Of a DNA stretch of 64,000 nt, positions 1-64,000 are shown piece by piece. The translations under genes and the position numbers were made by a program. Location: assembly GCA_009840355.1 (NCBI GenBank), contig VXNZ01000019.1, positions 64,101 through 128,100 on the forward strand, in the 5' to 3' direction. This stretch comes from Chloroflexota bacterium. GTDB taxonomy: Bacteria; Chloroflexota; Dehalococcoidia; Lucifugimonadales; JADFKI01. Within the stretch, counting starts at the first letter, position 1; every line of letters begins with the position of its first letter. Under the pieces are notes generated by a model. It was not told where the DNA came from, made no database searches, and saw nothing but the letters and a program-made list of their open reading frames with translations.

Positions 1-2
1 CT

Positions 3-581
3 GTACGCGTCATCGCCAATCATTCGTCCGGCAAGATGGGCTATGCGCTCGCAGAGGCAGCAAGGGACAGAGGCGCATGCGTCTCCATTGTGTCGGCGCC
101 GACTGCACTGCCCGACCCGTTCGGCGTCAAGGTCGTAAATACGCAAACCGCGTTACACATGCAAGCCGCTCTGCACACCGAATGCGCCGACGCGGACGCA
201 CTAATAATGGCTGCTGCCGTGGCTGACTGGCGTCCGTCGAGCGCCGCGGAGCAGAAGGTCAAGAAGGGCGACTCCGACACTTGGGAAATCAGTCTGGTGA
301 AGAACCCGGACATCATCGCCGGAATCACCTACGAACGCCTAATCAAAGTTGGGTTCGCCGCTGAGAGCGAAGACCTGCTACAGAACGCGGCAAGCAAGAT
401 GCTGAGCAAGAGTTTGCACCTGATTGCCGCCAACGACATCACAGCCGAGGGCAGCGGCTTCGGCGTGGACACCAACCGAGTCATCCTATTGGACCTCGAA
501 GGCGGCAAAGAAGAGCTGCCCCTGATGAGCAAATACGACGTGGGCAGCGCAATCTTGGACAGAGTAAGCGGACTTCTGTAA
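3..581 (+). CDS. coaBC: Phosphopantothenoylcysteine synthetase domain of CoaBC (5'-truncated)
   Basis: This is the C-terminal part of the bifunctional CoaBC (Dfp) protein. The CoaB domain joins cysteine to 4'-phosphopantothenate using CTP, a step of coenzyme A synthesis in the cytoplasm. The frame is open from base 3, and the residues before the first internal Met already belong to the family (RVIANHSSGKMGYALAEAA), so the gene starts before the window. Other CoaB-like stretches are AAAVADWRP near the middle and the KNPDI segment. The CoaC decarboxylase half must lie upstream and is not seen. panB and panC, which feed the same pathway, lie about 60 kb downstream. The identification is firm; only the 5' extent is unknown. 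Confidence 0.93.
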   Translation, partial: VRVIANHSSGKMGYALAEAARDRGACVSIVSAPTALPDPFGVKVVNTQTALHMQAALHTECADADALIMAAAVADWRPSSAAEQKVKKGDSDTWEISLVKNPDIIAGITYERLIKVGFAAESEDLLQNAASKMLSKSLHLIAANDITAEGSGFGVDTNRVILLDLEGGKEELPLMSKYDVGSAILDRVSGLL

Positions 582-632
582 GATTCGCCCAACATACAAA
601 CCAATTCGCACCGAGCAAAGAAAGGACAAACA

Positions 633-818
633 ATGCCCATAGTCAGAGTAGAAATGTGGCCCGGCCGCACGCGCGAGCAGAAGGCAGAGCTGGCAAAAAT
701 CATCACCGACGCCATCAACGACATAGCCGGCGCCCCGCCCGAAGCCACCATCATCGTCTTCGAAGACGTCTCCAAAGACGACTGGGCCCAAAGCGGCAGG
801 CTGGCGTCCGACGAGTAG
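633..818 (+). CDS. 4-oxalocrotonate tautomerase family protein
   Basis: A 61-residue protein of the 4-oxalocrotonate tautomerase family, whose members use the amino-terminal proline exposed after Met removal as a general base for keto-enol tautomerisation. Pro2 is present (MPIVRVEMWPGR), and the Arg equivalent to Arg11 of the model enzyme is in place. A Trp stands where the family usually has the active-site Phe50, and the region of Arg39 reads ATIIVFEDV, so that second arginine appears to be missing. The length is typical of the hexameric short form. AAAGGA lies six bases before the ATG. The substrate cannot be deduced, and the neighbours (coaBC and a DUF262 gene) do not help. Confidence 0.85.
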   Translation: MPIVRVEMWPGRTREQKAELAKIITDAINDIAGAPPEATIIVFEDVSKDDWAQSGRLASDE

Positions 819-917
819 GCATATTGCGTCAAGGCATCCCTGCAAGCTAAAGGTTTACGGGGATGTCCGACGTCGTGCAATAAATGCCTTGCAATTCACA
901 TTTCAAAGGATTCTCCA

Positions 918-3158
918 ATGAATGTAGCCAGTTTCGACACTACAAAGCGGCTCGTTGAAGGCTTGCTTGAAGAAGTTGGAAACGGGAAGACACAACTTCC
1001 AGACTTCCAACGCGGATGGGTTTGGGATGACCATCATATTCGCGACCTCATAGCCAGTGTGTCACTGTCATTCCCTATCGGAGCTGTAATGACTCTGGAA
1101 ACGGGTGGACCCGATGTCAACTTCAAGCCACGTCCGATTGAAGGAGCCGACGAATCACTCCGAGAGGTGAGCCCCGACCTTCTGGTGCTTGACGGTCAGC
1201 AACGGCTGACTTCCTTATTCCAATCCTTGAAAACGGGGAAACCCGTCGCGACTAGAGATACAAAGGACAACGAAATTAGTCGTTGGTACTACCTAGATAT
1301 GAAAAAGTGCCTTGACGACGACGTTGACCGCGAAGAGGCAGTTCTATCCGTCCCTGAAGATAGGAAGGTGAAGACATTCCGAGGTGAAGTAACCCTGGAC
1401 CTCTCCACGCCTGAAAACGAATATGCCAACGATATTTTCCCGTTGAGGTATATCTTCAACGAAGGGGTGTGGATGAAAGGTTACATTGAGTATTGGCAAT
1501 TGAATGCCGATAAGTGGAGTTTGTATCAAGAGTTCAATGAACGTGTCATAAAGCGATTCGGACAGTATCAAGTGCCAGTGATTGAACTCGACAAAGAAAC
1601 GCCAAAGGAAGCCGTTTGTATCGTCTTTGAGAAAGTGAATCAAGGCGGTGTCTCGCTCACCGTTTTTGAACTTCTTACTGCGTCTTTCGCCGCCGATGAT
1701 TTTCAACTCCGCGAAGATTGGGAGAATCGTGAAGAACGACTTCGGAACGCCCACCCCGTACTGAGCGGTATGGAAAACACGCTTTTCTTGCAGGCGCTCA
1801 CATTGCTTGCTACGAAAGCTAGGGGCAATACCATCAGTTGCAGACGGCGGGACATCCTGCGTCTGAGAACGGATGAATACAAAGAATGGGCTAACAAGAC
1901 CGAACAGGGCTTTATGGAAGCCGCAAAGTTCTTGCATGGGCAGAAGATTTTCAACAACCGAGACCTGCCTTATCGAACGCAACTCGTTCCTCTCGCCGCT
2001 ATTTTGGCGGATTTGGAGAATGTAGCCAATACTGAAGGTGCGCGACAGAAGATCGCCCGTTGGTTCTGGTGCGGTATTCTTGGTGAGATGTATGGCGGCA
2101 CGACAGAAACAAGGTTTTCTCAAGACCTAATAGACGTGACCAACTGGGTGCATGGAGAGTCTGAATTGCCGCGCACAATTCAGGACGCCAATTTTCAGGC
2201 GAACCGTCTGCTCACGCTTCGGACACGCAATAGCGCTGCGTACAAGGGAATACATGCGCTGCTTATGCGTGACGGCAGCCGGGACTTTCTATCGGGCATC
2301 CCTATTGAGGATACGACTTTCTTCGACGAAAGTGTGGACATACACCACATATTTCCTAGAAACTGGTGTGCTCGCCAAGGCATTGGTTCCTCGCTCTTCA
2401 ACAGCATCGTCAATAAGACGGCAATCTCCGCAAGGACGAATCGCAGCATAGGTGGAAGAGCGCCATCTCTGTATCTCCCTACACTCGAAAGAAACGCAAA
2501 AGTCTCTCCTGAAGTTATGGATGAGATACTGGAATCTCACCGAATTCCTGCCTGGACCCTGCGCCTCGATGATTTCAATAGGTTCTTTGCGGACCGTGCC
2601 GAAGGGCTGCTTGAACGAATTGAGTCAGCAATGGGCAAACAGATAGCGCGTGAAGAAGGGATATTCAGACAGGAAGAACGCGACGATGATTTTGACATCA
2701 ATGCTGTCATAGACAACGGTGAATCTGTAAGAATCGAGTTCAAGTCTTCGTTGCGAATGAACTTACACACTAACAAGACTGATAAGCGAATGGAACTCGC
2801 CGCGCTCAAAACTTTGGCCGCTTTCTTGAACTCCGACGGCGGATCTTTGTTGATTGGCGTCGCGGATGACCATGAACCTGTTGGCATTCAAATTGACGGT
2901 TTCCCTAATGAAGATAGGATGAATTTACACCTCGGAAACATCGTCAATCGCACTATGGGCGCTTTGGCGATGCAGCACATCGACATCTCCTTTCAAGATT
3001 TCAGAGGTGTGCGAATAATGGTGTTAACCTGTGAGCGTTCAAATCACCCTGTCTTCGTAAAGGACGGGAACGAAGAGGTTTTCTATATTCGCTCTGGAGC
3101 GGCAACACAATCTCTATCCATAAAAGACGCTCACACATACATCAACGACCGTTTCTAA
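918..3158 (+). CDS. DUF262-HNH protein fused to an AlbA_2 (Schlafen-like) domain
   Basis: A 746-residue three-part protein. The N-terminal third is a DUF262 (GmrS/ParB-like nuclease) domain with QRGWVW near residue 31 and the hallmark DGQQRLT at about 92-98. The middle carries an HNH-type motif, VDIHHIFPRNWC near residue 473, as in the DUF1524/GmrD half of type IV restriction enzymes. From about residue 600 to the end is an AlbA_2 (divergent AAA-4, Schlafen-type) domain with IEFKSSLR, GGSLLIGVADD and a C-terminal YIRSGAATQSLS. GmrSD-like proteins cut modified phage DNA. Fusion to AlbA_2 is unusual to my knowledge and suggests a defence role, which is inference. The gene is monocistronic between coaBC and the T-box, with AAGGA seven bases before the ATG. 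Confidence 0.85.
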   Translation: MNVASFDTTKRLVEGLLEEVGNGKTQLPDFQRGWVWDDHHIRDLIASVSLSFPIGAVMTLETGGPDVNFKPRPIEGADESLREVSPDLLVLDGQQRLTSLFQSLKTGKPVATRDTKDNEISRWYYLDMKKCLDDDVDREEAVLSVPEDRKVKTFRGEVTLDLSTPENEYANDIFPLRYIFNEGVWMKGYIEYWQLNADKWSLYQEFNERVIKRFGQYQVPVIELDKETPKEAVCIVFEKVNQGGVSLTVFELLTASFAADDFQLREDWENREERLRNAHPVLSGMENTLFLQALTLLATKARGNTISCRRRDILRLRTDEYKEWANKTEQGFMEAAKFLHGQKIFNNRDLPYRTQLVPLAAILADLENVANTEGARQKIARWFWCGILGEMYGGTTETRFSQDLIDVTNWVHGESELPRTIQDANFQANRLLTLRTRNSAAYKGIHALLMRDGSRDFLSGIPIEDTTFFDESVDIHHIFPRNWCARQGIGSSLFNSIVNKTAISARTNRSIGGRAPSLYLPTLERNAKVSPEVMDEILESHRIPAWTLRLDDFNRFFADRAEGLLERIESAMGKQIAREEGIFRQEERDDDFDINAVIDNGESVRIEFKSSLRMNLHTNKTDKRMELAALKTLAAFLNSDGGSLLIGVADDHEPVGIQIDGFPNEDRMNLHLGNIVNRTMGALAMQHIDISFQDFRGVRIMVLTCERSNHPVFVKDGNEEVFYIRSGAATQSLSIKDAHTYINDRF

Positions 3159-3162
3159 ATCC

Positions 3163-3192
3163 TTGACACCGCCCCACAACACGCGCTAACAT
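3163..3192 (+). promoter_or_regulatory. Sigma-70-type promoter of the trpS/trp leader
   Basis: TTGACA at 3163-3168 is followed after 18 bases by TAACAT at 3187-3192. This places the transcription start near 3200, just before the first stem of the T-box leader. The perfect -35 box right after the stop codon of the upstream gene makes it the likely promoter for trpS and possibly the whole trp cluster. Confidence 0.65.
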
Positions 3193-3211
3193 CATTGCGA
3201 ACATACTCACA

Positions 3212-3510
3212 AATGCGTTGAGCAGGAGTAGTAGGTTTTCCAGCGGGGTTCCAGAGAACCGGGATAGGTGAGAGCCGGTGCCCGCGCAGATGACTGAATG
3301 GACCTGGGAGCTGCCACCCGAAAGCCCTCACAACAGGCAAGTAGGCGTGGACGGATAGGGCACCGTTACCATAACCCATGGTATCGAGAGTGCATCGACA
3401 CTCTCCGTACTTCGAATGAGGCCGCTTGCATTCGCGTTACGGTGATGTGCGGCGGCGAATTAGGGTGGCACCACGGATTTCAACCCGTCCCTTTGTGGAC
3501 GGGTTTTTTC
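3212..3510 (+). ncRNA. T-box leader responsive to tRNA-Trp
   Basis: This is a T-box riboswitch, a leader that binds a specific uncharged tRNA and then prevents termination. The T-box consensus AGGGTGGCACCACGG is at 3462-3476. Its UGGC bulge would pair with a tRNA ending GCCA. A specifier context GAA-TGG-A is at 3296-3302, with the Trp codon TGG at 3299-3301 preceded by the usual GAA and followed by a purine. GGAGTAGTA at about 3223 fits the opposite side of the specifier loop. A terminator hairpin follows at 3481-3509, and trpS starts 115 bases later. The tRNA-Trp gene at 36773 has anticodon CCA and discriminator G, matching both contact points. Exact stem borders were not folded. Confidence 0.93.
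3481..3509 (+). terminator. T-box conditional terminator
   Basis: The hairpin pairs AACCCGTCC with GGACGGGTT around a CTTTGT loop and is followed by a run of T. It directly follows the T-box sequence and should form when charged tRNA-Trp is abundant, stopping transcription before trpS. Confidence 0.9.
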
Positions 3511-3624
3511 TTGCCATTTTCAGAATCAGGGAGGCAGTTGCACGATGAGCATCATCGGCGCATTATTCTGGCGAAGCCGCTAGTTGAACACAGCACATAC
3601 CGAAGTTCAATGAGGTTTCAAGCC

Positions 3625-4683
3625 ATGACAACTCAAACGAAAACGACAATCGCAGCCCCAGCACCGATCACTGCCGGAAAGCGGCGCGTGTTCAGCGGCA
3701 TACAGCCATCCGGCGAGGTGCAGTTGGGCAACTATCTCGGCGCCATCAAGGGCTGGGTTGAGCGACAGGAAGAGAAGATTAACTTCTTCTGTCTCGTGGA
3801 TCTGCACGCCATCACGGTGTACCAAGACCCCGACGAACTACGCAATCAAACGCGCTCGCTGGCGGCAGTGCTTTTCGCCGCCGGACTGCACCCGGACAAG
3901 AGCACGGTATTCGTGCAGAGCCATGTTGCCGCGCACGCCGAGTCGTGCTGGGTGCTCAACTGCGTCACTCCTATGGGCTGGCTCGAGCGCATGACGCAAT
4001 TCAAGGACAAGTCGTCGCGGCAGGAAAGCGTGTCCGCGGGCTTGTTCGACTACCCCGTTCTGATGGCGGGCGACATCCTGCTTTACGACTCGCACGAAGT
4101 GCCGGTCGGCGACGACCAGCGCCAGCACGTCGAACTCGCGCGCGACATCGCCATCCGCTTCAACCGCATCTACGGCGACACATTCGTCGTGCCGGAGCCG
4201 ATGATCCCTGAGATCGGCGCGCGCGTGATGGGAATGAACGACCCTACGGTCAAGATGTCCAAGAGCTACGCGCACATCCGCGGGCACGCCGTCCGAATGT
4301 TGGACGAGCCGAAGGAAATCGAGCGCACAATCAAGCGCGCCGTTACCGACTCTGGTAGCGACATAGTGTTCTCTGATGACCCGGAGAAGGCAGGGGTGAA
4401 CAACCTGCTCGGCATCTACAAGGTTATCACCGACAAGTCGCAGGCCGATGTGGTATCCGACTTCGCGGACGCGCGCGGCTACGGCGATCTGAAGTCGCGC
4501 GTGGCAGAAGTCGTCATAGACGCGCTCGCGCCGATTCAGCAGCGGTATTACGAATTCATGGACGATCCCGCCGAGCTGGACCGCATGCTCGCTCGCGGCG
4601 CGGAGAGCGCTGCCGCCGTTGCGACGCCCAAGATGGACGAACTAAAACGACGTGTGGGCTTCGTCCTGCCGCCACCCCAATGA
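3625..4683 (+). CDS. trpS: Tryptophanyl-tRNA synthetase
   Basis: A 352-residue class I aminoacyl-tRNA synthetase that charges tRNA-Trp. The N-terminal FSGIQPSGEVQLGNYLGAIKG carries the HIGH-equivalent GNYLG at residues 35-39, and the KMSKS loop (VKMSKS) is at 210-214. Length is normal for bacterial TrpRS. The ATG at 3625 was chosen because a GAGG Shine-Dalgarno at 3612-3615 precedes it. The open frame continues upstream through the T-box and terminator, which cannot be coding. The T-box leader controls the gene, and trpE follows 68 bases later, so synthetase and biosynthesis genes may respond together to uncharged tRNA-Trp. Confidence 0.97.
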   Translation: MTTQTKTTIAAPAPITAGKRRVFSGIQPSGEVQLGNYLGAIKGWVERQEEKINFFCLVDLHAITVYQDPDELRNQTRSLAAVLFAAGLHPDKSTVFVQSHVAAHAESCWVLNCVTPMGWLERMTQFKDKSSRQESVSAGLFDYPVLMAGDILLYDSHEVPVGDDQRQHVELARDIAIRFNRIYGDTFVVPEPMIPEIGARVMGMNDPTVKMSKSYAHIRGHAVRMLDEPKEIERTIKRAVTDSGSDIVFSDDPEKAGVNNLLGIYKVITDKSQADVVSDFADARGYGDLKSRVAEVVIDALAPIQQRYYEFMDDPAELDRMLARGAESAAAVATPKMDELKRRVGFVLPPPQ

Positions 4684-4698
4684 ACTAACATTTTCTCT

Positions 4699-4728
4699 GG
4701 CTGCCGCCAGTGAGAATAGGCGGCAGCC
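4699..4728 (+). terminator. Intercistronic hairpin between trpS and trpE
   Basis: A ten-base perfect stem, GGCTGCCGCC (4699-4708) with GGCGGCAGCC (4719-4728), is followed by GGCTGTTTT. It could be a partial terminator or an RNA-processing or stability element that lowers trp gene expression relative to trpS. No leader peptide with tandem Trp codons was found, so classical attenuation is not supported. Confidence 0.5.
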
Positions 4729-4751
4729 GGCTGTTTTGGAGGAACGCGACA

Positions 4752-6206
4752 ATGTACTACCCTGACTTGGAGCAAGTGAAATCGCTTGCTCACAAGGGGA
4801 ATCTAATTCCCATATCACGCGAAATCAACGCTGACTTGGACACGCCGGTCAGCGCATATCTAAAAGTGGCGCGGCCACCCTACTCGTTCCTGCTGGAAAG
4901 CGTGGAAGGCGGCGAGCGAATGGCGCGCTTCAGCTTCATCGGCACAGAACCGCACAGCATAATCAAGACAGGTTATGGACAGGGACACGGAATGATTGAC
5001 CCGCTCAACCCTGTCGAACAAGAGCTTAGCCAATTCAAACTCATCGAAGTGCCGGGCATGATGCGATTCAACGGCGGAGCGGTCGGCTACCTGTCTTACG
5101 AATCCGTCGGATACTTCGAGAAATTGCCCACGCCCGAAACCGTGATAATAGATGTGCCGGAATCGGTATTCATGCTGACGATGACATATCTCGTCTTCGA
5201 CCACATCGGGCATACCATCAGCGTCGTGAGCCACGCCCATCTCGACGGCGATGTGGAGGCAGCGTACAACGCGGCGACCGCGCGCATCGACGACCTGATT
5301 GCACGGCTGCGTGCGCCGCTGGACATACCCATGCCATCGCAAAGCGCGGCTGATCAGAAGCTCGCCACCACATCCAACATGACATTCGAAGAGTTCGCCG
5401 ATATGGTGAATCATGTGAAGGAATACATCGTCGCGGGAGATGTGATACAAACTGTCGTATCGCAGCGGCTATCGCGCCCGACGACAGCCGACCCCTTCCA
5501 GATTTATCGATCGTTGCGCGCGATTAATCCTTCGCCGTATATGTACTTCTTCGAGATTGACGGCTTTCAGATTGTAGGCGCGTCTCCGGAGATGCTGGTG
5601 CGCGTGGAGAACGGCATTGTAACTACGAACCCTATTGCCGGCACGCGACCGCGCGGCAAGAACGCGCAGGAAGACGATGCCAATGAAGAAGAATTGCGCG
5701 GCGATGAAAAAGAACAGGCTGAGCACATCATGCTGGTCGATTTAGGGCGCAACGACATCGGGCGCGTGAGCGAGCCGGGCACGGTGAAAGTCAACCAGCT
5801 GATGGACGTCGAGCGATACTCACACGTGATGCACTTAGTCTCGCGCGTGAGCGGCAAGCTCCGCGACGGCTACACGAACTTTGACGCGCTCCGGGCATGC
5901 TTCCCCGCAGGCACGGTTTCCGGCGCTCCTAAGATTCGCGCGATGGAGATAATAGCAGAGCTCGAGCCGGACAAGCGCGGTCCATATGCGGGCGCGGTGG
6001 GCTACTTCGACTTCATGGGCAATATGGACACTGCGATCGACATCCGCACGCTGATAATCAAAGATGGCATCGCGCACGCCCAAGCAGGCGGCGGCATCGT
6101 CTATGACAGCACACCGGACTTCGAGTACCGCGAAACACTGCATAAGGCATCTGCTCTGATGCGCGCAATCGACGACGCCGAAGAAGTCGGCATCACACAT
6201 CAATAG
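4752..6206 (+). CDS. trpE: Anthranilate synthase component I
   Basis: A 484-residue anthranilate synthase large subunit, which makes anthranilate from chorismate with ammonia supplied by TrpG, the first committed step of tryptophan synthesis. The N-terminal half contains the feedback-site region ([16 protein letters not shown]). The C-terminal chorismate-binding domain shows [42 protein letters not shown] and [10 protein letters not shown]. The ATG at 4752 has GGAGGA at 4738-4743; an in-frame ATG at 4710 lies in the intercistronic hairpin and is rejected. trpG follows after 92 bases, so the two subunits are separate rather than fused. Confidence 0.97.
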
Positions 6207-6298
6207 ACTATTCACGGCAAGGCGCACACGGCAATGCTGCCCGACCATTACGCCTATAACACATCGCCCTGCGGCTTGCCTCCTGCAAAGGACAACCA

Positions 6299-6862
6299 AT
6301 GATACTCTTGATTGACAACTACGACAGTTTCACCTACAACCTGTACCAGTACCTGTGCGAACTCGGCGCGGACGTGGATGTCGCGCGCAACGACAAGATT
6401 ACCATCGCGGAAATCGAAGAGAAGGCGCCGGAGAAGATTGTCATATCGCCGGGTCCTTGCACGCCGAAGGAAGCGGGCATATCAAACGAAGTCATCCAGC
6501 ACTTCGGCGACCGCACACCAACGCTCGGTGTGTGCCTTGGACACCAGTGCATCGGCGATGTGTACGGCGGCACGGTAACCGGCGCCGGCGAGATTATGCA
6601 CGGCAAGATGTCGAGCATCAAGCACGACGGCGAGGGCGTCTTCAAGGGACTACCTAACCCATTCGACGCGATTCGCTACCATTCGTTAGCGGTCATGGAG
6701 GCCGACATTCCCGATGACCTGGAAATCACCGCCTGGACGGACACCGGCATCGTGATGGGCGTGCGCCACAAGACGCATCCCGTAGAGGGCATACAGTTCC
6801 ACCCAGAGTCTATAATGACTAAGGTTGGACACGATCTTCTGCGAAATTTCCTCGAAATGTAG
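6299..6862 (+). CDS. trpG: Anthranilate synthase component II (glutamine amidotransferase)
   Basis: A 187-residue class I glutamine amidotransferase that supplies ammonia to TrpE. The nucleophile is Cys79 in LGVCLGHQ, with the catalytic His168 and Glu170 in GIQFHPES. The oxyanion loop is SPGPCTPKEAG. Length and start (LLIDNYDSFTYNL) are typical. AAAGGA lies six bases before the ATG. In many bacteria this subunit also serves para-aminobenzoate synthase as PabA; its place between trpE and trpD supports the tryptophan role, but a dual role cannot be excluded. Confidence 0.96.
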   Translation: MILLIDNYDSFTYNLYQYLCELGADVDVARNDKITIAEIEEKAPEKIVISPGPCTPKEAGISNEVIQHFGDRTPTLGVCLGHQCIGDVYGGTVTGAGEIMHGKMSSIKHDGEGVFKGLPNPFDAIRYHSLAVMEADIPDDLEITAWTDTGIVMGVRHKTHPVEGIQFHPESIMTKVGHDLLRNFLEM

Positions 6863-6898
6863 CAGCGCAACTTGCAGCGCGAAGCAGTGGAGTTAGCG

Positions 6899-7912
6899 AT
6901 GATTAGAGAAGCCATTGAAGCGGTCGTGAGCGGCGAATCCCTGTCGCTGGAAGCCGCCGCGCAGGCGATGAACGAGATAATGAGCGGCGAGGCGACGCCC
7001 GCGCAGTTCGGCGCATTCGTAACAGCGCTGCGCCTCAAGGGCGAGACCGTTGACGAGATCGCCGGCATGGCTCAGGTCATGCGCCAGCACTCGCTACAGG
7101 TCAAAGTGGACGGCGCTCTGGTGGACACCTGCGGCACGGGCGGCGACGGTTCCGGCACTTTCAACATATCCACCACCGCGGCATTCGTGGCGGCTGGCGC
7201 GGGCGCGAAGGTCGCCAAGCACGGAAATCGCGCGATGTCCGGCTCATCCGGCAGCGCGGATGTGCTCGAAGCGCTGGGCGCGAATATCGCACTCAGCCCG
7301 GAATCAGTTGCGCGCTGCATCAACGAGACGGGCTTCGGCTTCATGTTCGCGCAGGGCTTTCATCCGTCAATGCGCTTCGCCGCCGGTCCGCGCCGCGAAA
7401 TAGGCATTCGCACGGTGTTCAACATATTGGGACCGCTCACGAACCCGGCCGGCGCAGGCGCACAAGTCATCGGCGTCGCGGATGCGTCAATGGCGGCGAA
7501 GATGGCGCAGGCGCTGAGCAGACTCGGCAGCAAGCGTGCGTTGGTCGTACATGGCAATGACGGCTTGGACGAAATTACTATCGCGGAGTCCACACAAGTT
7601 TGGGAACTCAACGAGGGCGCCGTCAGCGAGTACTCAATCTCCCCGGAAGACTTGGGTCTCGACAAGTCGCCGCTCAGTGAAGTGCAAGTCTCCAACACCG
7701 CGCAAAGCGCACAGACGCTCCGCGACGTTCTCGACGGCGGCACGGGCGCAGCGCGAGACATCGTGCTTCTCAACGCCGCAGCCGCGCTACTCGCCGGCGG
7801 ACAGGTGGATAGCCTCCAAGATGGCATCGCCGCAGCCGCCAAGTCCATAGACGAAGGCAGCGCAAATTCTCGCATGGAAGCATTCATCGCGCTTAGCCAA
7901 AGTTTGGAATAG
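6899..7912 (+). CDS. trpD: Anthranilate phosphoribosyltransferase
   Basis: A 337-residue TrpD, which transfers phosphoribose from PRPP to anthranilate. The PRPP-binding signature GTGGDGSGTFNISTTAAFV begins near residue 79, followed by KHGNRAMSGSSGSADVLEALG and the RREIGIRTVFNILGPLTNPA segment. The ATG at 6899 has GTGGAG at 6887-6892; an upstream TTG at 6872 has no ribosome-binding site. The gene is 36 bases after trpG. It is followed by about 245 bases without a recognisable gene before trpC, so trpC-trpF may have weaker or separate expression. Confidence 0.96.
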   Translation: MIREAIEAVVSGESLSLEAAAQAMNEIMSGEATPAQFGAFVTALRLKGETVDEIAGMAQVMRQHSLQVKVDGALVDTCGTGGDGSGTFNISTTAAFVAAGAGAKVAKHGNRAMSGSSGSADVLEALGANIALSPESVARCINETGFGFMFAQGFHPSMRFAAGPRREIGIRTVFNILGPLTNPAGAGAQVIGVADASMAAKMAQALSRLGSKRALVVHGNDGLDEITIAESTQVWELNEGAVSEYSISPEDLGLDKSPLSEVQVSNTAQSAQTLRDVLDGGTGAARDIVLLNAAAALLAGGQVDSLQDGIAAAAKSIDEGSANSRMEAFIALSQSLE

Positions 7913-8156
7913 TCTAGTATAGAAGAAACTTCATGGTCTCTAGAAGAACGGAATGGAGTAGCCAAGTGCAGGCACACAAGGCGTCTCAATCGGCGACAAA
8001 TACTTGACCTACAACTAGCGTCGCAACAAGGCGGAAGACCTAACCGAATGGCTAAACTACGCCAACGGCGGCGGTGTCAAAGTCTATCTGGTGGCATTAG
8101 CCTGCCACAAGCAACGGTAAGGCGTGATTGGCTGAACCTCCGATGAGAAGGGTAAA

Positions 8157-8939
8157 ATGGCAGACATACTGCAGAAAATAGTGGAAGTCAAGCGCGTCGA
8201 GGTTGAACGGCTGAAGGCGGAAATGCCTATTGCTGAACTTGAAGCAAGGATCGAGGCGCAGGCGCCGCCGCTCAATTTGGCGGGCGCACTGTTTGGCGAA
8301 TCGGTGCGCATCATCGCGGAAGTGAAGAAGGCTTCGCCGTCCAAGGGGCTGCTGCGCGAGAATTTCGACCCAAAGTCGCTTGCAAAGATTTACACCGACA
8401 ACGGCGCTGCCGCTATTTCCGTGCTGACTAACACCGACCACTTTCAGGGCAGCATTGAGCACCTGAGCGCCGTCCACTCGGTCGCCAACCCGCGCAAGAT
8501 TCCCGTGCTGCGCAAGGAGTTCATCTTCGACGAGTATCAGGTGTACGAAGCGCGTGCCTACGGTGCGGACGCCATCCTGCTCATCGTCGCGATGCTCACT
8601 CCGGACCGCTTGAAAGCCCTGATGAACTTGAGCCGAAAATTCTGGATGCAGTGTCTGGTAGAAGTGCATGACGAAGATGAACTGAAAGTTGCGGCGGCAG
8701 CCGGCGCGGAGGTCATCGGCATCAACAATCGTGACCTTCGCACATTCACCACCGACCTGGCAGTTACCGAGCGGCTGGCGTCCAAAGTGCCGTTTAGCAG
8801 CGTGGTCGTAAGCGAGAGCGGCATCAACAACCGCGAGCATCTGCAGCGCGTACAGAAGGCGGGCGCACACGCCGCGCTCATCGGTGAGGCGCTCGTTACC
8901 GCGCCCGATGTCGGCGCCAAGTTGGGAGAATTGGTATGA
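8157..8939 (+). CDS. trpC: Indole-3-glycerol-phosphate synthase
   Basis: A 260-residue (beta/alpha)8-barrel enzyme that closes the indole ring to give indole-3-glycerol phosphate. Typical segments are IIAEVKKASPSKG with the catalytic Lys, IYTDNGAAAISVLTN, PVLRKEFIFDEYQVYEARA, EVIGINNRDLRTF and VVSESGI. AGAAGGG precedes the ATG. The stop codon overlaps the trpF start (ATGA), which implies translational coupling. Confidence 0.97.
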   Translation: MADILQKIVEVKRVEVERLKAEMPIAELEARIEAQAPPLNLAGALFGESVRIIAEVKKASPSKGLLRENFDPKSLAKIYTDNGAAAISVLTNTDHFQGSIEHLSAVHSVANPRKIPVLRKEFIFDEYQVYEARAYGADAILLIVAMLTPDRLKALMNLSRKFWMQCLVEVHDEDELKVAAAAGAEVIGINNRDLRTFTTDLAVTERLASKVPFSSVVVSESGINNREHLQRVQKAGAHAALIGEALVTAPDVGAKLGELV

Positions 8940-9634
8940 CTAGCGTGCCTGAATTCAAGATATGCGGCATGCGGACGCTGGAACACGCGCTCGCGGCTGC
9001 GGACGCCGGGGCATCGTTACTCGGTTTCGTCTTCGTGCCGGGCGTACGCCGTCAAGTGTCGCTCGAACACGCGCAAGTGGTAATCCGCCGTGTGCGTGAA
9101 CGGCGCGGCGCGGCTTGCCCTAGCATTGTAGGACTGTTCGCCAATCAGCCGTTGGACGAAGTGAATCGCACTGTGAGCGAGTGCGATTTGGACTTCGTGC
9201 AACTCTGCGGCGACGAACCCGCCGACTACTGGGACAACGTGGACGCCTGGGTGATGCGGCAGGTGAAGGTTGACGATTCGCTCGGTCACGATGCGGCGGT
9301 GTCGGACGCGCTGCGCGAAGTCGAAGAGGTGGCGAAACGGCTTCACATCACCCTGTTAGACAAGCGGGTAAGCGGCGCACTCGGCGGCACCGGACACACC
9401 TTCGACTGGCAGATAGCTTGCGAGATTGCCAAGCGGCATCCCGTGTTTCTAGCCGGCGGTCTTGCGCCCGACAATGTGCGCCAAGCGATCGACACGGTGC
9501 AGCCCTGGGGCGTCGATGTTTCCAGCGGCGTTGAGACCAATGGCGTGAAAGACATTGCGAAAATCGCAGCATTCGCGGATATGGTCAAGCAAGCAGCTCA
9601 TGCACACAATGATGGTGGCGGGGCACAATCATAA
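8936..9634 (+). CDS. trpF: Phosphoribosylanthranilate isomerase
   Basis: A 232-residue TrpF, converting phosphoribosylanthranilate to its ribulose form. FKICGMRTLEHALAAADAG with the catalytic Cys is at the N terminus, VQLCGDEP lies mid-protein, LLDKRVSGALGGTGHTFDW carries the catalytic Asp region, and FLAGGLAPDNV and GVDVSSGVET are near the C terminus. It overlaps trpC by four bases. The trp cluster ends here: no trpB or trpA follows, although tryptophan synthase is needed for the final steps. Confidence 0.96.
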   Translation: MTSVPEFKICGMRTLEHALAAADAGASLLGFVFVPGVRRQVSLEHAQVVIRRVRERRGAACPSIVGLFANQPLDEVNRTVSECDLDFVQLCGDEPADYWDNVDAWVMRQVKVDDSLGHDAAVSDALREVEEVAKRLHITLLDKRVSGALGGTGHTFDWQIACEIAKRHPVFLAGGLAPDNVRQAIDTVQPWGVDVSSGVETNGVKDIAKIAAFADMVKQAAHAHNDGGGAQS

Positions 9635-9890
9635 CGCGCGCGATGCAATTACAGAATTCAATACGCTCGATGCGCTGACGACACTGTTCGACAATCTGTA
9701 TGTGCTTCGGAATCAGATACTACGCGGCGGCGCCACATACGGCAGTTCGGTCAATCGACAGCAATTGCAAGACGACACGAAGATTCTCGCGAGCCTGCTC
9801 CCGAATTTCTTCGACATAATGCAGGCGAACATACACATCGAAGGCTGGAGTAAACCGTACTATCCACGTGTCTATATTCAGTCGTCGTAG
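9600..9890 (+). pseudogene. Truncated HEPN-like protein remnant
   Basis: An open frame of about 96 residues whose core, LDALTTLFDNLYVLRNQIL then GGATYGSSVNRQQLQDD, resembles from memory the C-terminal end of a family of roughly 230-residue HEPN-like proteins with LYVLRNQLxHGGATWNSSVNR. The N-terminal part is missing, because the frame runs into trpF. The HEPN Rx4H motif is also broken: Arg stands where the His should be (RNQILR). It is best read as a decayed fragment rather than a working gene. The family call is from recollection. Confidence 0.5.
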
Positions 9891-9909
9891 CAAGCAGACT
9901 AACGGTAGC

Positions 9910-10395
9910 ATGGCAAAACCCGTCCCACTTCGCCCCCACACCGTCAGCATCGCCGCGCCGCGCGAACTGGTCTTTCAGATGTTGTCACACTTTGGCAGGG
10001 GCAGGCTGCCCGGCGACAGTAACGAGTCGTCGCGAGTTATCGAACAAGACGGCGACCGGCTGATGGTCGAATTCGTGTCGGAAACGCCAGTCGGCACATA
10101 CACGACCATCGAAGAGGTGCGCCTCTACCCACCCGAGCGCATCACATTCAACCACCTGTCGGGACCGCTTCGATATGTGAGCGAAGAGTTCACGCTTGAG
10201 GAAGTGGACGCACGACACACTGACCTTACGCACAGCGGCGAGTTCGTATGGCGCGATGTGCCGCTATACGGCTGGCTCGGCGGCATTTTGTACATACGAC
10301 CGGTGTTCGAGCGCACCATGGTCAAGCACATGGCGCAGATCAAGCAAGCCGCGGAAGCGCGTGCGGCGCGCAGTCGCGTCTTTCCGCGCGCGTAA
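9910..10395 (+). CDS. SRPBCC family protein (START/Bet v1-like fold)
   Basis: A 161-residue single-domain protein resembling SRPBCC, or polyketide cyclase-like, proteins, which hold hydrophobic ligands in a deep cavity. Features are the opening HTVSIAAPRELVFQML, the central ERITFNHLSGPLRYVSEEFTLEE and the C-terminal helix FERTMVKHMAQIKQAAEAR. The ATG at 9910 has only a weak ribosome-binding site; a GTG at 9868 in the same frame overlaps the upstream remnant. The ligand and role are unknown. Confidence 0.75.
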   Translation: MAKPVPLRPHTVSIAAPRELVFQMLSHFGRGRLPGDSNESSRVIEQDGDRLMVEFVSETPVGTYTTIEEVRLYPPERITFNHLSGPLRYVSEEFTLEEVDARHTDLTHSGEFVWRDVPLYGWLGGILYIRPVFERTMVKHMAQIKQAAEARAARSRVFPRA

Positions 10396-10413
10396 TGGCA
10401 TAGCGTCGCTGCC

Positions 10414-11478
10414 CTACCCGCCTCGTACTGCCTTCGTTACCGATGTTGACGACACTTTTGGCCCCCAGCTTGGTATGACGGCGCACATCGTCCGTTCTTC
10501 ACCGCCCGCGAATATCAGGAGGATGTCGTCCGGAGTCGCGACCAGCGGCAGCCAATGATTTTCGTCTTCGGGCATCACATCGCCGCCCACCTCGCCTGCG
10601 CGCTTGATGTCTGCGAGCGTGCGGCGAATTTTCGGCTGCAATGCGGCGCGAATGTCCTGTTTGCTCCATCCTTCCCACACGCTGCTTTCGCCGGAGATTA
10701 CGACTGCGAGTTCTCCCTGCCGCACAACCGCAGACCTGTCGTCCGTCGAACCAACGGTCGAGAGAGACGTACCGAGCGCGGACGACACATCCGCCACGGT
10801 GTTTATCATAGTCTCGGGACTGCCGCTCGCCCGCACCTGACGCGGCGATTCACACGCGAACACCGTAACGGCGCTCTGCGCCCGCTCAAAGCCGCGCTCG
10901 ACGTGCAACGGATTCCAGTGGGTCTCGGTTTCCGCCTCCGCGATGCAGTAGCTATACTTGCCAGGATGGCCAAGAATGCTGCGGTCGAACAGACCCGGTA
11001 TTGCGGCGCATGCGTTAATGAGAATCAACCGCACGGCGCGTCCGATAGTCGCGTTGGCACGATTGCCCGGTCCGAATAGATTGTTGCGCGCGTTGATGTC
11101 CAATTCTCGCGCGATGGGCCCGTTCACGATGACCATTATTCCCGACCCGCCCAGACTCGACGATGGCCCGACGAGGTTGAACTTCGGGTCAAGCATCGCC
11201 TCCGCCGTTGCCAGAACTACAGGCATATACTCCGGCATGCAGCCTGCCATCACCGCGTTGGCGGCGACCTTCTCCACGCTTATCTCACGGCGGCGCTCCG
11301 GCAGTTCACCGACGATTTCGCTTGCAGGTCTGCCACCACGCTCGATGAACTCTGCGACTCGTCGCTCCGTTGGCGGCACGACCGGAAGCCCGTCCGTCCA
11401 GCCCAGCCGGTACATCTGCTCCATCGCCTCGACCGGGTCGTCCCAATCAAATCCCACTAGTGTGCTATCCGTGCTCAT
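10414..11478 (-). CDS. Conserved protein of unknown function (DGLPVVPPTE family)
   Basis: A 354-residue protein with no domain I can name with certainty. Striking segments are GWTDGLPVVPPTERRV near residue 25, EKVAANAVMAGCMPEYMPVV, IMVIVNGPIARELDINA, LFGPGNRANATIGRAVRLI and HPGKYSYCIAEAE. From memory, proteins with this pattern often stand beside small UGSC-type (seleno)proteins, but no such partner is found here. There is no signal peptide or membrane segment. The start at 11478 has GGAGG five bases upstream; a TTG seven codons earlier is less likely. It is convergent with the SRPBCC gene. Confidence 0.7.
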   Translation of the reverse strand: MSTDSTLVGFDWDDPVEAMEQMYRLGWTDGLPVVPPTERRVAEFIERGGRPASEIVGELPERRREISVEKVAANAVMAGCMPEYMPVVLATAEAMLDPKFNLVGPSSSLGGSGIMVIVNGPIARELDINARNNLFGPGNRANATIGRAVRLILINACAAIPGLFDRSILGHPGKYSYCIAEAETETHWNPLHVERGFERAQSAVTVFACESPRQVRASGSPETMINTVADVSSALGTSLSTVGSTDDRSAVVRQGELAVVISGESSVWEGWSKQDIRAALQPKIRRTLADIKRAGEVGGDVMPEDENHWLPLVATPDDILLIFAGGEERTMCAVIPSWGPKVSSTSVTKAVRGG

Positions 11479-11692
11479 CTGCGCCTCCAATGCCGTCAAA
11501 TTCGCGCTGCCTGAATGCCATCGCTATTCGGCTTGCAAGTATATCAGTTTGCAGCGCCTGACTGTGCCGCTGTCTTCATTCTACCGCCGGGCGCTTCTGT
11601 CTGGTGACAAGTATCAATAAACTTGACAGGCTGATACGCCTAACTTAGGCTTGACCGCACTGATTTCCGCAATAGCTGACAGGAGGATAAAG

Positions 11693-12088
11693 TTGGCTTT
11701 TCATTTTGACCACATCCATCTGAAGGCGCCGGACCCGGAGAAGACGGCGAATTGGTATGTTAAGGCGTTCAATTTCGAGATCTACAACGACCGCGGCGTG
11801 CGTCCGAGCGGCGACAGGTTCATCGAGTGCAGGATGCAAGACGGCACGATTGTCCGCATCTCAGGCGCGAGGACTGCCGAGGCGACGGGACAAGGCGACG
11901 CGGAAGTTCACTTCGGCTTGGAACATTTCGGCATCACCGTTGACGACATGGACGCGGAATTAGAGCGGCTGCAGGCGCTTGGCGCGGAAATCGCGGAAGG
12001 ACCGATTTCCAACCCTGGCGGGCCGACCATCGCCTTCATCAAAGTGCCCGACGATGTGCGAATCGAACTGCTGCAGATGCCAAGTTAA
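11693..12088 (+). CDS. VOC (glyoxalase/dioxygenase) family protein
   Basis: A 131-residue vicinal-oxygen-chelate fold protein. It begins FHFDHIHLKAPDPEKTANWY, with the first metal His in the usual place, has HFGITVDDMDAELERLQALGAEI in the middle, and ends PDDVRIELLQ, giving the final metal Glu. The start is a TTG at 11693 with a perfect AGGAGG at 11681-11686. The reaction cannot be assigned: glyoxalase, epimerase and dioxygenase members share this fold. RidA follows 35 bases later in the same direction, a likely two-gene operon. Confidence 0.85.
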   Translation: MAFHFDHIHLKAPDPEKTANWYVKAFNFEIYNDRGVRPSGDRFIECRMQDGTIVRISGARTAEATGQGDAEVHFGLEHFGITVDDMDAELERLQALGAEIAEGPISNPGGPTIAFIKVPDDVRIELLQMPS

Positions 12089-12123
12089 AGCGCATCTACC
12101 AAATCAAGATTGGAGCAAATAAC

Positions 12124-12507
12124 GTGGTAAGGCAAGTCTATTTTCCGTATCCGAACAACAAGCCGGTGGGCTTTTCGCCGGCGACGCGCGTGGGCAACCA
12201 GGTCTTTGTCTCCGGACAGGTGGCGGCTGACGAAAACGGCAATCTCGTCGGCATAGGCGACGCTAAAGCGCAGTCCGAGCAGTGCTTCAAGAATGTTGAG
12301 GCTGCGCTGACCACCGCCGGAGCGGTCTGGGACGATGTAACGAAGATTACCTGCTTCCTAGTTAATGCCGACGATTACGCCGCCTACGCCGAAGTGCGAA
12401 ACGGCATATTCCCGGAGAACGGCCCCGCGAGCAGCACAGTCATAGTGACGGCGTTGGTGCGCCCGGAGATGCTCGTGGAGATTGAAGCCTTCGCAGTCGT
12501 CGAGTAG
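12124..12507 (+). CDS. RidA/YjgF/UK114 family protein
   Basis: A 127-residue RidA-superfamily protein; members hydrolyse reactive enamine or imine intermediates formed by PLP enzymes, or act on related small molecules. Family segments are VGNQVFVSGQVAADENGNLV, QSEQCFKNVEAALTTAG, ITCFLVNADDY and the C-terminal VRPEMLVEIEAFAVV, which carries the Arg and Glu of the active-site signature. GTG start at 12124, with a GGAG-type site upstream. Which RidA subgroup it belongs to was not resolved. Confidence 0.88.
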   Translation: MVRQVYFPYPNNKPVGFSPATRVGNQVFVSGQVAADENGNLVGIGDAKAQSEQCFKNVEAALTTAGAVWDDVTKITCFLVNADDYAAYAEVRNGIFPENGPASSTVIVTALVRPEMLVEIEAFAVVE

Positions 12508-12535
12508 CCTGCACCAGCAGCCTGGTCGGGAATTG

Positions 12536-12573
12536 GGGATTATGTTCCCCCTCCTAACCTTCCCTGCCAAGGG
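12536..12573. repeat. Short CCTTCCCC/AGGATGGGG hairpin repeat, copy 1
   Basis: CCCCCTCCTAACCTTCCCTGCCAAGGG is the reverse form of the short hairpin repeat found about ten times in this window, always between genes. Confidence 0.5.
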
Positions 12574-12663
12574 CTATGAGACTCGTTGACCGCGCATCAT
12601 TGATACTGGGGCATGTTGACATTTGGCGCGTGAGGCATTTCAAACACGACAAGCGCACTCATC

Positions 12664-12750
12664 TGTCATTCCGAACGCAGTGAGGAATCTAAAATCGTTG
12701 TGATCAAGCCGGTTTCCGACTCTAGATTTCTTGCTTCGCTCGAAATGTCC
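12664..12750. repeat. MITE-like inverted repeat, core-only copy
   Basis: The inner arms TGTCATTCCGAACGCAGTG and GCTTCGCTCGAAATG flank a short spacer and can fold into a long hairpin. The outer GACGATTTCACA arms found at other copies are absent. It lies between the RidA and HIT genes. Confidence 0.75.
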
Positions 12751-12788
12751 ACACAACTTAGAACATTCCTCACAAGGATGAACGCGAA

Positions 12789-13139
12789 ATGCCTGAAGAC
12801 TGCATCTTTTGCATGTTACGCGATGGCGTAATTCCCAGCGAAAAGCTGTACAGCGACGACGATTGCTTCGTGATACGGGACATCAATCCGCTCGCGCCGA
12901 CGCACCTGCTGGTCATCCCGAATCGGTGCTTCTCCCAGCTGTCCGAACTGGAAGACGAACCTGATGCCATGTTCGCCAGCGTGTTTGCGGCAGCGCGCAA
13001 GATGGCTGAACAAGAAGGCATCGCCGAATCGGGTTATCGCTTGATAGTCAACCAAGGCAGCGACGGCGGCCAAGAAGTGGCACACTTTCACATGCACGTT
13101 CTCGGCGGCAAGTCGCTGCGTGGTCTTGGCCTGGGTTAG
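12789..13139 (+). CDS. HIT family nucleotide-binding protein
   Basis: A 116-residue histidine-triad protein of the HINT type, which hydrolyses nucleoside phosphoramidates and similar adenylates. It starts DCIFCMLRDGVIPSEKLY, has PTHLLVIPNRC, and ends with the His triad VAHFHMHVLGG. Length is exactly that of bacterial HINT proteins. The ATG at 12789 lies about 40 bases after the repeat element. The next gene is convergent. Confidence 0.93.
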   Translation: MPEDCIFCMLRDGVIPSEKLYSDDDCFVIRDINPLAPTHLLVIPNRCFSQLSELEDEPDAMFASVFAAARKMAEQEGIAESGYRLIVNQGSDGGQEVAHFHMHVLGGKSLRGLGLG

Positions 13140-13173
13140 GCTCTTGGCGTAGTAAAGCGGTAGCCGGCAGAGC

Positions 13174-14064
13174 CTAGACAGGCATGGTGCGGCCCGTATG
13201 CACCCTGCCTATTCGCGCCGCTTCTTCGCCCCCGGGACCGCCTGCCGAGCAGACCATCACGCCCTCGTCAATCATCTCCGTTACATTCTCGGGCGAAACG
13301 CCGTTCAGGAAGAACAGACCGGCGTCGCGACAAGCTTGAAATATACGATCACGAGCCGCGAGAAGTTCAGGTGTGAACGGGTTCGGCGGAGTTTTGAAGC
13401 CGTGCGCCATGCTCATGTCGCCGGGTCCCCATTCCGCATAGGTGATGCCGGATATACGAGTGCTGAGTTCGGCATTCTCCAGCGCGCGCTTGTTTTCCAG
13501 CTTTAGACCCAGCATGAGTTCGCCGTTAGGATTCAAGGGCCAGGGGTCGGCTTTGTCCAGATACTCGTCCGCGGACACGCCCCAAACCTCGGCGGCAGGT
13601 CCCTGAGCGCCAGCTCCACGAGTTCCCCTGCCGATGAGTTCGCCCACGCCAATATCTTGGAAAGTATAGCGGCACGATTCAACGAACGCCCTTACTGCGC
13701 CCGGCGTCTCTGCGTTGCAAAGGATGATGCCATGCACGCCGCGCGCCAAAATTTGCCGGAACTGCCATGCGTTGTAACGCACGATTTCCTCGCTGCCACC
13801 GTCAACCGGCACTTCCACAATTACCGCTGGCGTGCGGTGTCCACTATTCGTCGGTCCGGCGTCCACCAGACCGCGCATGAACTGGTCAAGCCCTGCCATA
13901 TCGAACGCGCCGTGTTCCATGCCAATGTTGATGTAATCGGCGTAGGTGCTCGCCATTTCCCTGCCGTATTCATACGTCAGCACCGCGCCCGAGTGCGCGC
14001 CGGTGTAGTATATGGGCTGACCTTGTTCAAGCAGTTCGATAGCGCGATTAATTCGCTTAGCCAT
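13174..14064 (-). CDS. HpcH/HpaI family aldolase, copy 1
   Basis: A 296-residue member of the HpcH/HpaI (2-oxo-3-deoxy acid) aldolase family, divalent-metal-dependent class II enzymes with a TIM-barrel fold. The metal-binding Glu and Asp fit LGLKLENKRALEN and ITYAEWGPGDMS. MEHGAFDMAGLDQFMRGL and ARGVHGIILCNAETPGAVRA are the usual barrel segments. GGAAGGAAA precedes the ATG. The next gene upstream on this strand is a clear paralogue in the same orientation with the same opening residues (MAKRINR), so this is a tandem duplication. The substrate is unknown; sugar-acid or aromatic-acid breakdown is typical. Confidence 0.86.
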   Translation of the reverse strand: MAKRINRAIELLEQGQPIYYTGAHSGAVLTYEYGREMASTYADYINIGMEHGAFDMAGLDQFMRGLVDAGPTNSGHRTPAVIVEVPVDGGSEEIVRYNAWQFRQILARGVHGIILCNAETPGAVRAFVESCRYTFQDIGVGELIGRGTRGAGAQGPAAEVWGVSADEYLDKADPWPLNPNGELMLGLKLENKRALENAELSTRISGITYAEWGPGDMSMAHGFKTPPNPFTPELLAARDRIFQACRDAGLFFLNGVSPENVTEMIDEGVMVCSAGGPGGEEAARIGRVHTGRTMPV

Positions 14065-14167
14065 TATGATTTCCTTCCGTCAACTATTACAGGTCCAATC
14101 ACCTAAATGGAGGGGCTGCTAAGATGAGCCTGATGAAGCTACATCAACCCTACTGCGCGAATCGCCG

Positions 14168-15061
14168 CTAAACAGGCATCGTCCTGCCGGTAATTTGGCG
14201 CCCGATAGCCGCGCCTTCTTCGCCCACGCCGGACAGTATCTTCACACCGTCACCCATCAGCTTATTCACGCGTGCTTCAACGCTGATGGTGTAGTCGCTC
14301 CAGCTGCACAGGAATGCCAAGCCAGCCGCGTCGCACGCCGCCTTGACGCGCTGCCGCGCCTCTTCCATGTCGTCGGGATACGGCGGGTCGTGTGCATCAG
14401 CATATCCGAACGACAAGCCCATGTCGCCTGGGCCCCACTCGGCGAAGGCAATGCCGGGCACAGCCGCACTCGCCTCGCAATTTTCCAGCGCACGCTTATT
14501 CTCTAACTTCAGCCCGAGGACAATCTCGCCGTCGGGATTGAGCGGCCATGGGTCCGCAATCTTCATGTATTCGTCCGGCGCAACACCCCATATCTCCGCC
14601 GCGCTGCGCTGTCCACCACCACCGCGCCGACCTACGCCTAGCCCGTCGCCGACGCCAGCCGTCTGGAACGGGTAACGGCACGCCTCCACGAACGCCTGCA
14701 CCGCGCCTTCGGTCTCCGCATGGCACAGCAGAATACCATGAATACCACGCGCAAGCGCCTGCTTCATCATCCAGGCGTTCGCACGGACGACATCTTCGTT
14801 CGTGCCATCTGTGGGGATAGTCATGATTACTGGAGGCGTGCGGTGTCCGCTTGGCGTTGGGCCGCCGTCCACCAGCCCGCGCATGAACTCGTCGAGGGCG
14901 GACATGTCGAATGGACCATGCTCCATCTCCACACCGATGTAGTCCGCCCAAGTGGACGCCATCGCCTTGCCGTTCTCGTAGGACAATTCGTGCGCGCCGG
15001 CATTGTACAGGGGCTGCCCCTGGTCCAACAATTCGATAACTCTGTTGATTCGTTTCGCCAT
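14168..15061 (-). CDS. HpcH/HpaI family aldolase, copy 2
   Basis: A 297-residue paralogue of the adjacent gene, with the same framework (MEHGPFDMSALDEFMRGL, ARGIHGILLCHAETEGAVQA, LGLKLENKRALEN, AFAEWGPGDMG). The C-terminal third differs (a segment ending SVEARVNKLMGDGVKILSG), so the two copies may act on different substrates. GAGG precedes the ATG. The copies are 103 bases apart and probably co-transcribed. Confidence 0.86.
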   Translation of the reverse strand: MAKRINRVIELLDQGQPLYNAGAHELSYENGKAMASTWADYIGVEMEHGPFDMSALDEFMRGLVDGGPTPSGHRTPPVIMTIPTDGTNEDVVRANAWMMKQALARGIHGILLCHAETEGAVQAFVEACRYPFQTAGVGDGLGVGRRGGGGQRSAAEIWGVAPDEYMKIADPWPLNPDGEIVLGLKLENKRALENCEASAAVPGIAFAEWGPGDMGLSFGYADAHDPPYPDDMEEARQRVKAACDAAGLAFLCSWSDYTISVEARVNKLMGDGVKILSGVGEEGAAIGRQITGRTMPV

Positions 15062-15188
15062 TCCTCACCTCGTAAAGTATTGCATCCCGCTAATTCAACG
15101 CGCAGTCTATCGCATCAAACTCGCGACTGCCAATCATCAAACTTCTAGTGCAGGTTACCCGGACGCCAGAAAGAATCTTCGCTCACAA

Positions 15189-15222
15189 TGTTCCTTCTCC
15201 CTTCAGTGAGGAAGGGAACAAG
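15189..15222. repeat. Short hairpin repeat, copy 2
   Basis: GTTCCTTCTCCC and GAGGAAGGGAAC form a short hairpin of the CCTTCCCC family between the aldolases and the phosphoesterase. Confidence 0.45.
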
Positions 15223-15250
15223 ACGTGCTACTCCACCATCTGGCACAGAT

Positions 15251-15766
15251 TTACCGCGCCGGCACGATTGTCTCGATTTCCGCATGAAAACCACCGTTAT
15301 CCACGGTAAGCACCGCGATGGTGGCAGCGACCATGAACGACGGATAGCCTTGACCCGGGTTCAAAAAATGCACGCCGTCTCTCAATTCGTTGAGAGGCTC
15401 ATGTGTATGCCCGAACAGGACTATATCGACCGGTTCCTCGAAGTCGCCGAGCAGGTCTTCGAGCGGGAACTCTGGCCCGCCCCAAGCAGGATGCGTCACG
15501 CCAATACGCACGCCTTCGATTTCCAACACTTCGACATAAGGCAAAGTGTCCCGTAAGTCCGGCGGGTCGGCATTGCCGTGCACCACGACTGCCTGTTTCG
15601 CCACGCTGCGCAGCCCGTCAACCACATCCATCCGCACAATATCGCCACAATGCACGGCAATGTCGGCGTCGGCGACAGCGGTGCGTATGTCGGCGTGAAC
15701 TTCGTCCCATCGGTTGCAGTGCGTGTCCGAAAACACAACGATTCTTGTACTCATAACGGCAAGCAT
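15251..15766 (-). CDS. YfcE/MJ0936-type metallophosphoesterase
   Basis: A 171-residue calcineurin-like phosphoesterase. All five family motifs are present in order: VFSDTHCN, VHCGDIV, VHGNADPP, GVTHPAWGG and FGHTHEPL, giving the two-metal site. Members of this short family hydrolyse phosphodiesters such as cyclic nucleotides or model substrates; the natural target here is not known. The first Met is used for the coordinates, but a second Met four codons later (MSTRIVVFSD) would give the more usual start, and neither has a strong ribosome-binding site. Confidence 0.88.
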   Translation of the reverse strand: MLAVMSTRIVVFSDTHCNRWDEVHADIRTAVADADIAVHCGDIVRMDVVDGLRSVAKQAVVVHGNADPPDLRDTLPYVEVLEIEGVRIGVTHPAWGGPEFPLEDLLGDFEEPVDIVLFGHTHEPLNELRDGVHFLNPGQGYPSFMVAATIAVLTVDNGGFHAEIETIVPAR

Positions 15767-15896
15767 CTTATCACAGACCGCCTTATCTATGGCGCATCAG
15801 TTGCCCATTCCTAATCAGTAGCAAGGGAGTTAGGAAGGCTATCCACACATGATATGTGTCTGTTCTAAGGTAAATCTCCGAATTCGTCCTATGCTT

Positions 15897-16132
15897 GAGA
15901 CGATTTCACAAATTCCTATTGTTGTCATTCCGCGCTGTTTTTATCATTCCGAATACTTCTCCCTTGTCATTCCAAATACTTCTCCCCTGTCCTTTGTCAT
16001 TCCGAACGCAGTGAGGAATCTGAAGCATCTCCCTGCGAAGACAAGGATCGCTGTCTGCAAACCTGTTGCCGACTTTAGATTTCTCGTTGCGCTCGAAATG
16101 ACAGGCATAAATTGCACTTGTGAAATCGTCTT
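15897..16132. repeat. MITE-like element with terminal inverted repeats, long copy
   Basis: The left end reads AGACGATTTCACAAATT and the right end is its inverse (TTGTGAAATCGTCTT). Inside are the arms CATTCCGAACGCAGTG and GCGCTCGAAATGACA. Between the left end and the core, a CATTCCgaAtactTCTCCC-like unit is tandemly repeated about three times. The element fills most of the 488-base gap between the phosphoesterase and the first CoA-transferase; the rest of that gap holds no gene that I can see. Confidence 0.8.
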
Positions 16133-16254
16133 AATCCACGCCATTGTTATCTTGAATTTGCGTTATGTGATACAATCCCCGCAGTGTTTTATTGACCGCA
16201 ACCGAAGGCTCGTCGCATCGTGCAACGAGCATACACAGACTGGAGGCATAGACT

Positions 16255-17505
16255 GTGAATTCCAATGGTCATTTCTCCGGTAACGGTCCCCTCAAGGGCA
16301 TCCGCGTGCTGGATATGACGGTATGGCAGTTCGGACCCGTGAGCACCGCGATGATGGGCGACATGGGCGCCGATGTCATCAAGATTGAGGCGCTAGACGG
16401 AGACGCAGGGCGCGGCTTGTGGCGAGCGTCCACCATGAATATGGACTTGGGCGAAGGGCGCAATGCGTACTTCGAGGCATGCAACCGCAACAAGCGTGGC
16501 ATCGCCGTCAATCTGAAGACCGAAGAAGGCCGGCAGATAATCTACAAGCTGGTAAAGGAAGCCGACGTGTTCGTGCAGAACTACCGTCAGGGCGTCGCGG
16601 AACGACTCGGCGTCGGCTACGACACGCTGCACGAGATTAACCCCATGCTGGTGTACGGCTCCGCCAACGGCTATGGGCCAGAGGGCCCGGATTCGCACCT
16701 ACCGTCATTCGACGGTTGCGGACAAGCGCGCGCCGGTCTGATGATGTCGGCGACGGAGCCGGACGCCGAGTATCCTACGCGTATTTCGCAGGGCGTGTCT
16801 GACCAGATGGGCGGCATAATGCTATGTCTGGGCGTGCTGTCCGCGCTCGTGTGCCGCAATCAACAGGGCATCGGGCAGAAGGTCGAAGCGTCCCACCTAA
16901 GCGCGAACATGTGGCTGCAAGGGCTTGGCATCAGCATGAGCCTGTTGAACAACGGTCAGACCTTCGGCTCGTACGAGCGCGACGCGCCCACGAATCCGCT
17001 GTCGAACGTGTACAAGTGCAAGGACGGGCGCTGCATTCAGATGATGCATCTGCAACCCGACCCTTACTGGCGACCAATCTGCCGCGCGATGGGTATGGAC
17101 GACATCATCGACGACCCGCGCTTTGCCGATATGCGCGCGCGCGCCGATAACACGGTGGAGCTTGTCAGGATAATGGACGAAAAGTTCGCCACGAAGACCG
17201 CCGACGAATGGGACAACATCTTCCGCGAGTTCGAGGTTGACTTCATCTACGCGAAGGTGCAGTCCATCACAGACCTTGAAGACGACGTGCAGGTGGTGAA
17301 AAACAACTATATCACCGACTTCGATCACCCGGTTCTCGGCGATGTAAAGATGTGCAATCATCCAAACATCTACAGCGAAACGCCTGCCGGAATATGGCAG
17401 GAAGCTCCGGAACTAGGGCAGCACACAGAGCAGATCCTAATCGACGAACTCGGCTACGACTGGGACGACATCAAGGAGTTGCAGGACGCGGGCGCAATAC
17501 TGTGA
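16255..17505 (+). CDS. CaiB/BaiF (family III) CoA-transferase, copy 1
   Basis: A 416-residue family III CoA-transferase, moving CoA between carboxylic acids through a covalent Asp intermediate. The opening PLKGIRVLDMTVWQFGPVST and MGADVIKIEALDGD are typical, NRNKRGIAVNLKTEEGR is the conserved loop before the catalytic Asp region (EADVFVQNYRQGVAERLG), and the C-terminal half is the usual interlocked-dimer tail. The GTG start at 16255 has GGAGG at 16242-16246. A paralogue lies 3 kb downstream beyond a ThDP lyase. The substrates are unknown; formyl-CoA, oxalate or aromatic acids are possible. Confidence 0.93.
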   Translation: MNSNGHFSGNGPLKGIRVLDMTVWQFGPVSTAMMGDMGADVIKIEALDGDAGRGLWRASTMNMDLGEGRNAYFEACNRNKRGIAVNLKTEEGRQIIYKLVKEADVFVQNYRQGVAERLGVGYDTLHEINPMLVYGSANGYGPEGPDSHLPSFDGCGQARAGLMMSATEPDAEYPTRISQGVSDQMGGIMLCLGVLSALVCRNQQGIGQKVEASHLSANMWLQGLGISMSLLNNGQTFGSYERDAPTNPLSNVYKCKDGRCIQMMHLQPDPYWRPICRAMGMDDIIDDPRFADMRARADNTVELVRIMDEKFATKTADEWDNIFREFEVDFIYAKVQSITDLEDDVQVVKNNYITDFDHPVLGDVKMCNHPNIYSETPAGIWQEAPELGQHTEQILIDELGYDWDDIKELQDAGAIL

Positions 17506-17561
17506 AGAACAGAATAGGCACTTCCAACAGACTGATTAGAGCAAGAGGATGTTAACGCCAT

Positions 17562-17843
17562 TTGTCCGATTCAGAAGTCAGCCTGTCATCCAGAGATCGG
17601 CGTTTGCTACGAACCATATTGGCCGGCCGATCGGACGCGAATATCAGGTTCGCAGAATTTCGTCGGCTATTGCTCAATATGGGCTTCTATGAAACCATAC
17701 GAGGAAGCCACCATATTTTCCGCAGAACTGGGTTGAGAGCGTCTGTAATAATACAGCCGAGGAACTCAATGGCGAAGGCATACCAAATCAGGCAGTTCCG
17801 ACAAATGGCGATCAGATATGGACTGACTCCGCATGACTCATAG
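17562..17843 (+). CDS. hicA: HicA-type mRNA interferase toxin
   Basis: A 93-residue protein with the HicA double-stranded RNA-binding-like fold. The signature is LLLNMGFYETIRGSHHIFRR, with the catalytic His in GSHH, followed by IIQPRNSMAKAYQIRQFRQ. It has about 15 extra N-terminal residues if the TTG at 17562 is the start. AGAGGA lies upstream. It overlaps hicB by 11 bases, the normal toxin-first hicAB arrangement. HicA cleaves mRNA until neutralised by HicB. Confidence 0.88.
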   Translation: MSDSEVSLSSRDRRLLRTILAGRSDANIRFAEFRRLLLNMGFYETIRGSHHIFRRTGLRASVIIQPRNSMAKAYQIRQFRQMAIRYGLTPHDS

Positions 17844-18045
17844 ATACGAAATAGTGATGTATTGGAGTGAAGAAGACGGCGTTATCGTCGCAGAAGTGCC
17901 TGAACTTCCTGGGTGCGTCGCCGACGGACCCACATACGAAGACGCACTGGAGATGATCCAAGAGGTCATGGACATCTGGATTGAGACACAGAGGGAGATG
18001 GGGCACCCCATACCCATACCCAAGGGAAGGCCGATGTTTGCATGA
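17833..18045 (+). CDS. hicB: HicB-type antitoxin (short form)
   Basis: A 70-residue protein with the partial RNase H-like HicB fold: YWSEEDGVIVAEVPELPGCVADG then TYEDALEMIQEVMDIWIE. It lacks the C-terminal DNA-binding helix-turn-helix or ribbon-helix-helix of longer HicB proteins, so autoregulation may be weak or done by another factor. The ATG at 17833 overlaps the toxin. The pair stands inside a run of CoA-metabolism genes. Confidence 0.9.
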   Translation: MTHRYEIVMYWSEEDGVIVAEVPELPGCVADGPTYEDALEMIQEVMDIWIETQREMGHPIPIPKGRPMFA

Positions 18046-18537
18046 TTGATTAAATTGCAGCGAGAAAAAGGATTCATTTTGAGGAGCCGAGTTACTGCGT
18101 TAGTCAGATGGTCTTTGGTTCCGGTGGTATTCTTTGTGATTCCAGTCGTGCTAACAACAGTGATGAGTTTCATCTGGCAGTTTGGCTGGTTTATAATTCC
18201 CAATTGTGATCCAGTTATCTTGTCGGTATGGCATCTTCTCCCTTGGTGCCCTCAAGAGTTTTTTCACTGGTTATCTGATATTGTAAGATCTGCTGTATGG
18301 GGAATAACTGGAGTTTGGGCAACTGTCCTAATGGCACCATCCCACAAGAAAATGGCTTCCGTCATTTCCGGATCAGCAACAGTTCTTATATACATAGGGT
18401 TCAACATCATATCTGCTCCTGCTGGCTTCGGAACAACCGATTGGATTAACCATGTAACCACTGGTGTATTTGGTTTGCTAACTATGTGGTTTTTCATTGT
18501 TTCTCAGAAAAGTGATCACCCACAGGAGGACATATAA
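18046..18537 (+). CDS. Hypothetical membrane protein, AT-rich
   Basis: A 163-residue protein that I do not recognise. It has four likely membrane helices: one near residues 20-40 (SLVPVVFFVIPVVLTTVM), one around SAVWGITGVWATVLM, one around VISGSATVLIYIGFNII and one around GVFGLLTMWFFIV. Its base composition is clearly richer in A+T than its neighbours, suggesting recent arrival together with hicAB. It starts immediately after the hicB stop, at a TTG (18046) or another TTG at 18079. It may be a passenger of the toxin cassette. Confidence 0.55.
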   Translation: MIKLQREKGFILRSRVTALVRWSLVPVVFFVIPVVLTTVMSFIWQFGWFIIPNCDPVILSVWHLLPWCPQEFFHWLSDIVRSAVWGITGVWATVLMAPSHKKMASVISGSATVLIYIGFNIISAPAGFGTTDWINHVTTGVFGLLTMWFFIVSQKSDHPQEDI

Positions 18538-18644
18538 AGGATTCCCGCCTCTGGCCATACAAAAAAAAGATCAACACACTTCATCTAGATTCCAAAGAAT
18601 AGACCCCATATCAGTGAAACCCATCAATAGAAACAGGAGGAATA

Positions 18645-20309
18645 ATGGCAGAGATAGACGGCGGGCGGTTGTTCGCCAAAGCACTAAAGAGAGAGGGCGT
18701 AGAGTATGTGTTCACGCTAAACGGCGGGCACATCTACAACCTCTACGAGGGCTGCGTGGACGAAGGCATAAAGGTCATCGACTTCCGGCATGAGCAGGTA
18801 GCCGCGCACGCCGCCGAAGGCTGGGCGAAGGTTACCGGCAAGCCGGGCGTCGCCATCGTCACGGCGGGACCGGGCGTTACGGACGCAGTTACCGGCATCG
18901 CCAACGCATTCCAAGCGCCAAGCCCGATGATCCTCATCGGCGGCAACGCGGGTATCACAGACCACCTGCGCGGCGGCTTGCAGGACTTCGACAGCGCGAC
19001 ATTCCTGAAGCCCGTTACCAAGTTCTCAGAGCAGGTCAAGCGCGTCGAGCGCATACCGGAGTATGTATCGATTGCGTTCCGTCACGCCACATCCGGCGTT
19101 CCGGGACCCGCGTACCTTGAAATACCCATCGATGTGGTCGGAGGCACGACAGACGAAGAGAATGTCAAGTACCCCGGCAGCTACCGCACGGAGTCGAAGG
19201 CGTACGGCGATCCTGAGTACATCAAGCAAGTTGTGGACATCCTGCACAACACCGAACGCCCGATGGTGCTCGCCGGCTCCGATGTCTGGTGGAACGATGC
19301 GTCGGAGGAACTGCGAGAGTTCATCGAAATGATTGACTCTCCCGTGTTCCTGAACGCGATGGGACGCGGCAGCATCCCGTCCGACCACCCGAACCTCGGC
19401 AGCCTCGGCAGGCGCTATGGCATGGTGAAATCCGACACGGTCATTCTGATTGGAACTCCTATCGACTTCAGACTCAGTTATGGTGCGGACAGCTTGTTCC
19501 CACAGAATCCTAAGCTCGTCGAAATTATGATGGACGGCAGCAAGATTGGCCAGAACCGAGACATCGATGTCGGTGTGGTCGGCGACTCCAAGGCAGTGCT
19601 TCGCCAGATAATGGACGAGTTGAAGGCGACCGGTTACAAGTCCCCCGGCAAGGGCTGGGTCGAAGAGGTCATCACCGAAGACCAGTCGCTCAAGGCGGCG
19701 GACGAGGCCATGCTCAACAGCGACCAATCGCCCATCCATCCGATGCGCCTGATGAAGGAACTTCGCGATGTGCTGGACGAGGACGCCACGGTGATCGGTG
19801 ATGGCGGCGACATCGTTACATTCGCCGCGCGCGTGCTGAACATCAACGAGCCGGGCCACTGGCTGGACCCGGGGCAGTTTGGCTGCTTGGGCGCGGGCAG
19901 CGGTTTTGCGGCGGCGGCGCAGCTCGCGCGACCGGGCAAGCAGGTCTGCATCGTGTACGGTGACGGAGGCTTCGGACTGACCGGCTTCGACGTCGAAAGC
20001 TATGTGCGCTTCAATCTGCCAATCGTATCCATCGTCGGCAACAACGGCGCGTGGAACCAGACAACTCAGGGCGTCGTGCGGCGCGGCATGCGTGGCATAG
20101 GCACCTATCTGTCGCAGGAAACCGACTACGCCAAGATTATGGACGGCATGGGCGGCTACGGCGAGCGCGTAACCGATCCGGAAGAGATTCGCCCCGCACT
20201 CGAGCGTGCGTTCAACTCCGGCAAGCCGGCGCTCCTAGACGTCGTTACCGACCCCGATGTGGCATACGCCGCAATGGGCGGTCGATCGCGGCAGCAGCGG
20301 CAGTACTAG
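18645..20309 (+). CDS. ThDP-dependent lyase/decarboxylase (oxalyl-CoA decarboxylase / 2-hydroxyacyl-CoA lyase type)
   Basis: A 554-residue thiamine-diphosphate enzyme of the acetolactate synthase superfamily. The cofactor-activating Glu is in RHEQVAAHAAEGWA near residue 50. The central domain is FAD/ADP-binding-like. The ThDP motif runs from GDGG at 439 to the NN at 466-467. AGGAGG precedes the ATG. Its position between two CaiB/BaiF CoA-transferases favours an acyl-CoA substrate, as in oxalyl-CoA decarboxylase or 2-hydroxyacyl-CoA lyase, over acetolactate synthase; no ilvN-type regulatory subunit is nearby. The reaction assignment is inference. Confidence 0.82.
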   Translation: MAEIDGGRLFAKALKREGVEYVFTLNGGHIYNLYEGCVDEGIKVIDFRHEQVAAHAAEGWAKVTGKPGVAIVTAGPGVTDAVTGIANAFQAPSPMILIGGNAGITDHLRGGLQDFDSATFLKPVTKFSEQVKRVERIPEYVSIAFRHATSGVPGPAYLEIPIDVVGGTTDEENVKYPGSYRTESKAYGDPEYIKQVVDILHNTERPMVLAGSDVWWNDASEELREFIEMIDSPVFLNAMGRGSIPSDHPNLGSLGRRYGMVKSDTVILIGTPIDFRLSYGADSLFPQNPKLVEIMMDGSKIGQNRDIDVGVVGDSKAVLRQIMDELKATGYKSPGKGWVEEVITEDQSLKAADEAMLNSDQSPIHPMRLMKELRDVLDEDATVIGDGGDIVTFAARVLNINEPGHWLDPGQFGCLGAGSGFAAAAQLARPGKQVCIVYGDGGFGLTGFDVESYVRFNLPIVSIVGNNGAWNQTTQGVVRRGMRGIGTYLSQETDYAKIMDGMGGYGERVTDPEEIRPALERAFNSGKPALLDVVTDPDVAYAAMGGRSRQQRQY

Positions 20310-20354
20310 GAACATATCCGTCTGACATCAAGTAAATCAGTCAGGCTAGAAGTT

Positions 20355-20382
20355 GGGCGGTCCTGACACATCGGGACCGCCC
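20355..20382 (+). terminator. Terminator-like hairpin after the ThDP lyase gene
   Basis: GGGCGGTCC (20355-20363) pairs with GGACCGCCC (20374-20382), followed by TT. It lies 46 bases after the lyase stop and before the next CoA-transferase start. The T run is short, so termination may be partial. Confidence 0.6.
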
Positions 20383-20445
20383 TTCGCATATCCAAGGGCA
20401 ATCGCAATTGATTATCCAAACCAGCAGCGCAATCCGGTGTCAATC

Positions 20446-21678
20446 ATGAAAGACAGTCACGGCAAGCAAGGCGGCCCGCTATCCGGCATGCGCGTTATCG
20501 ACTGGACGATGTGGCAATTCGGGCCCGTCTCCACGATGATGCTAGCCGACCTCGGCGCGGATGTCATAAAAGTCGAGTCATTAGACGGCGATCATGGCAG
20601 GCAGTTCGCGAGTGTCGCGGGCGTGGTCAACGGGTTGGAAGGCAGCAGTGCCTACTACGAGAGCCTAAACCGCAACAAACGCGGAATTGCGCTGAACCTC
20701 AAGCATCCGAAAGGGCTTGAGGTGATGATGAAGCTCGTGGACCAGTCGGACATTTTCGTGGAGAACTTCCGGCAAGGCGTAGCCGAACGGCTCGGCTTGG
20801 GATACGAAGATCTGACTAAGCGCAACCCCAACATAATCTACGCATCCGCAACCGGCTATGGACCAAAGGGCGACGACTCCGGCAAGCCCGCATTCGCGCT
20901 CACCGGCGAGGCGCGCGCCGGTTCGCTGTGGTGGGCAGGGCCGGGCGATGGCATTCCATACAACATCAACGGCATGGCAGACCAGATTGCGGGCATAATG
21001 CTATCGTACGCCGTGCTTGGCGCAGTTGTCGCGCGTGAACGATTCGGCATATCGCAGCGCGTCGATGTGTCGCATCTTGGTAGCCTGATGTGGCTTGGTG
21101 GCATGCGTGACGGCATCGCGCTGTTAATGGGCAGGGCATTCGAGCGCCAACCTAGAACGCGCGCCGGCAACATCCTGTGGAACTATTACCGATGCAAGGA
21201 CGACAAGTGGATCGCCTTCTCGATGAGCCAAGGCGAACGGTACTGGCCCACATTCTGCAAGGCGCTTGAACGCCCAGACCTCGTAACGCACGAACGCTTT
21301 TGCACGATGCCGCTGCGCAATGAACACCGCGAAGAGCTTATCGGTATCCTCGACGACATTTTCGCCAGGTACACGCGCGACGAATGGGAAAAGCGGCTCA
21401 ACGACGCCGGCGACCTGATATGGGAGCGCGTGCAGTCCATCATGGACTTGCCTGACGACCCACAGGTCATCGAGAACGACTATCTCATCGACTTCGAGCA
21501 CGCTACACTAGGCGCGACCAAGTGGCATCAGACGCCTATCGCATTCAGTGAAACGCCCGTAGCGACGAAGCGGCTTGCGCCGGCGCACGGTGAGCACACC
21601 GAGTCAGTGCTACTCGACCTGCTAGATTACGGTTGGGACGACATCGCAGAATTGCAGGCGCAAGGCGTTATCCTCTAA
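20446..21678 (+). CDS. CaiB/BaiF (family III) CoA-transferase, copy 2
   Basis: A 410-residue paralogue of the gene at 16255, with the same opening (MRVIDWTMWQFGPVST), DLGADVIKVESLDGDHGRQF, NRNKRGIALNLKHPKG and the EDLTKRNPNIIYASATGYG block. The ATG at 20446 was chosen because the longer frame from 20353 reads through the terminator hairpin. Its presence on the other side of the lyase implies two different acid donors or acceptors in one pathway. Confidence 0.92.
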   Translation: MKDSHGKQGGPLSGMRVIDWTMWQFGPVSTMMLADLGADVIKVESLDGDHGRQFASVAGVVNGLEGSSAYYESLNRNKRGIALNLKHPKGLEVMMKLVDQSDIFVENFRQGVAERLGLGYEDLTKRNPNIIYASATGYGPKGDDSGKPAFALTGEARAGSLWWAGPGDGIPYNINGMADQIAGIMLSYAVLGAVVARERFGISQRVDVSHLGSLMWLGGMRDGIALLMGRAFERQPRTRAGNILWNYYRCKDDKWIAFSMSQGERYWPTFCKALERPDLVTHERFCTMPLRNEHREELIGILDDIFARYTRDEWEKRLNDAGDLIWERVQSIMDLPDDPQVIENDYLIDFEHATLGATKWHQTPIAFSETPVATKRLAPAHGEHTESVLLDLLDYGWDDIAELQAQGVIL

Positions 21679-21720
21679 TTGTCCCTTCTCCCCTGTCGGG
21701 AGCGGGCCAGGATAGGGATA
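21679..21720. repeat. Short hairpin repeat, copy 3
   Basis: TCCCTTCTCCCCTGTCGGGA then GCGGGCCAGGATAGGGA follows the CCTTCCCC...AGGATGGGG pattern and lies right after a CoA-transferase stop codon. Confidence 0.55.
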
Positions 21721-21762
21721 AACTGAACGGGGTTACATTCAAACCCGCTCTACGCTGCCCAC

Positions 21763-21790
21763 TTGCGAATTATCGCGGATTGCGTAAAAT
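21763..21790 (+). promoter_or_regulatory. Probable sigma-70-type promoter of the MaoC-like gene
   Basis: TTGCGA at 21763-21768 and TAAAAT at 21785-21790 are separated by 16 bases. The start of transcription would be near 21797, about 40 bases before the coding start. This suggests the gene has its own promoter. Confidence 0.45.
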
Positions 21791-21836
21791 AGCCGTAGCA
21801 ATTGACAACGCATATCGCAGCAGCAAGGAGCAGGCA

Positions 21837-22712
21837 ATGACGCAGCAACAGACTCGCGATCCGGAAGAAGCATTTGTGGGCAAAGACCTCGGAAAGAACG
21901 AATTCACCGCAAGCGAAGAAGTGCTGCATCACTACTTCGAAGGGCTTGAGGTTGATTCATCCTTCTACAACGAGAATTCGCCGTATGGCAAGCCCGTCGT
22001 GCCGTCGATGATCCTCACCAATGTTGATGGCGGCTTTAGCGGTGCGGGCTTCAAGGATAACTTCGGCAACCTGTGGATTCGGCAGGAATGGGAACTGCAC
22101 AAGCCGATGCACCCCACCGAGACATACGGCCGCACTTCGACCGTCGCAGACATATACGACTGGCGCGATCGCACGGTCGTCAAGCAGGTCGTTGACCTGT
22201 GGTCCGACGACGGCGAACTGATGGCGCGCGGCACGCACCACCAGAGCTACCTGCTTGGCAAGAGCCATCTCGGCAAAGTCCAGCTGCGCGACCCGAAGAA
22301 GAAGGAAGGCATCCGCAAGTTCCAAGTACCGGACGGCGAACTCATCGATCCGGTCGAAAGCGACATCACGCTGGAAATGTGCGGCTTGTTCTTCCACGGC
22401 AACAAGAACTACCACACCGACAAGCAGGCGGCTGAAGAGCTCGGCTTCGAGGAAGTCGTAGTCGGCGGCAGGATGACAATGTCCTATATCGGCGACATGA
22501 TGGACAGGCGCTTCGGCAAGGGCTGGTACGAAGGCGGCACGCTGGACATCAAGTTCACAAACATCGTCTGGCCCGACGACCGCGTGGTTGCTCGCGGCGT
22601 CATCACCGACCGCGTGCAGGAAGACGGCGGCGCGCGCGCCAACGTCGCGGTCTGGATGGAAAAGCCGGACGGCACCGTCTGCATCGTCGGCACGGCGAGC
22701 GCGTTGGAATAA
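21837..22712 (+). CDS. MaoC-like hydratase (double hot-dog)
   Basis: A 291-residue protein resembling MaoC-like (R)-hydratases/dehydratases, which act on acyl-CoA thioesters. Two hot-dog repeats fit the length, the first from about residue 20 (a HYFEGLEV segment) and the second from about 185 (HGNKNYHTDKQAAEELGFEEVVVGGRM), where the proline/glycine-rich loop and the His/Asp pair of the hydratase motif fall (NYHTD). The ATG at 21837 has AAGGAG at 21825-21830. It closes a run of CoA-transferase, ThDP lyase and CoA-transferase genes, so a joint pathway is likely. The exact substrate is unknown. Confidence 0.78.
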   Translation: MTQQQTRDPEEAFVGKDLGKNEFTASEEVLHHYFEGLEVDSSFYNENSPYGKPVVPSMILTNVDGGFSGAGFKDNFGNLWIRQEWELHKPMHPTETYGRTSTVADIYDWRDRTVVKQVVDLWSDDGELMARGTHHQSYLLGKSHLGKVQLRDPKKKEGIRKFQVPDGELIDPVESDITLEMCGLFFHGNKNYHTDKQAAEELGFEEVVVGGRMTMSYIGDMMDRRFGKGWYEGGTLDIKFTNIVWPDDRVVARGVITDRVQEDGGARANVAVWMEKPDGTVCIVGTASALE

Positions 22713-22797
22713 GCACCGCGCCGTTCTAATTTGCAGATCTATTGGGGGCAGCTTTCGGGCTGTCCTCTTCGCATCATCAATGAAATAATTTGCGTCA

Positions 22798-23655
22798 ATG
22801 ACTAGCAGCAATGCACACGATATTCACATGCCAACGCTCTACATTGTCTCAACGCCCATCGGCAACTTGGAAGACATCACTCTGCGCGCCCTGCGCATCT
22901 TGCGCGAAGTCAGTCTTATTGCGGCTGAGGACACGCGAGTAACTCGCAAGCTGCTGAGCCACTACGACATTCACACGCGACTGACTAGCTTCAACGAACA
23001 CAACCAATCATCGCGAATTCCGGAATTGCTGTCCACATTGCACGAAGACGACATCGCGCTAGTATCGGACGCTGGTACGCCCGGCGTCAACGATCCCGGA
23101 CAGACGCTGGTAAATGCGGCGATAGATGCAGGCGTCCCGGTTGTCGCCGTGCCGGGCGCGTCCGCCGTGACTGCCGCCGTCGCCGTGTCAGGGCTAGTGG
23201 AAGAACCCTTCGTGTATCTCGGATTTCTGCCGCGCAAAAAGAGCGAGCGTGTTGCACTGCTCCAATCGCTGCTGGCAGAGACGCGCCCCGCAATCGCATT
23301 CGAGTCGCCCAGACGCCTTCGCCGCTCGCTGCAAGACTTAGACGACATGCTAGGCGACAGACGCATAGCAATCTGCCGCGAGATGACAAAGCTCCACGAA
23401 GAAGTGTTTCGCGGTACTGCTTCAGATGCGTTGGCACACTACACGCAGCCGCGCGGCGAGTTCACGCTGGTAATCGCCGGCGCCACGAATGTGCCGCAAG
23501 ACGACTGCGCGGCAGAGCGGACGGCGACATGCCTGATCGCCGAACTGCGCGTACAGGGCACCGGCGCAAAGCACGCGGTGGCGCACGTCTCGACCGTTTC
23601 CGGCCTGTCGCGCAGGCGTGTCTATCAGTTGTGGCTGGAACAGCGCGGCGACTGA
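22798..23655 (+). CDS. rsmI: 16S rRNA 2'-O-ribose C1402 methyltransferase
   Basis: A 285-residue SAM-dependent methyltransferase of the tetrapyrrole-methylase fold that modifies C1402 in the ribosomal P site. The motifs are LYIVSTPIGNLEDITLRALR, AAEDTRVTRKLLSHY, ALVSDAGTPGVNDPG, VPGASAVTAAVAVSG and FLPRKKSER. The ATG at 22798 gives ten extra residues; the ATG at 22828 (MPTLYIV) is the usual family start, and neither has a clear ribosome-binding site. metG follows in the same direction. Confidence 0.95.
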   Translation: MTSSNAHDIHMPTLYIVSTPIGNLEDITLRALRILREVSLIAAEDTRVTRKLLSHYDIHTRLTSFNEHNQSSRIPELLSTLHEDDIALVSDAGTPGVNDPGQTLVNAAIDAGVPVVAVPGASAVTAAVAVSGLVEEPFVYLGFLPRKKSERVALLQSLLAETRPAIAFESPRRLRRSLQDLDDMLGDRRIAICREMTKLHEEVFRGTASDALAHYTQPRGEFTLVIAGATNVPQDDCAAERTATCLIAELRVQGTGAKHAVAHVSTVSGLSRRRVYQLWLEQRGD

Positions 23656-23690
23656 GCGTGTAGAGTCTTGCATAATTCCGTCTATCCCGA

Positions 23691-23735
23691 TACAACCCAT
23701 CCCAACCATCCTCCATCAAGGGAAAGGGACAGAAT
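23691..23735. repeat. Short hairpin repeat, copy 4 (reverse orientation)
   Basis: CCCATCCCAACCATCCTCCA then TCAAGGGAAAGGGACA is the reverse-strand form of the repeat. It lies between rsmI and metG. Confidence 0.5.
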
Positions 23736-23856
23736 GGCAAGTAAGGCATTGGGAATTGTGCCAAGAGAGCTAGAGCACTGCGTTTAAGTGCCGCGCCGCG
23801 CTGCCTTGTGTTATCATAGCAGGCGAATACTCTGGTCATTCTGAGCGTGAATCACG

Positions 23857-25524
23857 ATGCCTGAACGAATACTCGCCGCCGTTGCCTGGCCGTATGCTAA
23901 CGGCTCCATCCACATTGGGCATGTCGCGGGAACTTACCTGCCCGCCGACATCTTCGCCCGCTACCATCGCCTCAAGGGAAATGAGGTGCTGATGGTGTCT
24001 GGCAGCGATGCGCACGGCACGCCGGTTACGCTTACCGCCGAGCAGGAAGGTGTCAGCCCCGAGGACATATACAGCAAGTATCAGGCAGAGTTCCTGGAAA
24101 GCTGGCAGCGTCTTGGCATCAGCTTCGACTTGTTCACTACCACGCACACGAACAATCACGAAGAAGTGGCGCAAGGCATTTTCACCCGCCTGCTCGAACG
24201 CGATTTAATCTACAAGGACACGATGGTCCAGCCGTACTGCGAAGTCGAGTGCCGTTTCCTCGCGGACAGGTATGTCGAAGGCACCTGCCCGTTCTGCGGC
24301 TACAACGGCGCGCGCGGCGACCAGTGCGACAACTGCGGCCGCACGCTTGACCCGAAAGACCTGCTCAACATGAGCTGCCGCATCTGCGGCAGTACGCCGA
24401 TATTCCGTGAAACCGAGCACTTCTTCCTGAGGCTAAGCGCGTTCGAAGACCAGCTGCTGGATTGGGTGCGTGCGCAGGAGCACTGGCGTCCCAACGTGCG
24501 CAACTTCACCATAGGCTATCTGGAAGGCGGGCTGCACGACCGAGCCATCACCCGCGACATCGATTGGGGTGTGCCCCTGCCTCTCGACGGCTACGACGGC
24601 AAGCGCATCTACGTCTGGTTTGAGGCGGTCGTTGGCTACTTGTCAGCATCGATTGAATGGGCTAAGGACAGCGACAACCCTGACGCATGGAAGTCGTTCT
24701 GGGAGGACGGCAGCCGTGCATACTACTTCATGGGCAAGGACAACATCCCGTTCCACACGGTCATCTGGCCCGCGATGCTGCTGGGCTACGGCGGATTGAA
24801 CCTACCCTACGACGTGCCTGCCAACGAGTATCTGAATCTCGAAGGCTTCAAGCTATCCACCAGCCGCAATTGGGCGGTTTGGCTGCCAGACTATCTCGAC
24901 CGCTACGACCCGGACCCGCTGCGCTATGTCATCGCCGCGAATATGCCGGAGACATCGGACTCCGACTTCTCGTGGCGCGAGTATGTGCGGCGCAACAACG
25001 ACGAGCTGGTTGCGACATACGGCAATCTGGTACATCGCGTGCTGTCCATGCTGAACCGCAATTTCGACGGCGTGCTGCCCGAGGCCGGCGAACTCGACGA
25101 AGTGAGCCGCGCTCTGCTCGATGAGGCGCACCGGCGATTCGACGAAGTAGAGTCGTATATCGAAGGCGTGCGGCTGCGGCAGGCGCTGCAATCTTCGATG
25201 GCGCTCGCTCAAGCTGCCAACCGCTACCTTGACCAAAAGGAGCCGTGGCGTGCCGTGCGCCGCGACAAGGATGACGCCGCGCAGACGCTCTGGACGGCGC
25301 TCACGGCAATCAACTGCCTGAAGACGACGATGTACCCCTTCCTGCCGTTCAGCTCGCAGAAACTGCACGAGATGCTCGGTCTCGAAGGCAATGTCGAAGA
25401 CGGCGGCTGGGCGTGGAACGACGCGGAGATGAAGCCCGGCTTGAAGATTCAGCGCCCTACACCGCTATTCCAAAAGCTGGACGAAGAAGTCATCGCGGCG
25501 GAAGAGCAGCGGATCGGCGACTAG
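23857..25524 (+). CDS. metG: Methionyl-tRNA synthetase
   Basis: A 555-residue class I synthetase that charges tRNA-Met. HIGH is intact at residues 19-22 (SIHIGHVAGTYLPADIF), and the KMSKS loop reads KLSTS at 332-336. The zinc knuckle has four pairs' worth of cysteines (CPFCGYNG, CDNCG, CRICG). The C-terminal tRNA-binding EMAP/OB domain of long MetRS forms is absent, which is common. The next gene, a prenyl synthase, starts 46 bases downstream. Confidence 0.97.
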   Translation: MPERILAAVAWPYANGSIHIGHVAGTYLPADIFARYHRLKGNEVLMVSGSDAHGTPVTLTAEQEGVSPEDIYSKYQAEFLESWQRLGISFDLFTTTHTNNHEEVAQGIFTRLLERDLIYKDTMVQPYCEVECRFLADRYVEGTCPFCGYNGARGDQCDNCGRTLDPKDLLNMSCRICGSTPIFRETEHFFLRLSAFEDQLLDWVRAQEHWRPNVRNFTIGYLEGGLHDRAITRDIDWGVPLPLDGYDGKRIYVWFEAVVGYLSASIEWAKDSDNPDAWKSFWEDGSRAYYFMGKDNIPFHTVIWPAMLLGYGGLNLPYDVPANEYLNLEGFKLSTSRNWAVWLPDYLDRYDPDPLRYVIAANMPETSDSDFSWREYVRRNNDELVATYGNLVHRVLSMLNRNFDGVLPEAGELDEVSRALLDEAHRRFDEVESYIEGVRLRQALQSSMALAQAANRYLDQKEPWRAVRRDKDDAAQTLWTALTAINCLKTTMYPFLPFSSQKLHEMLGLEGNVEDGGWAWNDAEMKPGLKIQRPTPLFQKLDEEVIAAEEQRIGD

Positions 25525-25570
25525 ATAATCACTGGCATTATTGCCAGGCTATTGCGAAGGAACGGATCGA

Positions 25571-26536
25571 GTGCAGTCGGCATCGTTTTACCAACCCGTC
25601 ATGAATCGCTTGGAAGGCGTGAATGCGTCCCTGATGGGCATGGCGGCGGAGAAGCACCCGTTTCTCGCGCAGTTGCTAGAGCATTCGCTGTCGTCACCGG
25701 GCAAGTACATCCGGCCCGCGATAACGCTGCTGGCGTCGAGCTTCTGCCCGCACGACGAGCGCACCACCGAGAAGATGGCAATCGGCGTGGAACTGCTGCA
25801 CATCGCATCGCTAATCCACGACGACACGGTGGACGGCGCATCGCTGCGACGCGGCAAGATGACTATCAGCAGTCTATGGGGACCGAAGGCAGCCGTGCTC
25901 GCCGGCGACTACATCTTCGCCGCGTCCGCCACATTTGTCTGCGACACTGGCAACATCCGCGTAATCAAGCGCTTCGCCGAGACGATTATGGAGCTTTCTA
26001 GCGGCGAGTTGCAGGAAATGTCAGAGACATACAACCCGGCCCAATCGATGGACGGTTACCTCGGACGTATCTACAACAAGACTGCTTCGCTGTTCACTAC
26101 GGCAGCAGAATCCGGAGCAGTGTTAAGCGGTGCGCCGGAAGAGCGCTGCGTGGCATTCCGCCATTACGGCCACAATCTCGGTATGGCGTTCCAAGTCGTC
26201 GATGACATCCTAGATTTTGACGGCACGGAGGAAGAGTTCGGAAAGCCCATCGGCAGCGACCTCGCCAATGGCATCGTCACCCTGCCCACGCTCATCGCCA
26301 TGAAACAGAAGCACTGCGCACAAATCGTGGAACGCGCGCTTAAAAGCCCTGATGACGAAGACCTAATGGGCGAGGCAATCCGCACCATACAAGATGACGG
26401 CGTACTGGAAGAGTCGTACAAATTCGCCAGCCGCTACTGCGAAAAAGCGCTCGCCAACCTCAGATGTCTCCCATCCAGCCCATCCCGCGACTCACTGGAA
26501 GAACTTGTCAGCCACGTGAAAGTGCGGCGCAGCTAG
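25571..26536 (+). CDS. Polyprenyl diphosphate synthase (trans-prenyltransferase)
   Basis: A 321-residue all-trans isoprenyl diphosphate synthase. The first Asp-rich motif is HDDTVD at 83-88 (DDxxD) with the LRRGKMT arginines after it, and the second is DDILD at 211-215. The product is probably a long-chain quinone side chain or a C20 precursor; chain length cannot be read reliably from sequence. The GTG at 25571 has GAAGGA at 25556-25561. It is probably co-transcribed with metG. Confidence 0.93.
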   Translation: MQSASFYQPVMNRLEGVNASLMGMAAEKHPFLAQLLEHSLSSPGKYIRPAITLLASSFCPHDERTTEKMAIGVELLHIASLIHDDTVDGASLRRGKMTISSLWGPKAAVLAGDYIFAASATFVCDTGNIRVIKRFAETIMELSSGELQEMSETYNPAQSMDGYLGRIYNKTASLFTTAAESGAVLSGAPEERCVAFRHYGHNLGMAFQVVDDILDFDGTEEEFGKPIGSDLANGIVTLPTLIAMKQKHCAQIVERALKSPDDEDLMGEAIRTIQDDGVLEESYKFASRYCEKALANLRCLPSSPSRDSLEELVSHVKVRRS

Positions 26537-26566
26537 CCAATAATATAGCGCAATTGCCGCTCATTC

Positions 26567-26604
26567 AGTCCCTGTCCACCTCTGTTGGAAGACTAGGATG
26601 GGAC
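26567..26604. repeat. Short hairpin repeat, copy 5 (degenerate)
   Basis: CAGTCCCTGTCCACCTCTGT then GGAAGACTAGGATGGGA retains the AGGATGGGA end but has a decayed stem. Confidence 0.4.
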
Positions 26605-26618
26605 AAAACCGCATACAC

Positions 26619-28172
26619 TCACGCTTGCCAGACCAATTCCCCACCGATAATCGTCATAGTTGCCCGCACATCCAACAGCCGCTCAGAAGCAATCCTAGTC
26701 GGATCAGCATCCAGCAGCACTAGATCAGCGCGCTTACCCGGCGCTATCGTGCCTACCTCATCCTCGCGGTATATCGCGTATGCTGCCTTGTTGGTATGCA
26801 TCTCAAGCGCCTGAGCTACGGTAACACTTTCGCCAACGTTCAATTCAGCGCCGGAGTCTGTTTCGCGCGTGATTGCCGCGTGCATAGACATCAGCGGGCT
26901 TGGCACACTCACCGGGGCATCGGATGATGCCGCGAGCACGATGCCGCTCTCGGCAAGCATCCGAAAACGATAGAGCCATCGTGCATCTTCACCGAATTCG
27001 CTGAGGTAGCGCGCGCCGCTGTCCCGCACGAAACTTGGCTGGGACACGACGACCGGCTTAGCGCGAAGCAATGCGTCCATCGCCTCAGGCGGACATTCAG
27101 ACGCATGCTCAATCCGGTCTCGCAGCCCGGGGATGCGTGATGCCATGAGCGCAGTTGACGCGGCAAGCACGGCTTCCTTTTCAATGGCATGTATCGCCAC
27201 GGGAGAGCAGTGTCGGTGCGCCAAATCGATGCGATGGCGCAATTCGTCGGGACTCGGGTGCAACCGGCCGCTAGTGCTGCTGGTGAGTATGATTTTGGCG
27301 TGCCCTATTGTAGCAACACTGTCGCCGTAGCCGAAATGCAGACCCTCGTCAGCAAATTCATCAAGATTTGCGGCGCCGGGCATTACGGTCAGGGATGGCG
27401 TGATCAAGCCGTCGCATTTCAGGCGGCGCAGCAGCTTCCACCTGTCCGGCGAGTTTGACACTGTCGCATCTGCGATCGAAGTGATGCCCTGCGATAGGAA
27501 TTGCCGATTTGCTTGCGCCATGCCATCGCGCAGTTCGCCCTCGCTCATCGGTGGAATCCGGACGTCAAGCCATTCATCCATATCTAGGAGTAAGCCATTT
27601 GGCTCGGCGGATATTAAGTCGCGCGCCATCGTGCCGCCGGGTGGCTCTTCGGTGGCAATATCAATGCCCACGCGCTCAAGCGCGATGCTGTTCAGCACGC
27701 AGGCATGCCCGGAGCGATGATTCAGGCGAACGGGGTTAAACGGTGCGGCGCGATCCAATTCCCAGCGTGTCGGATGGCGTTTCTCGCGCAAGTCAAACTC
27801 GCTGTAACCTGTGCCGCGAATCCACTCACCACGCGGTGTGCTGTCCGCGCGCCGCCGTATCTGACTAAGAATGTCGTCGATTTCGGAAGTGGAAGCAGAC
27901 GAGCAATCCACCGCGAGCAGGCTTGCGGCATACGCCAGCAGGTGGCAGTGCGCGTCGATAAAGCCGGGAATTAGCGTCTGACCGCCGCAATCTATAATAT
28001 TCGCAGATACGCGAACTGACGACGGCAGTCTATCACTGTCACCAACCCAAGCAATTCGACCGCCGGAGACGACAACTGCATTGGCGCGAGGATGCGCAGC
28101 GTCAAGCGCAATGACATTTGCGTTAAGCAGAACTAAGTCCGCCCAGTTCGCTGTGTCGCGATTCGCTTGCAT
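26619..28172 (-). CDS. Amidohydrolase of the YtcJ type
   Basis: A 517-residue amidohydrolase-family-3 protein. The N-terminal beta domain reads ADLVLLNANVIALD, then the first metal motif IPGFIDAHCHLLAY, the LNHRSGHACVLNSIALERVGI segment, the second His region IAIHAIEKEAVLAA/RIEHASECPPEA, and the final Asp in LAASSDAPVSVPSPL. YtcJ-like enzymes hydrolyse N-acyl or N-formimidoyl compounds; the true substrate here is not known. No signal peptide. The next upstream gene on the same strand encodes a NIPSNAP protein. Confidence 0.88.
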   Translation of the reverse strand: MQANRDTANWADLVLLNANVIALDAAHPRANAVVVSGGRIAWVGDSDRLPSSVRVSANIIDCGGQTLIPGFIDAHCHLLAYAASLLAVDCSSASTSEIDDILSQIRRRADSTPRGEWIRGTGYSEFDLREKRHPTRWELDRAAPFNPVRLNHRSGHACVLNSIALERVGIDIATEEPPGGTMARDLISAEPNGLLLDMDEWLDVRIPPMSEGELRDGMAQANRQFLSQGITSIADATVSNSPDRWKLLRRLKCDGLITPSLTVMPGAANLDEFADEGLHFGYGDSVATIGHAKIILTSSTSGRLHPSPDELRHRIDLAHRHCSPVAIHAIEKEAVLAASTALMASRIPGLRDRIEHASECPPEAMDALLRAKPVVVSQPSFVRDSGARYLSEFGEDARWLYRFRMLAESGIVLAASSDAPVSVPSPLMSMHAAITRETDSGAELNVGESVTVAQALEMHTNKAAYAIYREDEVGTIAPGKRADLVLLDADPTRIASERLLDVRATMTIIGGELVWQA

Positions 28173-28213
28173 GTCGCTCTAGCCGCGCAGTTTCTGATGC
28201 GAAAGCGTATTCG

Positions 28214-28534
28214 CTACTGGATTACGGACATCGGCGTGGACTCGATGCGGCGGACGACAATCTTGTCGCGGACCATCATGTCCGGGATGGCGGGCGCGAT
28301 CTCGTTCTTCCAGGTGTCGCTGTCGTACACGGCTTCGTAAAGGCGCTCGCGCTCTTCCTCGCTGGCGAATCGGCGCACCCAGATGTAGAGGTCGTCCTCT
28401 TCCTCGCCGACGAAACTGCCAACGATCACCATGCCTTTGCCGGTCTGGAACGGGATGATCGTCTCTTCCATAAAGCGCACCCAGTTCTCGCGCTGGCCCG
28501 GCTTCGTCCTGTACTCTCTAAGCTCAAAGAACAT
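28214..28534 (-). CDS. NIPSNAP family protein
   Basis: A 106-residue single NIPSNAP (dimeric alpha-beta barrel) domain: MFFELREYRTKPGQRENWVR, VIVGSFVGEEEDDLYIWVRRF and YDSDTWKNEI. The family's biochemical role in bacteria is unclear, though they often accompany catabolic enzymes. A second, divergent NIPSNAP gene lies at 62381. Confidence 0.88.
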   Translation of the reverse strand: MFFELREYRTKPGQRENWVRFMEETIIPFQTGKGMVIVGSFVGEEEDDLYIWVRRFASEEERERLYEAVYDSDTWKNEIAPAIPDMMVRDKIVVRRIESTPMSVIQ

Positions 28535-28635
28535 TCTTGTCTCCTCTGCAATGTCTGGTATGCGAGTAATGTATTCGCGCCGCCTGTCTGTGTCAAGTAC
28601 GCGGTAGGTTGCCGGCGCCGATGCAATATAACGGG

Positions 28636-29682
28636 CTATGTGGCGAAGCTGAACACATACAAGCTGGCGATGATATACAGCGCGATGAGCGCCATCGATT
28701 CGTAGGTTACGAACTTGAACGGGCGCGACCTGTTTCGCACCATCAAGCCGAGTATGACCACGCTCGTCATGATGATGGCGAATATCGCCGTCGCTTCATG
28801 AATGGATGATATGGAGGACCACAGCGGCTTGCCCACAAGCGCCAAGTCGTCAATTGTCAGAATGAAGCCCATGTTAAACAGATTGCTGCCTAGCACATTC
28901 GAAATCGCCAACTCGGGCGCGTTGATGCGCAGCGCGGCAATGGACGCGGCAAGCTCCGGCAACGATGTGCTGAATGCGAGGAACTGCGTGCCAACAAAGC
29001 TCGCCTCCCAGTGCATTGCGTGCGCAATGCCCTCACCGGTACGCGCCAGCCATATCGCCGAACCGATTATCACCACCGCCGCAATCAGATATGTCAGGCC
29101 GGCACGCAGCAGACTCTCGGATGCATAGTCTTCTTCTTCTATTTCCGACGCTTCGGAATGCCCGTCAGACAGCGCAACACGATATATCATATACATCGAA
29201 AACAGGAAGAACGCCAGCAGTATTATCGTGATCGGGCTAATGAACCATCCCGCGAGCGCGCCCATCGGGATGCTTTCGTGAAACAGCACGGCGATGATGG
29301 TGATGGATATGGTCACGATGCCCAACGCGCCCACAGTAACCGAAGTCGTGCTCACGCTGTTTAGGATGGGCGTGCCCTTGCCGCGCCAGAACAGGTCAAG
29401 TATGCCGATGATGAACAGATTGAACAGGTTGCTGCCATAGGCGTCTCCCACAGCGAGATCAGGCGCGTCCACCAGCGTGATGGCGCTGACGCCGGTTCCC
29501 AATTCAGGCAGCGAAGTCGCGGTAGCGAGCAGCACCACACCTATGAATGACCGGCCAAGCCCTGTCCGCAGCGCGATGACATCAGCTGATTTCGCAAGGA
29601 AATTGGACGCGAATAGAATCAGGCCTGCGGTGATTAGTAGCTGCACCCACAGCGCAGGGGTTGATTGGGCGAATTCAAGCAA
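28636..29682 (-). CDS. Sodium/calcium exchanger-family protein
   Basis: A 348-residue integral membrane protein of the Ca2+/cation antiporter superfamily. Two inverted alpha-repeat regions are visible: LATATSLPELGTGVSAI near residue 50 and LAFSTSLPELAASIAAL in the second half, each with the ion-binding Glu. About ten membrane helices fit, with a polar cytoplasmic loop between the halves (SDGHSEASEIEEEDYASE). It probably extrudes Ca2+ or a related cation in exchange for Na+ or H+. Confidence 0.9.
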   Translation of the reverse strand: MLEFAQSTPALWVQLLITAGLILFASNFLAKSADVIALRTGLGRSFIGVVLLATATSLPELGTGVSAITLVDAPDLAVGDAYGSNLFNLFIIGILDLFWRGKGTPILNSVSTTSVTVGALGIVTISITIIAVLFHESIPMGALAGWFISPITIILLAFFLFSMYMIYRVALSDGHSEASEIEEEDYASESLLRAGLTYLIAAVVIIGSAIWLARTGEGIAHAMHWEASFVGTQFLAFSTSLPELAASIAALRINAPELAISNVLGSNLFNMGFILTIDDLALVGKPLWSSISSIHEATAIFAIIMTSVVILGLMVRNRSRPFKFVTYESMALIALYIIASLYVFSFAT

Positions 29683-29723
29683 TTGCTTTCCTTTTCATAT
29701 CGTATGATTTGCTTTGCGCAAAG

Positions 29724-29755
29724 AAACGACCCCGTAAAAACATCGGGGTCGTTTT
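29724..29755 (-). terminator. Rho-independent terminator after cysS
   Basis: AAACGACCCCG and CGGGGTCGTTTT form an 11-base stem around TAAAAACAT. The stem is flanked by A on one side and T on the other, so it can work in both directions; the gene ending next to it is cysS on the minus strand. Confidence 0.85.
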
Positions 29756-29780
29756 CGATTCGTTTATCTGCGGTCTAGAT

Positions 29781-31967
29781 TCAACTCTTAGATATGTTGC
29801 ACGCCAGAAGGTCGGCGCGATCGCCCCACCTGTCCAAGAAACGACCGTAGTTCTTCCGGCTCAGCTCGTCGCGCTCTGCCTCGGCGAGCTCCGACCAGAC
29901 GCGGTGTTCGTGCTGGCTGATGGGAAGTTCCTGGTCAGCGACTATTCTATACCCCTGCGCCTTGAATTGGAAACTAAAATCCAAGTCCAAGTTGCGATAG
30001 AAGCGGAATGTCTGGCGCGGCAGCCCGACATCTTGCAGTCGCTGCCGCCTGAACGCGAAGCAGTACGCCTGCATTGCGTCCATATCACCGCTCTCACCTT
30101 CGCCGTCGTGGAAGTGATGCAAGTCGTCCGTGCGCAGCCCGAACGGTCCGATTACACCGACGGTATCATCTTCAAGCGCCTGCTCTATCGGCCCGAAAAT
30201 ATCTCCCGTAACTTCAACGCTGGTATCCAGCATGACCACCGTTCTGCCAACGCACTGCTTGAGCAAAATCCGCTTCGCCGAACCTTCACCCAGCGGATGA
30301 TCGACATGGATGACGCGCAGTCGGTCGTTGTCGGTCGCCTCTTCTTCCAGCCATTCGTCCGTGCCATCGTTGGAGCCGTTGTCCACGACGACGACTTCGG
30401 CGTCACGGTCGCCCAGCCATTTGAAGGCGCTGCGAACCAACCGCTGCACATCGCCCAGGTAGTTGCATGCGACAATGCCTATTGAAATGTCAGCGCCGTC
30501 AGGGTGGTCAAGCAGCGACGATACTTCTGCCTCTGATGAGAATGTATGCCAGCGTTCCTGCCGCATCTCCCATTCCGTCTTCGGGCGCACGAGAGTCGCA
30601 ACGCCACTGTCCTGCACGACGAATCCGGAATCCGCGAGACTCGCGCGAATGGAGTCGGCGCGAGCGTAGTCCTGCCTGACACGATGCTGTGAGCGATGCG
30701 AAATCTCGCTTGATACGCTGCCGGGCACCGAGTATTCGTCGAAAACACTGTTGAGGCTCAGCCCGAGCACCCTGTCGAAGTATGCCAGGATTTCTAGCTT
30801 TTCCGCCGGGCTGACATCCGAGTGCGCCAATTCCCAAGTCAGCGCGAGTGCGCCCGGCATGTTGAGATTGTCATCGACAAGCGCCTTGAAGCGTTCCTGC
30901 CATTGCGAGACTACATCGGCATCTGTCGCGCTGCCGTTCGCAAGCATACTCCACCGCCAGACCATGTTTCGCAGCCGCAGCAACGCGCGCTGAGACGCCT
31001 TCAGTGATGTGAATGTGAAGTTCAATCGCCTGTCGTACTGCGCCGTCAGGCAAAGGTATCGGAACGCCAGAGGGTCGATGCCTTGAGCCTCGATGTCCGA
31101 CAGGATGAACGAATTGCCCATGGACTTCGCCATTTTCACGCCGTCCGCGAGCAGGTGCTGCCCGTGCGTCCAAATGTTTACCACCTGTTCGCCGGTGTAG
31201 CCTTCGCTCTGCGCAATCTCGCCTTCGTGGTGCGGGAAGATGTTGTCCACGCCGCCGGTGTGAATGTCGATTCGTGGACCCAAGTACTTGATGGACATAG
31301 CCGAACATTCGATATGCCAGCCTGGGAAGCCTTCACCCCACTTGCTGGGCCATTTCAAGTCCCTGCCCGGCTCAGCAGCCTTCCACAGCGTAAAGTCGCG
31401 TGGGTCGCGCTTCAGAGGGTCTGCTTCAACGCGCACGGCTTCCAGCAGTTCCGCCTCCGCGATGTTGCCGGACAGCTTGCCGTAATCGGCGAACTTTGCC
31501 ACTTCGTAGTACACATTGCCATGCACTGCATACGCGAGCCCGCGTTCCACAAGGCGCTCGGTGATTTCGAGCATCTCCGCCACGTGATCAGTCGCTTTCG
31601 GGAACTCTTTCGCGGGAATGATATTTAGTTTCTGCTCGTCGTTGAGGAAACGGTCGGTGTAGAACTGCGCAATCTGCGCGGGCGTCTTGCCCTCGGCTCT
31701 CGCCGCCGCTATCACCTTGTCACCGCCCTGTTCGAGCACTTCTTGGCGCATATGCCCCACATCGGTGATGTTCTTGATGTGCAGCACATTCAGGTCGTTC
31801 AGTTCAAGCGCCCTGCGAATCCAGTCCGCCATCAGATACGACCTAAGATTGCCAATGTGCGCGTCACGGTAAACCGTCGGCCCACATGTGTACATCTTGA
31901 CCACGCCCGGTTCAATCGGGCGGACTTCCTCGATTCGCTTGGACAGAGTGTTGTTTAGCCTTAACAC
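29781..31967 (-). CDS. cysS: Cysteinyl-tRNA synthetase fused to a family 2 glycosyltransferase domain
   Basis: A 728-residue protein in one uninterrupted frame. Residues 1 to about 470 are a complete CysRS: zinc Cys in [14 protein letters not shown] at about 38, GWHIECSAM and [12 protein letters not shown] for the remaining zinc ligands, KMAKS at 278-282, and the C-terminal helical bundle ending [14 protein letters not shown]. From about 488 to the end is a GT-A glycosyltransferase: [35 protein letters not shown] in the DxD position and [17 protein letters not shown]. Start: the GTG at 31967 has GGGGAGC upstream; an ATG 19 codons earlier is less likely. The fusion of a charging enzyme with a sugar transferase is unexpected. 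It looks genuine because no stop or frameshift separates the parts. Confidence 0.92.
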
Positions 31968-32126
31968 TTCCCTGCTCCCCGTCTTCTTGCAATTTGCTGT
32001 GCAATGGTGCAATGGATTGTACATCGGACATTGCCGATTGTCTAACTGCTTTCCAGTCCTGCCGCGTAAACGTTCAAATGATGTGTAGCAATTATGGGGA
32101 AGTCCGACTTCACTAGGATACGCTGT

Positions 32127-32170
32127 CAGACAGTCCCTTCCCCGTAACTGGGAAAGGCCAGGATGATGAC
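32127..32170. repeat. Short hairpin repeat, copy 6
   Basis: CAGTCCCTTCCCCGTAACTG then GGAAAGGCCAGGATG is a near-consensus copy between cysS and pyk. Confidence 0.6.
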
Positions 32171-32204
32171 GAATGATACACGGATGCGCAATCCCCCAAC
32201 ATCC

Positions 32205-33686
32205 CTACCCGTCTATCGTCAGCGCACGCAGCAAATTCGTGCTGCCTTGCACGCCCATCGGCAGGCCGGCGACGAGAACCACCGTATCGCCGACGCCTAC
32301 ACCGGGAATCCTGCGCGCCTGATCCTGCCCGACACGGAAGAAATCCTCGCCGGATGACAGCGGCGTGCAGATTGTCGGAATAGTGCCCCAGTAGAGCGTC
32401 AGTCGATTGCGCACTTCCTCGTATGGCGTCAGGGCAAGTATTGGCGACTTCGGTCGATACTTGGATACCCTGCCCGCCGTGCTGCCGCTTTCCGTGAACG
32501 CCAGAATCAGCGCAGTGTCAAGCTGATGCGCGAGTCGCACTGCCGTGAAGCTTATCGCGTCGTCCGTGCGCTGCTGCTCGGTTTCCTGAGACTTTGACTG
32601 GAGGATGTCATCGTAGCGCAGCGCCTGCTCTGTTTCCAACGCCGTCTGCGCCATGGAATGCACGGCATCGACCGGATACCAGCCGGTCGCAGTCTCCCCG
32701 GAGAGCATCACGGCGTCCGTGCCGTCGTAGATGGCGTTGGCGACATCGCTCACTTCGGCGCGCGTCGGCATCTGCGAGCGTACCATTGACTCCATCATCT
32801 GCGTCGCGGTGATGACGGGCTTACCGGCGGCATTGCACCGCGCTATCAGATTTTTCTGAATGACCGGGATACGGTACAGCGGCACATGCACACCCATATC
32901 GCCGCGCGCAACCATGATGGAATCGCTCGCATCGAGTATTTCGTCGAAGTTCGCCAGCGCCTCGGTCGTCTCCACCTTGGAAATGATGAGTGGGTTAGCG
33001 CCGTTCTCGCTCAGTATGTCGCGCGCCTTCTGCACATCTTCCGCGCTGTTGACCATCGATACCGCCACGAAGTCGGACTTGACACGCGCGGCGAACAGCA
33101 AGTCTTGCTGCGCGTCTTCATCCGGGAACGGCTGAGTCGGCGCTTTGCCCGGAGTGGTTACGCCACGCCCCGGCGTCAGTCGCCCGCCGACCACAACCTT
33201 GCAATGCACTTCCGTGCCTTCAATGCGCGATACTGACAATCGCACCAACCCATCGTCAACAAGAATCATGCCATTTAGAATCGCGTCGCGGTGAATACCG
33301 GGCGGTGAAACGGATACTACAGTTCGGTCGCCCACGATGTCGCGGCTAGTCAGTGTAAAGTCGTCGCCTTCTTGCAGTGCGAACTCGCCCGGTGAGGTAG
33401 GACCGGTACGATACTTGCGTCCGCGCACATCGACCATTATCCCCACGGGCGTGTCAAAGCGACGCGACACGCGCCGGACACGCTCGATGACCGTGGCGTG
33501 GTCGTCCTTGCCGCCGTGCGACATGTTCAGGCGCGCGATGTTCATGCCCACCCTGACTAGGCTCTCTATCGTCGCCTCCGACAGGATGGTGTTGGAGAAT
33601 CCCTCTTCACCCGGCTTCGGCTCTAATGCCAGCGTGCAGACGATCTTCGTTTTTCGCAATTTTCTGCCCATATCGGTTGAGAGCAT
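32205..33686 (-). CDS. pyk: Pyruvate kinase
   Basis: A 493-residue pyruvate kinase, forming pyruvate and ATP from phosphoenolpyruvate and ADP. The N-terminal RKTKIVCTL, the NIARLNMSHG active-site Arg/Asn segment, MVDVRGRKYRTG, ISKVETTEALANFDEI with the catalytic Lys, MVARGDMGVHVPL, VITATQMMESM and SGETATGWYP are all seen. Length and a C-terminal allosteric domain are normal. The ATG at 33686 has GAGG eight bases upstream and fits a promoter at 33742-33770; an earlier frame start at 33737 lies at the predicted transcription start and is rejected. Confidence 0.96.
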   Translation of the reverse strand: MLSTDMGRKLRKTKIVCTLALEPKPGEEGFSNTILSEATIESLVRVGMNIARLNMSHGGKDDHATVIERVRRVSRRFDTPVGIMVDVRGRKYRTGPTSPGEFALQEGDDFTLTSRDIVGDRTVVSVSPPGIHRDAILNGMILVDDGLVRLSVSRIEGTEVHCKVVVGGRLTPGRGVTTPGKAPTQPFPDEDAQQDLLFAARVKSDFVAVSMVNSAEDVQKARDILSENGANPLIISKVETTEALANFDEILDASDSIMVARGDMGVHVPLYRIPVIQKNLIARCNAAGKPVITATQMMESMVRSQMPTRAEVSDVANAIYDGTDAVMLSGETATGWYPVDAVHSMAQTALETEQALRYDDILQSKSQETEQQRTDDAISFTAVRLAHQLDTALILAFTESGSTAGRVSKYRPKSPILALTPYEEVRNRLTLYWGTIPTICTPLSSGEDFFRVGQDQARRIPGVGVGDTVVLVAGLPMGVQGSTNLLRALTIDG

Positions 33687-33741
33687 AGCGTAATCCTCAA
33701 TAGTATTTGCGTGATTTGTGGAAATTGGCGTCCACATGCGC

Positions 33742-33770
33742 AGAATACCAATTTCCTACCAGAATGTTAA
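33742..33770 (-). promoter_or_regulatory. Probable pyk promoter
   Basis: On the minus strand TTAACA and TATTCT are separated by 17 bases. Transcription would start near 33735, leaving a 50-base leader before the pyk ATG. Confidence 0.5.
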
Positions 33771-33900
33771 ACACGAATAGGCATTTGCACAAGTCAAACA
33801 AGAAATCCTGAAATCTGAACCTTACAAGCCTATAAGGACTAACGCACGTGGACATATATTAGATTTAGAAAACGAGACGCGATTATGCCAGAGATATGGC

Positions 33901-34638
33901 ATGTCGGCTTGGCAGGTGAAATTGTCGCTTCACGAACTATTCGACCTTCAGGAAATCGACCTCGCTAGGGCGGAAAAGCAAGAGACGCTCGACAAAGTTC
34001 GCGCTGAACTCGCCGACGATGCTCGTCTGCGGCAGGCACAGCAGCGCTTGGCGCAGCTCGAATCAGAGTACACAACCCAAAGTGCGCTAAGACGAGACGC
34101 CGAGCTAGTGGTCGAGCAGATCGAAACTCGCGAAGAAGGCGTACAGAATCGTTTGTACGGCGGTATGGTAACCAACCCGCGCGAACTCGAGGCGCTGCAG
34201 GAAGAGCAGGCGATTTTGCGCACGCAGAAGGCAGAGGCAGAGGATGTGCTGCTCGAACGCATGGTAACGACGGAAGAGCTTCAGGACGCGCTGTCAAGGT
34301 TTCGCGAAGGCGTCGCAGCGCTCGAAGCACGCCGGACGCAGCGCCTGCCAATGCTGCAAGAGCAAGAGCTGACACTGAGCGCCGAAATCGAAGAACTTGA
34401 AAGCAGACGCGCCGCGATGTTACCGCAATTCCCGCCGCGGATACTGTCCACATACGAAACGCTGCGGGCAAACCGAGGCGGGCAAGCCGTGAGCATGGTC
34501 GAATCCGCCAGAGGACGTGAGATCTGCGGCGGATGCAGAGTCGCGCTGCCACGCTCCGATGTGCAGCGTCTCCGCAGCGGCGAGGCGCTAGTCCAGTGCA
34601 ACAACTGCCGCCGCATACTCGTTCCCGCCTTGCCCTGA
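33901..34638 (+). CDS. Coiled-coil C4 zinc-ribbon protein (DUF164-like)
   Basis: A 245-residue protein with a long N-terminal coiled coil (to about residue 180, rich in Glu, Arg, Gln and Leu) and a C-terminal zinc ribbon: CGGC at 209-212 and CNNC at 233-236. NRLYGGMVTNPRELEALQEE is the conserved family segment. Such proteins are widespread in bacteria and are thought to bind nucleic acid or protein partners; the exact job is not established. The recombinase-like gene follows 50 bases later in the same direction, so the two may be co-transcribed. Confidence 0.88.
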   Translation: MSAWQVKLSLHELFDLQEIDLARAEKQETLDKVRAELADDARLRQAQQRLAQLESEYTTQSALRRDAELVVEQIETREEGVQNRLYGGMVTNPRELEALQEEQAILRTQKAEAEDVLLERMVTTEELQDALSRFREGVAALEARRTQRLPMLQEQELTLSAEIEELESRRAAMLPQFPPRILSTYETLRANRGGQAVSMVESARGREICGGCRVALPRSDVQRLRSGEALVQCNNCRRILVPALP

Positions 34639-34688
34639 CAATAGACCCACATTCGCCACTGACGCGATGAAATGAAGATGAGAACGCA

Positions 34689-36185
34689 ATGCGCGCAATT
34701 GGATATTACAGAACGACAAACGGCGAGGAAGAAGACCACGCAGAACGGCTGCGAAAGCGCTTCAAAGACTACTGCGAGCGCTATCTGCACCAGCAAGCCG
34801 CTATTTTCTCCGACGAGATTGGCAGCAACGAAACCGTCAAATTCGCTGAGGGTGGCGATGGTCTGAATGCCGATTTGCCTGACACCGGCGAGGGCGTTCA
34901 TGTCAATGGCAGCATCCACGCCAATGGCAACAGCCACGCGCCCGTCAATGCACACGATAATGCATACACGAATGGCAACAGACCGCATGCCAAACCATTC
35001 CCCGAATTCTCACGCATGCTGGACTATATAATTTCGTCCGGCAACACCTATTTAGTCGTCGTGCCGGACACGATGCACCTAGGCGCGGATGTAGAGGAAG
35101 TGGTGCGCAGCATCATCGAAATCGAAGCAACCGGCTGCAAAGTCATCTGTGAAGACGAAGACCTGCCCGACCCGCTGCAGAATGCGCTCGCATCGCTCAG
35201 CAGCGCCGGCGTGTCCAAGACGCGCAGCGAACGAATTAAGGACTCCATGCGCAACCGGGCGCTTCACGGCAAGGTGCTGGGCAAGCCGCCATTCGGCTAT
35301 CGCAACAGCGGCGACGGCACGCTCGAAGTCGTCGAGGAAGAAGCGGTGACCGTCCGACGCATATTCGACAAGTACATCGACGAAGGCTTGGGCTTGCGGC
35401 TCATCGCGCAGCACCTCAACGAGCGAGGCATCAAGACTCGGCGCGGCGGCAACTGGAACATGGTCACCATCCGCGACATCCTGAAAAACCCGACATACAC
35501 CGGCACATACTACCGATTCGGTCTGCGCCTGCCTCGCTCTCACGAAGCGATAATTTCATCTAAGACATACCGCCAAGCACAAGATCAGACGAAGGCGAAG
35601 CGTCCATCAACTCGGACAGTCAATACAGAGCCGTTCTTGCTATCCGGCCTAGCCGAATGCGGATACTGCGGGAACAAGATGATGGGCGTTACACGCAGGC
35701 AGTCGTGGAAGCGCCGCGACGGAAGAAGCTCGCGCGGCATATACCGCTACTATCAATGCCAAGGCCGCAACAATCAGAGCATATGCGGATATCACACTTG
35801 GCGCGTGGGCGTGCTAGAATCCACCGTGCTCGAACAGGTGCGAGGCATTCTCGACGACGCGCACGCCGTGGATACGCAGTCCGCCGACCTTAACCGCGCA
35901 CGCCTGCAAACAATGCTGGACAAACGAGTGAAGAACGCGGAAAGGCGCTTCCTGGTAGGGCTGAAAGGCGCGGCGCGTGGCGAGTTCGGGTTGGGCGCGG
36001 TGCACACCTACCTCAAGCAGCTCGATAACGCGCGCACGAACGCCGCATCTTGGAACCGCGACTGGGATGACAGAGAGACTATCGACAAGTGGGACACGCT
36101 CACCTTCGAAGTCCAGCAGGCGTTCTTATACATGCATATCTCGAAGATAGTCGTGCGCGACGATTCCGCAGAAGTCATTACATAG
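34689..36185 (+). CDS. Large serine recombinase-like protein with a degenerate catalytic domain
   Basis: A 498-residue protein with the layout of a large serine recombinase. Residues 1-160 are resolvase-like, about 180-300 the recombinase domain (GKPPFGYR, LGLRLIAQHLNERGIKTRRGG, DILKNPTYTGTYYR), and 320-370 a zinc ribbon (C324, C327, C357, C366). The active site looks lost. The family signature YxRvS reads YYRTTN, with Thr in place of the nucleophilic Ser, and the segment that should read like DRLxR is VVVPDTMHLGAD, without arginines. A 45-residue Asn/His/Gly-rich insert (HVNGSIHANGNSHAPVNAHD) interrupts the domain. No phage or element genes or att-like repeats were found nearby. It may be a DNA-binding protein of recombinase origin. 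Confidence 0.85.
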   Translation: MRAIGYYRTTNGEEEDHAERLRKRFKDYCERYLHQQAAIFSDEIGSNETVKFAEGGDGLNADLPDTGEGVHVNGSIHANGNSHAPVNAHDNAYTNGNRPHAKPFPEFSRMLDYIISSGNTYLVVVPDTMHLGADVEEVVRSIIEIEATGCKVICEDEDLPDPLQNALASLSSAGVSKTRSERIKDSMRNRALHGKVLGKPPFGYRNSGDGTLEVVEEEAVTVRRIFDKYIDEGLGLRLIAQHLNERGIKTRRGGNWNMVTIRDILKNPTYTGTYYRFGLRLPRSHEAIISSKTYRQAQDQTKAKRPSTRTVNTEPFLLSGLAECGYCGNKMMGVTRRQSWKRRDGRSSRGIYRYYQCQGRNNQSICGYHTWRVGVLESTVLEQVRGILDDAHAVDTQSADLNRARLQTMLDKRVKNAERRFLVGLKGAARGEFGLGAVHTYLKQLDNARTNAASWNRDWDDRETIDKWDTLTFEVQQAFLYMHISKIVVRDDSAEVIT

Positions 36186-36253
36186 CGCAGGATGCTACTG
36201 CTCTCACTGATTCACATCCAAACGCTGCTGCCGTAAGTGCTACAATGGTATGC

Positions 36254-36618
36254 GCCAAGGAGGCTGGGCGACCGCTGTTTCGTCAATAGGCGAAAGAGAG
36301 GAAAGTCCGAGCTCCACCGGGCAGGATGCCCGCTAACGGCGGGGCGGGGCAACCCGACGGACAGTGCCACAGAAACATACCGCCCAGGTGAATCACTTGG
36401 GTAAGGGTGAAAAGGTGCGGTAAGAGCGCACCGCCGCGCTGGTAACATCGCGGGCTAGGCAAACCCCATTCGGAGCAAGGCCTAATAGGGGGATACGGAC
36501 GCCCGGTCCCTCCCCGGGATGGCCGCAAGACCGCGACGGCAACGGCGCGGCTAGATGGATGGTCGCCGCCTGCGCAAAGAGCGCAGGACACAGAACTCGG
36601 CTTACAGGCTTCCTTGGC
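36254..36618 (+). ncRNA. rnpB: RNase P RNA, class A
   Basis: The RNA subunit of RNase P, which trims the 5' ends of pre-tRNAs. P1 is formed by GCCAAGGAGGC (36254-36264) and GCTTCCTTGGC (36608-36618), with one G-U pair. The universally conserved GAGGAAAGTCCGAGCTCC is at about 36299, the ACAGAAACATACCGCC region follows, and the 3' conserved CAGAACTCGGCTTACAGG closes it. TACAAT at 36241-36246 is a good -10 box seven bases before the 5' end. The total of about 365 bases is normal for type A. Confidence 0.97.
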
Positions 36619-36628
36619 ATCGCTCAAC

Positions 36629-36668
36629 CGGTTCCTTCCCCGTAAATGAGGAAGGCTAGGATGGGGAG
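36629..36668. repeat. Short hairpin repeat, copy 7
   Basis: GGTTCCTTCCCCGTAAATGA then GGAAGGCTAGGATGGGG is close to consensus and begins about ten bases after the RNase P RNA, so it may act as its 3' hairpin. Confidence 0.6.
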
Positions 36669-36729
36669 TGAAAGCCCTCGCCCGCATCCATCTCCAACAT
36701 GAACGCATTCCAATGCATGTCGAATTCGT

Positions 36730-36758
36730 TTGACCGGATAGCGCCAAGCCGCTAAAAT
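36730..36758 (+). promoter_or_regulatory. Promoter of tRNA-Trp
   Basis: TTGACC at 36730-36735 and TAAAAT at 36753-36758 are 17 bases apart, placing the start of transcription about eight bases before the tRNA. Confidence 0.7.
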
Positions 36759-36772
36759 TATAGTCACGGCGC

Positions 36773-36849
36773 AGGAGCGTAGCTCAGCTTGGTAGAGCAT
36801 CGGTCTCCAAAACCGAGTGTCGCGGGTTCGAATCCTGCCGCTCCTGCCA
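36773..36849 (+). tRNA. tRNA-Trp (CCA)
   Basis: A 77-base cloverleaf with acceptor stem AGGAGCG/CGCTCCT, D arm GCTC...GAGC, anticodon loop CTCCAAA (anticodon CCA at 36807-36809), T arm GCGGG-TTCGAAT-CCTGC, discriminator G and an encoded CCA end. Its anticodon and GCCA end match the specifier and the T-box bulge of the leader at 3212-3510. Confidence 0.98.
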
Positions 36850-36914
36850 ACGCCGCCATTCCCTTCGTTCTCCCATCGCCCTACTCCCCAGCCTACGCTT
36901 GCGCCTAACCTCTG

Positions 36915-37056
36915 AAGACGATTTCACAAATTCCTAATTTTGTCATGCCGAACGCAGTGAGGAATCTCAAATCGTTGTAAGTAAGCCTGTTTCCGACTTT
37001 AGGTTTCTCGCTTCGCTCGAAATGACAGGTATAAATTGCATCTGTGAAATCATCTT
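36915..37056. repeat. MITE-like element with terminal inverted repeats, compact copy
   Basis: The ends AAGACGATTTCACA and TGTGAAATCATCTT are inverted repeats with one mismatch. The inside carries CGAACGCAGTGAGGAATCT and TTTCTCGCTTCGCTCGAAATG, which pair into a long hairpin. At 142 bases it is the most compact complete copy. It lies between the two tRNA genes. Confidence 0.82.
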
Positions 37057-37130
37057 AATTTCTGACGCACGTCTTCAACAGATACACGACAAGACTTAAT
37101 GCATTCACAGAAAAAAGGAATGAGGGAGAA

Positions 37131-37204
37131 TGGCTGCCCGGCGAGGATTCGAACCTCGGTCAAAGGAGCCAAAGTCCTTTGTGCTACCACTACACCACCG
37201 GGCA
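37131..37204 (-). tRNA. tRNA-Gln (TTG)
   Basis: A 74-base cloverleaf on the minus strand. Acceptor TGCCCGG/CCGGGCA, anticodon loop CTTTGGC with anticodon TTG at 37170-37172, T arm CGAGG-TTCGAAT-CCTCG, discriminator G and encoded CCA. The roughly 360 bases from here to the MoxR start contain no other gene I can see. Confidence 0.97.
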
Positions 37205-37566
37205 TTGAGTAACTCTGCGCCGCCAAACATCGCCATCATTCACCTATCCACTAGGCACACCGCACCATAGCGCAGACACTACCGAATAATATAGCGCATC
37301 TAAGCGGCGTAAACCAGTAATTGCCCCGCGGAATGCTCCCTGTCGGGTCATTCCACAATCCCTGCCACGCCGGCATCCGGCTCCCTAGCCTCTGTCATTC
37401 CTGTAATGCTAGGGTAATTCGCTGTCAGTAGCGGGCAGCGCAGCGAAAATCCGCGCAACTATCGGATTGGCGCAATGTGCATTATACTAACCCTACCCTG
37501 CGGTGGAACATCAGCGGAAGACCGGTGAACATACGGCGCACGCCGCGACAGCAAGTGAGGCAGCAT

Positions 37567-38526
37567 TTGACTAACGGAATCGACGTGCAGAGCGTGCAGC
37601 GGATGGCGGCGCGAATACGCGAGAATGTGCAGCAGGTCATCGTGGGCAAGGACGAGGCGATCAATCTCGCTATCATAGCGATGCTATGCCGCGGACACAT
37701 TCTCGTTGAAGATACGCCCGGCATCGGCAAGACAACGCTCGCCAAGGCGCTGGCGCAGTCGCTGCAATGCACATTCCGGCGCATCCAATTCACGCCCGAC
37801 CTGATGCCGACCGATGTGCTTGGCGTCAACTTCTACAACCAGCGCACAGGCGATTTTCAGTTTCGCGGCGGCCCGATTTTCAGCCAGATGTTGCTTGCGG
37901 ACGAGATAAATCGCGCAACGCCGCGCACGCAGTCTTCTCTGCTTGAAGCGATGCAAGAACGACAAGCGACCGTCGATGGCGAAACGCGTCCCCTGCCCGA
38001 GCCGTTTCTCGTAATGGCGACGCAGAATCCCATCGAGATGGAAGGCACATTCCCGCTGCCCGAAGCGCAGCTCGACAGGTTCATGCTGCGCGTCAGACTT
38101 GGCTACCCCACGCCCGAAGAAGAGTCCGACATACTGCTTCGCTTCGAGCGCGAATATGAGCCCCCGCAGATTGACGCTGTAGCGGATGCCGCCGAACTTG
38201 CTGAAATGCAATCGCTGGTCTCGGGTGTGCTCGTGGACGATACGGTACGCCTTTACATCGTGGACATACTGCAAGCGTCCCGCACGAACCAGTCGCTGAC
38301 GCTTGGCGCAAGTCCACGCGCGGGCTTGGCGCTATACAAGGCATCGCAGGCGCGCGCCGCGCTAGACGGGCGCGATTTCGTTACGCCGGACGATGTAAAG
38401 GCCCTCTCCCTGCCCGTACTCGCGCACCGCTTCATCGTGGCGTCCGGCGCACGCCTTCGCGGACGCACTGCAGGACAGATTGTGCGCGACATTCTCGCCG
38501 GCGTTCCCGTGCCCATCGAAAGGTAG
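37567..38526 (+). CDS. MoxR-type AAA+ ATPase
   Basis: A 319-residue AAA+ ATPase of the MoxR family, chaperone-like proteins that help assemble or activate complexes with von Willebrand A or DUF58 partners. Walker A is EDTPGIGKTTLAKAL, Walker B LLADEINRA, with sensor 1 MATQNPIE and the helix-2-insert region DVLGVNFYNQRTGDF. The TTG at 37567 has GTGAGG six bases before it and gives the usual MoxR length; GTGs at 37477 and 37525 are possible longer starts. It heads an operon with DUF58 and DUF4129 genes. Confidence 0.93.
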   Translation: MTNGIDVQSVQRMAARIRENVQQVIVGKDEAINLAIIAMLCRGHILVEDTPGIGKTTLAKALAQSLQCTFRRIQFTPDLMPTDVLGVNFYNQRTGDFQFRGGPIFSQMLLADEINRATPRTQSSLLEAMQERQATVDGETRPLPEPFLVMATQNPIEMEGTFPLPEAQLDRFMLRVRLGYPTPEEESDILLRFEREYEPPQIDAVADAAELAEMQSLVSGVLVDDTVRLYIVDILQASRTNQSLTLGASPRAGLALYKASQARAALDGRDFVTPDDVKALSLPVLAHRFIVASGARLRGRTAGQIVRDILAGVPVPIER

Positions 38527-38530
38527 CGCC

Positions 38531-39796
38531 ATGCTGAGCCAGATGCTGCATGAGCTGTGGATGATCGTCTTTGTTGTGCTGATTGGCATCGGCATCTTCG
38601 CAGGCGAAGGGCTGCTCATCGGCTTCAGCGTGATGGGGCTGCTCGTGGTCGGCACGGCACGGCTGTGGAACAAGGCGTCGCTGCAGCACCTGACATACGA
38701 ACGCGAATTCTCGCAGCAACGCGTCTTCATGGGCGAGAAAGCAACTCTCACCATCACGCTGACGAATCGCAAGCCGCTTCCGCTTGGACGGGTGCGCGTG
38801 GAAGACGACATGCCCGCCTGCATGACGCTAGAAGGCGCGGATGTCGTAAACAGCCCAAACCCGGAAGCGCACACGCTGCGGCACTCCACATCCATGTCGT
38901 GGTACGAGCGCGTACGCTGGACATACGAGTTCCGGTGCGACCGGCGTGGCTACTTCCGTGTCGGCCCATCATACCTGCGCAGCGGCGACCTTCTTGGCTT
39001 CTTCGGCAGCGAACGGGAATCGCAAGACCGCGATTATGTGCTGGTGTATCCGCGCCTCGTATCGCTGCCTGAGATCGGCATACCGTCAGCAAGGCCGCTC
39101 GGCGAGACACGCGGGGGCATCCGAATCTTTGAGGACATGGCGCGACCGATGGGTTTGCGCGACTACCAGACTGGCGATGCGCTGAAGACCGTGGACTGGA
39201 AGGCCTCCGCTCGGATGCAGGAATTGCAAGTCCGCACTTACGAACCCAGCACTTCGGTCACAGTCGTGCTTGCCGTAGCTGTCGACACGATGGCGCACAC
39301 ATGGGAAGGCTATTCTCCGACACACCTAGAGCGCATCATAACCGCCGCCGCGTCTTTGGCTGTGTACGCATCAGAGCGCCACTACAATCTTGGGCTGTTC
39401 TCGAACGGCACACCCGTGCTCGCCGACAGACCGATGAAGGTCGCGCCAAGCCAAGCGCCGGAACAGCTGACAATTATCCTAGAAGCGCTCGCTTCCATTC
39501 GTCCCCTGCCGATGGGCTCGATCACTGGGCAGCTGGCGCAGCAGTGGCGTCGCTTCCCGCTGGGCGCCACAGTGGTTGTTGTTCTGTCATTGATGTCGGA
39601 CGACCTGCCGCAGATTCTCGAATCAATGCAGGCGCACGGCTACAAGCTCGTGGTCGTCTATGTCGGCGACGATCCCTGCCCGTCGATGCCTGATGGCGTC
39701 ATTCTGCACGAAATCGGTGGCGCATTCGAAGGCTTGGAGTTCAGCGACCAGCGCAACTTCCGCCAATTCGCCACATTGACGGCAACGGGAGACTAG
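38531..39796 (+). CDS. DUF58 domain protein
   Basis: A 421-residue protein with two N-terminal membrane helices (residues 8-45, ELWMIVFVVLIGIGIFAGEG and the following segment) and a cytoplasmic DUF58 domain. The DUF58 signature RDYQTGDALKTVDWKASAR is near residue 220, followed by a von Willebrand A-like part (VTVVLAVAVDTMAH). It starts four bases after moxR and ends two bases before the next gene, so the three are translationally linked. MoxR-DUF58 pairs are widespread, but their substrate is unknown. Confidence 0.9.
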   Translation: MLSQMLHELWMIVFVVLIGIGIFAGEGLLIGFSVMGLLVVGTARLWNKASLQHLTYEREFSQQRVFMGEKATLTITLTNRKPLPLGRVRVEDDMPACMTLEGADVVNSPNPEAHTLRHSTSMSWYERVRWTYEFRCDRRGYFRVGPSYLRSGDLLGFFGSERESQDRDYVLVYPRLVSLPEIGIPSARPLGETRGGIRIFEDMARPMGLRDYQTGDALKTVDWKASARMQELQVRTYEPSTSVTVVLAVAVDTMAHTWEGYSPTHLERIITAAASLAVYASERHYNLGLFSNGTPVLADRPMKVAPSQAPEQLTIILEALASIRPLPMGSITGQLAQQWRRFPLGATVVVVLSLMSDDLPQILESMQAHGYKLVVVYVGDDPCPSMPDGVILHEIGGAFEGLEFSDQRNFRQFATLTATGD

Positions 39797-39798
39797 CC

Positions 39799-41214
39799 AT
39801 GACCGTGATGCGTGAACGGCTGGTTACAGGCTCGCTGCTGCTGTCCGAGAGCGCGTGGCTCGTGGCGCTGCTGGGTATATTGAGCTTCCCATTCGGCGCG
39901 ACCGGCAGCCCAATATCGTGGGTTGCAGTGCTGGCTGTGATGGCGTTGTCGCTCATATGGGCGCGCACCCTATCAATGGTAATCATGCCGCCGCTGATGG
40001 CATATGGCTTGCAGATGATCGCGGGAATCATCGTCGTGTACCTGATGGTCGCCTCACAGGTGCCACAGGAGACCGGCGCGCTGAATTTCGGCTGGATTGG
40101 CGCAATGAGGGCAGAAGATGTGTCCGACAGGTTCATTCTCGGCGCGGTGTATGGCAGTCTTGGTGGCGCGGCGCTGTGGTGGCGCGGCGGGCATATCGGC
40201 GCGTTGGACATTCCGGCAGAAAGCCTCGGCACTAGCTTCCGCATCGGTATCTTGGTGCTCGCCATCGCCGCGGTCATCGACATTGCGCATCCCGCCAATC
40301 TCAATGTATTCCCGATGATGTTCCTCTTCTTCGCATCCGGCGTGGCAGGGCTCATCGTCGCTAACATGGCGCCCGCCACACAGCAAACCAACGTAACGCG
40401 CGCGTGGACACGGGTAATTGGTGGCTTAGTCGGCGCGCTTGTTGTGCTTGGTTTGATATTCAGCCTCCTGCAGCGCGATGTGCTCGCCTTCATCGCCGCG
40501 CCGCTGCTCTGGGTACTGCAGATTCTCGCCACGATAGTCTTCTACATCGTGATATTTCCGCTCGCTTACTTCATCGACTACTTCACAAGGGGTATATTCG
40601 CGCTGCTTGTCTGGCTTGGCGGCGACCCGCGTCCGGAGACTGAACTCGCCATGCCGCAGGGTCCGGCAACATTCGAAGGTTTCGCGAATCAAGGTGAGTC
40701 AGAGCCGGCAGCGCTGCTCCTGCTGCAGATATTGCAGTGGTCGATTGTCGCCGCAATCATCATCGCCGTGCTGGTCGTGATGGCGCTGGCGTACAGGCGT
40801 CGTGTGCGTCGGCGGCAGGCGGATGCCGACGGGGACCGCGAATCGGTGATAGAAGGCGCGGATATAACCTACGACTTCGCGAACCTGCTGTTCAACATGC
40901 TGCCCTCGCGGTTTCGCCGACGAAGGCAAAACACCGCCCTGCGCGTTCCGTCTGACGACCCGAACATTACCGATGTATTCCGCATCTACTTCGGCATGTT
41001 GATGCTGTCCGAAAAGCGTGGCAACGCCAGACACGCGAGCGAAACGCCATCTGAATTTCAGCCGACTCTCGAACGAACATTGCCGCGCAATTTGGTGCGC
41101 GCCGCGACTAGGGCATTCATACGCGCCTGCTACGGTCATCATCCCGCCACGCGCGAAGAGATAGACGAAATGCGAACTGAATTGGAAGACGCCGCAAAGT
41201 CTGACAAGAAATAG
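39799..41214 (+). CDS. Multi-spanning membrane protein with C-terminal DUF4129-like domain
   Basis: A 471-residue protein with about nine predicted membrane helices, most in the first 270 residues, then one near residues 315-333 (WSIVAAIIIAVLVVMALAY). The cytoplasmic tail resembles DUF4129: DVFRIYFGMLMLSEKRG, ASETPSEFQPTLERTLP and ATRAFIRACYGHHPATREE. DUF4129 tails usually follow transglutaminase-like proteins in MoxR-DUF58 operons; no transglutaminase catalytic motif was found here. Its place as third gene of this operon supports a joint role at the membrane. Confidence 0.78.
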   Translation: MTVMRERLVTGSLLLSESAWLVALLGILSFPFGATGSPISWVAVLAVMALSLIWARTLSMVIMPPLMAYGLQMIAGIIVVYLMVASQVPQETGALNFGWIGAMRAEDVSDRFILGAVYGSLGGAALWWRGGHIGALDIPAESLGTSFRIGILVLAIAAVIDIAHPANLNVFPMMFLFFASGVAGLIVANMAPATQQTNVTRAWTRVIGGLVGALVVLGLIFSLLQRDVLAFIAAPLLWVLQILATIVFYIVIFPLAYFIDYFTRGIFALLVWLGGDPRPETELAMPQGPATFEGFANQGESEPAALLLLQILQWSIVAAIIIAVLVVMALAYRRRVRRRQADADGDRESVIEGADITYDFANLLFNMLPSRFRRRRQNTALRVPSDDPNITDVFRIYFGMLMLSEKRGNARHASETPSEFQPTLERTLPRNLVRAATRAFIRACYGHHPATREEIDEMRTELEDAAKSDKK

Positions 41215-41233
41215 CCAAATCGGAGGTCAGGAT

Positions 41234-42076
41234 TTGAGCGAAATAGAGTTTATATCAGGAATCGAACTATGGCAGGCGGTGCTGCTGACCGTCGTATCCG
41301 GCTTGGTTGGCGTACTGGGCGGATTCGTCGGGCTTGCGCTCGGCACGATACGCCTGCCCGCGATGCTGCTGCTGGGCATGCCACCGGCGGTAGCCGGCGG
41401 TACGAACATTCTGGTAAGCGGCTTGGCGTCCCTGTCCGGCGCAGCCCGTCACCTGCGCGACGGTCGCGTGAATACGCGAATTGTTCTGGTGATGGGCTTG
41501 CCCGCATTCGTTGGCGCGCTTGTCGGCGGTTTCATGAGCGACATAGCGCCAGCGGGACTCCTGATATTCCTCGCAGGGCTGCTGGTATTCTGGCAAGGCG
41601 TGGAGTTCCTGATTATGGCGCGAGAGCGCATGCAGGAAGAAACGCATGAAGCAAACCTGTTCGGCGGCGAAATGACAGGCTCGGCGGGCACATTCACCTT
41701 CTGGCGGCAGATAGAAACCGGCGGCATCGGACTTGGCGTCGGACTGCTCGGCGGCGCGGTCGGGCTCATACTCGGCAGCATACGACTGCCCGCGCTCATC
41801 CGCGTTCTGCGCGTGGACCCGCGCATCGCAGCCGGCACGAACCTATTCATCGGCGTGCTTATCGGCGCGTCCGGCTGGGTCGGCCATGTGCTGAAGGGCG
41901 AAGTCGATTACGCTTTGCTGATACCGATGGGCATCGCCGCTATGATAGGCAGCTACTACGGCGCGAAGTTGACGGGGCGCGTCAGGTTGGTCAACCTGAT
42001 ACTGGCAATGGGCTTGGTGCTGCTGGCAGTTGGAGGGATACTAACCGTGCGCGGCGCCGGTACACTCTTCTTCTAG
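41234..42076 (+). CDS. TauE/SafE family sulfite/organosulfonate exporter-like protein
   Basis: A 280-residue membrane protein with about eight helices in two related halves. The repeated signatures are GLVGVLGGFVGLALGTIRLP...GGTN and GLLGGAVGLILGSIRLP...AAGTN. TauE/SafE proteins export sulfite, sulfoacetate or similar anions. The TTG start at 41234 has GGAGG upstream, 19 bases after the DUF4129 gene, so it may belong to the same operon or be an unrelated rider. Confidence 0.88.
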   Translation: MSEIEFISGIELWQAVLLTVVSGLVGVLGGFVGLALGTIRLPAMLLLGMPPAVAGGTNILVSGLASLSGAARHLRDGRVNTRIVLVMGLPAFVGALVGGFMSDIAPAGLLIFLAGLLVFWQGVEFLIMARERMQEETHEANLFGGEMTGSAGTFTFWRQIETGGIGLGVGLLGGAVGLILGSIRLPALIRVLRVDPRIAAGTNLFIGVLIGASGWVGHVLKGEVDYALLIPMGIAAMIGSYYGAKLTGRVRLVNLILAMGLVLLAVGGILTVRGAGTLFF

Positions 42077-42253
42077 GTTACTTCGCCAAGCTCTGGCAAT
42101 GCTCGCGTTCTTCATCAGTACGAACATAGCCGAGCGTTTCAAGGATTGTCCACGGCGCATAATTTTTCAATGCCCACAGCAAGATGCCCTGAATCACGAC
42201 ACATTGGCCCCTTACCGCAATTCAATTCCGCTTCTGTTAATTCGAGCAGAGTG

Positions 42254-42286
42254 CTGTCATTCCAAGCAAAGTGAGGGATCTAAAAC
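42254..42286. repeat. Half copy of the MITE-like repeat at the crcB 3' end
   Basis: CTGTCATTCCAAGCAAAGTG then AGGGATCTAAAA matches only the left inner arm. It overlaps the last bases of crcB, whose stop codon falls inside it. Confidence 0.6.
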
Positions 42287-42654
42287 ACCGCCCTGCCCAG
42301 CGCGATTCCTGCGAATGCCGCGACGACGCCAACAACCGCGCTGCCAACGATATTCAACGCCGCGCGCATCCAATCGCCATCTGCCGCGAACTGCACGCTG
42401 GCTACGGTGAGCGTGGAGAATGTCGTGTAAGAACCTAGAAAGCCCACCGCGATAAACAGCCTGAATTCCTCTGGTAACCCCGTCCGCGCTGCTATCGCTG
42501 CGACTAGCAGCCCTAGCAGGAACGACCCGCTGATGTTCGCCGCGAATGTGCCGAGCGCCGTAGTGCCGAACATGGCGTTAACCCCGCGGTCAACACCATA
42601 GCGGGACACCGCGCCGAACGCGCCGCCGACTGCCACCAGCACCCACGGTAGCAA
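42280..42654 (-). CDS. crcB: CrcB/Fluc fluoride exporter
   Basis: A 124-residue four-helix membrane protein of the Fluc family, which exports fluoride as a dual-topology dimer. GGAFGAVSRYGVDRG, GTFAANISGSFLLGLL (with the pore Asn) and GFLGSYTTFSTLTVAS (Phe box) are all present. The TTG at 42654 has GAGG six bases upstream and gives the standard length; the frame continues into the upstream dehydrogenase and was cut back. It starts two bases after that gene's stop. No fluoride riboswitch is visible. Confidence 0.92.
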   Translation of the reverse strand: MLPWVLVAVGGAFGAVSRYGVDRGVNAMFGTTALGTFAANISGSFLLGLLVAAIAARTGLPEEFRLFIAVGFLGSYTTFSTLTVASVQFAADGDWMRAALNIVGSAVVGVVAAFAGIALGRAVF

Positions 42655-42656
42655 CG

Positions 42657-43841
42657 CTAACCTCGCGGCAGACCAAGCCCACGGCTGGCGATAATGTTGC
42701 GCTGAATTTCCGATGTGCCGGCGCGAATCGTCAACGACACCGAGTCCATCCACTGCTGCGCGATTCTTCCGTTGATGTACGCCCACTTCGAGCCTTCGTC
42801 GAGCAGCCCGTACATGCCCAGCATCTGCATCCCCAGCTGGCTAATGCGCTGGCTGATTTCGCTGCCGACAAGCTTCGCTGCGGACGCTTCCTTGTTCGGT
42901 ACAAGCCCTTCGCTCTGCATCCACGCCACATTGTACGCGACCATCCTGCCGGCTTCGTTCGCGGTCCAAAGTTCCGCAAGACGCCGCCTGAACTTCTGGT
43001 CGTTATTAAGCGTGCTGCCGTTCAGCCTGATTTCTTTGGACAAACCGGCGAGTTCTTCCAAGTCGCGGCGGTTCGAGCCGTATCGCCCAACGCCGGAGCG
43101 CTCGAAGTCCAGAGTCGTCGCGGCGACATACCATCCCTTGTTAATCTCGCCGATCATATTGCGCTTGGGCACGCGAACATTCTCGAAGAACACTTGGTTG
43201 AAGTAGTGCACGCCGAACATGTTGATGATAGGAGCGACTTCGATGCCGGGCGTGTCCATATCCACGATGAACACGCTGATGCCGCGATGCTTGGGCGCTT
43301 CCGGATCGGTGCGCACCATTATGTAGCAGCGATTGGCGCGCTGCGCGCCGCTGGTCCAAATCTTCGACCCGTTCAGCACAAAGTCGTCACCGTCTTCCAC
43401 TGCCCTGAGCTGAAGTGAGGCAAGGTCGGAGCCGGATTCCGGCTCGCTGAAACCTTGGCAGTACACCGCATCCCCGCTGGCGATTTCGGGCAGATATTGC
43501 GCCTTCTGCCCGTCCGTGCCGTAGAGCATAATGGAGGGACCGACCATGTGCGTGCCCATGCTGGTGTCGCGTGTGGGTGCGCGGAAATACGCCGTCTCTT
43601 CGTTGTATATCATCTGCTCGATGTGCGGCCGCCCCTGCCCGCCGTACTCCTCCGGCCAAGCGAGCGTGAGCCATCCCTTATCGACAAGCTCGCCAGTCAG
43701 GTTACGGATAGTGCGCCAATTCTCGTCAGTAAAGTAGTCGTCCGGCACAATGCCGTTCCAGTCCTCGCCAAGCTTCTCCGCAAGGAACTCGCGCACTTCT
43801 TGGCGGAAGTCTTCCTGTTCCTGAGTAAATTGAAAGTCCAT
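42657..43841 (-). CDS. Acyl-CoA dehydrogenase
   Basis: A 394-residue FAD-dependent acyl-CoA dehydrogenase. N-terminal helices FTQEQEDFRQEVREFLAE, the FAD-binding GFSEPESGSDLASL segment, LNGSKIWTSGAQRANRCYIMV and the C-terminal RAGTSEIQRNIIASRGLGLPRG are typical. The usual catalytic Glu position and acyl-chain preference could not be fixed from sequence alone. The ETF partners are not in the window. Confidence 0.94.
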   Translation of the reverse strand: MDFQFTQEQEDFRQEVREFLAEKLGEDWNGIVPDDYFTDENWRTIRNLTGELVDKGWLTLAWPEEYGGQGRPHIEQMIYNEETAYFRAPTRDTSMGTHMVGPSIMLYGTDGQKAQYLPEIASGDAVYCQGFSEPESGSDLASLQLRAVEDGDDFVLNGSKIWTSGAQRANRCYIMVRTDPEAPKHRGISVFIVDMDTPGIEVAPIINMFGVHYFNQVFFENVRVPKRNMIGEINKGWYVAATTLDFERSGVGRYGSNRRDLEELAGLSKEIRLNGSTLNNDQKFRRRLAELWTANEAGRMVAYNVAWMQSEGLVPNKEASAAKLVGSEISQRISQLGMQMLGMYGLLDEGSKWAYINGRIAQQWMDSVSLTIRAGTSEIQRNIIASRGLGLPRG

Positions 43842-44006
43842 CAGTAGTCCCTTATTGCTGCCCGTTGATGTTCTGTGTGCGGCGATAAGCCTCGCACCGA
43901 TGCGTAGTGCACATAATGAGAATCAACCCAACCGCATCGTCTATCCGACAGATTGTGCGATATTGGCAAATCCAAATCCCGTAACGCCCCTGAAAGCCCC
44001 GAAGCT

Positions 44007-44057
44007 TGCCTACCCCTTACACATACCGCCGCGCCGCAATCACCGCCGTTGCGCCGC
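44007..44057 (-). pseudogene. Scrap of a trxB-like 3' end
   Basis: Read on the minus strand this encodes GATAVIAARRYV followed by a stop, nearly identical to the C-terminal residues of trxB (GATAAIAARRYVEGLA). The DNA match to the trxB end at 44671-44719 covers about 48 bases with a 21-base identical run. The toxin-antitoxin genes lie exactly between the two copies. Confidence 0.7.
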
Positions 44058-44072
44058 CAATTTCTATTGAGG

Positions 44073-44411
44073 TCATTCGGTTATCAATTCATTTAATCCA
44101 GCGACTAACATATCCAATTCACTCTCCGTAACAAAGCCTATTGTTCTTCCGAGACGTTCAACAGAAAGTGTGTGGACTTGACTGATTTTCACCCAAGAAC
44201 GCCTAGGGAGTCCTGCATCCTCCAGTTCAAGCGTGAGTGGATACCTCTCTCTTTGTGGCTGACTCGTCACTGACATTGCTATCACGGTTCCTGAGCGAAC
44301 ATTGAAATTGTCATAGCTTATGACAACCACCGGCCTTCGACCTGCCTGTTCGTGCCCACGTGCCGGATAAAGGTCAGCCCAGACGACTTCGCCTCTTAAT
44401 ATTCCGGCCAT
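44073..44411 (-). CDS. PemK/MazF family toxin
   Basis: A 112-residue MazF-like endoribonuclease that cuts single-stranded mRNA at short motifs. Family segments are RGEVVWADLYPARGHEQAGRRPVVVIS, VIAMSVTSQPQRERYPLTLEL, SWVKISQVHTLSVERLG and the C-terminal helix. It overlaps the antitoxin by 16 bases, and the cassette lies directly downstream of trxB. Confidence 0.93.
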   Translation of the reverse strand: MAGILRGEVVWADLYPARGHEQAGRRPVVVISYDNFNVRSGTVIAMSVTSQPQRERYPLTLELEDAGLPRRSWVKISQVHTLSVERLGRTIGFVTESELDMLVAGLNELITE

Positions 44412-44638
44412 TCTGACAAGTCTCTTGGAAGGAATTCATCTGCCATCCGTTGTTCAAACTCTGGATCCATCTTAGCGAGCTCTCGCTCAAGAAGACTCTT
44501 GTCGGACCTTTTGAATTTGTCCTTTACCGCTTCCTGTATCGCCAGACTGCGGTCCGGATACACGGATTTTTCCACAAGCCTATCAACGGTTTCTAGCAAT
44601 GCGTCATCCATCGTTATCGTTATTGTAGATTTGCCCAT
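44396..44638 (-). CDS. Ribbon-helix-helix antitoxin of the MazF-type module
   Basis: An 80-residue protein with an N-terminal ribbon-helix-helix DNA-binding domain (STITITMDDALLETVDRLVE, SVYPDRSLAIQEAVKDKF) and an acidic C-terminal tail that would thread into the toxin (MDPEFEQRMADEFLPRDLSEW). ATG at 44638 with AAAGGAAG upstream; a GTG one codon earlier is also possible. It overlaps the toxin, and the RHH domain suggests autorepression. Confidence 0.85.
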   Translation of the reverse strand: MGKSTITITMDDALLETVDRLVEKSVYPDRSLAIQEAVKDKFKRSDKSLLERELAKMDPEFEQRMADEFLPRDLSEWPEY

Positions 44639-44667
44639 CACGACTTCCTTTCACAATTTACGGCAGA

Positions 44668-45594
44668 CTATGCCAGCCCCTCCACATACCGCCGCGCCGC
44701 AATCGCCGCCGTCGCGCCGTCTCCGGCCGCGCTTACCAGCTGCGCGGCGGAGTTTTGCCGTATATCGCCTGCTGCGAATATGCCGGGCACGGGTGTGCTC
44801 ATCCAGATGTCGGTCGGGATGTGGCCGCCGTTGTCCAGCGGCAGCACATCTTGCAGATATTCGGTGTTCGGATCCAGACCGATGTAGATGAATATGCCGG
44901 ACAAGTCTATGCGCGATGTCTCGCCGGACAATTCGTCCACTACGCCCACTCCCTCTACCTGCCCGCTGCCGATAATCTCCCTCACGGTGGTGTTCCAGCG
45001 CACTTCGATTTTCGGATGCGCCAGCACGCGCTCTTGCAGGATACTCTCGCCGCTGAACGCCGCGCCTTTATGCAGTAGTAGCACCTTGCTGGCGTACTCT
45101 GTCAGCACCAGAGCCTCGTCGAGTGCGGAATCGCCGCCGCCAACTACGCCAACGACCTGATTCATGAAGAATCCGCCGTCACATGTAGCGCAGTAGGAAA
45201 CGCCCGCGCCGAATAGTTCCTCTTCACCTGGGACGCCCAATCGCCGCAGCGTCGAGCCGCCGGCGATTATGATCGAACGCGAACGATGTTCCGTTCCCCA
45301 TGCGGAGACTCGCCAGCCCTCAGCGTCCTGCTCTAATTCATCGACTTCGCCGAGTTGTATCTCAAGCCCGTACTGCATCGCCTGCTGTTGCAGCAAAGGC
45401 CCAAAGTCCGCGCCTGTCAAGCCTTCGGGAAAACCGGGAAAGTTCTCGATACGCTCAGCATTTATGACCTGCCCGCCGGGCATCAGACGCTCCAGCAACA
45501 GCGTCTTCAGCCCCGCGCGGCAGGTGTACATTCCGGAAGTGAGGCCGGCCGCACCACCGCCGATGATTAACACATCGTACATGTCGTCTTGCAT
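44668..45594 (-). CDS. trxB: Thioredoxin-disulfide reductase
   Basis: A 308-residue low-molecular-weight thioredoxin reductase that passes electrons from NADPH through FAD to thioredoxin. The FAD site is VLIIGGGAAGLTSGMYT, the redox-active disulfide is C135-C138 (YCATC), the NADPH site is VGVVGGGDSALDEA, and the second FAD contact is GIFAAGDIRQ. The 3' end is intact (GATAAIAARRYVEGLA) although a toxin-antitoxin module lies just behind it. Confidence 0.95.
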   Translation of the reverse strand: MQDDMYDVLIIGGGAAGLTSGMYTCRAGLKTLLLERLMPGGQVINAERIENFPGFPEGLTGADFGPLLQQQAMQYGLEIQLGEVDELEQDAEGWRVSAWGTEHRSRSIIIAGGSTLRRLGVPGEEELFGAGVSYCATCDGGFFMNQVVGVVGGGDSALDEALVLTEYASKVLLLHKGAAFSGESILQERVLAHPKIEVRWNTTVREIIGSGQVEGVGVVDELSGETSRIDLSGIFIYIGLDPNTEYLQDVLPLDNGGHIPTDIWMSTPVPGIFAAGDIRQNSAAQLVSAAGDGATAAIAARRYVEGLA

Positions 45595-45615
45595 TAGACC
45601 ATCCCACCCGTCGAA

Positions 45616-46950
45616 CTAGACAAGTCCCTGCTCGCGCGCATCGGACAGCGCATTGCCTATCGACCCGACCGATTCGTCGATGTCCTGCTCAGTATGCGCC
45701 GCGCTGAGTATGAAACGTGCGCCGCCGTGTGCGTTGCCCGCGTGGACGCCGTAATTCAGCATCGCAAGTCCGAGTTGCTCTTGCAATTTGGCATCGTCCG
45801 AGTTGCGCATATCGCGCGCCGCGTTCGGGTTCTTATCCGGGTCTGCCGCGTCTTCATCGACATTGAGACGCAGGAATATCAGCGAGTTGATGCCCGTCGC
45901 GCAGCCCGGAATCTCAAGCTTCGTCAGCGTCTCGTTGATGCCCGCCTTCAGGCGCTCGCCCATCGCCGCCGCTCGATCGTTCACATCGCCCGTCTGCACC
46001 AGTTCAAGCGCGCGGATACCCGCCACGGCGGACAGTGGATTCGCGTTGAATGTGCCGTTGTGCGCCACACGCCGAGACGGGTCGTTGCCGCCTTCGATCA
46101 TGTTGATTATGTCCGCCTTACCCGCGACCGCGCCGCCCGGCAGCCCACCGCCCAGAATCTTCGCCATCGTGGTCATATCGGGCGTAACGCCATAGAGCGA
46201 TTGAGCGCCGCCCTTCGCCACGCGGAAGCCCGTTACCACTTCGTCGAATATCAACACCACGCCGTTCTGCTCGGTGATGTCGCGCAACTGCTGCAAGAAT
46301 GTAGGGCTAATCGGCTCAAGCCCCATGTGCGCTCCGGTCGGCTCAAGGATGATCGCGGCAATGTCGTCGCTTCGCTGCAACGCTTCTTCCACCGCGCCTA
46401 TGTCATTCGGCGGCAGCACAATCATCGTGCTCAGCGTCTCCTGTGGTATGCCGCCCAAGCCTGCGCCGCCCGCCGCGAGGTAGTCGCTCCAGCCGTGAAA
46501 GTGCTCCTCAAACTTGATGACCTTCGTCTTGCCCGTGTACGCGCGCGCCATGCGTATCGCCATCATCGTCGCTTCCGTGCCGGAGCTGTGAAAGCGCACC
46601 TTCTCCGCGCTCGGTATGAGCTGCTGCACCAGTTGCGCCCAGCGTATTTCCAAGTCGGACGACATACTCAAGTGCGTGCCGATGGCGACCTGTTCTTGCA
46701 CCACTCTGACTATCTCCGGATGCGCGTGCCCCAGCATCATAGAGCCGTGTCCTGTCCAAAAGTCTATGATGCGATTTCCGTCCACGTCCCACTTCACGCC
46801 GCCCTGCCCATGCGTGCCGTAAAGCGGAAACGGCGACATGCGCCGCCCATCGTGAGTTACGCCGTCCGGGAAAATGTCGCGCGCGGTCGCCCAGCGCTCC
46901 GCCGAGCCGGTGTGCAAGTCGTAGTATCGTTGTTCAATCGTGGATACCAT
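45616..46950 (-). CDS. Class III aminotransferase, glutamate-1-semialdehyde aminomutase-like
   Basis: A 444-residue PLP enzyme of the class III aminotransferase family, closest in style to glutamate-1-semialdehyde 2,1-aminomutase. FPDGVTHDGRRMSPFPL, DFWTGHGSMMLGHAHPEIV, FHSSGTEATMMAIRMARAYTG, FDEVVTGFRV and the PLP Lys in MAKILGGGLPGGAVAG are visible. No heme genes are adjacent and the N terminus is slightly longer than HemL, so another amino-group transfer is possible. The ATG at 46950 has GGAAGGAAC; the frame runs far upstream but that part is not coding-like. Confidence 0.88.
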   Translation of the reverse strand: MVSTIEQRYYDLHTGSAERWATARDIFPDGVTHDGRRMSPFPLYGTHGQGGVKWDVDGNRIIDFWTGHGSMMLGHAHPEIVRVVQEQVAIGTHLSMSSDLEIRWAQLVQQLIPSAEKVRFHSSGTEATMMAIRMARAYTGKTKVIKFEEHFHGWSDYLAAGGAGLGGIPQETLSTMIVLPPNDIGAVEEALQRSDDIAAIILEPTGAHMGLEPISPTFLQQLRDITEQNGVVLIFDEVVTGFRVAKGGAQSLYGVTPDMTTMAKILGGGLPGGAVAGKADIINMIEGGNDPSRRVAHNGTFNANPLSAVAGIRALELVQTGDVNDRAAAMGERLKAGINETLTKLEIPGCATGINSLIFLRLNVDEDAADPDKNPNAARDMRNSDDAKLQEQLGLAMLNYGVHAGNAHGGARFILSAAHTEQDIDESVGSIGNALSDAREQGLV

Positions 46951-47084
46951 AGTGTTCCTTCCATTTCCAATTCGCATGCATGAATGAAAGCAATCATCGC
47001 CGCGAAAGCCGACTGCTGACATTAAGTCGTCTAGCAAGCTGCATGTAGAATAATTGCAGTTGTCTGCTATTATATCCCCAAGCG

Positions 47085-47090
47085 TATAAT
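47085..47090 (+). promoter_or_regulatory. -10 box (TATAAT) of the Cys-rich gene
   Basis: A perfect TATAAT stands 25 bases before the chosen ATG at 47115. A -35 box is not convincing (TTGTCT at 19 bases). An upstream in-frame ATG at 47091 overlaps this box and would start inside the promoter. Confidence 0.5.
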
Positions 47091-47114
47091 ATGCAACGAA
47101 GGGAGGGTAAAGGG

Positions 47115-47708
47115 ATGGACTTAAAGATTGAACTCGCAAACGAACGCACAGCCTTGCGCGAAGAGATTTTAAGTGTCGGCGCGATTTTGTCTGCACATGA
47201 GAAACACCAGATTGAACTGACAACGCTGACCGCGGAGTACCAATCCTGCGAAGATTTGGAAGAGAAAGCTACCATAGCCATGCGCGTTATGGACTTGCGG
47301 ATAGCGATCGACGACGAAGGATTCGACGCAGCCGACCTTGATGCACGCATCGATGTAGCATTCGACGAGTACGACAACGCGCTGATGGACGCGCTCATAG
47401 CGTCCGAGCCGCAGCCGCCAGCACCAGCACCGGCACCCCAGACTTCGCCGCAGATTTCGCCGGCTGTCATAACCAACGGCACTCAGGCGGTCGAGCGAAC
47501 GGCGCCTCCGCGCTCAGCGTTCCCGCCCATTACGAACAAGTGCCCGCTGTGCGACGGCTACAAGCGCGCCGAGTTCGACTACTGCCGTAACTGCTACATG
47601 CAGCGCAATCCCAACGAGTTCGACACTTGCTCCTGCGGCCGCACGAAGCATGTGCGCTACGAGATGTGCGGCGCGTGCTATCACGAAGAGCAAAACAGAT
47701 TTGCCTAG
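47115..47708 (+). CDS. Hypothetical protein with a C-terminal Cys-rich (zinc-ribbon-like) domain
   Basis: A 197-residue protein that I do not recognise. Residues 1-95 are helical and acidic, then a Pro/Ala-rich linker (PQPPAPAPAPQTSPQ), then a domain with four Cys pairs: CPLC, CRNC, CSCG and CGAC, in a region that ends just before the stop. This could bind two zinc ions and nucleic acid or protein. The ATG at 47115 has GGGAGGG at 47101-47107. No neighbour hints at its role; thrC follows in the same direction after 60 bases. Confidence 0.7.
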   Translation: MDLKIELANERTALREEILSVGAILSAHEKHQIELTTLTAEYQSCEDLEEKATIAMRVMDLRIAIDDEGFDAADLDARIDVAFDEYDNALMDALIASEPQPPAPAPAPQTSPQISPAVITNGTQAVERTAPPRSAFPPITNKCPLCDGYKRAEFDYCRNCYMQRNPNEFDTCSCGRTKHVRYEMCGACYHEEQNRFA

Positions 47709-47768
47709 CCGCATCGATTTACGGCAACATATATCATCGCAACATATACCAAAGCAGGAATTGAATTG

Positions 47769-48938
47769 ATGAAGAGTTTTCTGACGAACTTGGAATGCAC
47801 ATACTGCGGAATCGTACGCTCCGCTGACGAGCCGCACCGCACCTGCGACATATGCGGCAAGGTGCTCTACCCACGCTACGACCTGAAAGGTGCAACTGCA
47901 GCGCTCAGCCGCGACGCACTGCGAGACCGACCGGCTAATATGTGGCGCTACTTCGAGGTCATGCCGGTGCGCGACGAGGCGAATGTCGTAACGCTCGGCG
48001 AGGGCTTTACGCCCATATTCAAAGCAGAGCGGCTTGGCGGCGACATTGGATGTACGGCGCTGTACATCAAGGACGAGGGCATCAACCCGACCGGGTCGTT
48101 TAAGGCGCGCGGGTTGGGCGCTGCCGTATCCAAGGCGAAGGAACTTGGCATTACGCGGCTGACCATGCCGTCCGCAGGCAACGCCGCTGGCGCGATGAGC
48201 GCATACGCCGCCAAGGCTGGCATGGAAGCCTATGTCTTCATGCCCAAAGACGCGCCCGAAGCCAATCGCGTGGAAGTGGAGATTTCCGGTGCGAATCTCG
48301 AGCTCGTGGACGGGTACATTACCGACGCCGGGCGTATATCCGGCGAGCGTGCGGAGGAGCTTGGGCTGTTTGATGTGTCCACATTGCGCGAGCCGTATCG
48401 CGTTGAGGGCAAGAAAACGATGGGCTACGAAATCGCTGAGCAGATGGATTGGACGCTGCCCGAAGTCATTCTATACCCGACCGGCGGCGGCACGGGCATT
48501 GTGGGCATGTGGAAGGCGTTCGCCGAGATGGAGGAGATGGGCTGGATCGGCAGCGAGCGCCCGAAGATGTTCGCCGTACAATCTGAAGGCTGCGCGCCTA
48601 TAGTCCGCGCGTTCAACGAGGGCACAGAGTTCGCGGAGCCCTGGGAAAATCCGGACACGCTTGCCGCCGGCATTCGCGTGCCTGCCGCTATCGGCGACTA
48701 TCTGATATTGCAGGCGCTGCGCGAGAGCGGCGGCGGCGCGATTACCGTCAGCGAAGAAGAAATACTGTCCGACATGCGAGCAGTCGCATCGCTCGAGGGC
48801 ATGTTCGTCTGCCCGGAAGGCGCGGCGCTGTCTGCGGCGCTGCGCAAGCTGCTCGCAGACGGCACGCTATCGCCTGATGAATCGATATTGCTGCTCAACA
48901 CCGGCTCAGGGCTGAAGTATCTCGATATGATTCGCTGA
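47769..48938 (+). CDS. thrC: Threonine synthase
   Basis: A 389-residue PLP enzyme that makes threonine from O-phosphohomoserine. It begins with a short Cys-rich part (CTYCGIVRS, CDICGKVLYP), then VVTLGEGFTPIFKAERLG, the PLP Lys in NPTGSFKARGLGAAVSKA, MPSAGNAAGAMSAYAA and the phosphate loop PTGGGTGIVG. ATG at 47769, with a TTG one codon earlier in the same frame. Homoserine kinase and dehydrogenase are not in the window. Confidence 0.94.
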   Translation: MKSFLTNLECTYCGIVRSADEPHRTCDICGKVLYPRYDLKGATAALSRDALRDRPANMWRYFEVMPVRDEANVVTLGEGFTPIFKAERLGGDIGCTALYIKDEGINPTGSFKARGLGAAVSKAKELGITRLTMPSAGNAAGAMSAYAAKAGMEAYVFMPKDAPEANRVEVEISGANLELVDGYITDAGRISGERAEELGLFDVSTLREPYRVEGKKTMGYEIAEQMDWTLPEVILYPTGGGTGIVGMWKAFAEMEEMGWIGSERPKMFAVQSEGCAPIVRAFNEGTEFAEPWENPDTLAAGIRVPAAIGDYLILQALRESGGGAITVSEEEILSDMRAVASLEGMFVCPEGAALSAALRKLLADGTLSPDESILLLNTGSGLKYLDMIR

Positions 48939-48942
48939 CGCG

Positions 48943-49185
48943 CTAGAGCAGCTCGAGGTCCCGCACATACGGCGCGAAGGTTGACATCGAAGTGCGGAAC
49001 ATTTGCTCAACGAGGGCATGGTCCGGAACGCATTCCGGGCACTCTTCGTTCACGCCCTTGTGGTACTTCACGGTCAGGCGTCCGCCCTTCATGTCAATGT
49101 ACTCCAGAGACCCGCCCTCGGACGCCACGATCACTTGCATATTGTCCAATATCGCCTGCACGCCGGGATCGGTGTTAACTGCCAC
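48943..49185 (-). CDS. NifU-like (NFU) iron-sulfur scaffold domain protein
   Basis: An 80-residue single-domain protein resembling the C-terminal NifU domain, which holds and hands on an Fe-S cluster through a CxxC. The motif is NEECPECVPDHALVEQMF. The GTG at 49185 has GGAGG upstream; an earlier TTG is less likely. It converges with thrC, leaving only four bases between the stop codons. Confidence 0.83.
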   Translation of the reverse strand: MAVNTDPGVQAILDNMQVIVASEGGSLEYIDMKGGRLTVKYHKGVNEECPECVPDHALVEQMFRTSMSTFAPYVRDLELL

Positions 49186-49298
49186 TTCGCTATGCCTCCA
49201 TAGTCGGTCTTTATTCAATGCCGTCAATCGCCATTTAGTCAGTGAGGTTATGCCCTACGCCTGCCAGTGTCAACATTTAGCCACCCCATCGCCATTAG

Positions 49299-50171
49299 CT
49301 AAATCCCATACAACGCCTCAGTATTCTCCGCAAACATCGCGAGCTTTTCATCTTCAGAAAAGCCGGCGATTATCTCGGTGTATGCCGCGATGACCGTATC
49401 GTAGTCGCTGAACAGGCTGTCCACGGGCCAGTTCGTGGCGAATATGCTGCGCTCCACGCCGAACGCTTCGATGCAGCCCAACACGTAAGGGCGTATGCTG
49501 TCCACAGTCCAATTGTGGTCGCCCATACCCAGTCCGGAAATCTTGCAGATGATGTTATCCGCAGTCGCGGCGGTCACCATTCCCTGCTTCCACCGGGCGA
49601 AGAACTCGTCCGTGCGTTCAGCCGGATTGCCAGCGTGGTCAATAACGATTTTCGTGTTTGGGAACTTGTTCGCCAGCGCAGCCAGCTTGTCCATATCCTG
49701 GCACTGCGCGGCGATGCTCGCGTGCAAGTTGTACTTTTCGAGCAACGCGTATCCCCTATGGAAGTCATCCGCAACAAGAAAGTCGCCATAAGAGAAATCG
49801 CGTATCCCCTTCATGCGCGGAAACTCGCAGTGCCGTTCCAAGACGCGCTCGACGTCTGGATCGCGCAAGTCTGCGTACGCGACAATCGCGTGTGGAAAGC
49901 CGGTGCGTTCCGCCGCTTCTTCCAACCACTCGGTTTCCTTCACCGGGTCCGGAGAGCCGATAGCAGCCTGCACATGCACCGCCTTCGTAACATTGGACGC
50001 CCGCGTGGTCTCAATGAAGTCCTCGGCGAAGAAGTTTCGTTCGCCCAGCTTGCGCATCTGCTTGCCGATGAGCGGCGGATTGACGTCCGGCTGCCAGTGC
50101 CCGTAGTGCAATTCCGGATGCTGCATGTCGTAGAAGTGTACATGGGCGTCAACAAATTCTAACTTTGGCAT
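49299..50171 (-). CDS. Amidohydrolase family 2 (TIM-barrel) protein
   Basis: A 290-residue metal-dependent hydrolase or decarboxylase of the COG3618 type. FVDAHVHFYD carries the first metal His pair, KIVIDHAGNPAERTDEF the third His, and SIFATNWPVDSL the region of the final Asp. Members act on lactones and dicarboxylates. It is part of the catabolic character of this region, with no partner gene beside it. Confidence 0.86.
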   Translation of the reverse strand: MPKLEFVDAHVHFYDMQHPELHYGHWQPDVNPPLIGKQMRKLGERNFFAEDFIETTRASNVTKAVHVQAAIGSPDPVKETEWLEEAAERTGFPHAIVAYADLRDPDVERVLERHCEFPRMKGIRDFSYGDFLVADDFHRGYALLEKYNLHASIAAQCQDMDKLAALANKFPNTKIVIDHAGNPAERTDEFFARWKQGMVTAATADNIICKISGLGMGDHNWTVDSIRPYVLGCIEAFGVERSIFATNWPVDSLFSDYDTVIAAYTEIIAGFSEDEKLAMFAENTEALYGI

Positions 50172-50355
50172 TTGCGCCCTCCCTAGTCTGCCGGATAGAT
50201 GCTGATTTGCTTATCTATGGATGTATGGTGTCTTGCTGATAGCGATGGTGCAGAAATGAACCGTGCCTGCGTTCAATTTTGCGCTCGTATTTACTTTACC
50301 GATGGAGATTAGAACCCATGGGGATCAGATTACTCCATAGCGTTAGTGCAAATCC

Positions 50356-51105
50356 TCAGAGCCAATCATCATTCGGGCGCAGGCTGTCGATGAAGCGGCG
50401 GTCGGCATCGGACAGCGCGGCGCTGTCGAGCAGGTCAGGGCGGCGATGGTATGTGCGGCGGAGTGATTCGCGGCGGCGCCACTTCTCGATTTCGCCGTGA
50501 TTACCGGACAGCAGAATGTCCGGCACTTTTCCGCCTTCGTGCTCTGCCGGGCGCGTGTATTGCGGAAATTGCAACAAACCCGTGGAAAACGAGTCATCCT
50601 GCGTGGATTCGATTGAGCCGACGGCGCCGGGTATCAGGCGTGTTACAGCGTCGATAACTACCATAGCCGCGAGTTCGCCGCCGCTCAGCACGTAGTCGCC
50701 AACGCTCAATTCGCAATTTGCCACATATTCCCGGACGCGCTCGTCCACGCCTTCGTAACGGCCGCAAATCAGCACGATATCGTCCAGCGTAGCCAGTCGT
50801 TCCGCTATGGGCTGCGAGAATGGCGTTCCCTGCGGTGTGAGCAGAACGACAGGCGTATCTTCGCCAAGACTCGCAGTGTGCTTGACAGCGGCATAAGCGT
50901 CGAAGATAGGCTCAGGCTTCATCACCATGCCGTAGCCGCCGCCGTATGGGTAGTCGTCCACGCTGCGGTGCTTATCCGTAGCATAGTCGCGGATGTCATG
51001 CAGGCAAATCTTGACCAATCCCCGCTCGACAGCGCGCGAGATTATGCTCTCCGACAGCGGTCCGTCGAACATAGCAGGGAAGATTGTCAGCACATGAAAG
51101 CGCAT
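50356..51105 (-). CDS. trmD: tRNA (guanine37-N1)-methyltransferase
   Basis: A 249-residue SPOUT-class methyltransferase that methylates G37 next to the anticodon and keeps the reading frame. [76 protein letters not shown] and the C-terminal [17 protein letters not shown] are all present. The usual rimM and rplS neighbours are absent; a MogA-like gene lies upstream on the same strand. Confidence 0.96.
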
Positions 51106-51131
51106 CTCAATTACGGAGTTGGATGAATGCG

Positions 51132-51626
51132 TCAGCCGCCCTTGACCATCGCCAGCCCGTGAGCGAGCGCGGGCATCGCCACGGCGAGAGTCTCGCGCAC
51201 CGCTTTTTCGCTGCCGGGAAGGTTGACTATCAGGCAGCCGGAGCGCACGCCCGCAGTCGCTCGGCTAAGCATTGCGAATGGCGTGAACTGCAGCGTTTGA
51301 ATCCGCATCGCTTCGCCAAAACCCGGCGCTTCGATGTCCACCACTGCGCGTGTCGCTTCGGGCGTAACATCGCGAGGACCAAGCCCCGTGCCGCCCGTGG
51401 TCACTATCAGATCTATATCCCCGGAGTCGCTCCATTCGCGCAATATGCTGGAAATCTGCGGCACTTCGTCCGCGACCATGCCGCGCTGTACCAGATTATA
51501 GCCCTCTTCAACCATAAGCTCGCTGATGGCATTTCCACTGCCATCGACTTCGCGTTCGCCACTCGCGCCTCTGTCGCTAATAGTTAGAACAGCTATGTTG
51601 AAATTGTCTGGGGAGTCGTTTGCCAT
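51132..51626 (-). CDS. MogA/MoaB-type molybdenum cofactor protein
   Basis: A 164-residue MogA-like protein; members adenylylate molybdopterin before molybdate insertion. [40 protein letters not shown] and [19 protein letters not shown] are the family segments. TAGGAGAG precedes the ATG. No other moa or moe gene is nearby. Confidence 0.9.
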
Positions 51627-51885
51627 TTACTTACTCTCCTAAACTTTGTTTGACAATTTTCCCAAAAACAGCCCAAACATATACTCAAAAGTTCCTTGCG
51701 TTGATTGACGCCACTTTGCGAAACTCGTTGCACAGTAAGAGAAGAGGCAGCCAACGGCAACGCGCTGATTATAGCATGTAGGTCAACTTTCAGACCACAG
51801 AGCGCTACACCGAAGGCAGCCGGACAGGAGGCAAACGCTTGCACAAGCAGTCGGCGACACCGCATCGATTCGCTAACGGCAGCGC

Positions 51886-52806
51886 GTGAAGCACTACCAC
51901 ACGCCGGTAATGGTGGACGAAGTGCTCGCGGCGTTGCAAGTGAAGGCGGATGGGAAGTACATAGACTGCACCGCAGGCGAAGGCGGCCATTCGCTGGCAA
52001 TCCTACAAGCTGCGACACCGGCGCCAAGAGTCCTATCCATAGACATAGATGGCGAAGCATTGGAGACGGCGGCAGAACGAATACGAGGATACGGCGACAA
52101 CTCCACAATTAGGCAAGCGAACTACAGTGAGGTAGCGCAAGTTGCGGCTGAGACCGGCTTTATGAATGCCGACGGGCTGCTGCTCGATTTGGGACTGTCG
52201 TCACTGCAGTTGGATAAGGGAGAGCGGGGCTTCAGCTTCCGGCACGAAGCCCCACTAGATATGCGATTCGACAAGTCGCAGGGCATAACTGCCGACACGA
52301 TTGTCAATCGATACGACGAACAAGAGCTGGCGGACATCATCTACCGCTACGGAGAAGAACGAAGGTCCAGGCGCATAGCCAGAACGATAGTGAGGAGCCG
52401 TCCGGTAAGGACGACAACGCAGCTGGCGGACATAGTCTTAAGCGCGGTTGGAAGGCAGCGGGGAAGAATCAACCCCGCTACAAGAACATTTCAGGCGATA
52501 CGCATTGCAGTTAACGACGAACTTGGGAACGTACAGCGAGGGCTTGATGCAGCAGTTGATACTTTGGACGTGGCTGGCCGCTTGGTGGTCATCACATACC
52601 ACTCCATCGAAGATCGCATCGTCAAGAACGCCATCCGGCATATGGCATCAAACTGTATCTGCCCGCCGTCAGTTCCGCAATGCGCTTGCGACAAAGAGCC
52701 TACCGTCCGGATCATCAACCGGCGCGTCATCAGGCCTTCCAACGAGGAAGTGCGCGCCAATCCGCGGAGTCGCAGCGCTCGCATACGAATAGCCGAAAGG
52801 CTGTGA
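51886..52806 (+). CDS. rsmH: 16S rRNA (cytosine1402-N4)-methyltransferase
   Basis: A 306-residue SAM-dependent methyltransferase (MraW) adding a methyl to N4 of C1402, the same nucleotide that RsmI, also in this window, modifies on the ribose. HYHTPVMVDEVLAAL, DCTAGEGGHSLAIL, LLLDLGLSSLQLDKGERGFS and TRTFQAIRIAVNDELG are seen. The GTG start at 51886 is typical. It stands at the head of a shortened division cluster with ftsA and ftsZ. Confidence 0.95.
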   Translation: MKHYHTPVMVDEVLAALQVKADGKYIDCTAGEGGHSLAILQAATPAPRVLSIDIDGEALETAAERIRGYGDNSTIRQANYSEVAQVAAETGFMNADGLLLDLGLSSLQLDKGERGFSFRHEAPLDMRFDKSQGITADTIVNRYDEQELADIIYRYGEERRSRRIARTIVRSRPVRTTTQLADIVLSAVGRQRGRINPATRTFQAIRIAVNDELGNVQRGLDAAVDTLDVAGRLVVITYHSIEDRIVKNAIRHMASNCICPPSVPQCACDKEPTVRIINRRVIRPSNEEVRANPRSRSARIRIAERL

Positions 52807-52877
52807 ACCTTATTGATAATGATTCTTAAACCATTCCCTGCCAAAGCCTAGTGAACGTGTACAGGAAGGATACGAAC

Positions 52878-54185
52878 ATGTATGGAGTAGCAATGGATAA
52901 CTCCAGGATTTTTGCGGCAATCGACATCGGCACTTCAAAGATCTTGACCATCATCGGCAAGAAACTCGACGGTGGTCGCATAGAAGTGCTAGGACACGGC
53001 GAGGCTCCATGCTCAGGCGTTCGCAAAGGCGTCGTAGAAGATGTGGAAGCCACACAGTTCGCCGTAAAGAAATCGGTCAGCAAGGCTGAATCTTCCAGCG
53101 GCATGCACGTGGACACCGCCTTCGTGGGCATCACCGGCAGGGGCATATCCTACGAGCGTCGGATGGACACAATCGACTGGGTTGGCGAGCACGGCGTCGT
53201 TACATATAACGAAGTCGCGAAAGTTCCCTCATCTGTCAGGAAGAGCACGAACGGCTACCACACCGGACGCGAAATCATCCACGCGATCCCGAACACCTAC
53301 TCGATAGACGGCAAGATGGATGTCTCCGACCCAATGGGCATGCACACATCGCAAGTCGATGTCGAAACGCACCTCGTCAAGGCGTCGTCGTGGGAAGTGG
53401 ACAAGCTGACTCGCGCAGTCGAAGGCGCAGGCGTTCGCATTGAATCGCTGGTGTTAGAATCGCTTGCCAGCTGCGAGTCGGTGCTCACGCAGGAAGAACG
53501 ATTCCGCGGCGCGGCACTCGTTGACATCGGCGGCGGCACGACCGATGTGATGGTGTTCCAGTACGACACGTCGCAGTATTCGTCCGTAATTCCGATTGGC
53601 GGCTACCAGTTCACCAACGACATCTGCGTGGTGTACAACACCACCTACGAAGCGGCTGAGGAAGTCAAGGTATCGAGGGCGACCGCCCTGCCGAACCAGA
53701 CCAAGATACACGAAGAGGTAACGCTGCCCATCAACGGAGGCCGAGCGTCCACTAATGTCTCGCTGCACGACATCTGCCAGCTGACGCGCGAGCGAGCGCA
53801 AGAACTGATACAGCTCATCGTTCTCAAGCTGCGCGAAGGCGGCATCGACGACCTGACGAACTACCGCATCGTGCTGTCCGGCGGCGCGTCTAAACTCGAT
53901 GGCTTTCACGAAGTGTTCAAGATGAGCACAGGCGCCGATGTAAGGGTTGGCGCCCCGCCGCCATATCTCGGAATGCCGCGCGAACTCCGAACCCCGATGG
54001 CAAGCACCGCTGCCGGCATCCTGGCATGGGCTGCGGCCCAGTACGACGACGATCCCAAGCCTCACGCCATCGGCAAGAAGAAGAACCGCCGCCAGCAACG
54101 AGAGTTCGCCGTAAACGGCAGCGGGCATAAGGACGGCAGTGGAAGCCAGAGGCGGAGCGGGATTCTCAGCATATTCAGGAGATAA
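52878..54185 (+). CDS. ftsA: Cell division protein FtsA
   Basis: A 435-residue actin-like ATPase that ties FtsZ filaments to the membrane. IFAAIDIGTSKILTIIG and ALVDIGGGTTDVMVF are the phosphate loops, LSGGASKLDG the adenosine site, and the last residues (GILSIFRR) form the amphipathic membrane anchor. The ATG at 52878 has GGAAGGA at 52864-52870; a GTG 27 bases earlier is less likely. ftsZ follows after 75 bases. ftsL, ftsI, ftsW, mraY and the mur genes are all missing from the cluster. Confidence 0.96.
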   Translation: MYGVAMDNSRIFAAIDIGTSKILTIIGKKLDGGRIEVLGHGEAPCSGVRKGVVEDVEATQFAVKKSVSKAESSSGMHVDTAFVGITGRGISYERRMDTIDWVGEHGVVTYNEVAKVPSSVRKSTNGYHTGREIIHAIPNTYSIDGKMDVSDPMGMHTSQVDVETHLVKASSWEVDKLTRAVEGAGVRIESLVLESLASCESVLTQEERFRGAALVDIGGGTTDVMVFQYDTSQYSSVIPIGGYQFTNDICVVYNTTYEAAEEVKVSRATALPNQTKIHEEVTLPINGGRASTNVSLHDICQLTRERAQELIQLIVLKLREGGIDDLTNYRIVLSGGASKLDGFHEVFKMSTGADVRVGAPPPYLGMPRELRTPMASTAAGILAWAAAQYDDDPKPHAIGKKKNRRQQREFAVNGSGHKDGSGSQRRSGILSIFRR

Positions 54186-54260
54186 TTTCGGACCGATTAC
54201 ATTTAGAACTCGAACCAAAATCAAACACTTCGGACACGAAGATACACAGGGGAGGAAACA

Positions 54261-55355
54261 ATGGCTACAGCAGTCAGAGAGCTCGAGTATGTAAGGGAAA
54301 TGGACGGCATGGCGCGCATCAAAGTCATCGGCGTTGGCGGAGGCGGCTCCAACGCCGTGTCGCGGATGTTCCGTGAGCGCGTGCCTTCCGTCGAGTACCT
54401 GGTCGTCAACACCGACGCGCAGGCGCTCGTTACTTGCGATGTGCCGCTGAAGTTGCGCATCGGTGACGGCTTGACCATGGGCAAGGGCGTGGGCGGCAAC
54501 CCTGACATCGGCATGAAGTCCGCGGAAGAGAGCCGCGAAGAACTCTACGACGTGATACGCGACGCGGATATGGTGTTCGTCGCGGCGGGCATGGGCGGCG
54601 GCACCGGTACTGGCGCAGCACCGGTAATCGCCGAAATCGCACGCGAGACTGGCGCGCTGACCGTAGGCGTCGTAACGCGCCCGTTCGCATTCGAAGGCAA
54701 GCGCCGCGCAGACGCCGCAGAGGCGGGCATACAGCGCCTCAAGGATCAGGTGGACACGCTGCTCGTCATTCCGAACGAGCGCCTGCATGTCATCTGCGAA
54801 GAAGAAATCACAGCGCAGAACGCGTTCCTGATGGCGGACGATGTGCTGCGAATGGGCGTACAGTCCATCGCCGAGCTGATAACGGTGCCGGGCGAGATTA
54901 ACCTCGACTTCGCCGATGTGCAGTCTATCATGCAGGACTCCGGTCCCGCATGGATGTCGATCGGTTGGGGTGTTGGCGATCATCGCGCACGGAACGCCGC
55001 ACAGACGGCTATCACCAACCCGCTTCTGGACGTGTCCATCGAAGGCGCGCGGGGCGTGCTGTTCAACATTACCGGCGGCAGCGACCTCAAGCTCAACGAG
55101 CTGCATGAGTCGGCAGAGGTCATCCAGCGCGTCGTTGACCCGGACTGCAACATCATCTTCGGAATGTCCACCGACATGAAGATGGAGAACGAGATCAAGA
55201 TCACCATCATCGCCACCGGCTTTGAACACCCGGGAGAAAACAAGGAAACCGACGCCGGCTATGCCAATATGCTGCTCGACGCGATGGCAAACGACACCGG
55301 CAAGCTCGACCTGCCGCCGTTCCTCCGTCGCTACTCCAAGCCGCAGGGAAGCTAG
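54261..55355 (+). CDS. ftsZ: Cell division protein FtsZ
   Basis: A 364-residue tubulin-like GTPase that forms the division ring. KVIGVGGGGSNAVSRM, the tubulin signature GGGTGTGAAPVIAEIA near residue 110 and NTDAQAL are present. The C terminus is unusual: the conserved peptide (DLPPFLRRY) follows the globular part almost directly, so the usual long disordered linker is missing. GGGGAGG precedes the ATG. Confidence 0.97.
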   Translation: MATAVRELEYVREMDGMARIKVIGVGGGGSNAVSRMFRERVPSVEYLVVNTDAQALVTCDVPLKLRIGDGLTMGKGVGGNPDIGMKSAEESREELYDVIRDADMVFVAAGMGGGTGTGAAPVIAEIARETGALTVGVVTRPFAFEGKRRADAAEAGIQRLKDQVDTLLVIPNERLHVICEEEITAQNAFLMADDVLRMGVQSIAELITVPGEINLDFADVQSIMQDSGPAWMSIGWGVGDHRARNAAQTAITNPLLDVSIEGARGVLFNITGGSDLKLNELHESAEVIQRVVDPDCNIIFGMSTDMKMENEIKITIIATGFEHPGENKETDAGYANMLLDAMANDTGKLDLPPFLRRYSKPQGS

Positions 55356-55417
55356 TCCAGGGCTTGCAATTCGCGAGACGCGCCTAGCCTAGTGCGGCGA
55401 TAATATAGCCTCCCCAT

Positions 55418-55454
55418 TTGAGCGGGCTGCCCTTCATTGCGGCAGTCCGCTCAA
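55418..55454 (+). terminator. Hairpin downstream of ftsZ
   Basis: TTGAGCGGGCTGCC and GGCAGTCCGCTCAA form a 14-base stem with one G-U pair, 62 bases after the ftsZ stop. No T run follows, so it is either a weak terminator or an RNA 3'-end stabiliser. Confidence 0.5.
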
Positions 55455-55521
55455 TGGCTTGAGGTGGGAAAAATGTTCACCCTCAATCCGATATGGCGGC
55501 TGTCGAATCCGGTACGGCACA

Positions 55522-55980
55522 CTACTCGCCGAAGTTCGCTTCCATATAGAATACCTTCTGCATACGCCGCACATGGCGCTCTTCTCCGGAAAACTCCGCG
55601 CTCGCGAAGGCACTCACGATTTCCCGCACAAGCTCCTCGCCGATAATCCGCACGCCCATGCACAGAATGTTCATGTCGTCGTGCTCCACGCCCTGGTGCG
55701 CCGAGTATGTATCATGGCAGACGCTCGCGCGAATGCCCTTCACCTTATTCGACGCCACCGACGCTCCCACACCGCTGCCGCACAGCACCACTCCCCTGTC
55801 GGCATTCCGCGCCGCCACATACTCCGCGACCGCCTTGGCGAAGTCGGGATAGTCGTCCAGCGCGTCATATTCGTGCGCGCCAAGGTCCACGACTTCGTGC
55901 CCCGCCGCTTCCAACAATTCCTTCACCGGCTCCTTCGCCGGATAGCCCGCATGGTCAGCCCCAACAGCAATTCGCATCAC
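55522..55980 (-). CDS. rpiB: Ribose-5-phosphate isomerase B
   Basis: A 152-residue RpiB, interconverting ribose 5-phosphate and ribulose 5-phosphate in the pentose phosphate pathway. MRIAVGADHAGYPAKEPV, DYPDFAKAVAEYVA, GVVLCGSGVGASVASNKVKGIRA with the catalytic Cys and the C-terminal MQKVFYMEANF fit the family. AAAGGACGA precedes a GTG directly followed by ATG; either could be the start. Confidence 0.95.
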   Translation of the reverse strand: MMRIAVGADHAGYPAKEPVKELLEAAGHEVVDLGAHEYDALDDYPDFAKAVAEYVAARNADRGVVLCGSGVGASVASNKVKGIRASVCHDTYSAHQGVEHDDMNILCMGVRIIGEELVREIVSAFASAEFSGEERHVRRMQKVFYMEANFGE

Positions 55981-56095
55981 TCGTCCTTTGTGTTCACTTG
56001 CTTGTCGTATATTCTATGTCGTCAAAGTGTAAGTACTGTGCGCCCATCCCGTCAATTCTGGTCCATTGCAAGCGGGTGCCAACCTGACATGTCAC

Positions 56096-56130
56096 ATTCC
56101 TTCCAATTGGGCGAAGGTTAGGATGGGCAA
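56096..56130. repeat. Short hairpin repeat, copy 8
   Basis: CATTCCTTCCAATTGGGCGA then AGGTTAGGATGGGCA is a typical copy between rpiB and the enolase-family gene. Confidence 0.55.
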
Positions 56131-56262
56131 TTGGGCATCAAGTCTGTCTCGCATCTCAAACCTGCCCGGTCTGCAATTGAGTATTGCCGCACACATTGAT
56201 AGACTGCGCCTCAAGCACCATCATACACGCTCTAAAACGATCGAGATTCGAAAGGCATCTTC

Positions 56263-57414
56263 ATGAAAATCACCGAAGTGAAATCATTCGCAACCCGTCC
56301 GCCCGAATCCACCCGCAATTATGTCTTCGTAAAGGTCGCCACAGACGAAGGAATCGTCGGCTGGGGCGAGGCAACGGTTGGCGCGCTGTCGGTTGGCGCG
56401 GTTGTGGAGGAACTGGGCGAGACGCTCATTGGCAAAGACCCGTTCCGCATTGAAGAGCACTGGCAGAACCTGTACAACTTCGGGCACAACGTGCGCGGCG
56501 GCGTCCTGCATATGGCGGCGATCAGCGGCATCGACATCGCGCTGTGGGACATCAAAGGCAAGGCGCTGAACGTCCCTGTGTACGAGCTGCTCGGCGGCGC
56601 GATGCGCGACAAGTTCTGGGCATACGGCAGGTTCGACGGCCGCACACCAGACGACGCGGTGCAGAACGCGCTGTCGTGGGTCGAACAGGGCTTGACGGCG
56701 CTCAAGGGCGATCCGTTTGCGCATCAGGGCTTGTTCACAACCGTCGAATCCGAGCGGGACGCCGTCGCCAAAGTGAAGGCGGTGCGCGAGGCTGTGGGCG
56801 ACGATGTGGAATTGCTCATCGAAGTTCACGGCAGGCTCTCGCCGCACGAGGCAATCCGAATGGGACGCGCGCTGGAAGAGTTTCGCCCGTTTTGGTACGA
56901 AGAGCCTGTACCGCCCGAAAACATTGACGCGATGGCGAAGGTCGCGGCGGGTGTCAACATTCCCATCGCCACCGGCGAGCGCATCTACACCAAGTGGGGC
57001 TTCCGCGATCTGTTCGAGAAGCAGGTCATCGACATGGCGCAGCCCGACATCTGCCACGCCGGCGGCATCCTAGAGCTGAAGAAGATTGCGGCAATGGCAG
57101 AGACCTACTATGTCGGCTTCTGCCCGCACAACCCTTACGGACCGGTCAACACAATGGCGGCGCTGCATGTGGACGCCACCTGCCCGAACTTCCTAATACA
57201 GGAAGGTGGACACGCAGCGTGGTACAGCCATGTGGTCAAGGGCAATTTCCCGTTCCAGCAAGGCGGCTACTTCGCACTGCCGGAGGGCATAGGGCTTGGC
57301 ATAGAACTAGACGAATCCGCGATGCAGCAGTATCCGCCCGGCGACGACAGCCACCCGGAAGGCTACCTGCAAGCCGCGCACTTCCCGTCCCGCCAGCAGA
57401 ATACTTGGATTTAG
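56263..57414 (+). CDS. Mandelate racemase/enolase-superfamily dehydratase (galactonate dehydratase-like)
   Basis: A 383-residue enolase-superfamily enzyme. The N-terminal capping domain (VFVKVATDEGIVGWGEATVG) is followed by a barrel with the metal ligands in LLIEVHGRLSP, WYEEPVPPENI and IATGERIYTKWGF, and the catalytic His in GFCPHNPYGPVN. This arrangement is that of acid-sugar dehydratases such as galactonate dehydratase. The first ligand is Glu where many relatives have Asp. SAR202-type genomes are known for many such paralogues. Confidence 0.87.
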   Translation: MKITEVKSFATRPPESTRNYVFVKVATDEGIVGWGEATVGALSVGAVVEELGETLIGKDPFRIEEHWQNLYNFGHNVRGGVLHMAAISGIDIALWDIKGKALNVPVYELLGGAMRDKFWAYGRFDGRTPDDAVQNALSWVEQGLTALKGDPFAHQGLFTTVESERDAVAKVKAVREAVGDDVELLIEVHGRLSPHEAIRMGRALEEFRPFWYEEPVPPENIDAMAKVAAGVNIPIATGERIYTKWGFRDLFEKQVIDMAQPDICHAGGILELKKIAAMAETYYVGFCPHNPYGPVNTMAALHVDATCPNFLIQEGGHAAWYSHVVKGNFPFQQGGYFALPEGIGLGIELDESAMQQYPPGDDSHPEGYLQAAHFPSRQQNTWI

Positions 57415-57471
57415 GCATCCTACATCCTTACGGACAACCCAAAAATGGGGCAAGCACAATTACTTGCTACA

Positions 57472-57515
57472 CCCCGCATTTAGCCCTCCTCCAACAAAGG
57501 GGGAGGGACTTCTAC
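57472..57515. repeat. Short hairpin repeat, copy 9
   Basis: GCCCTCCTCCAACAAAGGGG then GAGGGACTTC is a shortened form of the repeat. Confidence 0.45.
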
Positions 57516-57598
57516 AAGTGGCAAGATACTGCTGAATTGTGAGTTGCCATTCATAGCGCTTGAGATTTCCAAGTTCTGGACTGCCCCGAAAATCGGAT

Positions 57599-57627
57599 TT
57601 GAAGCGCGGACGATTTCCTGCTAATAT
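57599..57627 (+). promoter_or_regulatory. Sigma-70-type promoter of a possible small transcript
   Basis: TTGAAG at 57599-57604 and TAATAT at 57622-57627 are 17 bases apart. Transcription would start near 57635 and meet a strong terminator at 57728-57763. Confidence 0.55.
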
Positions 57628-57634
57628 ACTCGCG

Positions 57635-57763
57635 CAGCCAATCCCTACCGGAACGGTGAGCGCTACAATGAAATCTACAAGCATCAGGTTCGCCGCTCGC
57701 GTGGGCGGCAATATATGTACTCGTGTGAAAAAGCCTTCCCGCAAAGGCGTGGGAAGGCTTTTT
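57635..57763 (+). ncRNA. Candidate short RNA or regulated leader upstream of the P1 peptidase
   Basis: The stretch between a good promoter and an intrinsic terminator is about 130 bases, has no convincing open frame, and ends 20 bases before the P1 peptidase start. It may be an independent small RNA or a leader whose terminator controls the gene. It matches no riboswitch class that I can name. The rest of the 370-base gap holds only a repeat copy. Confidence 0.4.
57728..57763 (+). terminator. Strong intrinsic terminator before the P1 peptidase gene
   Basis: AAAAAGCCTTCCC and GGGAAGGCTTTTT form a perfect 13-base stem with a GCAAAGGCGT loop. It is the best terminator in the window and, oddly, lies directly upstream of a gene in the same direction. 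Confidence 0.85.
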
Positions 57764-57783
57764 GCGTCTTCAGGTAGGCGGCA

Positions 57784-58791
57784 ATGAATCGCGGCAGCAT
57801 CACCGATGTGCCGGGCATCCGCGTAGGTCATCAGACAGACCGCTCGGCTGCTACCGGCTGCACCGTCGTCCTGTGCGAGGGCGGCGCAGTCGGAGGCGTC
57901 GATGTGCGCGGCTCAGCGCCCGGCACTCGCGAGACCGACTTGCTGCATCCCACCGCAACGGTGAACGAAGTGCATGCCGTGCTGCTCAGCGGCGGCAGCG
58001 CGTTCGGTCTAGCGGCTGCGAGCGGGGTCGTGCGCCATCTGGAATCGAAAGGAGTGGGCGTGCATTTCGGCGGCGCGGTTATTCCCATCGTCCCGGCTGC
58101 CATCCTGTTCGATTTGGGGCTCGTGCAAGGCGATATACGCCCAACCGCCGAAGACGGTGAAGTGGCATGCGTGAACGCCGCAGAATCCGCGCCGGCGCAG
58201 GGCAGCGTGGGCGCAGGAACAGGCGCGACCGTCGGCAAGATGCTCGGCATGGACCGTGCGATGAAGGGCGGCATCGGCACGGCAAGCATCACGCTAGACG
58301 ACGGGACGCCTGCCGATGGAGCGAACGGCGGACTGACGGTCGGCGCAATTGTCGCGGTCAATGCTATCGGCGGTGTGTATGACGCTGCGAGCGGGCGGAT
58401 CATCGCCGGTCCGCGCAGCGACGACGGCGCGATATTGGACGCAATGGATGTCGCGGTATCGCCGTCAGCGCATTCAATACAGGCGGACGCGCCATCAAAC
58501 ACCACCATCGGCGTGGTCGCCACCAATGCCACGCTGAACAAACCGCAGGTGAACAAGCTCGCGGCAGCGGCGCAGGACGGCATCGCGCTCGCCGTGCGTC
58601 CCGCGCACCTGATGGGCGACGGCGACACGATGTTCGCGCTCGCCACCGGCGAAAGGGAGGCCGCATTCAACATGAACAGCATTCTCACTGCCGCAGTCAT
58701 CTGCGTAAGCGAGGCAATCGTGAACGCCGTGCGCCAGGCAGACTCGCTTGGCGGCGTACCGTCGGTCAAGGACATTGCGAATCATGGCTAG
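57784..58791 (+). CDS. P1 family (S58, DmpA-like) peptidase
   Basis: A 335-residue member of the DmpA family, self-cleaving N-terminal-nucleophile aminopeptidases. ITDVPGIRVGHQTD, VLLSGGSAFGLAAASGVVR and GSVGAGTGATVGKMLG are typical. The expected cleavage region is NTTIGVVATNATL near residue 239, where Thr240 would be the nucleophile of the beta chain. No signal peptide. Its stop overlaps the next gene's start. Substrates could be D- or beta-peptides. Confidence 0.88.
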   Translation: MNRGSITDVPGIRVGHQTDRSAATGCTVVLCEGGAVGGVDVRGSAPGTRETDLLHPTATVNEVHAVLLSGGSAFGLAAASGVVRHLESKGVGVHFGGAVIPIVPAAILFDLGLVQGDIRPTAEDGEVACVNAAESAPAQGSVGAGTGATVGKMLGMDRAMKGGIGTASITLDDGTPADGANGGLTVGAIVAVNAIGGVYDAASGRIIAGPRSDDGAILDAMDVAVSPSAHSIQADAPSNTTIGVVATNATLNKPQVNKLAAAAQDGIALAVRPAHLMGDGDTMFALATGEREAAFNMNSILTAAVICVSEAIVNAVRQADSLGGVPSVKDIANHG

Positions 58792-59668
58792 TCTCGACAG
58801 GACATCGCTAATCGGGTTCATCGGTGCCGGCAGAGTCGGCGGCTCGCTTGCGCTCGCAATGTCGCGAGCGGGATACGCCGTCGTCGCCGTGTCGAGCCGC
58901 ACATTGGCGTCGCGCGAATCGTTCGCCGCTCGCATCGAAGGCTGCATCGCGTATCCGGACTTTCAGAATACAGTCGATGCCTGCGACATGCTGTTTGTCA
59001 GCACATCCGACGACGCAATTTCGCAGGTCGTAGAGTCCGTCGATTGGCGCGATGGGCAAGGCGTGGCGCACTGTTCCGGCGCGGCGTCTCTCGATGTTCT
59101 CGAAGCGGCGCAGGAACAAGGCGCGTCGCCTGGCGCGTTCCACCCGATGCAGGCGTTTTCGTCAGTGGAGAACGGCGTATTGAGCATACCCGGCATCACA
59201 TTCGGCATAGAAGGCGATGCTGAAATGCGGGAGTATCTGGCAGCAATCGCAGCGGACATCGGCGGCAACCCGGTGTTTCTCGAAGCGAAGGACAAGGCGC
59301 TCTATCATGTAAGCGGCGTAATGATGGGTAACCTGCTGACATGCTTGGTCGGCATATCGGCGGAAGTCTGGGAGCATTTCGGATACACGCGCGACGACGG
59401 AGTCAAGGCGCTCGTCCCGATGATGCGCGCCATCGCCTACAATGTGGAAACATCGGGCATTCCTGCGGCTGTCGCGGGACCCTACCCACGCGGAGATTTA
59501 GGTACGGCGATCAAGCACGTGGAAGCGCTCCAATCCGACCACCCGGACTTGCTGCCACTCTACCGCGAACTCGCCTTGGCGAGCCTGCATCTTGCCGTCG
59601 AACAAGGCTTGTCCGCTGAACGGGAAGGCGAGTTTCGCAGGATTCTCACCGGAAGCAACAATGACTGA
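58784..59668 (+). CDS. Rossmann-like/DUF2520 protein; candidate ketopantoate reductase
   Basis: A 294-residue protein with an N-terminal NAD(P)-binding fold (LIGFIGAGRVGGSLALAMSRAG) and a helical DUF2520 domain (FHPMQAFSSVENG, KDKALYHVSGVMMGNLLTCLVGISAE). It overlaps the P1 peptidase by eight bases and is followed by panB and panC in the same direction. From memory, DUF2520-type proteins can replace PanE as ketopantoate reductase (the PanG type), and no panE is in this window. The function is therefore inferred from position and fold. Confidence 0.75.
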   Translation: MASLDRTSLIGFIGAGRVGGSLALAMSRAGYAVVAVSSRTLASRESFAARIEGCIAYPDFQNTVDACDMLFVSTSDDAISQVVESVDWRDGQGVAHCSGAASLDVLEAAQEQGASPGAFHPMQAFSSVENGVLSIPGITFGIEGDAEMREYLAAIAADIGGNPVFLEAKDKALYHVSGVMMGNLLTCLVGISAEVWEHFGYTRDDGVKALVPMMRAIAYNVETSGIPAAVAGPYPRGDLGTAIKHVEALQSDHPDLLPLYRELALASLHLAVEQGLSAEREGEFRRILTGSNND

Positions 59669-59772
59669 TATGTCAGCAAGCACCTATCACAATTGACCAC
59701 CTCAAGCCCTTTACGAACAGCTCTAATCTCGATCTCACGGCAATCTGCCCCCGTTGCAAGGGAGGAAGAAAT

Positions 59773-60633
59773 ATGAGAACCACCATCAGGGAAATCGCGG
59801 CAATGAAGCGGCGTGGCGAGCGTATCTCAATGATTACCGCATACGACTACACCTCCGCGCGCATCGTGGAGGCGGCGGGCGTTGACATCATTCTTGTCGG
59901 CGACAGCCTCGGGCAGGTGGTGCTCGGCTACGATTCCACCGTGCCCGTGACGATGGACGACATGCTTCACCACATCAAGACGGTCGTGCGCGGCACGAGC
60001 AAGGTGCACATCGTTGGCGACCTGCCGTTCATGAGCTATCAGGCGAGCGAAGTTGAGGCTATACGCAACGCCGGCCGGCTGCTTAAGGAAGGCGGCGCGC
60101 AGTCGGTCAAGCTTGAAGGCGGCAGGCAGGTGGCGGACACGATGCACCGCATCGTGCAAGCGGGCATTCCCGTAATGGCGCATATCGGGCTGACACCGCA
60201 GGCTGTCAATCAGCTAGGCGGCTATCGTATTCAAGGCAAGACGACGCGCGCGGCTATCGAACTCATCGAGGACGCGAAGGCAGTGGAAGACGCGGGCGCG
60301 TTTGCAATCGTGCTGGAAGGCGTCCCCTCCCAGCTCGCGGGCATGATAACCGCGCGCCTGACAATCCCGACCATCGGCATCGGCGCGGGCGTTCACTGCG
60401 ACGGGCAGGTGCAGGTTTTCCACGACATGATGGGCTTGTACACCGACTTCACGCCAAAGCACGCTCGCAAGTACGCGCACCTCGCCGAGCTGATGCGCGA
60501 TGCAGTCGCGGAGTACATTCACGATGTCCGCGCGCAGTCGTTCCCGTCCGAAGACGAGAGTTTCACGCTGTCACCGGCGGTACTAGCCGAGCTGACCGGC
60601 GATCCGCAGGTCACCGCGCAGGGTGAACGCTGA
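59773..60633 (+). CDS. panB: 3-methyl-2-oxobutanoate hydroxymethyltransferase
   Basis: A 286-residue PanB, which makes ketopantoate from 2-oxoisovalerate and methylene-tetrahydrofolate. SMITAYDYTSARIVEAAGVD, ILVGDSLGQVVLGYDSTVPVT, VKLEGG, HIGLTPQAVNQLGGY and GIGAGVHCDGQVQVFHDMMG are signatures. GGAGG precedes the ATG. Its stop overlaps the panC start (TGATG). Confidence 0.97.
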   Translation: MRTTIREIAAMKRRGERISMITAYDYTSARIVEAAGVDIILVGDSLGQVVLGYDSTVPVTMDDMLHHIKTVVRGTSKVHIVGDLPFMSYQASEVEAIRNAGRLLKEGGAQSVKLEGGRQVADTMHRIVQAGIPVMAHIGLTPQAVNQLGGYRIQGKTTRAAIELIEDAKAVEDAGAFAIVLEGVPSQLAGMITARLTIPTIGIGAGVHCDGQVQVFHDMMGLYTDFTPKHARKYAHLAELMRDAVAEYIHDVRAQSFPSEDESFTLSPAVLAELTGDPQVTAQGER

Positions 60634-61463
60634 TGCGGGTAATCGAATCGGTCGCCGCCTTTCGCGAGGCGCACGCGGTTGCCGAAAAGCCGCTGGGACT
60701 CGTCCCCACAATGGGCTTTCTACACGAGGGCCACATGGCGCTCGTCCGCCGCGCGCGCAAGGAAAACGGCACCGTCACAGTCAGCATCTTCGTCAACCCG
60801 ACGCAGTTCGGCCCAAGCGAAGACTTCGAGACATACCCTCGTGACATGGACGCAGACCTCGCGCAGCTAGATGGCGCAGGTGTTGACTTGGTGTTCGCCC
60901 CGCCCGTTGACGAAGTGTATCCGTTTGGCTTCGACACATTCGTCGATGTCGGTCGCATCGGCGAGCGACTAGAAGGCGAACACCGCGCCGGTCACTTTCG
61001 CGGCGTGGCGACGGTTGTGTGCAAGCTGCTCACCATCGTACGGCCCGACAGGGCATACTTCGGGCAAAAGGACGCGCAGCAGTGCCTCGTAGTGAAGCGC
61101 CTGAACACAGACCTGAATCTCGGCGCGGAGATCGTTGTCTGCCCAACGGTGCGCGACCCGGACGGTCTCGCGCTTAGCAGCCGCAATGTATATCTCAGCG
61201 CATCGGAGCGAGAGGTGGCATTGTCGCTGCATCGCTCGCTGACGGTTGCCTGCCAATTGCGCAATCAGGGCGAAACCGATGCCAACCTGGTGAGGCGGCG
61301 CATGCGTGAAATAATAACCGCATATCCATCCGCAGCCATCGACTACATCAGCGTCGCAGATGCGGAAGATCTCAGCGAACTCAATATAATTGACCGCCCT
61401 GCCCTAGTATCGCTCGCCGTCAGGATCGGCAGAACGCGGCTCATCGACAATGTGATACTATAA
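60633..61463 (+). CDS. panC: Pantothenate synthetase
   Basis: A 276-residue ligase that joins pantoate and beta-alanine. LVPTMGFLHEGHMALVRRA holds the HIGH-like motif, VSIFVNPTQFGPSEDFETYPR the pantoate site, FGQKDAQQCLVVKRL and LALSSRNVYLSASERE the KMSKS-like region. Translationally coupled to panB. panD (aspartate decarboxylase) is not seen here. Confidence 0.97.
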   Translation: MRVIESVAAFREAHAVAEKPLGLVPTMGFLHEGHMALVRRARKENGTVTVSIFVNPTQFGPSEDFETYPRDMDADLAQLDGAGVDLVFAPPVDEVYPFGFDTFVDVGRIGERLEGEHRAGHFRGVATVVCKLLTIVRPDRAYFGQKDAQQCLVVKRLNTDLNLGAEIVVCPTVRDPDGLALSSRNVYLSASEREVALSLHRSLTVACQLRNQGETDANLVRRRMREIITAYPSAAIDYISVADAEDLSELNIIDRPALVSLAVRIGRTRLIDNVIL

Positions 61464-61512
61464 GCGACGGTCAGACAATCAGACTGAAAGGCAGCCGCAA
61501 GGAGACAATCGT

Positions 61513-62316
61513 TTGAAAATCCTCGTTACGAACGACGATGGCGTTGATTCACCAGGGCTTTGGGAAATGGTGGGCGCGCTCAAAGACCTCGGCGAAGTCG
61601 TGGTTGCCGCGCCCGACCGCGAGCAGAGCGGAATAGGCACCGCTACAACGCTTCTGGAAGTGGTCAAGGCGCGCGAAGTCGATACGCCGCCCGTCGAAGG
61701 CGTTCACGCATACGCCGTAGAGGGAACGCCCGCCGACTGCGCCATTCTAGCCATTGAGCAACTTTCACCGGGTGGATTCGACATAGTGCTGTCGGGCATC
61801 AACGCAGGCTCGAACCTCGGACTAGACCTATTCGCTTCTGGCACCGTAGGCGGCGCATTTCAGGGATATTTCAGGGGCATTCCATCAATAGCCGTCTCCG
61901 TGGCGTCGCTGACGAATGTGCAGCATAAGGCAGGTGCGGTGGCGGCGGCATCCCTGGCTAGGGCAATCACGGCGAACGAAGGAATGCCTCCGCTGTTCCT
62001 GAATGTCAACTTGCCCAACGCCTCGGTCGCCGACATCAAGGGCGCGGAAATGACAAACCTAGGGCCACGCCTGTATCTTGAAACGGTGGAGCGAGGTAGC
62101 AATGGACGCTGGACATACTACTGGATAAAGCATAACCGATTTGTGAACCCTCCCACTGCCGCCGACTCTGATATACATGCCGTGCGAAACAACCGCATCG
62201 CCATCACCGCTCTCAACTCAGTTCTGCAGCCGGGAGTTAAACTGCCAAGCCTGCAATACTTAGCAGACGGCGTAGTAAGCGACTTGGGACTGGCAAGCGA
62301 AGCGACGGCGAATTAG
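61513..62316 (+). CDS. surE: 5'-nucleotidase SurE
   Basis: A 267-residue metal-dependent nucleotidase. MKILVTNDDGVDSPGLWEM carries the metal-binding Asp pair, DREQSGIGTATT follows, and DIVLSGINAGSNLGLDLFASGTVGGA holds the Asn ligand and catalytic region. The start is a TTG at 61513 with AAGGAGA upstream. It is 49 bases after panC and probably in the same operon. Confidence 0.94.
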   Translation: MKILVTNDDGVDSPGLWEMVGALKDLGEVVVAAPDREQSGIGTATTLLEVVKAREVDTPPVEGVHAYAVEGTPADCAILAIEQLSPGGFDIVLSGINAGSNLGLDLFASGTVGGAFQGYFRGIPSIAVSVASLTNVQHKAGAVAAASLARAITANEGMPPLFLNVNLPNASVADIKGAEMTNLGPRLYLETVERGSNGRWTYYWIKHNRFVNPPTAADSDIHAVRNNRIAITALNSVLQPGVKLPSLQYLADGVVSDLGLASEATAN

Positions 62317-62380
62317 GTCAGTGAATAGGGCCATAAAACCTAACCAATATGCCAGCACAATCGAAGGCTAGGAGAAATTC

Positions 62381-62707
62381 ATGATTTACGAATACCGAGT
62401 ATATGAGACGCTGCCCGGCAGGCTGCCGAACATCAACGCGCGCTTCCGGGACCACACGATGAAGATTTTCGAGAAGCACGGCATTACGAATGTCGGCTAC
62501 TTCACCGCTGATGTGGGCGACTACAGCGACCGCCTGATTTACATCATCGGCTTTGAAGACGCCGCGCACCGAGAGCGCGCATGGGAAGCATTCCGCAACG
62601 ACCCTGAGTGGGCGAAGGTCCGCGCCGAATCCGAAGCGGACGGGCTCATCGTCCGGCGCGTCTTCAACACTACCCTAATCCCGACCGACTACTCACCGTT
62701 GCAATAG
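62381..62707 (+). CDS. NIPSNAP family protein, second copy
   Basis: A 108-residue NIPSNAP domain: MIYEYRVYETLPGRLPNINARF, HGITNVGYFTADVGD and RAWEAFRNDPEWAKVRAESE. It is related to the protein at 28214 but clearly divergent. It has an AGGAGA-type site before the ATG. Function unknown. Confidence 0.87.
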   Translation: MIYEYRVYETLPGRLPNINARFRDHTMKIFEKHGITNVGYFTADVGDYSDRLIYIIGFEDAAHRERAWEAFRNDPEWAKVRAESEADGLIVRRVFNTTLIPTDYSPLQ

Positions 62708-62747
62708 CGCCAAGCGGCAGACTACGGCAATTTACGGCGGTCGGGCG

Positions 62748-63398
62748 ATGAGCGAGCCAGCGCAAATGGAAACGACGACACTCGCGCAAAACCAGTCCGA
62801 CCGCCTCGAACGACTAGAGCGCATCACCGAGTTGCCCTTGATGCTGTCGTCGTTCGCGCTGATTCCCATAATCACCGGGCTGTATCTGTGGGATTTGAGC
62901 CCGCTTGAGACGCGCATATACTCACAGGCGCAGATCGCCGTTTGGGCGCTGTTTGCCGTTGCGCTGCTTGCGAAGATTGCAGTCGCGCCGAACAAGCTGC
63001 AATACATCCGCAAGAATTGGCTCGAAGTGCTGCTTGTGGTTATTCCTGTGATTCGCCCGCTCAGGATATTGCGCGCATTCATCTGGATCGCGCGCGACAT
63101 AAGGCGGATGAACCGGCTGGTAACGATCGAAAGCCTGCTCGCGTACGGGATAGGTACGGTGCTGCTCGCCGCAACCGTCGTTACGACAGCCGAGCGAACC
63201 GCTGACGGCGCGAATATACTATCATTCCCGGACGCGCTGTACTGGTCGTTCGTCACAGTATCGACCGTCGGCTACGGCGACCACTTCCCCGTTACGGTCG
63301 TCGGCAAGTTCACCGCCGTCTTCCTAATGTTCTTCGGCATCGGCATATTCGGAGCGACCGCGGGCAAGATATTCGCCGCTTTGAGCAAGTCGGCATAA
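62748..63398 (+). CDS. Potassium channel-like (ion transport family) protein
   Basis: A 216-residue membrane protein with the K+ selectivity filter TVGYGD at 173-178, between two helices (around residues 128-148 and 188-210). Two or three further helices precede it, so it resembles a shortened voltage-gated type; an Arg-rich stretch (RPLRILRAFIWIARDIRRM) may be an S4-like segment. It would form a tetramer in the cytoplasmic membrane. Confidence 0.9.
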   Translation: MSEPAQMETTTLAQNQSDRLERLERITELPLMLSSFALIPIITGLYLWDLSPLETRIYSQAQIAVWALFAVALLAKIAVAPNKLQYIRKNWLEVLLVVIPVIRPLRILRAFIWIARDIRRMNRLVTIESLLAYGIGTVLLAATVVTTAERTADGANILSFPDALYWSFVTVSTVGYGDHFPVTVVGKFTAVFLMFFGIGIFGATAGKIFAALSKSA

Positions 63399-63508
63399 CC
63401 GCAATCTGTGGTGTTCTACGAAATGCCAATAACGCGGAGATGAAGAGGAAGGTTCTCTCGGGCTTCAGATATATCTACACGCGGCATTGGCGTTCTCCTT
63501 AACGCAAC

Positions 63509-63799
63509 AAGACGACTTCACAAATCCCTAATGTTGTCATTCCGTGCCGTCTTTGCGATTCCCCGCTGTTCTTGCGATTCCCCGCTGTTCCTGCCATTCC
63601 AAACCTACTCCCATCTTGTCATTCCGAACCTACTCCCATCTTGTCATCCCGAACCTACTCCCATGTCATTCCGAACGCAGTGAGGAATCTAAAGTCGTTG
63701 CAAGCAGACCTGTTTCCGACTTTAGATTTCTCGCCTCGCTCGAAATGACAGGTATAGACCGCAAATGACAGGCATAAACTGCATTTATGAAATCGTCTC
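63509..63799. repeat. MITE-like element with terminal inverted repeats, long copy with tandem units
   Basis: Left end AAGACGACTTCACAAAT, right end ATTTATGAAATCGTCT. The inner arms are CATTCCGAACGCAGTGAGG and CGCCTCGCTCGAAATGACA. Between the left end and the core are two or three GCGATTCCCCGCTGTT units and three TGTCATTCCGAACCTACTC units. The 110 bases between the channel gene and this element hold no gene that I can see. Confidence 0.8.
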
Positions 63800-63821
63800 C
63801 TAAATCCACAAGACAATTTCA

Positions 63822-63862
63822 AAAGTCCCTTCCCCCTCAATGGGGGAAGGTTAGGATGGGGG
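63822..63862. repeat. Short hairpin repeat, copy 10 (near-consensus)
   Basis: TCCCTTCCCCCTCAATGGGG then GAAGGTTAGGATGGGGGTGA is the clearest copy of the short repeat family. Confidence 0.65.
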
Positions 63863-63916
63863 TGAAATATGTGTCCACCACCACCTTTTGCAAATGTCTC
63901 AAATCCACATCCCCCC

Positions 63917-63945
63917 TTGACAACCCAACCACTTGCCCTTAAAAT
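63917..63945 (+). promoter_or_regulatory. Strong promoter pointing out of the window
   Basis: TTGACA at 63917-63922 and TAAAAT at 63940-63945 are exactly 17 bases apart. It should drive a gene or RNA that begins past the end of the window. Confidence 0.65.
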
Positions 63946-64000
63946 CAGAACATATGGTTGCTTAACACTCGAAACCTGAAACCTACCATGTGTATCCAAA

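Follow-up and report, generated by a model that had tools for sequence, protein, structure and literature searches.

Paralogues of aminoacyl-tRNA synthetases are frequent guides to side chemistry that involves tRNA or activated amino acids. Their fusion to other enzymes is a known kind of arrangement (PMC2922099, PMC9437257), and in LysRS-MprF and MetRS-cupin, as in the gene described here, a paralogous synthetase is joined to a second enzyme while a normal synthetase is also present; the partner there is another one, however, and a glycosyltransferase (GT) partner is not described in that literature (PMC2922099). A second cysteinyl-tRNA synthetase (CysRS) beside the normal one is likewise found in Desulfobacterales, where this paralogue, CysRS*, has lost the anticodon-binding domain and pairs with SelC* (PMC9437257). 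In the open-access literature searched, we found no description of a CysRS-glycosyltransferase fusion or of a GT family carrying the CysRS domain CysS_C. Such a fusion is encoded in the window, i.e., the whole analysed stretch of 64,000 nucleotides from a Chloroflexota bacterium, and across a bacterial phylum it connects sugar transfer with the charging of cysteine, with split relatives that point to tRNA-Cys as the common element. The open frame, for which the original prediction had given no strand, lies on the minus strand and runs from a GTG at 31967 to a TGA at 29781 (728 aa) with no internal stops, while an in-frame ATG upstream at 32024 would give an alternative product of 747 aa. The features of the locus are as follows.

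29781..31967, minus strand: CysRS-glycosyltransferase fusion gene (GTG start, 728 aa plus stop; full-length homologues in other genomes)
30990..31922, minus strand: CysRS class I catalytic core, aa 16-326 (Pfam PF01406, tRNA-synt_1e, 2e-89; TIGR00435; fold match 1u0b_B)
31884..31886, minus strand: zinc ligand C28 (invariant in 51 fusions)
31848..31859, minus strand: HIGN signature, aa 37-40 (read in the sequence; H37, G39 and N40 invariant in 51 fusions)
31305..31307, minus strand: zinc ligand C221 (invariant in 51 fusions)
31218..31232, minus strand: zinc ligands H246 and E250 (invariant in 51 fusions)
31122..31136, minus strand: KMAKS signature, aa 278-282 (read in the sequence; conserved in fusions)
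30723..30980, minus strand: CysRS helical region between core and hairpin, aa 330-415 (helices in the structure model)
30582..30722, minus strand: CysS_C anticodon-binding hairpin, aa 416-462 (predicted G34 readers R425, R429, Y434 and D438, plus D453; alignment to E. coli CysRS)
30495..30581, minus strand: linker between hairpin and GT, aa 463-491 (no stop codon; secondary structure from models)
29784..30494, minus strand: GT-A glycosyltransferase domain, aa 492-728 (Pfam PF00535; hairpin+GT model; Foldseek to GT-A enzymes)
30213..30227, minus strand: degenerate DxD, D581-T-S-V-E585 (D in 50/51, S in 44/51 and E in 45/51 fusions)
29985..29987, minus strand: D661, position of the GT catalytic base (51/51 fusions, 21/24 stand-alone genes; role by analogy with family 2 enzymes)
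29904..29906, minus strand: H688, position of the C-terminal metal-binding His of GT-A enzymes (51/51 fusions, 15/24 stand-alone genes; role by analogy)
29721..29755, minus strand: terminator-like inverted repeat with T runs, directly 3' of the stop (read by eye in the sequence)

That a single frame joins a CysRS to a family 2 glycosyltransferase, as originally predicted, is borne out: the 728-residue frame is conserved in homologues, the motifs quoted with the prediction (20 protein letters) and the zinc ligands were all found, and the joint, suspected of hiding a lost stop, is free of stops and likewise unbroken in relatives. The source genome is a 57-contig assembly, which might favour an artefact through a lost stop codon or mis-assembly, but the same stop-free domain order in dozens of genomes from independent assemblies excludes this for practical purposes. 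The full fusion is present in two Chloroflexi MAGs (L003, L004) and, within a sample of 393 genomes of the class, in 38 full-length copies that contain no stops and share 49-61% identity, next to four copies that are partial, probably because of contig ends or frameshifts. A phylum-wide sample of 400 genomes yielded no fewer than 43 full fusions, spread over many families, and some copies that were partial at first sight proved to be full length once the sequence was read. Homologues are 45-61% identical overall, and the domain order at about 730 residues that had been anticipated in related Chloroflexota was seen in both samples. The refuting case named with the original prediction, that relatives always carry two separate genes, did not hold, as most close relatives are fused; separate genes do occur, with the CysRS anticodon hairpin kept on the GT. 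To judge from these sequences, the weld between CysRS and GT is conserved across the phylum Chloroflexota. In one copy (L221:6222-8339) the GT continues in another frame, with a frameshift near 7508-7553 that could be either a sequencing error or decay.

A second CysRS match was detected in all 42 fusion-bearing genomes of the class sample, where two candidates per genome were scored and further copies stayed uncounted; hence the fused CysRS is a paralogue. In the genome of the window, the second CysRS, which was out of sight of the original prediction, is a stand-alone protein of 463 aa on a different contig, adjoining IspD- and IspF-like genes (names from sequence reading). In the CysRS tree, 50 of the 51 fused halves group together (support 100/99), with L145 unresolved beside them. 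This clade is closest to stand-alone CysRS from Chloroflexota and Actinomycetota and well separated from the housekeeping enzymes of the class to which the window belongs. Tandem CysRS genes were seen in one further genome (L131, G015:C39, 3075-4442 and 4457-5833) after IspD/IspF/CysE-like genes, the second of them grouping with the fusion-type CysRS subfamily.

The synthetase half was predicted to be a true CysRS rather than the mycothiol ligase MshC, and model scores, the presence of the anticodon domain and the best fold match agree with this. The protein scores 390.7 bits against TIGR00435 (CysRS equivalog; cut-off 340) but 206.9 bits against TIGR03447 (MshC equivalog; cut-off 485.1; both NCBIfam). 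The HIGN motif and the zinc ligands C28, C221, H246 and E250 of the CysRS zinc site are invariant or nearly so in the 51 fusions; KM(A/S)KS is present in the 12 fusions shown in the alignment, with M279 and K281 invariant and K278, A280 and S282 nearly so among the 51. A model of the full-length protein (pLDDT 90.4, pTM 0.89) has as its best match the complex of E. coli CysRS and tRNA-Cys in 1u0b (E 1.4e-36, TMt 0.86; target of 461 residues), with MshC ranking behind. The catalytic core, zinc ligands, KM(A/S)KS and hairpin are thus shared with CysS; the fusion differs in being a paralogue beside the housekeeping cysS, in its appended GT-A domain, and in a helical region in which the Pfam scan gave no DALR_2 detection. 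CysS_C itself was weak in that scan (aa 425-458, 0.03).

As Hauenstein et al. (2004) are relayed in PMC12684709, E. coli CysRS reads G34 of its tRNA through R427, D436 and W432, and R423 together with D436 belongs to a water network. The fusion residues R425, R429, Y434, D438 and D453 align to E. coli R423, R427, W432, D436 and D451. In E. coli numbering, R427, D436 and D451 are present in 51/51 fusions, an aromatic residue at 432 in 50/51 and R423 in 50/51, the exceptions being one exchange of R to H and one of the aromatic residue to H; the C-terminal W458 of the E. coli enzyme is replaced by V, L or I. The fused synthetase is therefore regarded as a genuine paralogous CysRS in which the zinc site for cysteine binding, the motifs for adenylation and the predicted G34 readers are all retained.

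This bears on two further explanations of the synthetase half. It could act as an MshC-like ligase, joining cysteine to an amino sugar supplied by the GT half in the making of a mycothiol-related thiol, since in the window's genome an MshD-like double-GNAT gene lies close to one for an MshA-like GT4, with no dedicated MshC; both genes score below the curated cut-offs, and no MshC above its cut-off was found in that genome. The fusion shares with MshC the superfamily and the cysteine-activation site. These genes lie about 1 kb apart at 6507-8021 (+) and 8882-9784 (-) of L292 (G000:C33:72000-82868). MshC, however, is devoid of the anticodon hairpin, which the fusion keeps under strong constraint, and the fusion scores far below the MshC cut-off while passing that for CysRS. 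MshD-like genes are not enriched with it either (E <= 1e-22 in the class sample; 7/42 genomes with the fusion vs 49/351 without), and of 11 genomes with an MshD above cut-off, six lack the fusion. The MshC score, the constrained hairpin and the absence of co-occurrence with MshD make a mycothiol-like role very improbable, and the sugar-cysteine link imagined in the original prediction was not upheld.

Alternatively, the paralogue may charge a special tRNA, as CysRS* charges SelC*, and its position beside a normal CysRS would fit such a role. Yet the fusion retains the anticodon domain that CysRS* has lost, the tRNA matches scanned in the window's genome comprise a single tRNA-Cys(GCA), with U before CCA, and no tRNA-Sec or other special tRNA, and no tRNA gene is a constant neighbour of the fusion; we consider this explanation still more remote than the ligase.

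The GT half passes the cut-off of Glycos_transf_2 (PF00535; aa 495-645, 1.8e-15, 57.7 bits, cut-off 23.3). PDB sequence searches with this half alone gave weak matches only, and fold comparison was therefore used. The hairpin+GT model (pLDDT 94.3) adopts a GT-A fold, and Foldseek matched it to many GT-A enzymes, among which 6p61, a glycosyltransferase of Leptospira, leads by E-value (TMt 0.78) and ppGalNAc-transferases come next. Of a GT-A active site, the fold and D581, D661 and H688 are in place, whereas the metal motif, in correction of the original prediction, is not the normal DxD but D-T-S-V-E. This motif is degenerate throughout the family: the third position is Ser, Gly, Ala or Cys in nearly all aligned members and never Asp, while the fusions mostly carry Ser there and Glu two residues later. 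The donor-binding motif NGSNDGT is also variable. With the three residues kept but Ser in the DxD and a variable donor motif, the site looks active but unusual. Relative to GT2 enzymes and ppGalNAc-transferases, the GT-A fold, the first Asp of DxD, the catalytic Asp and the C-terminal His are held in common; the fusion family differs in having D-x-S-V-E for DxD and CysS_C instead of lectin or membrane parts.

A profile of the hairpin plus GT (A2) was used to find members across the phylum, and in several families it retrieved not only fusions but also separate genes that encode about 300-345 aa. They lack a synthetase core, yet their match to A2 starts within its first few positions, which means that they begin with the CysRS anticodon hairpin. 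When six of them were scanned against Pfam, GT2 was found in 6/6 and CysS_C above cut-off in 4/6, with a fifth just below (22.9 vs 23, by eye). In the stand-alone GTs that contain the region, R427 and D436 are each present in 18/18, an aromatic residue at 432 in 18/18 and R423 in 17/17, and the D451 position is invariant in every one; these G34-reader positions rank among the most conserved hairpin columns. In two genomes of family f119, the separate CysS_C-GT gene is convergent, tail to tail, with a CysRS gene (L215:5924-8474, L216:6269-8745). The GT tree places the separate genes of family f116 among the fused GTs (99/93) and the other separate genes in a second group, indicating loss of the synthetase core but not of the hairpin, at least in f116. 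Some f116 stand-alones have lost H688 while their hairpin is intact, so the hairpin is the more constrained part. As far as these alignments tell, the near-constant companion of the GT family is the anticodon hairpin, not the synthetase core.

Since GT relatives without a synthetase core keep the hairpin that reads tRNA-Cys, the GT probably works on tRNA-Cys. We thus propose, with a probability of roughly 0.4, a glycosyltransferase docked on tRNA-Cys through the CysRS hairpin. The hairpin would bind the anticodon stem-loop and place the GT active site beside it, from which tRNA-Cys or cysteinyl-tRNA would follow as acceptor: with a nucleotide sugar as donor, the sugar would end up on a (modified) nucleoside in the anticodon loop, cysteinyl-tRNA or a partner bound to that molecule being the less likely target. 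Where the halves are fused, charging and modification of tRNA-Cys would be combined in a single protein, whereas in the split form the GT would bind the tRNA alone and an ordinary CysRS would charge it. We count in favour of this docking the conserved fusion beside a second CysRS, the equivalog cut-off, the G34 readers, the best match to 1u0b, the separate CysS_C+GT genes, their convergent CysRS neighbours, the nesting in f116, the distribution outside the phylum given below and purifying selection. More tentatively, we suggest that the whole group, fused or free, may be a bacterial family of tRNA glycosyltransferases targeted by a borrowed CysRS hairpin and putting sugar onto tRNA-Cys or cysteinyl-tRNA. 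A precedent is offered by the animal glycosyltransferases QTGAL and QTMAN, which act on tRNA anticodon bases (queuosine, in tRNA-Tyr and tRNA-Asp); the likeness is one of working principle only, a GT acting on an anticodon-loop base. To our knowledge tRNA-Cys(GCA) does not carry queuosine and hence lacks the one kind of sugar acceptor that is known, a point against docking for sugar transfer.

Catalysis, moreover, is not certain, given the degenerate DxD, the variable NGSNDGT and the loss of H688 in f116, and the main rival to our proposal is accordingly a non-catalytic GT fold, serving as a platform that binds or senses tRNA, the ribosome or a nucleotide ligand and modulates a specialised second CysRS. 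The same three features speak for such a pseudo-enzyme. The fused forms, on the other hand, retain the pattern of a working GT-A enzyme (D581 in 50/51, D661 and H688 in 51/51, along with Y657/R658), and dN/dS in pairs of close homologues is low, 0.05-0.27 for the GT domain and 0.06-0.26 for the CysRS half, by which measure the GT domain is under purifying selection. The ppGalNAc-transferases, among the closest folds, also do without a canonical DxD. On balance we hold a pseudo-enzyme possible but unlikely. The hairpin residues may also be kept for folding and not only for tRNA contact, because ordinary CysRS conserve them too.

Other phyla were sampled through 36 genomes reached by CysRS matches, a small and non-random set. 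The GT family (E < 1e-30) is present in 3/36, one from Chloroflexi and two from Actinomycetota, and these are the only genomes whose CysRS is adjacent to the fusion clade in the tree. One Actinomycetota copy carries the hairpin and the other does not (L285), the latter counting against docking. At L290:1501-3216, an Actinomycetota GT homologue without the hairpin lies, by eye, directly upstream of a MurB-like gene.

This last position would suit another explanation, in which a backup or stress CysRS merely travels together with a GT for an unrelated acceptor (lipid, wall or protein), as would the ever-present second CysRS of the class sample and the lack of constant neighbours. It does not predict, though, that separate GT genes keep a tRNA-reading hairpin with invariant G34 readers, and we deem it distinctly doubtful. 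No constant neighbour of the fusion or the GT genes was found over the lineages, tRNA-modification, sugar-pathway and tRNA genes included; for tRNA-Cys docking, the want of a tRNA-modification or sugar-pathway neighbour is a further point against.

If the GT does modify tRNA-Cys, a new modification of the decoding loop would be expected, detectable by mass spectrometry, and no bacterial enzyme known to us so far adds sugar to tRNA. A dead GT would make this a large pseudo-enzyme conserved on a synthetase, likewise without explanation. Either way, many Chloroflexota genomes should be looked at again where an extra 'cysteine--tRNA ligase' or just a 'glycosyltransferase family 2' is annotated.

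None of the recurring neighbours suggests a pathway: in the window's own order the fusion is repeatedly accompanied by genes for pyruvate kinase, a zinc-ribbon protein and a recombinase-like protein, the f116 stand-alones adjoin an M3-peptidase-like gene, and those of f117 adjoin ETF and carboxylase-like genes. Two adjacent paralogous genes for HpcH/HpaI-type aldolase-like proteins of about 296 aa were also noted in the window (13174-15061, minus strand). The recombinase-like gene (34689-36185, plus strand), which is found again beside the zinc-ribbon and pyruvate kinase genes in three further genomes (L113, L115, L126), encodes a serine-recombinase-like protein with the N-terminal motif YYRTTNG. 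Active serine recombinases carry Y-x-R-x-S, and the catalytic Ser of this protein therefore seems to be lost, so that it looks like a domesticated recombinase gene.
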